Source: a virus
Direction: 5' to 3' (one strand)
Virus record (IMG/VR): IMGVR_UViG_3300043099_000259
Location: 1 to 35,939 of that record
Length of the DNA: 35,939 bases
Shown here: piece by piece, positions 1 through 35,939 of the stretch
Numbering within the stretch: the first letter of the stretch is position 1
Layout of the letters: each line of letters starts with the position of its first letter
The notes under the pieces: model-generated
What the model saw: the letters and a program-made list of their open reading frames with translations, nothing else
Told to the model about the DNA's origin: nothing
Database searches by the model: none
Translations under genes and position numbers: made by a program

Positions 1-179
1 GATGGCTTGACCTGATTGTTAACACCAGCGACATCAGCGTGGTCTACGAAGATGAACACGCCGAGCGAACATTTATCAGCTTAATCAGCAACGATAAAGA
101 GATTACCACTAAGAACACACTGGATGAGATTATTCAAAAGATTAGGCGAGCGACTTCGATCAATATTTACTCGCAGTAA
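1..179 (+). CDS. C-terminal part of the small protein that starts at 35567 (second copy at contig start)
   Basis: Codon phase begins at base 3 and runs to the TAA at 177-179. The encoded peptide is the same as the C-terminal end of the small gene at 35567-35821, ending in INIYSQ. The two base differences between copies inside this frame (128 and 164) are both synonymous, which supports it as a real coding frame. Its last 56 bases overlap the start of the tail chaperone gene at 124. Function is unknown; on the circular genome it sits directly upstream of the tail chaperone. Confidence 0.85.
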   Translation, partial: WLDLIVNTSDISVVYEDEHAERTFISLISNDKEITTKNTLDEIIQKIRRATSINIYSQ

Positions 180-297
180 ACCCACCACGTACAACCTCGT
201 TGAAGTATTCAAGCATGGCGGGCATAGGTACTACCGATTTCCAAAGGAGGTGAACATGCCGCTCGAAAGGTTCTCCATGAGCATGAGCCTGCTTGAG
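1..297. repeat. Left copy of the terminal overlap (contig ends join)
   Basis: This stretch matches 35643-35939 over 297 bases with 8 substitutions and no indels. The differences fall at 128, 164, 180, 240, 243, 249, 261 and 263. A physical terminal repeat in one clone would normally be identical, so I read this as assembly overlap of a circular or permuted genome drawn from closely related variants. Closing it gives a genome of about 35,642 bp. Confidence 0.93.
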
Positions 298-765
298 CGA
301 TTAAGCAGCGGTCTAAGTGGCAGCGAGATGGAGAAGATATTGACCGAGATGGAGAAGGCACTCAGCGCAGGCTTGAGCAATCCAAAGACAGCGGCATTGA
401 TGGGCGCATACATCCACGTAATCCGCGAAAGGCAGAACACGGTAATCCATCGCGACATACTGCTTAACATCGCAGCGACTTGGATAATACGCGAGGATGA
501 GAATCCGGCAGAGATTAATCCCGACATCCATCAGCAGAAACTAACACTATTCGAAGAGCTCAGCAAGGGGGGTGCTCATGATTTTTTTTACAGCTTGGGT
601 ATCGAGCCGCTGATGCCCTTATTCAATATTTCAGCGGAAGAGTTTCAAACGCTTTGGGAGTACAACACGGTAGAACTTCGCAAGCTGCACGAGGCATTAC
701 GCCAACTGAGCTCTCACCGCAAAGCCGGGCAAAGAGATCAGCCGACACCTTCCGGGAGCAAGTGA
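124..765 (+). CDS. Probable tail assembly chaperone (213 aa)
   Basis: A 213-residue protein directly upstream of the tape measure gene, the usual place of gpG-type tail assembly chaperones that coat the tape measure while the tube polymerises. The basic N-terminus is followed by a mostly helical, soluble middle and C-terminus with no signal or membrane segment. ATG124 is the only standard ATG before Met45. Substitutions between the two terminal copies are synonymous in this frame from base 180 onward, so coding begins well before the internal ATG at 256, even though that ATG has an AAAGGAGG-like site upstream. It overlaps the previous gene by 56 bases and ends in TGATG, sharing a base with the next start. 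The family assignment comes from position and size rather than a recognised motif. Confidence 0.6.
   Translation: MRLFKRLGERLRSIFTRSKPTTYNLVEVFKHGGHRYYRFPKEVNMPLERFSMSMSLLERLSSGLSGSEMEKILTEMEKALSAGLSNPKTAALMGAYIHVIRERQNTVIHRDILLNIAATWIIREDENPAEINPDIHQQKLTLFEELSKGGAHDFFYSLGIEPLMPLFNISAEEFQTLWEYNTVELRKLHEALRQLSSHRKAGQRDQPTPSGSK
582..589 (+). other. T8 tract forming a possible -1 slippery heptamer
   Basis: Eight consecutive T bases are read in the chaperone frame as TTT TTT preceded by T, matching X XXY YYZ for -1 slippage. The -1 frame is open from 582 to the stop at 882-884, so a shifted ribosome would make a fusion carrying the 39-aa ORF at 765. Known tail chaperones often make a gpG/gpGT pair by frameshifting. 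Against this, the original frame keeps protein-like sequence for about 60 codons past the tract, and TGATG coupling could express the downstream ORF without slippage. Confidence 0.3.
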
Positions 766-884
766 TGAACCTTGCCGGAGGTAGCATATCCGAGTTCAAT
801 GAGTTAATGGCTTCCGATGTTTCGGTTTATTTGCTTAAATTTGAGGCAGCAATAAAGGCTCAAAATGGCAGCAGCAAAGGTTGA
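765..884 (+). CDS. Small protein between tail chaperone and tape measure (39 aa)
   Basis: ATG765 shares its A with the chaperone stop in a TGATG junction, the classic arrangement for translational reinitiation. The 39-residue product begins MNLAGGSISEFNELM and continues with an amphipathic helix-like stretch (VYLLKFEAAIKAQ). The same frame is open upstream to 582, but residues there look like an out-of-frame shadow of the chaperone, so I prefer ATG765. It overlaps the tape measure start by 20 bases. By position it could be the counterpart of the gpT part of a gpG/gpGT chaperone pair, expressed by coupling or as a frameshift product. Confidence 0.6.
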   Translation: MNLAGGSISEFNELMASDVSVYLLKFEAAIKAQNGSSKG

Positions 885-3660
885 GATTATCTATGAAGCC
901 GAGGCAACGAGCCTGAAGGCGGTTGTAAACGAAGTTAACAAAGTCAATAGCGATGTAGTTGAATCAGCTAAACAGACTTCAACAAAGTTTGCTAATGAGT
1001 TTAAGAATGCATCAAAGGAGGCTGCGAACGCATTTGCAAATGGCCAGCTAAATGGGGCTATTAAAAATCTTAACACACAGGTTGCGAGTCTTACAACTGG
1101 TCTAAAGCTAAATACTGATGCATTCAAAAAATTTGATACTGAAGCGCAAAAGACAAATAAGATATTAGTTCAATCGGCTCAAGACGTTGCAAAGTACGAA
1201 GATAGGTTACGCGAATTGTCGGTTGCAGGTCAAAGGGCAACGCAAGAGTTTGAAGATATAGCGAAAGCGGTCGGCGAATACAAGTCGGCTATTATTGCCG
1301 CCGATAGGGCTGTTGATTTGTACTCTAAGTCAACCGATGCCGCAACGGGTCGAATAGGTGAACTTGAAGATAAGTTATACGATTTAGCTTTAGCAGGGAA
1401 ATCCAATACACAAGAATTTCAAGACTTGGTTCGCGAGGTTGCTAACGTTAAACGTGCGATAGTTGAAACCGATAAGCAAGTCGATTCATTCGTTGAACGC
1501 TCGAGGGGCTTTGGTACGGTAGTACAAAACATTGAATTAGTCGGGAACGCATTTCAAGTAGTCGAAGGTGCGGCGGCATTGTTCGGAGATGAAAACGAGG
1601 AACTTCAAAAGACTCTCGTTAAGTTGCAAGCGATTACTGCGATTACCTCGGGTATTGAGCAAGCGCGTTTAATATTAATCGAGCAAAGTGCTAAAAAGAC
1701 TGGCATTGCAGCCGTAGCTGAAAGGGCTTATGGGTTAGCAGTTGGTACATCCACAGGCGCATTGAAAGCATTTAGGATTGCACTTGCTGCCACTGGTGTA
1801 GGATTGATTATTGTTGCCATTGGCGCTTTGATTGCAAACTTTGACAAGCTTAAGGATGCAATATTCGGAACAAGCGATACAACACGCGCATTAAAGGCTA
1901 CCCTCGAAGGGGTTCGAACTGCACAGGCTGGAGCCATAGAGCAAACATCGAAAGTGGGCACTGCATTTGAGTTAGCACGTAAAGGGGTAATCTCAAAAGA
2001 CGAAGCGTTGTTAACGTACAACGAAACGCTCGGCGATAGTTTTGGGAAAACAAATGACCTCAATGTAGCCGAGGCGAATTACGTTAAAAAGAAAGAAGCA
2101 TTCATTCAGGCCACAGCTGCAAGGGCGCAGGCTCAAGCGTTGCTCGCTCAATCGGCGGCATTAGCAGCCGAGGCGGCAACTGTTACCGGAGAACAGGCTA
2201 CTAACTTTGGTGAAAAAATACAGACATTCATTGGCGATGCATTTGGTGTGTTTAATAAATTAATTGGCAATACAGCTGCTGTAACTGCTGCATCATTAAA
2301 AGCAAATACATTAATCGTTGAGCAAAATGCAAAGGAAAGAGTTCAATCTGAAAAGACCGCACAGGCTGAAATACTTACCAACTTAGCCACCTCTAAATTA
2401 GCAGAGGCAGAAGTAATTGAAAACGGAGCTGGGATTGCTTCAGAGGTTGAGCAGAAAGTAAATGAGAAGAGAGCGGAACAAGCAAAAGCATTTGAAGAAT
2501 TGCTCAAAGAAATTAAAAAGGCAAGCAATGAATCAATAGCAAAACTTGAAGAGCAAAATGCAGAGTTTAGCAAAAACAAAAGACTTTCAATTGAAGAGGC
2601 ATATCAAAAAGAATTAGAGCGACTTGCCGAACAAAAGAAAAAACGTGATGAAAAAAACGCATTAGCTTTTGAAGGATTATCTGAGCAGCTATTTGATGGT
2701 CAAATAAACAGGCTTAGAAGATTGGAAGCAGAAGAAGGTAGTACATCAGAACGCCGCATCCAGCTTATTGAGTTAGAATCACAAAAACAGATTGCAGCTA
2801 TTAGGCTAAGTGTTGATGACAAGGCGAAAGCAGATAATCAAATACTGCGCATTGAAGCAGAAACACAGCAAGCCATTCGCGATGAGCGTAAGAAGTCACG
2901 CGATGAAGCAATCGATCAAGCGTTGGAGATTGCAAGTGCTTCGGCTGATGCGCTTGGTAGTATCTTAAAGTTTCAAAGCCAGCTAACGGAGAACAGAATT
3001 GCTGAGATACAAAGCAGCAGTGAAAAGGAACTCGAAGCGATTAACAGCTCACTCGAAAGCGAAGTAGTTAAGGCCAACAAACGCGAGGCATTGGAGAAGC
3101 GCACACAATCGAAGATAGCAGCTGAAAAGCAAAAGCAGGCGCGGCAAGAAAAGGCATTGAATATCTTCCGAGCAACCATTGACACGGCTGCATCAATTGT
3201 CAAGACAGGGGCGCAGCTCGGTTATCCCGCCGCGCTTCCATTCCAAATCCTTGCCGGTATTGTTGGAGCTGCTAACATCGCAGCAATCGCAGCACAGCCA
3301 TTGCCTAAGTTCAAGAAGGGTGGTATGGTAGGCGGGCGCAGCCACGAAGCGGGTGGCACATTGATTGAAGCAGAGCGTGGCGAGTACGTTGTGAATAAGA
3401 ACTCAGTGATGCGCAACCGCCGCGAACTGGATGCAATCAACACATCGAGCGCGGCATTCAAGCGGTTAATCGATGAGCGTTACGTGCGCCCTGCCATACT
3501 TAGCTATGCGATGAATAACAAGCGCGACGGCATAACGGTTAACGCTTCGCTGAATAGCAAGTCGATGGAGAAAGAGCTCAAGGGATTGCGAAAGGACATG
3601 CGCAATAAGAACACCATTGTAAACATTAACGGAGGGGATTCTCGGTACTCATGGCAGTAG
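865..3660 (+). CDS. Tail tape measure protein (931 aa)
   Basis: The longest protein in the window. It is Ala/Lys/Glu/Gln-rich with long heptad-like helices, one hydrophobic stretch near residues 304-325 (ATGVGLIIVAIGALIANF) and a second weakly hydrophobic Ala-rich region near 790-815. The C-terminal segment near residues 819-852 (GGMVGGRSHEAGGTLIEAE) is a glycine-rich motif common at the ends of siphophage tape measures. Such proteins set tail length and line the tube lumen until DNA ejection. At about 0.15 nm per helical residue, 931 residues suggest a tail near 140 nm, which is an estimate. The gene overlaps the preceding small ORF by 20 bases and the next gene by 10. Confidence 0.9.
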   Translation: MAAAKVEIIYEAEATSLKAVVNEVNKVNSDVVESAKQTSTKFANEFKNASKEAANAFANGQLNGAIKNLNTQVASLTTGLKLNTDAFKKFDTEAQKTNKILVQSAQDVAKYEDRLRELSVAGQRATQEFEDIAKAVGEYKSAIIAADRAVDLYSKSTDAATGRIGELEDKLYDLALAGKSNTQEFQDLVREVANVKRAIVETDKQVDSFVERSRGFGTVVQNIELVGNAFQVVEGAAALFGDENEELQKTLVKLQAITAITSGIEQARLILIEQSAKKTGIAAVAERAYGLAVGTSTGALKAFRIALAATGVGLIIVAIGALIANFDKLKDAIFGTSDTTRALKATLEGVRTAQAGAIEQTSKVGTAFELARKGVISKDEALLTYNETLGDSFGKTNDLNVAEANYVKKKEAFIQATAARAQAQALLAQSAALAAEAATVTGEQATNFGEKIQTFIGDAFGVFNKLIGNTAAVTAASLKANTLIVEQNAKERVQSEKTAQAEILTNLATSKLAEAEVIENGAGIASEVEQKVNEKRAEQAKAFEELLKEIKKASNESIAKLEEQNAEFSKNKRLSIEEAYQKELERLAEQKKKRDEKNALAFEGLSEQLFDGQINRLRRLEAEEGSTSERRIQLIELESQKQIAAIRLSVDDKAKADNQILRIEAETQQAIRDERKKSRDEAIDQALEIASASADALGSILKFQSQLTENRIAEIQSSSEKELEAINSSLESEVVKANKREALEKRTQSKIAAEKQKQARQEKALNIFRATIDTAASIVKTGAQLGYPAALPFQILAGIVGAANIAAIAAQPLPKFKKGGMVGGRSHEAGGTLIEAERGEYVVNKNSVMRNRRELDAINTSSAAFKRLIDERYVRPAILSYAMNNKRDGITVNASLNSKSMEKELKGLRKDMRNKNTIVNINGGDSRYSWQ

Positions 3661-5660
3661 AAATTAAATTCCTTATTGACAACCTCGACCGAGGCCAGCC
3701 GCTTAACCCTGAGGACTTCGGCATCAATATTACCACAGACGATAACATCGGAGCCCGCATTGTTTCATTCGATAATGAGTTAACCTTTGGCGGTGATGTA
3801 TTCACTTATCTATACACTAAGCTCGAGACTTCAGGGTATTGTGAGTTGGTGCGCGTGACTGCGCAATATCTTTGCAACTCTGGTACCTGGGAGAAGTTAG
3901 TCGATGGTTATATCATTGTAACCGAATCGGTGTTTCTAATTAATAAGTGCCAGGTGAAAACGAAGCTATATGATGAAACCTTCAGCACTAAGATTAACAA
4001 CAACAAGAGCATCCCATTTTCGCTAGCCTTATCGGCATCAAAGAACGGCACAGCCATAATTCCGCCAGTGATGCGCAGGCTTGACATATTCAACCCGCCC
4101 ACCGGAACCTATGAAGCGCAATTCGCATATGGCTATGCGCTGTATGATGTGTTCCAGCATTTGATTAATTGCATGAGCGATGGCTTGATTGACTTTGCTT
4201 CAAACTTCTTTTCATATACCTATCCCGATGCGAGCTTGCCAGTATACACGCAAGGCAATGTCCTAAGACAGCGACAGCCATTCGAGATGACTGCGACATT
4301 CGAGAAGCTATATCTCGCAATGAAGCAAAAGCTAAACCTCGGCATCGGCTTCGAGAAGCAAGCGAATGGCAGACCATTGCTACGCATCGAGCCTATTGCA
4401 TACTTCCAGCAATCAGGCGCATCGGCTAACCTTTACGATCAGCCGGAGATTGAGATGAAGTTCGATACCACACGGCTCTATGCCGCTGTGGACTTTGGCT
4501 CTGACCCATTCCTCGAACAGGCTGAGTGCGATGGTGGCAATACTGCATGCACGTTTGTGCAAACGCCATTCAGAGGCTTCAGGATTGAGACATTCGGATT
4601 CATTGGCGAATGTAATACATCGAACGTTCTGAACTTGAAAAGCGGCGATATCATATTCGATGCGAATGTGATTGAGGATGTGATTCGCTTTGCATCGCCA
4701 AGCCATGACCTAAGCAACTTCATCATTCAGTCGAGTTATGATAATACCTTTGCGGCGAATGGATTTATAGCGATTAAATACGACCCGTATACAATAGGGC
4801 AAACGGTATACAACGGCTTGTACACGAACATCAATGTATCAGCTAATTGGTTGAGCGGTTACCCTAATAGCTTATTCAGTTTCTTGAATGCGCCATTCAC
4901 GCCAGCACAAGCTGCGTGCGAGGTAAGGATAGGCGCATTTCCATTTCCGGTATTTGATGCCAATGATAACGCGGTTGAAAGTTACTTTGGATGGAACGGC
5001 GCTTATATTCCATTCACCAATCAATTCAATGACCCAAACAACTTGTATGCAGGCGATTCTTATGTATGCCCTTATGCGGGTGTTTACACGATAACGCTTC
5101 AATTAATTCGTGACAATGGACCTGACCCACTTGTAGGCAATGTTGTAAACTTCTGCTCAATCGTTCGCCGCGATGCTAACGATACATTCATTGCTGAGGT
5201 TCCATCATTCCCACCTCTTACGCAGACTTATATATCGAACTCGCTGGTGACCGTCACCACTACTTTTGTGTGCAATCAGGGCGATAAGATAAGCGCGAAC
5301 TTCTATGCGCAAGTGCAGAACGGCACCAACATACCGATAAGGATTGCGAATACAACTGGAGGCGGTGGCCCTGTTAGCTTTATGGACATCACAGCCGTAC
5401 CGCTTAACGCGAACAACCCCGACCAAGACCTCGACCCAGTAAACATCGATGATGTGCAAGCCTACCTCTACAAGTTCAAGCGCCCGCTCACGATGGCAGA
5501 GATTAACGCCATCACATCGGAGACATCCAAGCCGATACAACTCGGGCGCAGGGATGACAGCCTTGCAGTGATTGACACCTACATTAAGAACATTCAGATT
5601 GAGTCAGTGATGCGCAAGGCCGCGCAATTCGAGCTACGTTCAAACAAACTACTTCCATGA
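3651..5660 (+). CDS. Tail tip / distal tail structural protein with C1q/TNF-like insertion (669 aa)
   Basis: Located immediately after the tape measure, where distal tail and baseplate-hub proteins normally lie. The first 240 residues look like a virion hub domain (MAVEIKFLIDNLDRGQPL at the start). Residues about 446-560 read like a C1q/TNF-type jelly roll: an aromatic GWNGAYIPF, then YVCPYAGVYTITLQL, then alternating strands, a pattern familiar from receptor-binding or trimerising domains. The final 60 residues return to a polar, basic tail. It overlaps the tape measure by 10 bases and the next gene by ATGA. The exact role (Dit, Tal or an adsorption protein) is inferred from order; the jelly-roll reading is by eye. 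Confidence 0.65.
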   Translation: MAVEIKFLIDNLDRGQPLNPEDFGINITTDDNIGARIVSFDNELTFGGDVFTYLYTKLETSGYCELVRVTAQYLCNSGTWEKLVDGYIIVTESVFLINKCQVKTKLYDETFSTKINNNKSIPFSLALSASKNGTAIIPPVMRRLDIFNPPTGTYEAQFAYGYALYDVFQHLINCMSDGLIDFASNFFSYTYPDASLPVYTQGNVLRQRQPFEMTATFEKLYLAMKQKLNLGIGFEKQANGRPLLRIEPIAYFQQSGASANLYDQPEIEMKFDTTRLYAAVDFGSDPFLEQAECDGGNTACTFVQTPFRGFRIETFGFIGECNTSNVLNLKSGDIIFDANVIEDVIRFASPSHDLSNFIIQSSYDNTFAANGFIAIKYDPYTIGQTVYNGLYTNINVSANWLSGYPNSLFSFLNAPFTPAQAACEVRIGAFPFPVFDANDNAVESYFGWNGAYIPFTNQFNDPNNLYAGDSYVCPYAGVYTITLQLIRDNGPDPLVGNVVNFCSIVRRDANDTFIAEVPSFPPLTQTYISNSLVTVTTTFVCNQGDKISANFYAQVQNGTNIPIRIANTTGGGGPVSFMDITAVPLNANNPDQDLDPVNIDDVQAYLYKFKRPLTMAEINAITSETSKPIQLGRRDDSLAVIDTYIKNIQIESVMRKAAQFELRSNKLLP

Positions 5661-7330
5661 GTTATACATCGATACCCAACCAACCGATAATATTTAGCAG
5701 CACATTGCCCGAGGTATGCGAGGGTTGCGGCTCTGAGTTCGCGCAGCTTGCCGATTTCAACGATCAGCTGTTCTGGCAGCTCGAAGCAGGGGAGTGCGGA
5801 TACTTGCGATTCAATGAAATTATACTTGTCAATGATGCGAATGTTGATGGCTTTAATATAACTTTTCCCGGCAGCAATGACGATACCGCGCTTGTTGCAT
5901 ATACCTTCTACAAGTTCATCAACTGCCTCGAGTATAAGCTAACCATCACAATCAATACCGGCTCGGTCGGTACGCTTATCGTTGGCTTTACCAATGGTGA
6001 TTCGGTGAACATCAGCGCGGTGGGTACGCACACGATTTACCTCAAGGCTACCGACATCCCTGCGAATACTAACAGCAACATTCAGGATTTATTTATTGGC
6101 ACTAACCCAACCGTGCAAGAGTTCATTGGAAGCGTTACCATTGATGACTTCCAACCGAACTGCAACGGCGCATTATTCGCGGGCATCGTTGATGCTACAA
6201 CGCTGGCAGTGGTTCAAGTGCTCGACCCAGTGCTCACAACTAAGGACCAATACCTCACGGCGGGCATTGCCTTGGCTGATTACGAACTTGAGCCGGGCTG
6301 CTATCGGTTAGCGATTGCTGACTTTTGTACCAACACTTGCGGGCAGTATTACATCTATAACCCTTACTTCAACGATTGGGGTGGGTGCATCGATTGCCCT
6401 CCGCTTGGCTGGAGTAGCGTGGCGGTAACTGGCAGCGATACCTGGAACATCGGCGGCGGCGAGGCTCAGATTGACCTAACGGCAATCGGTAATGCCACAA
6501 GCCTTGAGTCGATTACTGAGCTATGCGAGGATACGGATTACTATGTGACTATTGAAGTCGATTCGATTGTCAATGCACGGCTACGGCTTCAGGTGGATGG
6601 GGTTAACTACGCCACAGCCATAAGCACAGCGGGCACTTATAACTTCACTATAACGGTAACGCAGAGCGGAGCATTGAGCCTACTCGGTTCGCAGTTTGGT
6701 GCTTCGCTCGATGGCGAGATAACGGTTACGCGCATCACGGTGCGAGCTGATAAGAACTGGGCGAAGTATGACAAGTACAGCGACCTGATTCAGATTGGTG
6801 ACTTCACGGATGAATGCCGTTTCTTTAAGATTGAAGGCTGCAATGGCGAGAACCAATTCGGGCTCGGCTTCAGCGGCACATCATTTCTTCCAGGCATCCG
6901 ATTGGAAGGGCGCAGATTTCAACCGCAATATGATACCGATACCGATTTGTTTAGGTATGCTTCCGGCAGATGGCAGGCGAGCTTCGTGGACCGCAAAAAG
7001 AAATTGAGCTACCACTTTGGGCGCTTGCCTGAGTACGTGCTCGACTTCCTCTCGATTGTATTTTATTTCGATAATTGCTACGTGAATGGTGAGCTATCCT
7101 TCCCAGCCGATAATGAATTCCCGACCATCGAATACGACAATGCCGATGACCTTGGCAGCTTGACAATCGAGCTGTACAAGAAGAAGGAGAAAGTGCGCAA
7201 GACGGTCTGTGTTGGCGTGGATGCTGACTGCTTGCCGTCAATTCTCGACAACGCAGATGAGCCGTTTATATTGACTCAGGATAACGAGCGTATCACAACC
7301 GAGAACTTCATCAATTTGTATCAACAATAA
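5657..7330 (+). CDS. Tail tip protein with two carbohydrate-binding-like beta modules (557 aa)
   Basis: Starts in an ATGA overlap with the preceding tail gene. The N-terminal part is Cys-rich (CEGCGSEF). Residues about 55-170 and 250-365 each resemble a beta-sandwich of the CBM4/9 or galactose-binding type: short strands, a YTFYKF or WSSVAVTGSDTW entry, and a closing I-T-V-D/T-R-I strand. The C-terminal 190 residues include an aromatic virion-like region (ASGRWQASFVDRKKKLSYHF). I infer a tail-tip component that binds host surface glycans. No enzymatic motif is visible. The gene is followed by a strong Bacteroidota-type promoter, so it probably ends the long tail transcript or is read through. 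Confidence 0.6.
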   Translation: MSYTSIPNQPIIFSSTLPEVCEGCGSEFAQLADFNDQLFWQLEAGECGYLRFNEIILVNDANVDGFNITFPGSNDDTALVAYTFYKFINCLEYKLTITINTGSVGTLIVGFTNGDSVNISAVGTHTIYLKATDIPANTNSNIQDLFIGTNPTVQEFIGSVTIDDFQPNCNGALFAGIVDATTLAVVQVLDPVLTTKDQYLTAGIALADYELEPGCYRLAIADFCTNTCGQYYIYNPYFNDWGGCIDCPPLGWSSVAVTGSDTWNIGGGEAQIDLTAIGNATSLESITELCEDTDYYVTIEVDSIVNARLRLQVDGVNYATAISTAGTYNFTITVTQSGALSLLGSQFGASLDGEITVTRITVRADKNWAKYDKYSDLIQIGDFTDECRFFKIEGCNGENQFGLGFSGTSFLPGIRLEGRRFQPQYDTDTDLFRYASGRWQASFVDRKKKLSYHFGRLPEYVLDFLSIVFYFDNCYVNGELSFPADNEFPTIEYDNADDLGSLTIELYKKKEKVRKTVCVGVDADCLPSILDNADEPFILTQDNERITTENFINLYQQ

Positions 7331-7343
7331 ATTCGTATATTTG
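7315..7343 (+). promoter_or_regulatory. Bacteroidota-type promoter upstream of the tail-tube gene
   Basis: TTTG at 7315-7318 and TATATTTG at 7336-7343 are separated by 17 bases, a good match to the Bacteroidota primary-sigma consensus TTTG / TAnnTTTG. The -33 box lies in the last codons of the upstream gene. The predicted start leaves a leader of roughly 65-70 bases. Confidence 0.75.
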
Positions 7344-7415
7344 CAGTACATCATAGGAACGTAGGGGTTATGCCGTCCTATTCAACAGGCTGACAATAAT
7401 TAAATCTCTACTACT
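7344..7415 (+). ncRNA. Structured 5' leader of the tail-tube gene (candidate RNA element)
   Basis: ATAGGA at 7353-7358 and TCCTAT at 7376-7381 form a perfect 6-bp stem. The enclosed loop carries GTAGGGG (7361-7367), which can pair with TCTCTAC (7405-7411, two G-U pairs) just before the ATG at 7416, giving an H-type pseudoknot next to the start codon. This suggests mRNA stabilisation or translational control. The second pairing is short and unproven. Confidence 0.4.
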
Positions 7416-7955
7416 ATGGCTTGTGTAAGCTACTGCGACTCTTCGCTACTTGATCACAACTTAGTAAACTGCAATGAATACAAGCTCGGTGGCGTGTCTG
7501 CTATCCTTGTGGGTGCTTGCGGTACCGAATTGGTTGACCCTTCAGATGCGGTCGAAGTTCAGGCATTAATCACTGCCGGAACTGCGAAGCTAATCGAGGA
7601 CATCCGTTTCGCGTTGCCTGCTGGCTCACCTGTGACTGTTGATAGCCCGATCGGCTGCGGTACTCCAATTCGTATCAACGAAGACCGTACTGCAACCTTG
7701 TACGATGCAAACGTAACCGATGAGAACAATACTTTCTGGAATGATGTAAACAATCGCCGTATCGCATGGGTGCTCGCATTCATGTGCGACAGCGGTAAAG
7801 TGATTTACATCAACCCTCCTGTGGGTATTACCACATCGGCGAACTTCATCTTGCCTGAGCAGAACAATGAATTGCAGCGCTACGAAGTTACATTCAGCTG
7901 GCGTGACAAGAATATCCCAGCACAATACGATGCCCCTGCTGGCATCTTTGGATAA
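7416..7955 (+). CDS. Probable major tail (tube) protein (179 aa)
   Basis: A 179-residue, beta-rich soluble protein with no signal peptide. It has its own strong promoter and structured leader, as expected for an abundant structural subunit. The size fits siphophage tail-tube proteins. The C-terminal region (NNELQRYEVTFSWRDKN, then APAGIF) resembles tube proteins of Bacteroidota siphophages as I know them; this is recognition by eye. A head decoration or other abundant virion role is the main alternative. It ends TAATG, sharing a base with the glycosyltransferase start. Confidence 0.55.
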   Translation: MACVSYCDSSLLDHNLVNCNEYKLGGVSAILVGACGTELVDPSDAVEVQALITAGTAKLIEDIRFALPAGSPVTVDSPIGCGTPIRINEDRTATLYDANVTDENNTFWNDVNNRRIAWVLAFMCDSGKVIYINPPVGITTSANFILPEQNNELQRYEVTFSWRDKNIPAQYDAPAGIFG

Positions 7956-8875
7956 TGGATATTCAACCAACAAATCAAAGCGGCAAGCCTACCTCAAGCG
8001 GGGTGGTGCTTGTTGCTTTTGGTAAGCCTCAATACTATTGGGCCGCTTATAACTTAGCGTATTCGATTAAGCGATTCAACAAGGATTTGCAGATTGCGCT
8101 AATCAGCGATAGCAAGGACAGGGCACTGTACTATTGCCATGACTTGACAAACCAAATCGATGTTTATGTGGACTTGCCCGAGCAGCACATTTACACGAAT
8201 AAGAAACTTGACCCCGGCAAGGCGAAGGTATTGCTCTTCGATTACTTGCCTTTCCATTACAACCTCTACCTCGATGTGGATGCTGTATGCCTTAAGGACT
8301 TGCAGCCATTGATTGACCAGCTGATTGTCAACGATGCGAAGTATGCCACGCGAGTTGTGGGTGAGCATACCATCGACAAAGGCCGCGATTTCAAGGAGAT
8401 GCAATGGGCATGGGCTGACCAACTATGGCAGCACTTCGGATTGACGAAAGCCGACAAGATTTATGCGATAAACAGCTCAATCCAGTTCATCGAGAAATGT
8501 CCAGAGGCCGAAGCGATTTATCGGACTGCTGCTGATATGTATCTCAACAATCCGATGCCGGTTAACAAGCTACGGATGAAGTGGGGTGGCGGGCAACCTG
8601 ATGAGCTTTACTTCAATGTATCATTCGGCAAGAATAATTTCAAGCCGTATGAGATTGATGCTATCTGCTTTCAGATGAATCGCGAGTTCAGCTATGCGCA
8701 AATCGAGGAACGATTCTACCTGATGAGCTACTATGGTGGCAAAGGATTCACGCCGACCTTTTACATCGAATGGCTCGACCGAAAGCTCAAAGCATGGATG
8801 CAACAGGACGGCATCCAGCATAAATACTTCATTCACAGAATTACAGACCATAAGCATGCAGACCCTAAGCGATAA
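7955..8875 (+). CDS. Putative glycosyltransferase, GT8-like (306 aa)
   Basis: The N-terminal half shows a GT-A pattern: VVLVAFGKPQYYWAAYNLAYSI for the nucleotide-sugar fold and YLDVDAVCL around residues 105-113 with the D107-x-D109 metal-binding pair. Such enzymes transfer a sugar from a nucleotide-sugar donor to a protein or glycan acceptor in the cytoplasm. It starts in a TAATG overlap with the tail-tube gene and overlaps the methyltransferase by 20 bases, so all three are probably translated together. The context suggests glycosylation of a virion protein, but modification of a host surface glycan is equally possible. Donor and acceptor cannot be read from sequence. Confidence 0.7.
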   Translation: MDIQPTNQSGKPTSSGVVLVAFGKPQYYWAAYNLAYSIKRFNKDLQIALISDSKDRALYYCHDLTNQIDVYVDLPEQHIYTNKKLDPGKAKVLLFDYLPFHYNLYLDVDAVCLKDLQPLIDQLIVNDAKYATRVVGEHTIDKGRDFKEMQWAWADQLWQHFGLTKADKIYAINSSIQFIEKCPEAEAIYRTAADMYLNNPMPVNKLRMKWGGGQPDELYFNVSFGKNNFKPYEIDAICFQMNREFSYAQIEERFYLMSYYGGKGFTPTFYIEWLDRKLKAWMQQDGIQHKYFIHRITDHKHADPKR

Positions 8876-9422
8876 GCCAAAGAGAGGCAGACCTAAAAAG
8901 ATTGTAACAACTGCCACGTTTAACGAAGTGGCTCGCCACGGATGGAACAGCGAGCCCGATGTATGTCAGTTCATTGGCTCACTTATCAAGATGAACAACT
9001 CAGCGAACGTGCTTGAGATTGGAGTGTTCGAAGGCGAGACAGCCGTTAAGATGATTGAAGCCTTGCCATACGGTGGCAAGTACACAGGCATCGACATTAA
9101 CAATTATCTGAAGTATAACCTCAAATCCTTCGGCACTGATATCGAGTTTATCCTCGGCGAATCGATAACATTGCTCAAAGGCTATCCGGCAAATCACTTC
9201 GACTTCATATTCGTGGATGGTGATCATAGCTGGGCGAATATATTGCCCGAGTTCAAAGAGGTTGAGCGCGTGCTTGCCAATGGTGGCATCGTTGCCTACC
9301 ATGACACGATTCATATTGCTGATGTTAAGAAGCTGATGGAATACGCAGCGCATTATAACTACAATGTGATAATGTTAAACACATCCGAGGGGCGTGGCCT
9401 TTCGCTAATTCAGAAACCATGA
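8856..9422 (+). CDS. Class I SAM-dependent methyltransferase (188 aa)
   Basis: Starting from ATG8856 the protein opens with a basic KPKRGRPKK stretch (residues 7-15, AT-hook-like), then a Rossmann-type methyltransferase resembling the Methyltransf_24 family. Motif I is VLEIGVFEGET (52-62), the acidic loop is GIDIN (78-82), and the catalytic-side motifs are FVDGDHSW (119-126) and YHDT (148-151). Longer upstream starts are only the shadow frame of the glycosyltransferase. In this family the partner is often a sugar or small molecule, so with the adjacent glycosyltransferase it may O-methylate an added sugar. The acceptor is an inference. Confidence 0.75.
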   Translation: MQTLSDKPKRGRPKKIVTTATFNEVARHGWNSEPDVCQFIGSLIKMNNSANVLEIGVFEGETAVKMIEALPYGGKYTGIDINNYLKYNLKSFGTDIEFILGESITLLKGYPANHFDFIFVDGDHSWANILPEFKEVERVLANGGIVAYHDTIHIADVKKLMEYAAHYNYNVIMLNTSEGRGLSLIQKP

Positions 9423-9499
9423 AAGCACTAACCTTTTGCCGCTCGAAATCATGCGGCTCGCACATCATAAACCAACCAAGCACTAAAGCAACTGCGTAA
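9419..9499 (+). CDS. Tiny ORF bridging methyltransferase and portal (26 aa)
   Basis: The ORF starts in an ATGA overlap with the methyltransferase stop and ends in a TAATG overlap with the portal start, so it fills the space between them exactly. The product is 26 residues: MKALTFCRSKSCGSH then a polar tail, with Cys7 and Cys12. Such precise coupling at both ends suggests it is translated, either as a peptide or only to carry ribosomes to the portal gene. No family recognised. Confidence 0.45.
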   Translation: MKALTFCRSKSCGSHIINQPSTKATA

Positions 9500-11406
9500 T
9501 GGCACTAAGCATAGAGGACATTGACAAGATTGTTCAAAGGTTTGCAATGCTGCACAAGGGCTGGGAAGCCGCAGCAATGAAGACACCTATCAATCCAATC
9601 ACTAAGCAGCGCACAGGCGTGAGTCAATATCCTGAGTATTGGCCGGGATATAACTATGCCGCTAAGATGTATGACAGCATCTTGCCGCATACCCGGCCTG
9701 ATATTTACCCGGCACATCTACTGAGCGTGCGCGCACCTAACCAAACCGATGCACAGGCTGAGTACATCCGAGCGAACTACAAGCCAACAACACTCAGCGT
9801 ATTTGAGGATTTCAAAGCCACGATAAGCCGTGCGTTCGCTGACCAGAACTGGAGCATCCGATACAGCCCCGAGCTTGAGCCAATCTTTGGCGAGGATACC
9901 TTCCAGCGCTACGTGAACCAAGAGATTGAACGCTTCGGCTCTTTGGAAGCATTTGTTAAGACGATGCTGCCAACGCTGAAGCTAATCGACCCGAATGGCA
10001 TTATTGCAATCGAGCCGAATGATATTGACACCATCGAGAACGAGCAAGGCGAAGAGGTAGTGAGCAACGAGCTGATTAATCCGATGCCTGAATACTACTC
10101 ATGCAAGAGCATTGTCGGGCAAGATTACGGCGAGTATTACATGGTCATTACCGACGATAAGTCGGAGGTTCGTAACGGCAGCAAGGAAGAAAAGAGCGGC
10201 ATCGTGTTGGAGATTTATGACACGATGAACATTTGGAAGGTGTATCAAATCGGTAAGAAGTCGGATTATACATTCAGCGAACCAGAGCTCTACTATTCGC
10301 ACAACCTCGGCTATGTGCCAGCGCAAAAGCTACAAGGCATGCCGCAGCTTATCGGTGGGGAGATAAACTTCCAGTCTCCATTCATCACAGCCGTGCCATT
10401 GCTCGACCAGGTTATTCTCGATGAAAGCTACTTGCAAATCAGCAAAGCCACAAGCGCATTCCCTTTCATGGTTGCTCTGGGTGAGATTTGCGAGTTCACC
10501 GATCGCGAAGGTAACAAGTGTCAGGACGGGCAAATCTTTGACCCCATCAATGGCGGTTACCGTACTTGCTCGAGCTGTAATGGTTCGGGGGTAAAGAGCC
10601 GATTCAGCCCAACAGGGATGCTACTGATTAAGCCTAAGACAGCATTGAGCGAAGGTGACAGCGCACTCAGCGGCGAATACCTCAAGTTCGTGAGCCCGCC
10701 AATGGACACGCTGAACTTCCTACGCACCGAGATTGAGCAACAAATGAGCAAGGCTCGCAGGATATTGCATTTGCCTTCATCAGATGAAACCGGAACAATC
10801 GGGGAGGCATCGACAGCCACAGGCTCATTGAATAAGCTACGTGCGCTCTATGCGTTTATCAAGCCTATTTCAGACCAGCTATTCAACCTTTACGAGTTCT
10901 GCTTGGTGACGATGGGGCGCATGCGCTACGGCGAAAACTTCGGCGGTGTCAATCTTGTCTACCCGACCAGCTTCGACATCAGCACTCCGAGCGATTACTT
11001 GGCTGTAATCAGCGAAGGCGTTAAGGCAGGCGTGCCGCCATCGATTACATTCAGCAATGTGTACAATTACATCAAGGCAATTCACTATACCGATGAAGAG
11101 ACAAGTGCTGTTTATGACCTTATCCTCAACGCTGATGAATTGCTACTAATGAGCTCGGCAGATATTGCATTGAGAGTTGCTAATGGCACCATCGAGAAGT
11201 ACCAAGATGTAATTCATCACAGCGCACCACAGTTAATCATGGAGCTCATTCGCAATCACATCCCGACCGAGGGTGCGCAACGCTTCATTGACCTACCTAT
11301 GGCCGAACAGATTGCAGCACTTAATCGCTTGGCATCGGATAGGATTGCCGTGCAGCTCGACCCGATTCAACAGGCGCAACAGGAACTTCTGAATGGCATC
11401 ATTTGA
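9499..11406 (+). CDS. Portal protein (635 aa), with a Cys-rich zinc-knuckle-like insert
   Basis: Its length, its place just before the Mu F-like minor head gene, and an alpha-rich C-terminus fit a portal, the dodecameric ring at the capsid vertex through which DNA is packaged and ejected. The middle shows portal-like features such as LNFLRTEIEQQMSKARRIL, a long helix typical of the crown/wing region. Residues 331-360 hold four cysteines (C331, C341, C357, C360) ending in CSSCNGSG, like one half of a DnaJ-type zinc finger. It starts in TAATG after a tiny ORF and overlaps the next gene by 14 bases. Confidence 0.8.
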   Translation: MALSIEDIDKIVQRFAMLHKGWEAAAMKTPINPITKQRTGVSQYPEYWPGYNYAAKMYDSILPHTRPDIYPAHLLSVRAPNQTDAQAEYIRANYKPTTLSVFEDFKATISRAFADQNWSIRYSPELEPIFGEDTFQRYVNQEIERFGSLEAFVKTMLPTLKLIDPNGIIAIEPNDIDTIENEQGEEVVSNELINPMPEYYSCKSIVGQDYGEYYMVITDDKSEVRNGSKEEKSGIVLEIYDTMNIWKVYQIGKKSDYTFSEPELYYSHNLGYVPAQKLQGMPQLIGGEINFQSPFITAVPLLDQVILDESYLQISKATSAFPFMVALGEICEFTDREGNKCQDGQIFDPINGGYRTCSSCNGSGVKSRFSPTGMLLIKPKTALSEGDSALSGEYLKFVSPPMDTLNFLRTEIEQQMSKARRILHLPSSDETGTIGEASTATGSLNKLRALYAFIKPISDQLFNLYEFCLVTMGRMRYGENFGGVNLVYPTSFDISTPSDYLAVISEGVKAGVPPSITFSNVYNYIKAIHYTDEETSAVYDLILNADELLLMSSADIALRVANGTIEKYQDVIHHSAPQLIMELIRNHIPTEGAQRFIDLPMAEQIAALNRLASDRIAVQLDPIQQAQQELLNGII

Positions 11407-12304
11407 TTCGTTAGTAAACCAAAAGATTAAGCTCTTCGAGTCGGTCCCGGATAAACTGGCAACGGCTGCGATTAAGACACAGGCTGAGATATGGCGCAAG
11501 ATACGCCCTATTCTCGATGACATGGATGTCAGCGCAGCCGGAAACATCGAGCAAACCGAGGGCAACATTAGGCGCATCGGCCTCATTGCTGATGAACTTA
11601 AGAAGGTGCTCGCTGGTAGCGAATACAAGGAAGCGGTTCGTTCGTTCCTCGGCTCAATCGATGAAGGGGTGCAGCTCACTAATGAGATTGCACGAACATT
11701 CGAAAGCGCATTCGAACCTACCGAAGTGCAGAAGCAATTGCTGCAAATATCCAAGCAGAATGCGATTAACACATTCTTCGGCGCTGGCTTGGATGCACGA
11801 TTCACGCAGCCCTTCCTCGAGCAGCTAACCACGAACATCGCAGCACGCGCACCGCTACGCGAGGCCGTTGTTGCATTGGAGGGGATTGTCACCGGAACTG
11901 AGGCGAATGATGGGCGGCTGCTTGCCAACATAAAGACCACAGCCACCACCGCGCAAGCCGTTGCAGACCGAAGCTATTCAGCCGCTGTCAATGACGAGCT
12001 CGGCATCGAGTGGTTTGAATACCTCGGCGGCGAGATTGACACAACGCGGCCATTCTGCGAGAATCGTGAGGGTGGCATCTACCATCGCAAGGAGATTGAA
12101 GCATGGGGCGCGGGTAAGAATAGTGCTGGCATCAATGATATTCGTGACGGCACATGGGCTGGGCGCATTGACGGCACAGATAGCAAGTCGATTTTTACAC
12201 TTGTAGGGGGGTGGAACTGTCGGCACTATCTTGTGCCAGTGCCCGAAAGAAAAGTGCCTGATACGGTCAAAGCTCGAGCGAGAGCCGAAGGGTTTATTGA
12301 TTAA
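11393..12304 (+). CDS. Minor head protein, SPP1 gp7 / Mu F-like (303 aa)
   Basis: The long helical N-terminus is followed by a C-terminal Mu F-type signature: DTTRPFC at residues 216-222, a conserved HRKEIEAW, and GGWNCRHYLVPV at 272-283. These Cys/His/Arg positions are typical of the family, which attaches to the portal inside the head and helps head morphogenesis. The gene overlaps the portal by 14 bases, the usual portal-MuF pairing. No toxin domain is fused to its C-terminus. Confidence 0.85.
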   Translation: MASFDSLVNQKIKLFESVPDKLATAAIKTQAEIWRKIRPILDDMDVSAAGNIEQTEGNIRRIGLIADELKKVLAGSEYKEAVRSFLGSIDEGVQLTNEIARTFESAFEPTEVQKQLLQISKQNAINTFFGAGLDARFTQPFLEQLTTNIAARAPLREAVVALEGIVTGTEANDGRLLANIKTTATTAQAVADRSYSAAVNDELGIEWFEYLGGEIDTTRPFCENREGGIYHRKEIEAWGAGKNSAGINDIRDGTWAGRIDGTDSKSIFTLVGGWNCRHYLVPVPERKVPDTVKARARAEGFID

Positions 12305-12322
12305 ATAAATTTTATACCTTTG
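12297..12322 (+). promoter_or_regulatory. Promoter giving a predicted leaderless transcript for the 12328 gene
   Basis: TACCTTTG at 12315-12322 matches the -7 box TAnnTTTG. A TTG at 12297-12299 could serve as -33 with a short 15-base spacer. Only five bases separate the -7 box from the ATG at 12328, so the mRNA should be leaderless or nearly so. Confidence 0.55.
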
Positions 12323-12327
12323 CTATC

Positions 12328-12594
12328 ATGAGACATTTAATACTCTCAGATGGCCGCATCATTCACGCATCAGATATGGTGGCCGAGCACCTACTTACAA
12401 AGAAGGGCGCAAAGGAATTAATACTGCAACCAATTAACACCCCTGAAATATATGCCGATCAAACCGGAGGAAGCACTCGAGATAGTGAACTTCCTAAACC
12501 TAAACGAAGCCGAGAACCTGGAAGAAGCAAAGGAGAAGTTCCAGGAGAACTGGGTCAACTCAAAGGAGCTAAGCGAAAAGCTCGGAAAGATTAA
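12328..12594 (+). CDS. Small protein with a long overlap into the scaffold gene (88 aa)
   Basis: The first 41 residues (MRHLILSDGRIIHASDMVAE and onward) look like a normal small phage protein. From base 12452 the same DNA also encodes the scaffold-like protein in another frame for 143 bases. The remaining 47 residues here are Lys/Arg/Gly/Pro-rich and look like a shadow of the scaffold's Glu/Ala/Lys codons, simply lacking a stop. The promoter close upstream supports ATG12328 as a real start. Function unknown; its position before the scaffold suggests a head-assembly accessory role. Confidence 0.5.
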   Translation: MRHLILSDGRIIHASDMVAEHLLTKKGAKELILQPINTPEIYADQTGGSTRDSELPKPKRSREPGRSKGEVPGELGQLKGAKRKARKD

Positions 12595-13276
12595 TGGCAC
12601 AATTGCCCACGTTGCTAAGCGAGCATTTGAGCCTTTCGGAGTTACGCTCACTGAAGAAGATTTCAAAGACAAAAAGGCGCAAGATGTTTTGCGCATGGCA
12701 TCCGAGCGAGCTCGCGAGGCTTATGAGAAGCAGCAAGAAGAATGGCAACAGCGAGCCGATAAGTCAGGCAGCGAAGAGCTTGTAAAGGAGTGGGAGAAGA
12801 AATACAAATCCCTCGAAAAGAAAGTGACGGACATCGACTCAGCTCGGCAAGATGCCATCAATCAGTTCGACCAGTTCAAGCTAAAGATGGCAGAGGAACA
12901 AAAGCAGAGCAAGATTAACCACACCTTCGAAAAGGAGCTCTCAGCCATTAAGCTCGACCCATCGGTGAATGAGTTTACCATCAAAGGCTTTAAGGCTACG
13001 ATTGGCGAGAAGTATGCAATCGACTTGGAAGAGGACGGCAATGTCTTTGTAAAGGATAAGAACAGCGGCGAGCGATTGAAGTCAAAAGAGAAAGCGGGCT
13101 CATTCCTTAACCTCTCCGATGTGCTGCTTGCCGAAGCTACGGCAGCGGGCATCATTATGAAGAACCCATCAGCCGGGCAGCGTGTGCCGAGACCGGGGCA
13201 GGCTATCATACCTCCGATTGAGGCACAATCCGACAAGCGCATGAAAGGTGTTAACCCTCGATTCTTCACTAAATGA
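12452..13276 (+). CDS. Probable capsid scaffolding protein (274 aa)
   Basis: Highly charged and helical: residues about 15-160 are dominated by Glu, Lys, Gln and Ala with coiled-coil-like spacing (EELVKEWEKKYKSLEKKV), followed by a small mixed domain and a basic C-terminus (KRMKGVNPRFFTK). That composition, the size and a position two small genes before the major capsid gene fit a scaffold, which directs procapsid assembly and is then removed. An in-frame stop at 12419-12421 limits upstream extension and ATG12452 is the first ATG after it. No protease gene is evident nearby. Confidence 0.7.
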   Translation: MPIKPEEALEIVNFLNLNEAENLEEAKEKFQENWVNSKELSEKLGKINGTIAHVAKRAFEPFGVTLTEEDFKDKKAQDVLRMASERAREAYEKQQEEWQQRADKSGSEELVKEWEKKYKSLEKKVTDIDSARQDAINQFDQFKLKMAEEQKQSKINHTFEKELSAIKLDPSVNEFTIKGFKATIGEKYAIDLEEDGNVFVKDKNSGERLKSKEKAGSFLNLSDVLLAEATAAGIIMKNPSAGQRVPRPGQAIIPPIEAQSDKRMKGVNPRFFTK

Positions 13277-13428
13277 CAATCAAGCAAGCGTATAAGATAT
13301 TGATGCACCACGCAGATTGGCGGCAAGGCAAACACAGCGAAATGGTAAGCCCTGCCGACCTCACCAAAGCACTTGAGATTGTGCTTACGTATCTCGAGAA
13401 TAAACTAACACAGAGCGCTCATGCCTGA
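13273..13428 (+). CDS. Small helical protein (51 aa)
   Basis: Starts in an ATGA overlap with the scaffold gene and overlaps the next gene by 8 bases. The product begins MTIKQAYKILMHHADWRQG and continues with a helical Leu-rich segment (TKALEIVLTYLENKL), which may be a dimerising helix. No known family recognised. Coupling at both ends supports translation as part of the head operon. Confidence 0.6.
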   Translation: MTIKQAYKILMHHADWRQGKHSEMVSPADLTKALEIVLTYLENKLTQSAHA

Positions 13429-13693
13429 ATATGAAGGTTACAATGTCACCTCATCGGAGCGTGCTGGAAAGAAGTACAAAGCGGTAGACGATGACGGCAA
13501 TGAGATTCACTTTGGCGCTGAAGGGTATCGGATTAAGCCCGGCACGGATGCAGGCAACTCTTACTGCGCTCGTAGTAATGGCATCCCTTCTCCGAAAGGC
13601 TCGGCGAATTGGTGGGCTCGGCAGCTTTGGAGCTGCGAGGGGCGAAGGTCAGTAAGTGATAAACCTTTTTTTGGTAAAATCGAATTGCCTTAG
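13421..13693 (+). CDS. Small conserved phage protein near capsid genes (90 aa)
   Basis: A 90-residue, moderately basic protein containing GNEIHFGAEGYRIKPG, then CARSNGI and SANWWARQLWSCEG. This pattern (FGA, then an arginine-bearing segment, then WxxRxLW) resembles small proteins of unknown function found next to head genes in many phages, some near DUF5872-type sequences; I recognise the pattern, not the function. It is the last gene before the terminator at 13750 and therefore ends the portal-scaffold operon. Confidence 0.65.
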   Translation: MPEYEGYNVTSSERAGKKYKAVDDDGNEIHFGAEGYRIKPGTDAGNSYCARSNGIPSPKGSANWWARQLWSCEGRRSVSDKPFFGKIELP

Positions 13694-13749
13694 TATATTG
13701 CAGCTCGTTCTTTATTCGTTCATATCAATTGTTTAGGCACAATTTGAAA

Positions 13750-13776
13750 AGGCTTGCAGCAATGCAGGCTTTTTTT
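13750..13776 (+). terminator. Intrinsic terminator before the capsid transcription unit
   Basis: A 9-bp stem (13750-13758 with 13763-13771, two G-U pairs) is closed by a GCAA tetraloop (GNRA type) and followed by a T run reaching 13776. It lies 57 bases after the 13421 gene. The capsid promoter begins four bases downstream of the T run. Confidence 0.8.
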
Positions 13777-13779
13777 ATT

Positions 13780-13787
13780 TATCTTTG
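13780..13787 (+). promoter_or_regulatory. Capsid gene promoter (-7 box TATCTTTG)
   Basis: An exact match to TAnnTTTG, placed directly after the terminator. A TTG at 13754-13756, inside the terminator stem, could be the -33 element with a 23-base spacer. It drives the capsid gene through a leader of about 90 bases. Confidence 0.7.
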
Positions 13788-13882
13788 TAGCATCTATGAT
13801 GTAGTGAGCCGCAACTTATCGCGGCAAAGTAGGCGCACCTGTCGGCCTTTGCAACTGGCAGAAACTCCAAACTACATTAATC
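13788..13882 (+). ncRNA. Structured 5' leader of the major capsid gene (candidate RNA element)
   Basis: ATGTAGT (13799-13805) pairs with ACTACAT (13871-13877) to close the domain near the start codon. Inside are a hairpin GCCGC/GCGGC (13808-13812, 13821-13825) and a second stem AGGC/GCCT (13831-13834, 13845-13848). The second loop contains CTGTC (13839-13843), which can pair with GGCAG (13857-13861), forming a pseudoknot. The fold suggests mRNA protection or translational control of the most abundant virion protein. I cannot match it to a named RNA family. Confidence 0.5.
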
Positions 13883-14929
13883 ATGTCTATATCTCGCATT
13901 TTATCTGAATGCCCGAATGTGCAAATGAGCCTTTCGGAGTTATTCATCGAAGTAGGGCAACGTGAGCAACTTCCATTTTTGGAATTCCTTTTGTCGCCTG
14001 AAAACGCAAAACTAATCCGCACTGAGGTTGCACCCGGTGGCGGTAAATTAAAAACAGTACAAGCTCGTTGGATTCAGCGTTTACCTGAGACCGAAGTAGA
14101 AGAGGGTGGCGAAATCCTTACTTGTACTTCAACCAATACTTACGGCGATTCAACAACCACTTACACGCTTGACACGACTGACACGTACCAAGCATCTCAG
14201 CTGATCGATGCTGCTGACATCGCTCGCCATTGCCAGGAGAACTCTCGCTATGTGCTTGAGTCGGTAATGCGTTTGATGGATGTACTTGACCGCAAGGTGG
14301 CTTCCGCTGCCGCTGTTCAGGCTGTTGCTGACATCGGAACGTGGGGCACTGAGGTGTCAGGGTACTACACTGTAACTGGTGACTGCTTGCAGATTGCTAC
14401 TCGCCAAACTGGCGGGCAAGCATTGAACGAGTTCGCCCTTGCTGACATCCTTCAAGCAACTCGCATGGCTAACTATCCAGGTGCGCCTGTGGTATTTGGC
14501 GGTGCTGAGATGCAGCGTTATGCTAACGCGGTGCAAGCTGGTTGCTGCACTCAGTTCGGCATCGACTTGTTGGCTATCAGCCAGCAGAACGGTTTCGGAT
14601 TCTCTTACGATTCTCGCGTTGCAGCGGCTCAAGGTTCGCAGCTTAAGAACTTGGTAACAACTGCCGGAGCAATCCAGTGGTTATCATTCAACTTAGCTGA
14701 TTGGAATCAGGGAATTACGCCTGTGGCTGGTTCAAACTACTCTAAGACCTTGGTGTTCACACCAGCTGGTGTACCAGTAGATTTGACCATGAAGGATGAT
14801 TGCGGTAACTTGTCGATCGTGTTAACTACGACTGGAAAGATTGTAACTCTTCCGACTGACATCTACGAGTCTTCTGACAAGTATGCTGGCGTTAACTACG
14901 TTAACTGCGTTGAAATCGCAAACCCGTAA
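13883..14929 (+). CDS. Major capsid protein (348 aa)
   Basis: The assignment rests on length, position after the scaffold, and its own promoter, leader and terminators. The sequence is soluble and mixed alpha/beta, with a long helix around residues 110-140 (IARHCQENSRYVLESVMRLM) like the HK97 spine helix, followed by Ala-rich and beta segments. Codons are more regular than in neighbours, consistent with high expression. Sequence identity to a specific capsid family is not obvious by eye. The stop codon lies inside a small hairpin (14921-14936). Confidence 0.75.
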   Translation: MSISRILSECPNVQMSLSELFIEVGQREQLPFLEFLLSPENAKLIRTEVAPGGGKLKTVQARWIQRLPETEVEEGGEILTCTSTNTYGDSTTTYTLDTTDTYQASQLIDAADIARHCQENSRYVLESVMRLMDVLDRKVASAAAVQAVADIGTWGTEVSGYYTVTGDCLQIATRQTGGQALNEFALADILQATRMANYPGAPVVFGGAEMQRYANAVQAGCCTQFGIDLLAISQQNGFGFSYDSRVAAAQGSQLKNLVTTAGAIQWLSFNLADWNQGITPVAGSNYSKTLVFTPAGVPVDLTMKDDCGNLSIVLTTTGKIVTLPTDIYESSDKYAGVNYVNCVEIANP

Positions 14930-14936
14930 TCGGGTT
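14921..14936 (+). other. Small hairpin spanning the capsid stop codon
   Basis: AACCCG and CGGGTT form a 6-bp stem around a TAAT loop that contains the capsid stop codon TAA. No T run follows, so it is not a terminator. It may protect the capsid mRNA or modulate reinitiation at the tiny ORF two bases further on. Confidence 0.4.
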
Positions 14937-14937
14937 A

Positions 14938-15009
14938 ATGAGCCTGCTATCCCAAGCGGATGAGGACTTGTTAACCCAAAGCGGATTGGATAATCTAACC
15001 ACGCAATAA
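14938..15009 (+). CDS. Tiny ORF after the capsid gene (23 aa)
   Basis: A 23-residue ORF beginning MSLLSQADEDLLTQSG and ending in TAA inside the 5' arm of the terminator at 15008. The DNA contains two related copies of CCCAA(A)GCGGAT, giving similar peptide halves (LSQADEDLL / LTQSGLDNL). Short Gln/Leu/Asp-rich peptides like this occur beside structural genes in some phages, but I cannot assign a family. It shares the capsid transcript. Confidence 0.4.
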   Translation: MSLLSQADEDLLTQSGLDNLTTQ

Positions 15010-15037
15010 GAGGGGGGCTTCGTGCCCTCCTTTTTTT
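15008..15037 (+). terminator. Strong intrinsic terminator after the capsid unit
   Basis: An 11-bp G/C-rich stem (15008-15018 with 15024-15034, including G-U pairs) has a TTCGT loop and is followed by seven T bases (15031-15037), part of which close the stem base. It ends the capsid transcript and abuts the next promoter, repeating the layout upstream of the capsid gene. Confidence 0.85.
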
Positions 15038-15038
15038 A

Positions 15039-15046
15039 TATCTTTG
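15039..15046 (+). promoter_or_regulatory. Promoter for the neck-to-fibre genes (TATCTTTG)
   Basis: An exact TAnnTTTG match one base after the terminator T run, 14 bases upstream of ATG15061. No convincing -33 TTG is visible, since the terminator stem occupies that position. It probably drives the connector and fibre genes. Confidence 0.6.
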
Positions 15047-15060
15047 TAAAAACTAAAGAG

Positions 15061-16098
15061 ATGTGCATTGAATCACTACTCGGATTAAGAGGCTGCGAAT
15101 CACCAGAGCCATCGACTGGGCTCTACATCGATGACCTCGGCATCAATCAAACCTTTCTCGGGCAACTTATCACAGACCAATATCGCAATGGCGTTGAGCT
15201 GTTCGAAGATAAACGAGCCTTTGCATGGCGCAAACTATCATCCGATGTGCTGACTAAACTCAGCCCAATGATGAAGAGCGACACGATAATCGAGAGCAAG
15301 CGCGTTGGACAAGTTGTGTCCAATTATGCCAACGTGCAGACCGCGCTCGGCGCTGGCAATTATGGCGGCATCAGATTGAAGATTGACCCGAATACGGTTA
15401 GCTATCTTAACTTTTATCTTGCCGACATTAACCTTGCCATCGACTCGGCTAATGTGAACGTGCCGGTGCTTATCTTCGACATGACCACAGGCAAGTTGAT
15501 TGAGACCATTACCTATGCCGAGGGAGCGCTCGATCAGTTCATCGGCAAGACATTGACCTCAGCGAAGCGGAAGATGGACATCGCCATCGTCTATGAGTCA
15601 GATATCAATACGGTTAAGTTCACGCCAAAGAGAGGCACTTGCACAAGCTGCGGAGGCGGTATTAAGGAGTCGCATATCTGCCCTTTTGTGGATGCGATAG
15701 GCATTGAGCTTACAACGGATGGCACGAACGTGCTCACAAGCAAATCGAGTAAGTACACCACAGGCATGAGCCTCACGTATAATGTGAATTGCGACCGGCA
15801 AGGATGGCTGTGCTCGGTAGGTGGCACGATGGCATTAGCGTTAGCCTATGCCACAGCCGTTGAGATTTACAACTATGCCCTTACCATTAGCCCGAATCAG
15901 CGAGTGAATACAACGGTTATTGTGAATCGGGGGCAGAACAAGACCGAGCTGATGGATGGTATCATGGCAGCTCGCGACATCGCAGCAACAAGGTACAGCG
16001 AAGACCTTGGCGCAACCTTGCAGAACATGCGCCTGCCTGACGATACGCATTGCTGGGATTGCAGAAAGAACATGAAGTACGTTACAGCCCTGCCATAA
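15061..16098 (+). CDS. Structural protein of the head-tail connector region (345 aa)
   Basis: A longer reading start at 15022 lies upstream of the promoter and inside the terminator, so ATG15061 (MCIESLLGLRGCESPEP) is the plausible start. The protein is soluble, mixed alpha/beta, and has a Cys-pair segment CTSCGGG near residue 200 plus CWDC near the C-terminus. It directly follows the capsid unit and precedes a neck-like gene. I do not recognise a family; a head-tail connector, decoration or other abundant virion role is inferred from the promoter and location. Confidence 0.55.
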   Translation: MCIESLLGLRGCESPEPSTGLYIDDLGINQTFLGQLITDQYRNGVELFEDKRAFAWRKLSSDVLTKLSPMMKSDTIIESKRVGQVVSNYANVQTALGAGNYGGIRLKIDPNTVSYLNFYLADINLAIDSANVNVPVLIFDMTTGKLIETITYAEGALDQFIGKTLTSAKRKMDIAIVYESDINTVKFTPKRGTCTSCGGGIKESHICPFVDAIGIELTTDGTNVLTSKSSKYTTGMSLTYNVNCDRQGWLCSVGGTMALALAYATAVEIYNYALTISPNQRVNTTVIVNRGQNKTELMDGIMAARDIAATRYSEDLGATLQNMRLPDDTHCWDCRKNMKYVTALP

Positions 16099-16099
16099 C

Positions 16100-16654
16100 A
16101 TGCCGACACCCGCTGAAATTCAAAAGAATCTTGATGAATTGTACAACGATTGGACTAACAAGTTCACTGCCTTATACGGTCCTGTTCGTGAATTAAAGCG
16201 CATCATGTTTAAGCGCATATTCGGCACTGGCTCAAGCGGTGGTACCAACTCGGCGGGCGAGAAATTGCCGACTGTGCCATACAGCACAAAGCCGATATAT
16301 GTCAGCCCGCGAGCGTTGGCAAGTGCGCCAAGTAAGTTCAAAGTAGGTAAGCGTGGCGAGCCGATTAAGTCGCTTTACTTTCCAGGCGGTTATGCCGAGC
16401 TAAAGAAAGGCACTTCGCGAAAGTTGCCTTTGGAGTTAACCGGAAGATTGAAAGGCGGCTTCCTTTCATCCGATGTATTGACTGAAGGATTGGAAGCAGC
16501 GATAACAGTACCCGCATCCGAGGAGGGCAAAATTGATGGATTAGAGGCGAAATACGGCACTATCTTTTTGCCGACAGCCGAAGAGCAAGCCGAGATGCTC
16601 GAAGACCATGCAGCCGAGCTTGTGCAACAAATCATTAACGCAATGAATAAATGA
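16100..16654 (+). CDS. Probable neck / head-tail connector protein (184 aa)
   Basis: The start lies one base after the previous stop. A helical N-terminus (residues 1-35) is followed by a segment with TVPYSTKPIYVSPRALASA and KSLYFPGGYAELKKGTSRK, then a small domain and a helical C-terminus. The wording of this middle part resembles gp10-like / virion morphogenesis proteins that sit between head and tail. The gene order supports it: it follows capsid-associated genes and immediately precedes a protein with a neck-like N-terminus. Confidence 0.55.
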   Translation: MPTPAEIQKNLDELYNDWTNKFTALYGPVRELKRIMFKRIFGTGSSGGTNSAGEKLPTVPYSTKPIYVSPRALASAPSKFKVGKRGEPIKSLYFPGGYAELKKGTSRKLPLELTGRLKGGFLSSDVLTEGLEAAITVPASEEGKIDGLEAKYGTIFLPTAEEQAEMLEDHAAELVQQIINAMNK

Positions 16655-18651
16655 ATATACTTTCCACCATTCTCGACAGGCTAAACCAACGCATTGAGGT
16701 CGGCAATATCTTCGATAAGATTTACGGCCTTAGCGAGCTTGTAGGCGAGGGCAATGATAAGGCGTGGGCTTTCTACATCGGCAACGGCCAAGCGATTCCT
16801 GTAACCGATTATGATGCGAAACAGGGCACTCTATTTTGGGCAAAGCGCGGCAAGATTAACGTGACCAAAAACGATTCGCTCAAGCTGGCAGGCTGCCGCT
16901 CAATCTATGAGACACGCTTCTCGATGACGGCATACGCAATGGTGCGCAAGTCGCATCTACCTTGCGACTCAGCCGATGCACAGGACTGGGTGGCATCGCG
17001 GGTGCTTCGTTTAATTAGCGGCACTGACCCGCAGTTTAAGACTGCAATAGGGGCAATCGCTTATGAGGTTGTGCCAAGCGGCTACGCGAATGAGATTAAA
17101 TACTTGCCAGTAAATTATGAGTGGGCAGCGGTTGCAATTGATGTGGATGTCAATGTCAGCACCTCATCTGAGGACGGCTGCTATGATACTTGCGCAACCG
17201 GTGACATTCCCCTGCCGGATTTCGAGCCATGCGAGCCTTGCCTCACATCAGTGGCTGTGGATGGGGTGACCATAACAGGCAACGGCACACCATCGGATCC
17301 TTTGGTCGCAATTGGTGGCGGTGGTGGAACACCATTGCGCACTCAGGATGAAGGCACCAACGTAAGCACTAACACAACAACGCTGAACTTCACCGGCGCT
17401 GGAGTGACTGCTTCGCTAACTTCGCCTGGAGTGGTTGAGGTGAATGTGCCAGGCGGTGGCGGCGGTGGCGGTGTAACATCCGTAACCGGCACAGCTCCGA
17501 TTGCCTCAAGTGGTGGGGCAACGCCCGACATCAGCATCACGCAAGCTGACGGCACAACAGATGGCTACCTCAGCAGCGCAGATTGGAATACCTTCGATGG
17601 CAAGTTCGATACACCAACAGGAACAATCTCGGATTATCTCGATGGCACCGGAGCACCTCAGCCATTCCCAACACTCACAAATGGCACGGTCACATCGGTT
17701 GCGGCAACTGTGCCGAACCCGACAAACCCTGCATTCAGCGTTGCAGTACCGAACCCAAACACTACACCAAGCATTGACATAACAGCCAATGGAGTTGTGA
17801 GCCAGTACGTTCGTGGCGATGGCTCTTTGGCAAACTTCCCTTTAGGCGGTGGCGGTGGCGCATCGGTTAACTATTACCTCAACGGCTCAATCAGTCAGGG
17901 CACGATAGGTGGAAATGCCTACTTCCAAATGAGCCGCGTGCCGATTCTCGGAGCTGGCACTAACTTCACACGCACAAACGCGCAAGGTAATGGCTATATC
18001 GCGCAATTCATAACCGATGCAGGTGACCCAAACCTTTTGGCAATCCCTTCAGGCAATTGGAACTTCGAGACCTACTTCAATGCTTCGAGTGGCGGCGGAA
18101 ATCCGAGCTTTTACATGGAGCTTTACAAGTACGATGGCGCAACCTTTACGCTAATTTCAACAGGGTCTACAAATCCCGAAGCGATTACAGGCGGCACGGT
18201 GGTTGATTTGTACGTTAGTGCCCTTGCAGTACCTTCGACTGTATTGGCTGCAACTGACAGGCTCGCAGTGCGCATTTTTGTAACCACATCAGGTCGAAAC
18301 ATTACGCTGCATACTGAGGATAACAACCTCTGCCAAGTAATCACAACTTTCACAACAGGGCTTAACGCATTGAATGGCTTGACCGCGCAAGTGCAGAACT
18401 TCGCAACCGGAACATCGGGCACCGACTTCGGCATTAGCTCGGCAAGCAGCACGCATACTTTCAACCTACCTACTGCCAGCGCAAGCAACAGAGGTGCATT
18501 AAGCAGCGGCGATTGGACTGCGTTTAACGGCAAGTTCAATACGCCAACAGGAACAACCTCGCAGTATGTTCGCGGCGATGGCTCGCTTGCAACATTGCCA
18601 ACCTCGCCGACTGAAGATCAAATAATTTTACTCACTCAAATATTTTCATAA
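16651..18651 (+). CDS. Tail-completion-like N-terminus fused to a long fibre region (666 aa)
   Basis: Residues 1-180 look like a compact neck or tail-completion domain ending in a beta strand (YEWAAVAIDVDVNV). After a Cys-rich joint (CEPCLTS) the rest is fibre-like: poly-Gly linkers (GGGGG), beta repeats and two diverged copies of a module containing SSADWNTFDGKF and TPTGT (DNA 17572-17632 and 18502-18555) plus a QYVRGDGSLA box (17800-17840 and 18560-18590). Residues about 395-570 form a globular beta domain that could be receptor binding. Such repeats can recombine and vary fibre length. ATGA start overlap with the neck gene; TAATG end. Confidence 0.65.
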   Translation: MNILSTILDRLNQRIEVGNIFDKIYGLSELVGEGNDKAWAFYIGNGQAIPVTDYDAKQGTLFWAKRGKINVTKNDSLKLAGCRSIYETRFSMTAYAMVRKSHLPCDSADAQDWVASRVLRLISGTDPQFKTAIGAIAYEVVPSGYANEIKYLPVNYEWAAVAIDVDVNVSTSSEDGCYDTCATGDIPLPDFEPCEPCLTSVAVDGVTITGNGTPSDPLVAIGGGGGTPLRTQDEGTNVSTNTTTLNFTGAGVTASLTSPGVVEVNVPGGGGGGGVTSVTGTAPIASSGGATPDISITQADGTTDGYLSSADWNTFDGKFDTPTGTISDYLDGTGAPQPFPTLTNGTVTSVAATVPNPTNPAFSVAVPNPNTTPSIDITANGVVSQYVRGDGSLANFPLGGGGGASVNYYLNGSISQGTIGGNAYFQMSRVPILGAGTNFTRTNAQGNGYIAQFITDAGDPNLLAIPSGNWNFETYFNASSGGGNPSFYMELYKYDGATFTLISTGSTNPEAITGGTVVDLYVSALAVPSTVLAATDRLAVRIFVTTSGRNITLHTEDNNLCQVITTFTTGLNALNGLTAQVQNFATGTSGTDFGISSASSTHTFNLPTASASNRGALSSGDWTAFNGKFNTPTGTTSQYVRGDGSLATLPTSPTEDQIILLTQIFS

Positions 18652-19007
18652 TGCCAACCTATTCGAAAGTAAAACTAAGCGCAAGCACAAGCGGCAGACC
18701 GATAAAGGTTGTTGCAACAGCATCAGCTGGAACTACCATTCACGCAACAAGTGGCAGCGCATCCATTGATGAAGTGTATCTCTATGCCAACAACACCGAC
18801 ACAGTGACTCGAACATTGACGATTCAATGGGGCGGCACAACAGCCCCTGACGATAGCATCGTTGTTGGCATTGCTCCGCAGGCTGGTATCTTCTTGGTTG
18901 TGCCGGGCTTGATATTAGTGGACACAGGTGCAGCGGTAACCGTGAGAGCCTTTGCAAGTGCTGCCAATGTCATCAACATAACTGGCTATGTAAATCGTAT
19001 CGTATGA
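18651..19007 (+). CDS. Small conserved virion-associated protein (118 aa)
   Basis: A 118-residue beta-rich protein beginning MPTYSKVKLSASTSGRPIKV, with SIDEVYLYANN, IQWGGTTAPDDSI and a C-terminal ITGYVNRIV. Proteins with this pattern are common in environmental siphophages next to fibre genes; their role is probably structural (appendage or decoration). It is coupled at both ends, TAATG at the start and ATGA at the end. Confidence 0.6.
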   Translation: MPTYSKVKLSASTSGRPIKVVATASAGTTIHATSGSASIDEVYLYANNTDTVTRTLTIQWGGTTAPDDSIVVGIAPQAGIFLVVPGLILVDTGAAVTVRAFASAANVINITGYVNRIV

Positions 19008-19810
19008 GAATTATTACGAGGCGAGATACTGGGCTACTTACGCAATGGACTTTTGGCGGTTCAGCAATCGATGCGGATGCTGTTGCGTTTAATAATGCGG
19101 CAGGCATTACAAGTACCACTGAAGCAAATGCCATAATAACGCTTGTATCAGGGTTGAAATCGAACAACCTTTGGACTAAGTTTAACGCGATTTATCCCTT
19201 TGTCGGTGGAAGCGCATCAAGCCATAAGTTCAATCTTATCAATTCAGCCGATACAGATGCAGCATTCAGGCTGTCATTCGTTGGAGGCTGGACACATAGC
19301 GCAAACGGCGCACAGCCGAACGGCACAAACGGCTATGCAAATACGTTTTTGAATCCGAATGCAATTTTATCATTGACATCTACACACGTTTCGGTTTATT
19401 CACGAACGCTTGCCGTAGGTGTAGCGGTTGAATTAGGCTCATGGGATGGCACAGGATTTACTCAGCTAAGAGCAGCCGCCAACGCTGTGTTAGGCTCGAC
19501 TACCAGTATATTAACCTTTACAACTACGGCAGATGCGAGAGGCTTTTGGATAGCATCTAAACGAGCGAACAACGATAGAGAGGCATACCTTAATGGCGTA
19601 ACTCAAACAACTGTAACGGCAACTGATACAACAGCCTATCCGAATTTGAATATCTTTTTGGGTGCGCGTAATGACAGCGGAGCTGCGAATGTTTTTTCGA
19701 ATAAACAGCTAGCCTTTGCATCAATAGGCTCGGGATTGACGGATGCTGAAGTAACAACATTTAACACACTTGTAACAACCTTTCAAACATCACTAAGCCG
19801 CAACGTATGA
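19004..19810 (+). CDS. Tail appendage protein with LamG/ConA-like beta sandwich (268 aa)
   Basis: After a short helical N-terminus, residues about 60-235 read as a concanavalin-A/LamG-like jelly roll: YPFVGGSASSHKFNLINS, GWTHSANGAQPNGTNGY, then alternating strands and WIASKRANNDREAYLNGV. This layout is widespread among phage appendage proteins and fits glycan binding or receptor recognition. No catalytic motif is seen. The C-terminal helix (LTDAEVTTFNTLVTTFQTSL) is also typical of the group. Coupled by ATGA at both ends. Confidence 0.6.
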   Translation: MRIITRRDTGLLTQWTFGGSAIDADAVAFNNAAGITSTTEANAIITLVSGLKSNNLWTKFNAIYPFVGGSASSHKFNLINSADTDAAFRLSFVGGWTHSANGAQPNGTNGYANTFLNPNAILSLTSTHVSVYSRTLAVGVAVELGSWDGTGFTQLRAAANAVLGSTTSILTFTTTADARGFWIASKRANNDREAYLNGVTQTTVTATDTTAYPNLNIFLGARNDSGAANVFSNKQLAFASIGSGLTDAEVTTFNTLVTTFQTSLSRNV

Positions 19811-20010
19811 CAACCGTTTATATGCTCACAGAAGAACAAGCCACCCAGCTCAAAGGTGTTGAATACACCACAGACATGACCTTTAACCCTATCCAAGATG
19901 CGAACGGCAATTGGATAATATCAGTTGAAGAGGTAAGCACCAGCACCATAGACTGGGTAAAAGAATTGCCAGCTATTGAATACAATCCGAAACTCATTGA
20001 TTTTTTTTAA
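19807..20010 (+). CDS. Small tail-region protein (67 aa)
   Basis: A 67-residue acidic protein starting MTTVYMLTEEQATQLKG, with one internal repeat-free beta segment (NGNWIISVEEV). The size and place after an appendage gene resemble small fibre-assembly proteins, but the similarity is only in position. Its stop codon lies in the A/T-rich -7 region of the next promoter. Confidence 0.55.
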   Translation: MTTVYMLTEEQATQLKGVEYTTDMTFNPIQDANGNWIISVEEVSTSTIDWVKELPAIEYNPKLIDFF

Positions 20011-20015
20011 CTTTG
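20008..20015 (+). promoter_or_regulatory. Promoter-like -7 box TAACTTTG before the 20032 gene
   Basis: An exact TAnnTTTG match 16 bases upstream of ATG20032, following a T8 tract. No TTG at the proper -33 distance is seen. It may give extra expression of the last fibre gene and the endolysin. Confidence 0.5.
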
Positions 20016-20031
20016 TAAAAATTCTTATACT

Positions 20032-20532
20032 ATGGCAGGCGTAAAAGTTACCGATTTAACCACGTTAGCAACGGCAGATGCTACTGATATCATGTACATC
20101 GTGGATGCAACTGCGGACCAATCGAAGCAAATCGAAGTGCAAAACATCTACTCAGGTATGCCGCAGTTCGACAGCGGACAATTCACGCCAACGGTATCGA
20201 ATGAAACGCCCGGCACTACAACCATAGACATGAAAGGCGGACAGTTTAGCCGCGTGAATGATATCGTAACAATGAATTGTTGGTTCGAGGTTCAGTTCGG
20301 CGTTTCTGATTCGACTGTGAGTTTCAATATCGACCTGCCTGTTGCTTCGAATTTCACGCAAACAAAGCAGCTCATGGGTATCGTAACAACAAGCGACTCG
20401 GCTGGTACATTTGATGCTGGTGCAATTGTGGCAAACCCTACAAGCGACTTGGGAGAGATAAGCGTAAACGGTACAACTGGTGCCACGATTACCTACGTAC
20501 ACACGATTTTTCAATACGAGATACTACCATAA
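20032..20532 (+). CDS. Putative tail fibre / receptor-binding protein (166 aa)
   Basis: The N-terminal 45 residues (KVTDLTTLATADATDIMYIV and onward) match a common fibre attachment motif in phages, T-D-L-x-x-A-x-x-x-D-x-x-x-I-V-D. The remaining residues are beta-rich with Thr/Ser/Gly/Asn bias, as in short receptor-binding tips. It is the last structural gene before the endolysin and has its own promoter-like box. Ends TAATG, coupled to the endolysin. Confidence 0.65.
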   Translation: MAGVKVTDLTTLATADATDIMYIVDATADQSKQIEVQNIYSGMPQFDSGQFTPTVSNETPGTTTIDMKGGQFSRVNDIVTMNCWFEVQFGVSDSTVSFNIDLPVASNFTQTKQLMGIVTTSDSAGTFDAGAIVANPTSDLGEISVNGTTGATITYVHTIFQYEILP

Positions 20533-20990
20533 TGCGCTCCACCTCGCTTCTGGGTCTGAATCTGATTAAGAAGTATGAGGGCTTGCGGCTTAGTTCCTAC
20601 TTATGCCCGGCAGGCGTGCCGACCATAGGCTACGGCTCGACTCGATACCCGAACGGCAAGAAGGTAATGCTCGGAGAAAAGCTCACAGGCGAAAAGGAAG
20701 CAACGCAATTGCTACTATCCACGCTTGACCCATTTGAGGCAGCCGTCAATAAGCACCTACCTAACCTCAACCAATGCCAGTTCGATGCGCTTGTGTGCTT
20801 TGCATATAACGTAGGCACTGGCGCGTTGGTTAAGTCAACGCTGCTAAAGAAAGCAAAAGCCAACTCAGCCGACCCAAGCATCCTCGATGAGTTCCTACGA
20901 TGGAACAAGGCAGGCGGGAAAGTGCTCTCAGGGCTAACGAACCGCCGCCGCGAAGAGGCGAATCTCTATTTCTCACTTTGTAATATTTAG
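20532..20990 (+). CDS. Endolysin, GH24 phage lysozyme (152 aa)
   Basis: The lysozyme (muramidase) signature is clear: catalytic E16 in KKYEGLRL, then C25 and T31 in the E-8-D/C-5-T arrangement of GH24, with TIGYGST at 31-37. The D position is a Cys, a variant known in this family. Later motifs include FDALVCFAYNVGTGAL and GLTNRRREEANLY, also family features. There is no signal peptide or SAR segment (the N-terminus is polar), so it should need a holin to reach peptidoglycan. TAATG coupling to the preceding fibre gene; a holin-like gene follows. Confidence 0.93.
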   Translation: MRSTSLLGLNLIKKYEGLRLSSYLCPAGVPTIGYGSTRYPNGKKVMLGEKLTGEKEATQLLLSTLDPFEAAVNKHLPNLNQCQFDALVCFAYNVGTGALVKSTLLKKAKANSADPSILDEFLRWNKAGGKVLSGLTNRRREEANLYFSLCNI

Positions 20991-21035
20991 CCCCATCTTG
21001 CCCCAACGCCGCGCTGGCGTGTGCGTATATTAGGT

Positions 21036-21239
21036 ATGCGGAAAAGGGCTACCAAACCAAGGCGGATTATTGATGTGATTGTGAAGCACTGGCGCGGCAC
21101 AATCGGTTCGCTTATGATTCTGGTGTCCATCTTCCTACTTATCTTCAAAGTGATAACAGCCGAGACATTAACAGCCATAATTGCAGCACTATTAGCCGCA
21201 GGGTACATACCAAAAGCCAAAAGCGATGCAACAGATTAG
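21036..21239 (+). CDS. Holin-like membrane protein (67 aa)
   Basis: From ATG21036 the protein has a basic N-terminus (MRKRATKPRR) and two hydrophobic segments, about residues 22-40 and 43-57, separated by TAE, then a short charged tail. Two closely spaced membrane helices in 67 residues just after the endolysin fit a small class II-type holin. An upstream GTG at 21021 would add five residues (to ATG21036), and I prefer the ATG. A small inverted repeat (ACGCC/GGCGT, 21006-21020) lies just before. The next gene overlaps by 14 bases. Confidence 0.65.
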   Translation: MRKRATKPRRIIDVIVKHWRGTIGSLMILVSIFLLIFKVITAETLTAIIAALLAAGYIPKAKSDATD

Positions 21240-21618
21240 AAGAGATACCATCAAAGTAGTGCGCCACAGCAAGCTCAACATTGACACGATGAGCTGGGAG
21301 GCTGCTAATGCAGACACCTCATTCGCCCAAGCGAATCGTGAGAGCTTTCAGGCGGTGATGGCGCAACCGGCAAAGCCGAAAGTGCTCACAGCATTCGACA
21401 CGATTCAGCCGTGTGATGTATCTTTATACCCAGCCGCCACGTATTACATCCCGAAAACTCAGATTGTAAGAAACGAGCCGAATACTGAAACGCCTATGAA
21501 TTACGATATACTCGCCAACGGAATTGTGCTCACCTTCACGATGCTGCTTACCATCAAGTATGCACTCGGATGTGTGCCTGCATGGCGTTCATTAATTGCG
21601 GATTTACGTTCGGTTTAA
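21226..21618 (+). CDS. Lysis-region protein with one membrane segment (130 aa)
   Basis: The first 90 residues are soluble and rich in Ala, Gln and Pro. One hydrophobic segment lies near residues 95-115 (ILANGIVLTFTMLLTIKYAL), followed by a short tail. This N-out/C-tail pattern and location after the holin suggest a lysis accessory, but I cannot name a family. It ends two bases before the promoter of the kinase-like gene. Confidence 0.55.
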   Translation: MQQIRRDTIKVVRHSKLNIDTMSWEAANADTSFAQANRESFQAVMAQPAKPKVLTAFDTIQPCDVSLYPAATYYIPKTQIVRNEPNTETPMNYDILANGIVLTFTMLLTIKYALGCVPAWRSLIADLRSV

Positions 21619-21628
21619 CGTATCTTTG
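21596..21628 (+). promoter_or_regulatory. Promoter giving a predicted leaderless transcript for the kinase-like gene
   Basis: TTG at 21596-21598 and TATCTTTG at 21621-21628 are separated by 22 bases. The ATG at 21633 follows the -7 box by four bases, so the message should start at or almost at the AUG. This gene therefore has its own transcription start inside the lysis cassette. Confidence 0.65.
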
Positions 21629-21632
21629 CAGC

Positions 21633-22199
21633 ATGGCATCGCTGCACATCCTTGAGTCATCAATTGACCTCTTCTATGTGATTACAGATAAGGATGGCAA
21701 CATCGTCGCAACGAATGAGCTGTTCAAAGAATATTCAAGCCACATAAAGCCCGGCAATATCCTCGACATCGCAGCGCAAGATAGCGACCGCGATGAACTG
21801 CTTGCAGCCATTCGCAAGGCCCAAAGCAAATCGCCCGACCCGATTCGGGCATACGCAAAGACTAAGCAGAAGATAAGCTCGGAGCGCTTCAATATGTGGA
21901 ATGTGTACGCCATTGTAGATATGCTGCACTTCATCGGCATTCAATTGGTCGATGTTACTTCCATCAGCAACCACGAATATGAACGGCAAAAGATACTACT
22001 GGAAGAGTTCAGGTTCACCCTATCGCACGAACTTCGTCAGCCGTTGACATCGATCGGGGGCTTGGTGAAGATGATAAACGAGCATACATGGGCAACCGAT
22101 CAGGAGCGCGATGGGGTTATGAAGATGCTCGAGGACAGCGTTGAAAAGCTCGACAATGTGATTCGGCTATTGGTAAAGAAAGCAACGCGGCAGTTATGA
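21633..22199 (+). CDS. PAS-HisKA protein: truncated sensor histidine kinase without ATPase domain (188 aa)
   Basis: Residues about 8-110 form a PAS-like sensor domain (IDLFYVITDKDGNIVATN, then a closing IQLVDVTSI). Residues 120-185 are a HisKA dimerisation/phosphotransfer domain with the H-box FTLSHELRQPLTSIGG and phospho-acceptor His132. The protein stops after the second helix; no HATPase_c N, G1 or G2 box follows in any frame. It has no membrane segment, so it should be cytoplasmic. The longer ATG at 21570 lies upstream of the promoter, so ATG21633 is chosen. It may accept phosphate from, or sequester, a host two-component protein and so tie lysis or phage fitness to a host signal. That role is inference. 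Confidence 0.75.
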   Translation: MASLHILESSIDLFYVITDKDGNIVATNELFKEYSSHIKPGNILDIAAQDSDRDELLAAIRKAQSKSPDPIRAYAKTKQKISSERFNMWNVYAIVDMLHFIGIQLVDVTSISNHEYERQKILLEEFRFTLSHELRQPLTSIGGLVKMINEHTWATDQERDGVMKMLEDSVEKLDNVIRLLVKKATRQL

Positions 22200-22390
22200 G
22201 CAACCTACCGGCCACCGATTGCGAATGCGATGAGCGACTTGTGAAGGTGCTGGCAGTTTACATAGCCGAGAAGTCGATGCCTATTAAGGTGGCGGGCGAT
22301 ATATTGCTCAACGAGCTTCGCGATAAGAGCACTTACCTCAAACGATTAAACGAACTAATCAAATGCAGCAAAGCAACATCAGCACGTTAA
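22196..22390 (+). CDS. Small protein coupled to the kinase-like gene (64 aa)
   Basis: A 64-residue soluble protein with DCECDER near the N-terminus and a helical C-terminal half. ATGA overlap with the PAS-HisKA gene and a 28-base overlap with the next gene put it in the same translational unit. No family recognised. If the kinase-like protein works with a partner encoded here, this would be the first candidate. Confidence 0.55.
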   Translation: MSNLPATDCECDERLVKVLAVYIAEKSMPIKVAGDILLNELRDKSTYLKRLNELIKCSKATSAR

Positions 22391-23010
22391 GCCTGTTGGC
22401 AATATGCCTATTCCTATTACTGCTATTGCTTCGAACGTGCGGGGCATTGGGCGAGGCCGAAAGCAATGCGATGTACCTCGATTCGCTGAACAATGAGTAT
22501 GTGGTGCGCATCAATCAGGACAGCACTTGGATGTACTCGCAATCGTTGCAGCTGGCAATTGCAGGGGCAAGGATTCAAGCACTCGAGCTGCGTGAGCCTG
22601 AAGTGGTGATACGCTACCAAACGCGGACCAAGGTGGTGACGCAAGTAGAGCTTGGCGAGACCGTGTACATTGACAGCTTTCCGCACCTTCGCCTGCCGCG
22701 TTACTTCCATCGGCCGGGTAAGTGGCTCGAGATAGGTGGGCAGATTAACCGCTTAGGACGGCTTCAGTTGGACTCAATTATTATTCCTGTAAGTTACACC
22801 GTTGCAATCGGAGATACGCTGCGCAAGGGCTTCCTATCGCGTAAGCGTGATAAGGTGGTTCGGCTTGGCATTGATAACCCATACGTAACCGTTACCGGAA
22901 TGAATAACATAATCGTGGCCGAGCCGCCCAAGAAGTGGTGGCAAACTAACGCGGCGAAGATTGGATTCGGTATAATCGTAGGGGCTGCGATTGTAGGGGC
23001 TCAAAATTAA
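22363..23010 (+). CDS. Two-TM lysis-cassette protein, spanin candidate (215 aa)
   Basis: An N-terminal hydrophobic stretch (residues 8-25, LSLLAICLFLLLLLLRTCG) is followed by a long periplasmic-type domain and a C-terminal hydrophobic segment (IGFGIIVGAAIVGA, around 200-213). This layout, with membrane anchors at both ends, in the last position of the lysis cassette, fits a protein bridging or disrupting envelope layers. Many Bacteroidota phages carry similar proteins beside the lysozyme. No recognisable spanin lipobox or classic i-spanin coiled coil is present, so I hold this as a candidate. Confidence 0.5.
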   Translation: MQQSNISTLSLLAICLFLLLLLLRTCGALGEAESNAMYLDSLNNEYVVRINQDSTWMYSQSLQLAIAGARIQALELREPEVVIRYQTRTKVVTQVELGETVYIDSFPHLRLPRYFHRPGKWLEIGGQINRLGRLQLDSIIIPVSYTVAIGDTLRKGFLSRKRDKVVRLGIDNPYVTVTGMNNIIVAEPPKKWWQTNAAKIGFGIIVGAAIVGAQN

Positions 23011-23065
23011 TTGCGTTGTAAATCAGCGCTTTATAAATTATTTTGCTTTTTTCTTTGTTCGTGTA
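23011..23065 (+). other. A/T-rich spacer between late and early regions
   Basis: These bases after the lysis cassette contain T-rich tracts (for example TTTTGCTTTTTTC) and an AGCGCT palindrome, but no convincing terminator stem. It separates the late operon from the first early promoter. I see no gene. Confidence 0.5.
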
Positions 23066-23095
23066 TTGCAGGTTCAAATAAAGTTTGTATGTTTG
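23066..23095 (+). promoter_or_regulatory. Early promoter A (TTG-19-TATGTTTG)
   Basis: TTG at 23066-23068 and TATGTTTG at 23088-23095 with a 19-base spacer, the best-spaced promoter in the window. The following leader is almost the same as the leader at 28805-28832 upstream of another early gene, so this promoter is one copy of a duplicated module. It precedes ATG23124 by 28 bases. Confidence 0.75.
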
Positions 23096-23123
23096 CAGTG
23101 TTAAACAATTAAACACTTACACA
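23066..23123 (+). repeat. Duplicated early promoter-leader, copy A
   Basis: The 58 bases before ATG23124 match the 58 bases before ATG28833 with 11 differences and no indels. The last 25 bases, from the start of GTTAAACAAT to the start codon, differ at a single position. See copy B at 28775-28832. Confidence 0.8.
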
Positions 23124-23348
23124 ATGAACACAATCACACAAATTACTGCAATTACCAAGTCAGGCATGAACCTAATTTGGCACGAGACGATGAACGATTT
23201 CATCGCTTACGAACTCGAGGTGCCGAACACCGACCTATCGGAGCTTCCAATCGCAAAGGCAAAGGCAGCACAGTACCCGCTAATCGTTGAAGTATCAGCC
23301 GTCATAATTGATGCCGACACTTACCAACTAATCGAAGTAATCAAGTAA
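23124..23348 (+). CDS. Small early protein of unknown function (74 aa)
   Basis: ATG23124 is placed 28 bases after the -7 box; the longer ATG at 23085 overlaps the promoter and cannot be used on this transcript. The product begins MNTITQITAITKSGMN and is small, beta/alpha mixed and acidic, with no motif I recognise. As the first gene behind the strongest-looking early promoter it may be a host-takeover protein; this is inference. Confidence 0.65.
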   Translation: MNTITQITAITKSGMNLIWHETMNDFIAYELEVPNTDLSELPIAKAKAAQYPLIVEVSAVIIDADTYQLIEVIK

Positions 23349-23376
23349 TCTCTTAAACACTTAAACCTTTATACAC

Positions 23377-23676
23377 ATGGACACAAGTACCACATTTCAA
23401 AACTACGAGCGCACAGAGTTCTACCATTACGATCACCTCAGCGGTGTTATGACCTTGCTCGTTTCTCACGGATGCCAAAAGGGCATTCACACACGCTGCG
23501 ATTCAGGCGCGGCAAACATGGCTCGTAAATTCCACCGCGAGCAAGTCGAGGGCGTACCAGTTGAACATCGACTATTCGAACCACTATCTCGCGCTGATTA
23601 TATCGATAGGTTTACCAGCGTAATCGATGGCATCAACCGCGATTTGATTCACTCAATGGAATCCGATAACCTTTAA
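23377..23676 (+). CDS. Early protein of unknown function (99 aa)
   Basis: Begins MDTSTTFQNYERTEFYHYD after an A/T-rich leader (TTAAACACTTAAACC) resembling those of neighbours, with no Shine-Dalgarno match. Contains HGCQKGIHTRCDSG with His and Cys residues that might bind a metal. No family recognised. It lies between two promoter-like leaders in the early operon. Confidence 0.6.
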   Translation: MDTSTTFQNYERTEFYHYDHLSGVMTLLVSHGCQKGIHTRCDSGAANMARKFHREQVEGVPVEHRLFEPLSRADYIDRFTSVIDGINRDLIHSMESDNL

Positions 23677-23701
23677 TCTTTAACCCTTAAACATTTATAT
23701 C

Positions 23702-24367
23702 ATGGCTTTAACAGCACCAATCGGCGGTTCATCGAATCGCCAAATCGCACCCGAAGGCAGCTACCCTGCGCGCTGCTATCAAATCATTGATCTCGGAACC
23801 ACTGAGCAGGGCGGTAACTATCCCGGTAAAAAGCGCAAGGTTCAATTCTTATTCGAACTACCTACCGAGCTGGCGGTATTCGATGAAGACAAAGGCAAGC
23901 AGCCGTACTACGTGCGCAGCATCTACACGCTTTCGATGAATGAGAAAGCATTACTACGCCGCGACCTTTCGGCATGGATGGGTAAAAAGTTAAGCGATGC
24001 CGAGGCAACAAGGCTCGATATTTTTAAGATGCTCGGTAAGACCTGCATGGTGAACATTGCTCACGTAACGAAAGGCGAGAACACCTACGCAAACATTATC
24101 AGCTTCGCTCCGCTTATGAAGGGCTACGAATGCCCAGCCGCAATCAATGAGGCATTCACCTACACGCCAACCGCGCACGATCAGGAAATATTCTCGAAGC
24201 TGCCCGAGTTCATTCAGGATAAGATTAAAGAATCGGATGAATACATCGCAATGAGCCGCAACGAACAAAAGTCTGCGTTCAATAAACCGCCGCAAAACAT
24301 TGAAGAGCTGCCGGACATTGACGATATTTTTGGGCAGAAAGCGGCTAATGATTTACCTTGGGATTAA
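23702..24367 (+). CDS. Putative single-stranded DNA-binding-like protein (221 aa)
   Basis: The N-terminal 170 residues are a beta-rich fold starting GSSNRQIAPEGSYPARCYQI, with VQFLFELP and later KTCMVNIAHV, like phage OB-fold-type replication/recombination proteins in early operons. The C-terminus is acidic and ends DDIF...DLPWD, recalling SSB tails that bind partner proteins. It is followed by a DUF1351-like gene and a RecE-type nuclease, a common recombination grouping. Exact family (DUF669-like or other) is uncertain. Confidence 0.55.
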   Translation: MALTAPIGGSSNRQIAPEGSYPARCYQIIDLGTTEQGGNYPGKKRKVQFLFELPTELAVFDEDKGKQPYYVRSIYTLSMNEKALLRRDLSAWMGKKLSDAEATRLDIFKMLGKTCMVNIAHVTKGENTYANIISFAPLMKGYECPAAINEAFTYTPTAHDQEIFSKLPEFIQDKIKESDEYIAMSRNEQKSAFNKPPQNIEELPDIDDIFGQKAANDLPWD

Positions 24368-24374
24368 ATAAATA

Positions 24375-24397
24375 AGGGGCGGTAAAGCGCCGCCCCT
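24375..24397 (+). other. GGGGCGG / CCGCCCC hairpin after the SSB-like gene
   Basis: A 7-bp G/C stem (24376-24382 with 24390-24396, plus an A-T) has a TAAAGCG loop. It begins just after the stop codon. No T run follows, so termination is unlikely. A similar hairpin sits at 29034-29052 in the same relation to a stop and the next start. It may protect mRNA ends or mark a processing site. Confidence 0.55.
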
Positions 24398-24418
24398 CTT
24401 ACACTAATAGAAACAAAC

Positions 24419-25078
24419 ATGAACACTTTGACAAAGGTACAAATACCAATCGAGAAAATATACATCGCGATTAATTCGCCTAAAACATTAAACGCGCAAT
24501 CTCTAATCGCTGCGAACAAAGGCATACTCATTAACAACGTGAGTGAATACAATGCAATGACTGCCTGCGTTAAGGAAGTAAGCGAAGCCGTTAAGGCAAT
24601 CGAAGCAGCACGTAAGGAAGTAACAACGCCGCTCGATGCTTTCAAAAAGGAATTAATGAAGCTCGAAAAGGATAGCATCGCACCGCTTAACGAGTTTATC
24701 GAATCAGTGAAGCAGCGCATGGTCGATTACCATGAGAAGCTGGCAGTTGAACGCGCTGCGGCTGAAGCACGATTGAGAGAGGAAGCAGAGGCATCAATGC
24801 GGCAAGCTGAATCAATAGGCGATATCATGGCATCGTTTACGGATAACCTATACACTACCAGCGTTGAGACGAACCACACTAAGAACGTGCGCACCACGAT
24901 TAAGGCGCGAACCATTGGTGAGGTGGACTGGTTGAAGGTGCTCTCTGTTCAATTCGCATCCGGCAACCTAACCGCTGAAGATTTAATCGGCGGGCTTCCA
25001 AAAGCGATGAAAGAACTCGGGGTGGATAGCATCGATGGCATTGAACTTTACGAATCTAAAACTCAAATAATCAGATAA
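24419..25078 (+). CDS. DUF1351-like recombination-associated protein (219 aa)
   Basis: Helical and charged: residues about 45-130 form a long coiled coil (VKAIEAARKEVTTPLDAFKK), a pattern seen in the DUF1351 family found next to phage exonucleases and annealing proteins. The C-terminal part (ARTIGEVDWLKVL, then DLIGGLPKAMKELG) is a small domain. The family link is by recognition of layout and neighbours, not a search. Probable role: cofactor of phage recombination or DNA repair. A short gene follows two bases after its stop. Confidence 0.5.
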   Translation: MNTLTKVQIPIEKIYIAINSPKTLNAQSLIAANKGILINNVSEYNAMTACVKEVSEAVKAIEAARKEVTTPLDAFKKELMKLEKDSIAPLNEFIESVKQRMVDYHEKLAVERAAAEARLREEAEASMRQAESIGDIMASFTDNLYTTSVETNHTKNVRTTIKARTIGEVDWLKVLSVQFASGNLTAEDLIGGLPKAMKELGVDSIDGIELYESKTQIIR

Positions 25079-25080
25079 TC

Positions 25081-25248
25081 ATGAAAACAAACATCAGACC
25101 AACGGTCTCAATTAAGAAACACCTTACTGATCAGCTACAAAATGAAAAGCAAACCTATGGCGTAATAAGTCTCGGTATTGCGATTAAAATGGTTAAGGAC
25201 GCCGGATATAGGGTTTACAAACGCATTGAAAACTGGGAGGAAATCTAA
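25081..25248 (+). CDS. Small early protein (55 aa)
   Basis: A 55-residue ORF beginning MKTNIRPTVSIKKHLTDQLQ and ending in TAATG, sharing a base with the next start. It is basic and mixed alpha/beta (TYGVISLGIAIKMVKDAGYR). Function unknown. Coupling on the 3' side and short spacing (two bases) on the 5' side support translation. Confidence 0.65.
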   Translation: MKTNIRPTVSIKKHLTDQLQNEKQTYGVISLGIAIKMVKDAGYRVYKRIENWEEI

Positions 25249-25679
25249 TGAAAATCAACGAAAACTCAGCCTACATTGAGGACACTTGCGGCAATAGGAT
25301 AATCGTAAATCGCAACAATCAGATGCTAACCGTATCGATTCAATTAGCCAACAACGCATTAAACCCGAAGCCGAAATACATCGGGGACATCGACATGACC
25401 AGCCGCACGTTAATCGTTAAGCGCAGCCGGATGAAGCACTTGCTAATTAAGCGCAATGCCTATGGGCTCAATCATAAGCTAATCACAGAGGCAACGCGAT
25501 TCGATACTGTGCGCATTATTGATGAATTCTCCACATGGAATATACCGCGTGAGTTTATTGTTGAGCACGGCCAGCCGTTGCTCTTCACAAGGTACTGCCA
25601 TGAGCTGCAAATATTCATATCACTTGAACAAATCGAACAATTCAAAGAATCTAAAGAACCTAAAGAACCAAAGCAATGA
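25248..25679 (+). CDS. Early protein of unknown function with C-terminal KEP repeats (143 aa)
   Basis: A 143-residue soluble protein with no recognised family. The last 12 residues (FKESKEPKEPKQ) come from a 9-bp DNA repeat at 25644-25670, so the tail length could vary by slippage without a frameshift. It is TAATG-coupled to the previous gene and overlaps the next start by four bases. Confidence 0.6.
   Translation: MKINENSAYIEDTCGNRIIVNRNNQMLTVSIQLANNALNPKPKYIGDIDMTSRTLIVKRSRMKHLLIKRNAYGLNHKLITEATRFDTVRIIDEFSTWNIPREFIVEHGQPLLFTRYCHELQIFISLEQIEQFKESKEPKEPKQ
25644..25670 (+). repeat. 9-bp tandem repeat at the end of the 25248 gene
   Basis: Three near copies of AAAGAACCT encode the KES-KEP-KEP tail. 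The 9-bp unit is in frame, so copy number changes alter only tail length. Confidence 0.6.
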
Positions 25680-25915
25680 AAAAGAAAACAGCAACAGAAT
25701 ATTTCTACGATCGTGTCATCAAGATATTCATTGAGTACCATGAAAATGACGAAGCAAATGTTAATTTCAGCGAAGCAATAACCGAGGCATTCGAGCAGGC
25801 AAAAGCCATGGAATTACATCAAATTACTGAAGCATTCAATGAAGGTGCACTCGATTCTCTGCAATTAGGAAAAGAATATTATGCCTTTGTTTATGACACG
25901 CGAACAATACATTAA
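25676..25915 (+). CDS. Early protein of unknown function (79 aa)
   Basis: Begins MKKKTATEYFYDRVIKIF and contains a helical acidic middle (NFSEAITEAFEQAKAMEL). No domain recognised. It overlaps the RecE-type nuclease gene by up to 35 bases and the previous gene by ATGA. Confidence 0.6.
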   Translation: MKKKTATEYFYDRVIKIFIEYHENDEANVNFSEAITEAFEQAKAMELHQITEAFNEGALDSLQLGKEYYAFVYDTRTIH

Positions 25916-26465
25916 GCACCCAGCAACGAGCGCGAGCCGTATCAAACGCCACTACACAGGCGATATAAGCTACGCACAAGCCGCGCTCGATGCCGGTGCT
26001 GCGTTTCACTTTGACCTACTCGAGCAGCCATTCATTCAGATGCCGCCAATGGTTCAGAATGTTTACACAGCGATTAACGAATTGCCGATGCTTGCTCGAT
26101 TGTTCAATGAATCAGAGCACGAATACATCAAGCTCGGCAGCGTTGAGGTAAACGGCATTGAGCGCGAGGCGAAGGGCATGATGGACTTGTGCTGGATAAG
26201 CGAGGGCATCATTGCCGATGTTAAGACAACAAGCGCACCATCGATGCAGGCATTCGCTGAGGATATGATACGGCACCTCAACCACGTTCAGGCGGTATGG
26301 TACTCGATGCTGATGGGCTTCAACCCTGCGAACTTTTACTACATCGGCATCCCGCCAAAGGTGAAGCAGTCTGGTAAGTTCAGCGACCTCTACCTATACC
26401 GGCACAATGCGCTCGAGATTGAGAACGCGAAGCAGTTAATCTCTAAATACTTCGAGCAATTATGA
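25881..26465 (+). CDS. PD-(D/E)XK exonuclease, RecE / Cas4-like (194 aa)
   Basis: The nuclease core is visible: GMMDLCWISEGIIADVKTT at residues 99-117 gives D102, D113 and K115 of the D-x(n)-D/E-x-K motif, and HVQAVWY at 135-141 supplies the Q137-xxx-Y141 motif typical of RecE, lambda Exo and Cas4 relatives. A GAAFHFDLLE helix (39-48) matches the family's His-containing N-terminal motif. It should resect double-stranded ends for recombination or replication. An alternative start is ATG25893. A partner annealase is not obvious nearby. Confidence 0.8.
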   Translation: MPLFMTREQYIKHPATSASRIKRHYTGDISYAQAALDAGAAFHFDLLEQPFIQMPPMVQNVYTAINELPMLARLFNESEHEYIKLGSVEVNGIEREAKGMMDLCWISEGIIADVKTTSAPSMQAFAEDMIRHLNHVQAVWYSMLMGFNPANFYYIGIPPKVKQSGKFSDLYLYRHNALEIENAKQLISKYFEQL

Positions 26466-26698
26466 GCGCTGCACATGACTTAGGCAACCTGAGCGAGTTC
26501 ATCGACCATAACTATAAGAACGTGGCATCGTATCTCATGGCTTGCGGTTTCGATTATTATGAGTCGAACTATAAATATCGGAAGTTCTACAACGATTATC
26601 AGAACAATCGCTGCATCGTTATTGACCTGTACGATGACGCTGAAAGGCTTAATAAGGTCGAGCTGGTACGAATGATTGATAAAGTATATTCGCGATGA
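26462..26698 (+). CDS. Small early protein (78 aa)
   Basis: Starts in an ATGA overlap with the nuclease and ends in an ATGA overlap with the methyltransferase. It is Tyr/Asn-rich (FDYYESNYKYRKFYNDYQNN) and ends in a short helix (KVELVRMIDKVYSR). No family recognised. Confidence 0.6.
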   Translation: MSAAHDLGNLSEFIDHNYKNVASYLMACGFDYYESNYKYRKFYNDYQNNRCIVIDLYDDAERLNKVELVRMIDKVYSR

Positions 26699-27378
26699 AA
26701 AATAACAACATACGAATATTAGTTGCTTGTGAGGAAAGCGACGAAGTAAGGGGGAGGCTTGAAAAAATGGGTTTTGATGCTTGGAGTTGCGATTTACAAG
26801 AAAATAGAAACCCAAACGCAAAGCATTACAAAGGTGATATTTTTGACATTATAAATAACGATTGGCATGCTATGATAGCTTTTCCACCTTGTACTCATTT
26901 AGCTGTGAGTGGTGCTGCATGGTTTGAACAAAAGCGAAAAGATGGAAGACAGCAACAAGGGGTTGACTTTTTTTTGGAAATAGCAAAAGCCAAAATAAAA
27001 CATATTGCAATAGAAAATCCGGTTGGAATAATGAGTAAAATTTATATGCCACCAACACAAGTAATACAACCTTATTATTTTGGCGATAAGGCACAAAAAA
27101 CAACTTGCCTATGGTTGAAAAACTTGCCACCATTATACCATAATGCAGCACCAAATTTATTTGATGACGTTGTAACACATACTGACAAAGGCGAGTTTTT
27201 TGAATGGATAGATAGCAAAACAGGTAAGAAAAAAAGACAACCATTGTGGTTTAAAGAAGCAAGGAGTTTAAAAGGCGATGAACGAAGCAAGGTAAGGTCA
27301 AAAACATTTCCGGGTATTGCACAAGCTATGTCAAGCCAATGGGGTCAATATTTAATACAGCAATATGAGAAAGGCTAA
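26695..27378 (+). CDS. DNA cytosine-C5 methyltransferase-like protein (227 aa)
   Basis: Motifs of the Dcm-like fold are seen: N-terminal RILVACEESDEVRG (SAM side), CDLQ at 32-35, the catalytic PPC loop in AFPPCTHLAVSGAAW (62-76, Cys66), and ENPVG at 107-111, equivalent to the ENV motif. It is short for a full cytosine methyltransferase and has only a brief target-recognition region, as in many small phage enzymes. It probably modifies phage DNA against restriction. The base composition is more A/T-rich than its neighbours (for example 21 G/C of 60 at 26941-27000 against 30 of 60 at 26221-26280), suggesting recent acquisition. Confidence 0.75.
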   Translation: MKNNNIRILVACEESDEVRGRLEKMGFDAWSCDLQENRNPNAKHYKGDIFDIINNDWHAMIAFPPCTHLAVSGAAWFEQKRKDGRQQQGVDFFLEIAKAKIKHIAIENPVGIMSKIYMPPTQVIQPYYFGDKAQKTTCLWLKNLPPLYHNAAPNLFDDVVTHTDKGEFFEWIDSKTGKKKRQPLWFKEARSLKGDERSKVRSKTFPGIAQAMSSQWGQYLIQQYEKG

Positions 27379-27748
27379 AGAATCAGATATCTACTTTGCA
27401 ATCGCGAAGTTCATGAAGCTAAAGCACCCGAGAGTACTATGGCGTTTTGACTTCAGCGCGGGAGTTAAGATGAGCATCGGGCAAGCTAAATCCCACAAGG
27501 GGCTCAACCCGCATCGCGGCTACCCTGACCTATTCATCTGCCAGCCATCGAACGGTTACGCCGGGCTATACATCGAAATCAAAAAAGAGGGCGAACGAAC
27601 TCAGCGCAAGAATGGAACCCTATACGCCGATCAGCACCTCGAAGAGCAACACGCAATGCTGAACCACCTCAACATGGTAGGATATAAGGCCGTGTTCGGC
27701 ATTGGGTTAATGGAGTGCATTGAAATAATTGAAGAGTATTTACGATAA
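27365..27748 (+). CDS. VRR-NUC domain nuclease (127 aa)
   Basis: A compact VRR-NUC protein: E7 at the start of the first helix, GYPDLFI with D55, GLYIEIKKEG with E71-x-K73, and a helix HLEEQHAMLNHL before a final strand YKAVFGIGL. These are the PD-(D/E)XK residues of the family, which cleaves branched or damaged DNA and often acts in phage recombination or Holliday junction processing. The G/C-richer DNA returns here after the methyltransferase. It overlaps the previous gene by 14 bases. Confidence 0.88.
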   Translation: MRKAKESDIYFAIAKFMKLKHPRVLWRFDFSAGVKMSIGQAKSHKGLNPHRGYPDLFICQPSNGYAGLYIEIKKEGERTQRKNGTLYADQHLEEQHAMLNHLNMVGYKAVFGIGLMECIEIIEEYLR

Positions 27749-27760
27749 ACAACCAAACAA

Positions 27761-28018
27761 ATGAAAATAATTTACACAATATTCGCCGCTTCGATGTTAT
27801 TCACCAGCTGCGAGCGATGCTTTGAATGTCGAATAATGCAGAGTAGCACCAATCAATACGGGCAGATGCAGCCTCAGCCGCCTGTTATTATTGAGCAATG
27901 CGGCATGACTCGGCGCGAGAATAAACAATACGTTGAGCAGATGACAACCAGCACAACGGTAATCGTTAACGGCAAAAAGTACACTACTGATACCCGCGTA
28001 TTCTGCAAGGAGTATTGA
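27761..28018 (+). CDS. Small predicted lipoprotein (85 aa)
   Basis: The N-terminus is a lipoprotein signal: MKIIYTIFAASMLFTSC with Cys17 as the acylation site, in the relaxed lipobox form common in Bacteroidota. The mature part has several Cys residues (CERCFEC, EQCGM, FCKEY), which may form disulfides in the periplasm or outside. An envelope protein in an early operon suggests superinfection exclusion or receptor masking, an inference from placement. Confidence 0.65.
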   Translation: MKIIYTIFAASMLFTSCERCFECRIMQSSTNQYGQMQPQPPVIIEQCGMTRRENKQYVEQMTTSTTVIVNGKKYTTDTRVFCKEY

Positions 28019-28027
28019 TTTATTTTG

Positions 28028-28035
28028 TATATTTG
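28028..28035 (+). promoter_or_regulatory. Promoter for the attenuator RNA / replication gene (TATATTTG)
   Basis: An exact TAnnTTTG match ten bases after the lipoprotein stop codon. No TTG at the ideal -33 distance. Transcription from here would begin just at the 5' hairpin of the structured leader. Confidence 0.65.
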
Positions 28036-28155
28036 AGCATTCAGAGGTCGAAGCCTGAATGATGTTTCAAAAATCTTGAAGCCCTTTGGGGGCTGCGAGG
28101 CAAGGGTAAAACCGAGCCGCTTCGACCGCAGCCATCAAAGGGCATTTTTTTTACA
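28036..28155 (+). ncRNA. Structured leader RNA with pseudoknot and attenuator
   Basis: Hairpin H1 pairs CATTCAG (28038-28044) with CTGAATG (28055-28061). Its 10-base loop contains GGTCGAAGC (28046-28054), which is a perfect 9-base complement of GCTTCGACC (28119-28127). A second domain pairs GCCCTTTG (28081-28088) with CAAAGGGC (28136-28143), then GGCTGCG (28091-28097) with CGCAGCC (28127-28133), with a small GGC/GCC hairpin inside. The loop pairing ends where the inner stem begins (28127), so the folds can compete. The outer stem is followed by A and eight T bases, an intrinsic terminator ending three bases before ATG28156. I read it as a riboswitch-like or protein-controlled attenuator, or a small RNA with read-through. 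No known family recognised. Confidence 0.7.
28081..28152 (+). terminator. Intrinsic terminator in the leader (attenuator)
   Basis: An 8-bp perfect stem (28081-28088 with 28136-28143) is extended by a 7-bp stem (28091-28097 with 28127-28133) and followed by A plus T8 (28145-28152). Because a promoter lies upstream and a start codon immediately follows, it controls the next gene rather than ending the previous one. Its inner stem competes with the 9-bp loop pairing. Confidence 0.8.
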
Positions 28156-28746
28156 ATGGATAAGCGAGATACCTGCATATTTTACCGATCAATGTATGAG
28201 GCAATGCAAGAGCTGCCTGAAGCCGCAAGGCTTGAGTTATACGATGCAATTTTTCTTTATTCGCTCGACTTCAAACAGACTGAATTAACCGGACTCGCGA
28301 AGGCATTATTCATTGCTTTTGAGCCTGTGTTAACAAAGGGCAACACTAACTACATAAACGGAAGCAAACCGAAATCGAAGCGAATCGGAAGCGAATCGGA
28401 AGCGAAACCGAAGCGAATTGAAAGCGAAACGGAAGCCTATAAGGATAAGGATAAGGATAAAGAGAAGGATAAGGATAAAAATAAAGATAACTTTAAGAAG
28501 TGGAGCGAGCAAGATTTGATTGAATCAATGACTCCATACAAGGATAGATATCCTAAGGAACTCCTAAATGCTTTCTTTAACTATTGGACTGAGCCGCTTG
28601 CCAATGGAAAGATACGCTTAACCTCTCAAGATGCGTGGGATACTGGGCGCAGATTGGTTACTTGGAATAAACGCGATAAGGATAAACAACCAGCGAACGC
28701 AGCACCAACAAAGACACGCGCCTCGATGGGCGTTAAAATGGAATAA
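28156..28746 (+). CDS. DUF6291-like replication-region protein with low-complexity linker (196 aa)
   Basis: The first 70 residues (KRDTCIFYRSMYEAMQELPE, then YDAIFLYSLDFKQTE) match the DUF6291-type domain common in Bacteroidota phages near DnaB. A low-complexity linker follows, KPKSKRIGSESEAKPKR and then KDKDKDKEKDKDKNKD, made by 11-bp and 6-bp DNA repeats. The C-terminal 80 residues resemble a DNA- or helicase-binding domain (KWSEQDLIESMTPYKD; WDTGRRLVTWNKRDKD). Placement before DnaB suggests replication initiation or helicase loading. Transcription is probably regulated by the attenuator directly upstream. Confidence 0.65.
   Translation: MDKRDTCIFYRSMYEAMQELPEAARLELYDAIFLYSLDFKQTELTGLAKALFIAFEPVLTKGNTNYINGSKPKSKRIGSESEAKPKRIESETEAYKDKDKDKEKDKDKNKDNFKKWSEQDLIESMTPYKDRYPKELLNAFFNYWTEPLANGKIRLTSQDAWDTGRRLVTWNKRDKDKQPANAAPTKTRASMGVKME
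28377..28436 (+). repeat. 11-bp tandem repeat in the replication gene linker
   Basis: About five and a half copies of GAAGCGAATCG: units at 28377, 28388, 28399, 28410 and 28421, then a partial one to 28436. Because 11 is not a multiple of 3, gain or loss of one unit shifts the reading frame. The first two units are identical. Confidence 0.8.
28441..28490 (+). repeat. 6-bp tandem repeat coding for Lys-Asp
   Basis: Successive near copies of AAGGAT encode the KDKDKD tract. The unit is in frame, so copy number changes lengthen or shorten the charged linker without a frameshift. Confidence 0.75.
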
Positions 28747-28774
28747 AATATTTTAATTTATTTTAGATAAAGTG

Positions 28775-28804
28775 TTGCAAATTCAAAATAAGGTTTTATA
28801 TTTG
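28775..28804 (+). promoter_or_regulatory. Early promoter B (TTG-19-TATATTTG)
   Basis: TTG at 28775-28777 and TATATTTG at 28797-28804 have a 19-base spacer, the same spacing as promoter A at 23066-23095. It precedes ATG28833 by 28 bases and drives the small protein and DnaB genes. Confidence 0.75.
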
Positions 28805-28832
28805 TGCTGTTAAACAATCAAACACTTACACA
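28775..28832 (+). repeat. Duplicated early promoter-leader, copy B
   Basis: Second copy of the 58-base module at 23066-23123, with 11 differences and no gaps. The downstream coding sequences do not look alike, so the duplication covers the control region. Confidence 0.8.
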
Positions 28833-29027
28833 ATGACAACTGAACAATTCAAAGCAACAGCAACAGCAAAAATGGAAACCTTATCAACTAACGATTTAAT
28901 TGTTGAGGTTAAGAAATTAGCAAACGATTTTTCAAATGCAGCTTCAATAGTTATGGATGTTGCCCTTGATATTTTAATGGAGCGTTTGCCTGAAAGTGAA
29001 TTTGTTAATTTTTGTGATAGCTTATAA
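28833..29027 (+). CDS. Small early protein (64 aa)
   Basis: A 64-residue helical protein starting MTTEQFKATATAKMETLS, with an acidic C-terminus (LMERLPESEFVNFCDSL). It has its own early promoter with a leader copied from the 23124 gene. No family recognised. Position between the DUF6291-like gene and DnaB suggests a replication accessory. Confidence 0.65.
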   Translation: MTTEQFKATATAKMETLSTNDLIVEVKKLANDFSNAASIVMDVALDILMERLPESEFVNFCDSL

Positions 29028-29033
29028 AACAAA

Positions 29034-29052
29034 GGGCGGCTAACCACCGCCC
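29034..29052 (+). other. GGGCGG / CCGCCC hairpin before the DnaB gene
   Basis: A 6-bp stem (29034-29039 with 29047-29052) with a CTAACCA loop. It starts six bases after a stop codon and 12 bases before ATG29065. Only a short T run (four) follows three bases later, so termination would be weak. It is nearly the same as the hairpin at 24375-24397. Confidence 0.55.
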
Positions 29053-29064
29053 AACTTTTAACAC

Positions 29065-30471
29065 ATGAAACCAATTCCAATGCACTACGTGCCTAAAATC
29101 GAACAGGCTCTTATGTTTCTTTGCCTTAACGGCGATGAGAACTATAAGGAAATAGCGCCGCAGCTTATCGATGAACACTTCTCAGACGATACAGCACTCA
29201 AAGCCTTTAAGGTCATAAACGCGATTATGAAGGACGGCAAGCAGCCGACATTCGTTACCTTCGGAAAATACGCATTAACCGAAAAAACACTCACGGCTAA
29301 TGAGATTGCCAGCGTTACCCAGTGGGGCAATGAGCTGAGTTACTCAGAGCCGATCAATGAGTACATCAGCATTCTCAAAGATGAACACATCAAACGCAAT
29401 ATAAACCACATCCTAACCGAAGAGGCACTCGGACTCGGCAAGCTAAAGAGCGGCGGTGAAACAGCCGTTAACATCATCAAGCGCCTTAACACCCTGATTG
29501 AGAATGGCAGCCCTACCGATAACATCATTACAACCCTACAGCTAACGCACGAAGAGCGGCAAGCATACTACCGCCGCGCTGCATTGCATCAAAGCGGTAA
29601 GACAAGCGGGCTCAATACCGGCATCGCAGCACTTAACCGATTCACCGGAGGCTTCCATCCCGAGCTTATAATCTTAGCAGGCAGGCCATCGATGGGTAAG
29701 ACTGCCCTCGCACTATACCACGCCTGCCAGTTCAATGAGCCGGGCATCTACTTCAACCTGGAGATGAATCAAAGCCAGCTCTGCCAGCGGTTAATACTTC
29801 AGCACGCTAACGATGCGATTAATAGCGCACGCCTACGCGATGGGAACCTATCGCAGCCCGAGCTACACGCATTTGAAACCACGATCGGATTAGTTGAGAA
29901 GCTACCCATCACAATCTACGATAAGCCTCGATGCGGTGTGCATGAGGCAATACGCATAATGCGGCGCGAGGCACGTAAGAATAATTGCAAGTGGGCAATC
30001 ATTGACTATCTTCAGCTTATGACGATAGAGGGCTTCAGAGGCGGTAATCGCGAGGCTGAGGTCGCAGAGATAAGCCGCACGTTGAAAGCCGCACAAAAAG
30101 AGTTAAACATTCCAATAATCGCACTTGCTCAGTTAAGCAGGCAAGTCGAGCAACGTGCCGATAAGCGACCTATACTCTCAGACCTTCGCGAATCGGGCAG
30201 CATTGAACAAGATGCCGACACGGTTATGTTCGTCTATCGACCTGAATACTACGGATTGAATGATGAAGCTGGCAATCCTTATAGCTCCGATGTATTTTAC
30301 CTATTCGAAAAGCATCGGCAAGGTTCAACGGGTGAGGTACGCTTTAAGCATAACAGCACGCTCACGAGCTTTCACGATACCGGCTCGAGTGGTGGCAGTA
30401 CCTACCTTCCAATTGAGGTCGAGCCGAAGGCAATGCAGCCGAATGAAAGTTTTGACATAAGCCCCTTCTAA
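29065..30471 (+). CDS. dnaB: Replicative DNA helicase, DnaB-like (468 aa)
   Basis: A small N-terminal domain (residues 1-150) and linker are followed by a RecA-type motor: Walker A GRPSMGKT at 206-213, Walker B AIIDYLQL at 311-318, the switch segment ALAQLSRQVEQR at 353-364 and RPILSDLRESGSIEQDAD at 368-385. These are diagnostic of hexameric DnaB-family helicases that unwind DNA 5'-3' at the fork. No primase domain is fused, so the phage probably uses host primase. It begins after the small hairpin at 29034 and is TAATG-coupled to the next gene. Confidence 0.95.
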   Translation: MKPIPMHYVPKIEQALMFLCLNGDENYKEIAPQLIDEHFSDDTALKAFKVINAIMKDGKQPTFVTFGKYALTEKTLTANEIASVTQWGNELSYSEPINEYISILKDEHIKRNINHILTEEALGLGKLKSGGETAVNIIKRLNTLIENGSPTDNIITTLQLTHEERQAYYRRAALHQSGKTSGLNTGIAALNRFTGGFHPELIILAGRPSMGKTALALYHACQFNEPGIYFNLEMNQSQLCQRLILQHANDAINSARLRDGNLSQPELHAFETTIGLVEKLPITIYDKPRCGVHEAIRIMRREARKNNCKWAIIDYLQLMTIEGFRGGNREAEVAEISRTLKAAQKELNIPIIALAQLSRQVEQRADKRPILSDLRESGSIEQDADTVMFVYRPEYYGLNDEAGNPYSSDVFYLFEKHRQGSTGEVRFKHNSTLTSFHDTGSSGGSTYLPIEVEPKAMQPNESFDISPF

Positions 30472-30707
30472 TGACAATCGAAGAGCAACTAATCGAGCGC
30501 ATGAATAACTACCAGCCGAGCGAGGCAACGATAACCGATGGATGCGTAACATACCACAGCACAACGCGAACGCATCGAAGCTACGCGGCATACTTGAAAC
30601 ACGCACCTAATGGCTCATTCGTGCGCAAGGCATACCTAAAACGCTGCTATGGGTGGCTGATGCTTTTGAAAAAAAACGGCATCGAAATGCACCACATAAT
30701 CAAATAA
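30471..30707 (+). CDS. Small protein after DnaB (78 aa)
   Basis: A 78-residue basic protein beginning MTIEEQLIERMNNYQPSE; the middle has TYHSTTRTHRSYAAYLKH, a possible nucleic-acid contact, and a helical C-terminus ends in HHIIK. TAATG-coupled to the helicase. No family recognised; replication accessory by context. Confidence 0.6.
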   Translation: MTIEEQLIERMNNYQPSEATITDGCVTYHSTTRTHRSYAAYLKHAPNGSFVRKAYLKRCYGWLMLLKKNGIEMHHIIK

Positions 30708-30712
30708 ATACT

Positions 30713-30720
30713 TATCTTTG
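30713..30720 (+). promoter_or_regulatory. Promoter giving a predicted leaderless transcript for the RHH-like gene
   Basis: TATCTTTG matches TAnnTTTG and lies seven bases before ATG30728. No good -33 TTG is seen. If used, the message would start almost at the AUG. Confidence 0.5.
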
Positions 30721-30727
30721 CAGTTCA

Positions 30728-30943
30728 ATGGAGTCAAGTGAAAACATAAAGACAGGGCGAGGGGGCTACCGCGAGGGCGCTGGAGCGAAGCCGCTATATG
30801 GCGAGCCAACGGTTAACATTACCTTCCGCGTTCCCGAGTCGCATAAGTCAACGATTCGCCGTATGGTGTACGATTACATGGATGGGTTAAAGACAAACCC
30901 AAAGAACGAACCTAAGCGCAATATTCCTGAATATGGATGCTAA
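30728..30943 (+). CDS. Putative ribbon-helix-helix DNA-binding regulator (71 aa)
   Basis: ATG30728 follows the promoter box directly; longer upstream frames are not on this message. Residues 10-50 carry GRGGYREGAGAKPLYGEPTV, then NITFRVPESHKSTIRRMV, a pattern common in small phage proteins with an MetJ/Arc-type ribbon-helix-helix (a beta strand followed by two helices). The C-terminal tail is polar. It is the best candidate for a transcriptional regulator in the window, possibly of the duplicated early promoters; that is inference. It overlaps the next gene by 11 bases. Confidence 0.55.
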   Translation: MESSENIKTGRGGYREGAGAKPLYGEPTVNITFRVPESHKSTIRRMVYDYMDGLKTNPKNEPKRNIPEYGC

Positions 30944-31316
30944 GCTCTTAACCATACCGTGCGCCATTGAATCGGTAGCCACGCGCCGCGATAAGACGAT
31001 AAAGGTAACAATCGGAACGCAGGAGCTTTCACCCGAGCAAACGAGCGCACTGTTCAACCAGTGGATGGGTGGCGTGGGTGTGATGGCATTCAAAGGCGAG
31101 CAGTTCAACTACAACGATGAACAGCTACTAAACAACCTGAAGCTCGATGCCGCCGAGCTTGGAAGCAAGACACCGAGCCAGCGGTTACGATCAACGCTTT
31201 ACGTTCTCTTCGAACATGCACCGGAAGGGCATAAGGACTTTAACAGCTTCTACGCGACAATGATGGAGCGATTCATCGAGATGGTTAAGAAACGCATTGA
31301 TACATACAACCTATGA
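30933..31316 (+). CDS. Early/middle protein of unknown function (127 aa)
   Basis: Begins MDAKLLTIPCAIESVATRRD; beta strands (IKVTIGTQELSPE) precede a helical part ending in MERFIEMVKKRIDTYNL. Its size and mixture of strands then helices are compatible with small recombination accessory or DNA-binding proteins, but I see no motif. It overlaps both neighbours (11 bases and ATGA). Confidence 0.6.
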   Translation: MDAKLLTIPCAIESVATRRDKTIKVTIGTQELSPEQTSALFNQWMGGVGVMAFKGEQFNYNDEQLLNNLKLDAAELGSKTPSQRLRSTLYVLFEHAPEGHKDFNSFYATMMERFIEMVKKRIDTYNL

Positions 31317-31684
31317 CACGCAGACTAAGAGCCGGAGTATTGATAGATTCAGAGTTGAACGGCAAGCCGCATTATTTCGGCTACCTTACGCATCCGAGCA
31401 TGGAGTACGATATAGCCGTGGCATTTACTGAAAAGGATTTGAAAGGCTTTGCAGAGGTTAACAAGCTGATACTGCCAACCGATGAACCCGAGTATAAGTT
31501 CGGCGTTATATTGCCAACTGAAGACCGCGATAAGAACAACGCCTACACATGCAAAGTATTCGCATCGGGCAAGCTACACAACCTCGTTATCTATCCACGG
31601 CAATACAATCAAATCGTTACAAATGGCCACAGCCTTAACGCACAGCACGAAAGCCGTATCTTCACCGAACTAATCACAGCATAA
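31313..31684 (+). CDS. Protein of unknown function (123 aa)
   Basis: A 123-residue protein starting MTRRLRAGVLIDSELNGK. Strands HYFGYLTHPSMEYDIAVAF and FGVILPTEDRDKN suggest a compact alpha/beta fold. ATGA overlap with the previous gene. No family recognised. Confidence 0.6.
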   Translation: MTRRLRAGVLIDSELNGKPHYFGYLTHPSMEYDIAVAFTEKDLKGFAEVNKLILPTDEPEYKFGVILPTEDRDKNNAYTCKVFASGKLHNLVIYPRQYNQIVTNGHSLNAQHESRIFTELITA

Positions 31685-31685
31685 C

Positions 31686-31826
31686 ATGCCACTATTCCAA
31701 GGAGACAGCCAAGAGGTCATTTCGATGAACATCCGCAAGCTAATTGGCGAAGGATATCCACCTCAGCAAGCTCAGGCAATCGCACTGGCAGAGGCTGAGA
31801 AGTACCGCAAAGCACGGAGGCGATGA
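31686..31826 (+). CDS. Small conserved phage protein (46 aa)
   Basis: A 46-residue protein starting MPLFQGDSQEVISMNIRKLI, then GEGYPPQQAQAIALAEAEK. The pattern I-S-x-N-I-x-x-L-I-x-E-G-x-P-x-x-Q-A-x-A-I-A is one I recognise from many small phage proteins of unknown role. It starts one base after the previous stop and is ATGA-coupled to the ParB-methyltransferase gene. Confidence 0.75.
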   Translation: MPLFQGDSQEVISMNIRKLIGEGYPPQQAQAIALAEAEKYRKARRR

Positions 31827-33334
31827 AAACAAAAGCAGTTAAGATATCAGAAGTTAAACTCAACCCGAACAATCCTCGATTGATTAAGGATGAGAAGTTT
31901 GCTAAATTGGTGCAGTCAATCAAAGATTTACCTGAGATGCTTGCCATTCGCCCTATCGTAGTCAATAGCGACATGGTGGTGCTTGGTGGCAATATGCGAC
32001 TAAAGGCATGCAAGGAAGCCGGATTAAAGGAGATACCCATAATCATTGCAGACAACCTAACCGAAGAGCAGCAGCGCGAGTTCTTAATCAAAGATAACGT
32101 AAGCGGTGGCGAATGGGATTGGGCGATGCTTCAGAACGATTGGGACACCGAGCAGCTCGATGCGTGGGGCTTGGATGTACCCGACTTCGAACCCGAACAG
32201 GAACTCGAAGCCGTTGAGGACGATTACGAAGTTCCTGACGAAATACAAACCGACATCGTACTGGGCGATCTTTTCGAAATTGGTGAGCATCGTTTGCTTT
32301 GTGGGGATAGTACGGATAGTGATGCGGTGGCAAGGTTGATGGATGGGAAGAAGGCGGATGTTGCACACAATGACCCACCTTATGGAATGAAGAAAGAAAG
32401 CGAAGGAGTGCTTAATGATAATCTTAATTATTCCGATTTGCTTAATTTCAATCATCAATGGATTGCTTTGCAGTTTATGCACTTAAAAGAAAATGGCAGT
32501 TGGTACTGCTGGGGAATAGATGAGCCATTGATGGATATTTATAGCAATATCCTGAAGCCATATATTAAACAAGAAAAAGCCACGTTTAGAAATCTTCTAA
32601 CATGGGACAAAGGACATGGTCAAAGCCAAAACTCAGATAACACAAGGTCTTACGCAACGGCAGACGAAAAATGCCTTTTTATAATGCTTGGAGTTCAAGG
32701 CTTCAACACAAATGCAGATAATTACTTTGAAGGCTTTGAATCAATAAGGGAGTATCTTGTTACTCAAAAGAATAAATTGGGATGGAATGTTGACAAAATT
32801 ATTGAGATAACTGGCAAATCAAGTGCATCGCACTACTTCAGTAAATCACAGTGGCATTTTCCTACAAGAGAGCATTACAATTCAATAAGGGAAGCGGCGA
32901 AAGGCGATGCGTTTCATAAGGAATACGATGCGCTGAAAAAGGAATACGATGCGCTGAAAAAGGAATACTACTCTACTCGTGCCTATTTCAATAATACGCA
33001 TGACAATATGAATAATGTTTGGCATTTCTCAAGGCACAACAAAGATGGAAGCGAAGGAGGACACGCAACACCTAAACCGATTCCATTGTGCGAACGTGCA
33101 ATAAAAAGCAGCTGCCCTGATGGAGGATTGGTTTTGGATTTCTTTCTTGGCAGCGGCTCAACTATGGTCGCATCACATCAACTTAATCGCAAATGCTATG
33201 GCATGGAACTCGACCCTAAATACTGCCAAGTGATAGTCGACCGCATGATTAAACTCGACCCAACGCTTACGATAAAGCGCAATGGTCAGCCATATAAAAC
33301 AGACGAAATACAGACACATGGCATTCCCGCATGA
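31823..33334 (+). CDS. ParB-like domain fused to DNA adenine methyltransferase (503 aa)
   Basis: Residues 1-120 are a ParB/Srx-type domain (KLNPNNPRLIKDEKFAKLV, then VLGGNMRLKACKEAG). A linker leads to an amino-methyltransferase of the N6_N4_Mtase beta type: motif IV NDPPYG at 183-188 comes first, motif I LDFFLGSGST at 438-447 comes last. It probably methylates adenine (or N4-cytosine) in phage DNA. The ParB part is G/C-richer and the central methyltransferase part A/T-rich (36 G/C of 60 at 32161-32220; 20 of 60 at 32701-32760). A 21-bp tandem repeat inserts two KKEYDAL units at about residue 370. It is followed by the small terminase gene. Confidence 0.85.
   Translation: MKTKAVKISEVKLNPNNPRLIKDEKFAKLVQSIKDLPEMLAIRPIVVNSDMVVLGGNMRLKACKEAGLKEIPIIIADNLTEEQQREFLIKDNVSGGEWDWAMLQNDWDTEQLDAWGLDVPDFEPEQELEAVEDDYEVPDEIQTDIVLGDLFEIGEHRLLCGDSTDSDAVARLMDGKKADVAHNDPPYGMKKESEGVLNDNLNYSDLLNFNHQWIALQFMHLKENGSWYCWGIDEPLMDIYSNILKPYIKQEKATFRNLLTWDKGHGQSQNSDNTRSYATADEKCLFIMLGVQGFNTNADNYFEGFESIREYLVTQKNKLGWNVDKIIEITGKSSASHYFSKSQWHFPTREHYNSIREAAKGDAFHKEYDALKKEYDALKKEYYSTRAYFNNTHDNMNNVWHFSRHNKDGSEGGHATPKPIPLCERAIKSSCPDGGLVLDFFLGSGSTMVASHQLNRKCYGMELDPKYCQVIVDRMIKLDPTLTIKRNGQPYKTDEIQTHGIPA
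32918..32968 (+). repeat. 21-bp tandem repeat inside the methyltransferase
   Basis: Two exact 21-base copies (32918-32938 and 32939-32959) plus nine bases of a third encode repeated KKEYDAL. The unit is in frame, so copy number only alters an inter-motif loop. Confidence 0.85.
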
Positions 33335-33623
33335 TGGCAGAAAGATGAAGAAGGGTGAAACACTAAACCCGAACGGCAGACCTCGTAAGTTGCCGGAGCT
33401 TCACGTATTGCTCGCTGATGTATTGGGCGAAGAGAAGGATGGCGTTACGGCTGCTGAAGCGATATTGAAAGCAATACGCGCACGTGCTGCGAAAGGCGAT
33501 ACCCGCGCAGCCGAGTTGCTGCTCGACCGCGCATACGGCAAGCCGAAGCAGACCAATGAGACTACGCTTAAAACTACCGAGCCGTTGGTGATAATTAAGA
33601 CGAAAGAGGAGGGCAATGCTTAA
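33318..33623 (+). CDS. DUF5681-like protein, candidate small terminase (101 aa)
   Basis: Starts at ATG33318, with an alternative at ATG33345. It contains KKGETLNPNGRPRKLPE, the DUF5681 signature, then a helical region (GVTAAEAILKAIRARAAKGD) and AAELLLDRAYGKPKQTN. Proteins of this type lie next to large terminases in many phages and may recognise the packaging site. It overlaps the methyltransferase gene by 17 bases and the 41-aa membrane peptide gene by eight. Assigning it as TerS is from position. Confidence 0.65.
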   Translation: MAFPHDGRKMKKGETLNPNGRPRKLPELHVLLADVLGEEKDGVTAAEAILKAIRARAAKGDTRAAELLLDRAYGKPKQTNETTLKTTEPLVIIKTKEEGNA

Positions 33624-33741
33624 AGCCATAGGCACCGGAGTGTTGCTCACGCTGTTTATCATTGCGTTTGCGTATGGCTTTGTGCTTGTGATTCGCAATA
33701 TCATTGACTGCATGCCCGACCCGAATGATGAGGAGGATTAA
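33616..33741 (+). CDS. Small membrane peptide between terminase genes (41 aa)
   Basis: A 41-residue protein starting MLKAIGTGVLLTLFIIAFAY with one clear transmembrane helix (residues 6-27) and an acidic tail ending DPNDEED. It begins eight bases before the previous stop and ends in TAATG, sharing a base with the large terminase start. GGAGG-like bases (33732-33736) just upstream of that start may help initiation. Role unknown; a membrane protein here is unusual. Confidence 0.65.
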   Translation: MLKAIGTGVLLTLFIIAFAYGFVLVIRNIIDCMPDPNDEED

Positions 33742-35018
33742 TGAACTTCGAACTCACTGGCAGGCAGACCACAGCATTCGAGGCAATTGAGTCAGGCGCA
33801 TACCGTGTCATCGTATTCGGTGGCGCAATTCGTGGCGGCAAAACGTATTGGCTGTTGCTAACCCTAAGCTACCTTGCCCTGCAATACCCGCGCAGCCGGT
33901 GGGTGATTATTCGCCGCAGCCTGCCCGACCTGAAGCGCACAACCTTTCCATCATTCAACTCGATACTTGAAGATGGCGTTAACCAGTACGTTGAAAGCTG
34001 GAACCGCGACACGCAAGTGGTGACATTCATCAACGGCAGCGAGTTGCTGTTCATGGCCGAGAGCTTTGACGATGACAAAGACCTCAACCGCTTCAAAGGG
34101 CTCGAGGTGAACGGCGCGGGCTTGGATGAAGTGAACGAGCTGCAAGAGCAAACGTTCTACAAAGTTCAGGAGCGCATCGGCAGTTGGAACAAGGCAATAG
34201 GCCAGCCGCCGATCGTGTGCCTGGCAACTTGCAACCCGGCCAACAACTGGGTGAAGTCAATCATCTACGAGCGGTACAAGGACGGCACGTTGCCCGAGCG
34301 CTGGACATTCATCCCGAGCAAGATTACCGATAACCCGCACATCCCAGCCGAGTACCTCGAGAGCCTGAAGGAGCTCCCGCCTGTGCAGTACGCACGATTC
34401 GTGGAGGGGGATTGGGATGTAATGGACGATGTGGCGAATCCATTCCTCTACGAGTGGGATGACTCCAAGCACATCGATGACAGCGTGCAGCTGAACCGCA
34501 ACATGCCAGTGCACATCAGCGTTGACTTCAACATTAACCCGCTGTGCGCGCTTGTGATGCAGCACGTTGGCAGAGGCGCGGTGGTGGTGGATGAGATAAA
34601 GATTGAGAAGGGCAGCGTGGATGCGTTCTGCGATGCTGTGCTTGCGCTGGGCATCCCTATGGGGCTGATACGCATTACAGGCGATGCGATGGGTAAGGGT
34701 GGCACGGTTCAACAGCGCGACAACTCCAGCGCGTACACAATGATTAAGCGCAGGCTCGGCATGAGCGATAGCCAGTTCCTGATTCCGGCCAACCCAACGC
34801 ACTACAATAGCCGCATCGATTGCAACGCAGCACTACGCAAGCTCGACATCCGCGTGAACTCAAAGCGCTGCAAGGGATTCGTGTTCGATGCGAAGCAAGT
34901 GCAATGCGATGCGAATGGGTCCATCATAAAGAGCAATCGAAAAAACATTGCCGAGCGTGCTGACTTCTTGGATTGTTTTCGTTACTTTGTGAACGCAATT
35001 CTAAAGCGATACTTATGA
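33741..35018 (+). CDS. terL: Terminase large subunit (425 aa)
   Basis: ATPase motifs: Walker A GGAIRGGKT at 27-35, Walker B LDE at 128-130, coupling motif TCNP at 163-166. Nuclease side: D262 in SVDFNINP and D315 in TGDAMGKGGT, an RNase H-like arrangement. It powers DNA packaging into the procapsid and cuts the concatemer. The gene is TAATG-coupled to the membrane peptide and ATGA-coupled to the next gene. The length is normal for the family. Confidence 0.95.
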   Translation: MNFELTGRQTTAFEAIESGAYRVIVFGGAIRGGKTYWLLLTLSYLALQYPRSRWVIIRRSLPDLKRTTFPSFNSILEDGVNQYVESWNRDTQVVTFINGSELLFMAESFDDDKDLNRFKGLEVNGAGLDEVNELQEQTFYKVQERIGSWNKAIGQPPIVCLATCNPANNWVKSIIYERYKDGTLPERWTFIPSKITDNPHIPAEYLESLKELPPVQYARFVEGDWDVMDDVANPFLYEWDDSKHIDDSVQLNRNMPVHISVDFNINPLCALVMQHVGRGAVVVDEIKIEKGSVDAFCDAVLALGIPMGLIRITGDAMGKGGTVQQRDNSSAYTMIKRRLGMSDSQFLIPANPTHYNSRIDCNAALRKLDIRVNSKRCKGFVFDAKQVQCDANGSIIKSNRKNIAERADFLDCFRYFVNAILKRYL

Positions 35019-35362
35019 GCGTATGTTCACCTTGTTTCGATTCAGGCATCAGCGTTGCGGCTTGCAATGGCGGCATTCAGTTCGGCTATGTAACACCGGA
35101 AGAGAGTTACACGATAACCATAACGCACAACGCGACCAAGCGCATGCAGACATTCATCGCAACATCCGAACTGGATGGCACACTCATGATCGAGGGCGCA
35201 AAGATTGATGCGCTGCAAGGCTACACGATTCGACTGGATGGCTGCGCAAAGTTCACCATCTGCGAGGTTGAGTATGACTGCATCAGCTTCAGCGTTGTGA
35301 ATAAGGACATCGTGACAGAGGAACCCGCTTTTGTAAACTTACTCGAATGCTTAGAATGCTAA
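35015..35362 (+). CDS. Small beta-rich protein after the terminase (115 aa)
   Basis: ATG35015 shares bases with the terminase stop (ATGA). Longer upstream starts would be read in a terminase shadow frame. The product has several Cys residues (CSPCFD, AACNGG, CAKFTICEVEYDC, LLECLEC) and beta strands (YTITITHNATKRMQTF). The Cys content suggests either disulfides or metal binding. No family recognised; the position between terminase and tail genes suggests a virion or assembly role. Confidence 0.65.
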   Translation: MSVCSPCFDSGISVAACNGGIQFGYVTPEESYTITITHNATKRMQTFIATSELDGTLMIEGAKIDALQGYTIRLDGCAKFTICEVEYDCISFSVVNKDIVTEEPAFVNLLECLEC

Positions 35363-35565
35363 AGAAACTAAAGAGCATCGCACACGGCTGGGCGCTGTGG
35401 GCGTTTGACACGAAGGAGAGCCGCGAGGTATCGAAGCCGCGCATGGAGATTTGCAAGACATGCCCATACCGCATTAAGCTGACTGACACTTGCCGCGAAT
35501 GCGGATGCTTCCTTCCAGCTAAGACCCGAGTGCCTGATGAAACCTGCCCGCTGTTACGTTGGTGA
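35347..35565 (+). CDS. Cys-rich zinc-ribbon-like small protein (72 aa)
   Basis: After a basic N-terminus, the core is EICKTCP, then DTCRECGCFLPAKTR, then DETCPLLRW: C36, C39, C49, C52, C54 and C67. This pattern is common in small phage proteins near tail or terminase genes and should bind zinc. Function not known. It overlaps the previous gene by 16 bases; an alternative start is ATG35356. Confidence 0.75.
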   Translation: MLRMLKKLKSIAHGWALWAFDTKESREVSKPRMEICKTCPYRIKLTDTCRECGCFLPAKTRVPDETCPLLRW

Positions 35566-35566
35566 C

Positions 35567-35821
35567 ATGATGACCGGCTTCATCTTGGTTAGTGCCTTGC
35601 AGCACAAGGATGAAGTGGACGAGCTGCTCGACAAGGATGAGCGATGGCTTGACCTGATTGTTAACACCAGCGACATCAGCGTGGTCTACGAAGATGAACA
35701 CGCCGAGCGAACATTTATCAGCTTAATCAGCAACGATAAAGAGATTACCACTAAGAACACACTGGATGAAATTATTCAAAAGATTAGGCGAGCGACTTCG
35801 ATCAACATTTACTCGCAGTAA
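35567..35821 (+). CDS. Small protein before the tail chaperone (84 aa)
   Basis: ATG35567 (or ATG35570) directly follows the stop of the Cys-rich gene, while the earlier ATG35537 would reuse its coding region in another frame. The product begins MMTGFILVSALQHKDEVDEL and is acidic, soluble and mixed alpha/beta, ending TSINIYSQ. Its C-terminal part recurs at 1-179. Synonymous differences between the copies support the frame. Function unknown; upstream of the tail chaperone on the circular map. Confidence 0.7.
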   Translation: MMTGFILVSALQHKDEVDELLDKDERWLDLIVNTSDISVVYEDEHAERTFISLISNDKEITTKNTLDEIIQKIRRATSINIYSQ

Positions 35822-35939
35822 GCCCACCACGTACAACCTCGTTGAAGTATTCAAGCATGGCGGGCATAGGTACTACCGATTCCCGAAGGAAGTGAACATG
35901 CCCCTTGAAAGGTTCTCCATGAGCATGAGCCTGCTTGAG
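35643..35939. repeat. Right copy of the terminal overlap
   Basis: This 297-base stretch matches 1-297 with 8 substitutions. It contains the 3' part of the 35567 gene and the first 58 codons of the tail chaperone. Confidence 0.93.
35766..35939 (+). CDS. 5' part of the tail assembly chaperone gene (variant copy, cut by contig end)
   Basis: It begins with the ATG equivalent to ATG124 and runs to the contig end after 58 codons, without a stop. Compared with 124-297 it differs at codon 2 (Arg/Lys) and one further codon (Ile/Thr) inside the overlap with the upstream gene, while the five later changes are synonymous. It is the variant copy of the gene at 124-765. Confidence 0.8.
   Translation, partial: MKLFKRLGERLRSTFTRSKPTTYNLVEVFKHGGHRYYRFPKEVNMPLERFSMSMSLLE

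Follow-up and report, generated by a model that had tools for sequence, protein, structure and literature searches.

A phage leader RNA with a fast-changing pseudoknot inside its intrinsic terminator, located before replication genes

Introduction

What is a strongly folded RNA doing in the short gap before the replication genes of a tailed phage? The DNA that we analyzed, referred to here as the window, comprises a virus record of 35,939 bases whose genes, with few exceptions on the + strand, are those of a tailed phage (tape measure, portal, endolysin, exonucleases, methyltransferases, resolvase-like protein, DUF6291, DnaB and terminase); no integrase was seen among the window proteins scanned. 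A preliminary description had proposed that this gap encodes a leader RNA with its own promoter, in which a pseudoknot between a hairpin loop and a downstream segment competes with an intrinsic terminator, or else a terminated small RNA. We compared the leader with relatives from uncultivated and cultured phages and asked which parts of this proposal hold and what the leader is likely to do.

Results

The features on which the proposal was built, namely a promoter box, complementarities of 7, 8 and 9 bp, a run of eight T's and an ATG at 28156, are all present in the window (Table 1). The RNA from 28036 to 28155 has a predicted folding energy of -45.3 kcal/mol (z -3.2), better than 200 of 200 dinucleotide shuffles. 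In the minimum-energy fold, the 3' arm stays unpaired inside the terminator. A28098, between P3 and P4, is invariant in the alignment, and the A-rich linker J1/2 may lie in the groove of the pseudoknot helix.

Table 1. Features of the leader and neighboring genes (window coordinates)
Feature	Coordinates	Strand	Remarks
Promoter box, Bacteroidota-type -7 element TATATTTG	28028-28035	+	TAnnTTT[GA] common to 93/94 relatives
P1, 5' hairpin	28038-28061	+	28038-28044 with 28055-28061, 7 bp; loop 28045-28054
Pseudoknot 5' arm GTCGAAGC	28047-28054	+	in P1 loop; 8 bp with 28119-28126
J1/2, A-rich linker	28062-28080	+	conserved A's in the 53-sequence alignment A1
Terminator hairpin (P2/P3/P4)	28081-28143	+	97-99% of cells paired
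P2	28081-28088/28136-28143	+	8 bp
P3	28091-28097/28127-28133	+	7 bp
P4	28099-28101/28116-28118	+	inside terminator hairpin
Pseudoknot 3' arm GCTTCGAC	28119-28126	+	no spacer to flanking P4 and P3 strands
U-tract of intrinsic terminator (T8)	28145-28152	+	T-rich tail in 94/94 relatives
Holliday-junction-resolvase-like gene	27365-27748	+	phrog_5702, E 1.5e-9
DUF6291 gene, first after leader	28156-28746	+	PF19808, E 4.5e-11
11-bp iterons, then 6-bp AT-rich repeats	28373-28436, then 28439-28490	+	tandem repeats inside DUF6291 gene
DnaB-type replicative helicase	29065-30471	+	PF03796, E 1.2e-78

Relatives were obtained in two ways. A protein search with the DUF6291 gene, free of any RNA assumption, gave 29 loci, and the leader was found in those that extend far enough upstream; a DNA pattern search gave many further elements. 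We aligned 53 distinct sequences (A1), built from them a covariance model that omits the pseudoknot (R1), and used it to collect and align 94 elements from uncultivated phages (A2). Since R1 lacks the pseudoknot, the model does not force the arms in A2 to be complementary. The search pattern fixed ACC before GCAGC, such that two pseudoknot pairs are invariant partly by construction in the pattern-derived set; the same two pairs are invariant in the protein-derived set too. Other searches were set aside: minus-strand matches of R1 are the mirror of the same hairpin, a palindromic pattern scan gave mostly chance matches, a P2/P3 pattern run over genome contigs was swamped by GC-rich chance matches, and scans with an arm sequence and free P3 returned chance matches for one allele and a single P3-variant clade for another. 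We found no relatives by blastn in cultured phages and plasmids and no copies with the covariance model in 395 Bacteroidota genomes; the relatives in cultured phages described below came to light only through their architecture.

Covariation was strong in all helices, including the pseudoknot. The preliminary proposal is supported as far as it describes a leader RNA of a phage that combines a dedicated promoter, a pseudoknot from a loop to a downstream strand, and an intrinsic terminator. In the alignment of 53 distinct relatives, 97.6% of cells are paired, with two-sided changes in 22 of 33 pairs, compared to a shuffle mean of 11.7; the covariation score was 0.43 (0.16 in shuffles) and was lost when partners were slid by 1-3 columns. 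Two-sided changes were seen in 6/7 pairs of P1 (94.6% of cells paired) and in 9/15 and 2/3 pairs of the terminator hairpin, while the pseudoknot was paired in 100% of cells, with 5/8 pairs covarying and at most 4 pair types at any position. In 93 A2 elements, the pseudoknot was Watson-Crick in 744/744 cells with zero G-U, compared to 75 G-U cells in P1, 57 in P2, 43 in P3 and 8 in P4. An apparent mismatch in one element (L208) is an alignment shift, as its arms are complementary in its A1 row.

The pseudoknot had been described as a 9-bp pairing, 28046-28054 with 28119-28127, that shares a base with the terminator. All nine pairs can be drawn in the window sequence itself, and eight of them are conserved, whereas the ninth, G28046-C28127, is not: column 28046 holds 38 G, 9 A and 6 C in the 53 relatives, facing an invariant C28127. 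The G28097-C28127 pair of terminator helix P3 is invariant across the same relatives. Thus, C28127 belongs to the terminator, and the conserved pseudoknot consists of 8 bp and has no base in common with it. The idea that pseudoknot and terminator exclude one another is accordingly unsupported; the 8-bp pseudoknot is compatible with P1, P2, P3 and P4 in a single fold, and in a non-exhaustive look we noticed no other covarying alternative that could serve as a mutually exclusive antiterminator fold.

We examined how the leader is placed relative to promoter, terminator and genes. In 93 of the 94 relatives the promoter motif precedes P1 by 2-5 nt, compared to a background of 2.6% of random 24-nt windows, and the upstream gene ends a few to ~40 nt before P1. 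A T-rich tail (5 or more T's among 8 bases) follows the terminator in every relative, and a start codon occurs 8-25 nt after P2 in 94/94, even though the first genes fall into 18 unrelated clusters. The arrangement that characterizes an intrinsic-terminator attenuator (a promoter, a terminator hairpin with a U-tract, and a gene directly downstream) was thus found at the leader. On the opposite strand, 16 TAnnTTTG motifs were counted in 94 antisense windows, with no conserved antisense promoter. A second TATATTTG box was seen at window position 28797-28804, right after the DUF6291 gene and before a small ORF and DnaB.

The first gene had been called DUF6291-like and linked to replication. The PF19808 match bears out the family, and the gene probably encodes a replication initiator. 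The tandem repeats inside it likely mark the phage replication origin, since divergent relatives have the same layout of iterons followed by AT-rich repeats, although their units differ in sequence. DnaB lies downstream of the leader in 64/64 loci and the resolvase-like gene upstream in 46/46 loci where a homologue was found, which puts the leader between recombination genes and the replication module; in a second phage group its neighbors on the two sides are a YqaJ recombinase and a primase/VapE-type helicase. Exactly one element was present in 34/35 phage records (forward reading, mirror matches set aside). Two elements with different arm types (3491-3619 and 38207-38330) were seen in a 52-kb record (IMGVR_UViG_3300044695_002763, our G001), which may be an assembly artifact that fuses two phages, or may truly have two leaders.

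The pseudoknot evolves unlike the helices around it, changing ~3.5-fold faster per base pair. Between elements whose RNA backbone differs by 3-6%, per-base divergence was 0.19 in the pseudoknot, compared to 0.07 in P1, 0.04 in P2 and 0 in P3; above ~9% backbone divergence, pseudoknot divergence became independent of the backbone and the chance that two elements share an arm type approached the random value of 0.13. In 32 disjoint pairs at no more than 10% divergence, 22 of 41 changed base pairs fell in the 8-bp pseudoknot (with 25 bp elsewhere), for which the binomial p of 5e-5 is optimistic, as changes come in twos. The pseudoknot had changed in 10 of these 32 pairs, and in the closest pairs never by one base pair alone. 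About 15 arm types exist, four of them common; they are exchanged independently of the backbone, and alleles recur on divergent backbones. This compensated turnover would be most easily understood if the arms meet a partner that differs among phages, although it may also reflect structural drift among discrete allowed types.

We looked for such a partner in the phages' own sequence and found no enrichment of second sites matching the arms (6 and 7, compared to 4.5 and 5.3 expected). Likewise, in the window family the longest arm copy near the next start codon was 5.30 nt, compared to 5.15 nt in the control. The idea that phages from the same metagenome avoid the same allele was unsupported, as 6/19 pairs share one, compared to 0.13 expected at random.

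Leaders of the same architecture also occur in cultured phages. We scanned for architecture only (promoter, hairpin, and a loop complement inside a terminator), with a sensitivity of 89/94 and 0.69 matches per Mb of shuffled sequence. Among 42 distant DUF6291 loci the scanner returned 5 matches, each of them 115-379 nt upstream of the gene, with no match at other positions. One of them is in Flavobacterium phage 11b, where R1 scores only 14.4 bits, yet exactly in the gap before the DUF6291 region; this leader has TATATTTG, a P1 of GTTATTA/TAATAAC and a loop that pairs over 8 bp (CGGGCAGG/CCTGCCCG), together with a terminator and an ATG. Matches were also found in phages tooticki6-1, lillamy9-6, elemoA and elemoF, in mumin9-1 before a non-homologous replication module, and in the temperate phage laban6-1 before another gene, and three phages of one host strain (elemoA, elemoF and elemoA_13-1A, the last by eye) carry three different matched arms. 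Two further matches, on the minus strand of L414 and at CRP6 6206, were judged to be chance. The leaders of cultured phages could be homologous to the window family or alike in design only. With the exception of laban6-1, the phages of Flavobacterium LMO6/LMO9 have been described as virulent (PMC7077304), and this speaks against a role of the leader in lysogeny alone.

Several minor observations concern these phages. In L452 (~2620-2740) the arms are exchanged relative to tooticki6-1, with CGTCTCAC in the loop and GTGAGACG in the terminator instead of the reverse. In L495 (11666-11765) and L415 (1097-1196) (mumin9-1, tooticki6-1), a further leader with this architecture, but with the arm GTCGTCG, precedes a NUMOD4 endonuclease gene. 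In L449, L450, L451 and L489, the region upstream of the DUF6291 homologue holds leaders that likewise combine a promoter and a terminator but differ in their inner pairings, and the structured leaders of this gene may thus comprise more than one family.

Riemerella phages carry leaders of similar design, for which we make no claim of homology to the window family. Phages CRP6, PT03, CRP12, RAP44 and CRP34 have two leaders each, which precede a small ORF and an antirepressor (or KilAC-type) gene and have an arm pairing of 15 bp. In 10/10 elements with five alleles, an exact copy of 12-13 nt of the 5' arm lies at the start codon of the following ORF, compared to only 4-8 nt in mismatched arm/start-codon combinations, such that three sites covary. 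The arm inside the terminator is thereby antisense to the translation start, and this third copy suggests antisense control like that by the C4 RNA of P1/P7. Integrases are present in these carriers, and the leaders are likely a C4-like antisense immunity RNA in Bacteroidota phages. The two leaders of each genome are paralogous (for example L498 14863-15036 and 31496-31322; likewise in L500, L501, L502 and L503). A record labeled Shigella phage Henu10 (OQ791282.1, 8168-8330) holds a Riemerella leader with the coordinates and identity seen in Riemerella phage PT15, and is possibly mislabeled.

Discussion

We propose that the leader is a promoter-proximal attenuator that yields an RNA of ~110 nt and gates the replication genes by read-through, a reading to which we give a probability of roughly two in three from comparative sequence analysis. 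Transcription would start at the foot of P1, and in the nascent RNA P1, the pseudoknot and the terminator would fold together into one compact pseudoknotted structure. Most transcripts would stop at the U-tract, leaving a discrete RNA of roughly 110 nt. Since the ATG comes a few nucleotides after the U-tract, with no room for a promoter in between, the sequence implies that the first replication gene can be expressed only by read-through from this terminator, which would thus gate both the initiator, with its internal iteron origin, and DnaB. The anatomy, covariation, promoter, terminator, position and start-codon spacing described above all support this arrangement. Efficient termination and regulated read-through are predicted from it, and, with less confidence and by analogy with antisense leaders, we infer that the arms, which change fast but stay strictly matched, determine specificity for a partner RNA.

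We considered whether the leader could instead be a free-standing small RNA with trans targets among the RNAs or proteins of phage or host, its place before replication genes being incidental to compact genomes. This alternative, already raised in the preliminary description, agrees with the anatomy as well: promoter and terminator mark the exact ends of the fold, a very compact pseudoknot ties the 5' hairpin to the terminator, there is one copy per genome, and a stable trans-acting RNA with its terminator merely before a gene would look much the same. Nevertheless, it appears unlikely, in that a free RNA gene needs neither a start codon at so constrained a distance in all 94 relatives, before 18 unrelated gene clusters, nor a conserved place before replication modules, and the search of the phages' own genomes found no target for its arms.

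A metabolite or a phage or host protein might also bind the pseudoknotted fold and set read-through. The compact fold, the invariant A28098 and the conserved A-rich linker are what such a riboswitch or protein-binding attenuator could offer, and it sits where an operon leader should. However, a pseudoknot that outpaces its surrounding helices and comes in ~15 allele types swapped independently of the backbone is unlike a conserved ligand core, the regulated first genes are unrelated, and no Rfam riboswitch matched, so that we regard this reading as rather improbable. Transcription near the origin activates replication in lambda, and the leader could likewise provide a short transcript that activates or primes replication at the iteron origin ~220 nt downstream. 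The iterons and AT-rich repeats in the gene right after the leader and the conserved position agree with this. It is nonetheless very improbable given that the leader also precedes genes with no iterons in the next 1.5 kb (L182, L191, L235 and L258) and that in mumin9-1 a leader with this design stands before an endonuclease gene.

The preliminary description knew of no matching family, and we indeed found no match of the window leader to any Rfam 15 family at the gathering score; the best sub-threshold matches were chance, cultured relatives gave tRNA matches only, and our literature search found no published description of this family. Rfam holds a C4 family, and its C4 antisense RNA did not match the window or its relatives in these scans. 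We conclude that the leader is an RNA family absent from Rfam, which would work like known phage antisense and attenuator leaders and is a member of none. It resembles C4 RNA, which underlies P1/P7 heteroimmunity, in being a phage-operon leader in which short complementary segments set specificity (PMC12197685). In contrast to C4, the window family precedes replication genes, fuses its intrinsic terminator to the pseudoknot, occurs in phages described as virulent (PMC7077304), and has no arm copy at the start codon; arm-start complementarity was found only in the Riemerella leaders, which share with C4 both this antisense arm and the order of leader, small ORF and antirepressor.

Other likenesses are similarly partial. 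The CI RNA of satellite phage P4 is leader-encoded and controls replication genes via premature termination and complementary segments (PMC4825925), but P4 has two complementary sites (seqA and seqC) and processes a longer transcript, while the window leader has one pairing within a terminated hairpin. IsrK of Gifsy-1 likewise has a dual product, a terminated small RNA or a read-through mRNA (PMC4825925); its target operon is an antirepressor/antiterminator region rather than replication genes, and we claim no relation in sequence. In IncI, IncB and IncL/M plasmids, a leader loop of the replication gene forms a pseudoknot, and a few loop changes in these RNAs alter plasmid compatibility (PMC10724649). 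These plasmids use a separate countertranscript, RNAI, whereas the window family has no conserved antisense promoter and its pseudoknot sits in the terminator.

Little is known of RNA regulation in phages of the Bacteroidota, and the leader adds an Rfam-absent RNA family there, at the place of the switch that starts phage DNA replication. It shows the unusual pattern of a structural helix that evolves faster than its neighbors while staying perfectly paired. Tentatively, and with considerable doubt, we raise the further reading that these leaders are self-recognition elements, acting in trans on same-allele leaders or start sites of co-infecting or replicating phages, such that the arms define compatibility groups controlling replication and the leaders form a broad class in Bacteroidota phages. 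If so, they would be a lytic counterpart of plasmid incompatibility and P1/P7 heteroimmunity. Such an RNA identity system, with arms acting between molecules, could be tested with the cultured phages mumin9-1 and tooticki6-1, whose elements are nearly identical and differ by a compensated change of two base pairs in the pseudoknot and a few other bases.
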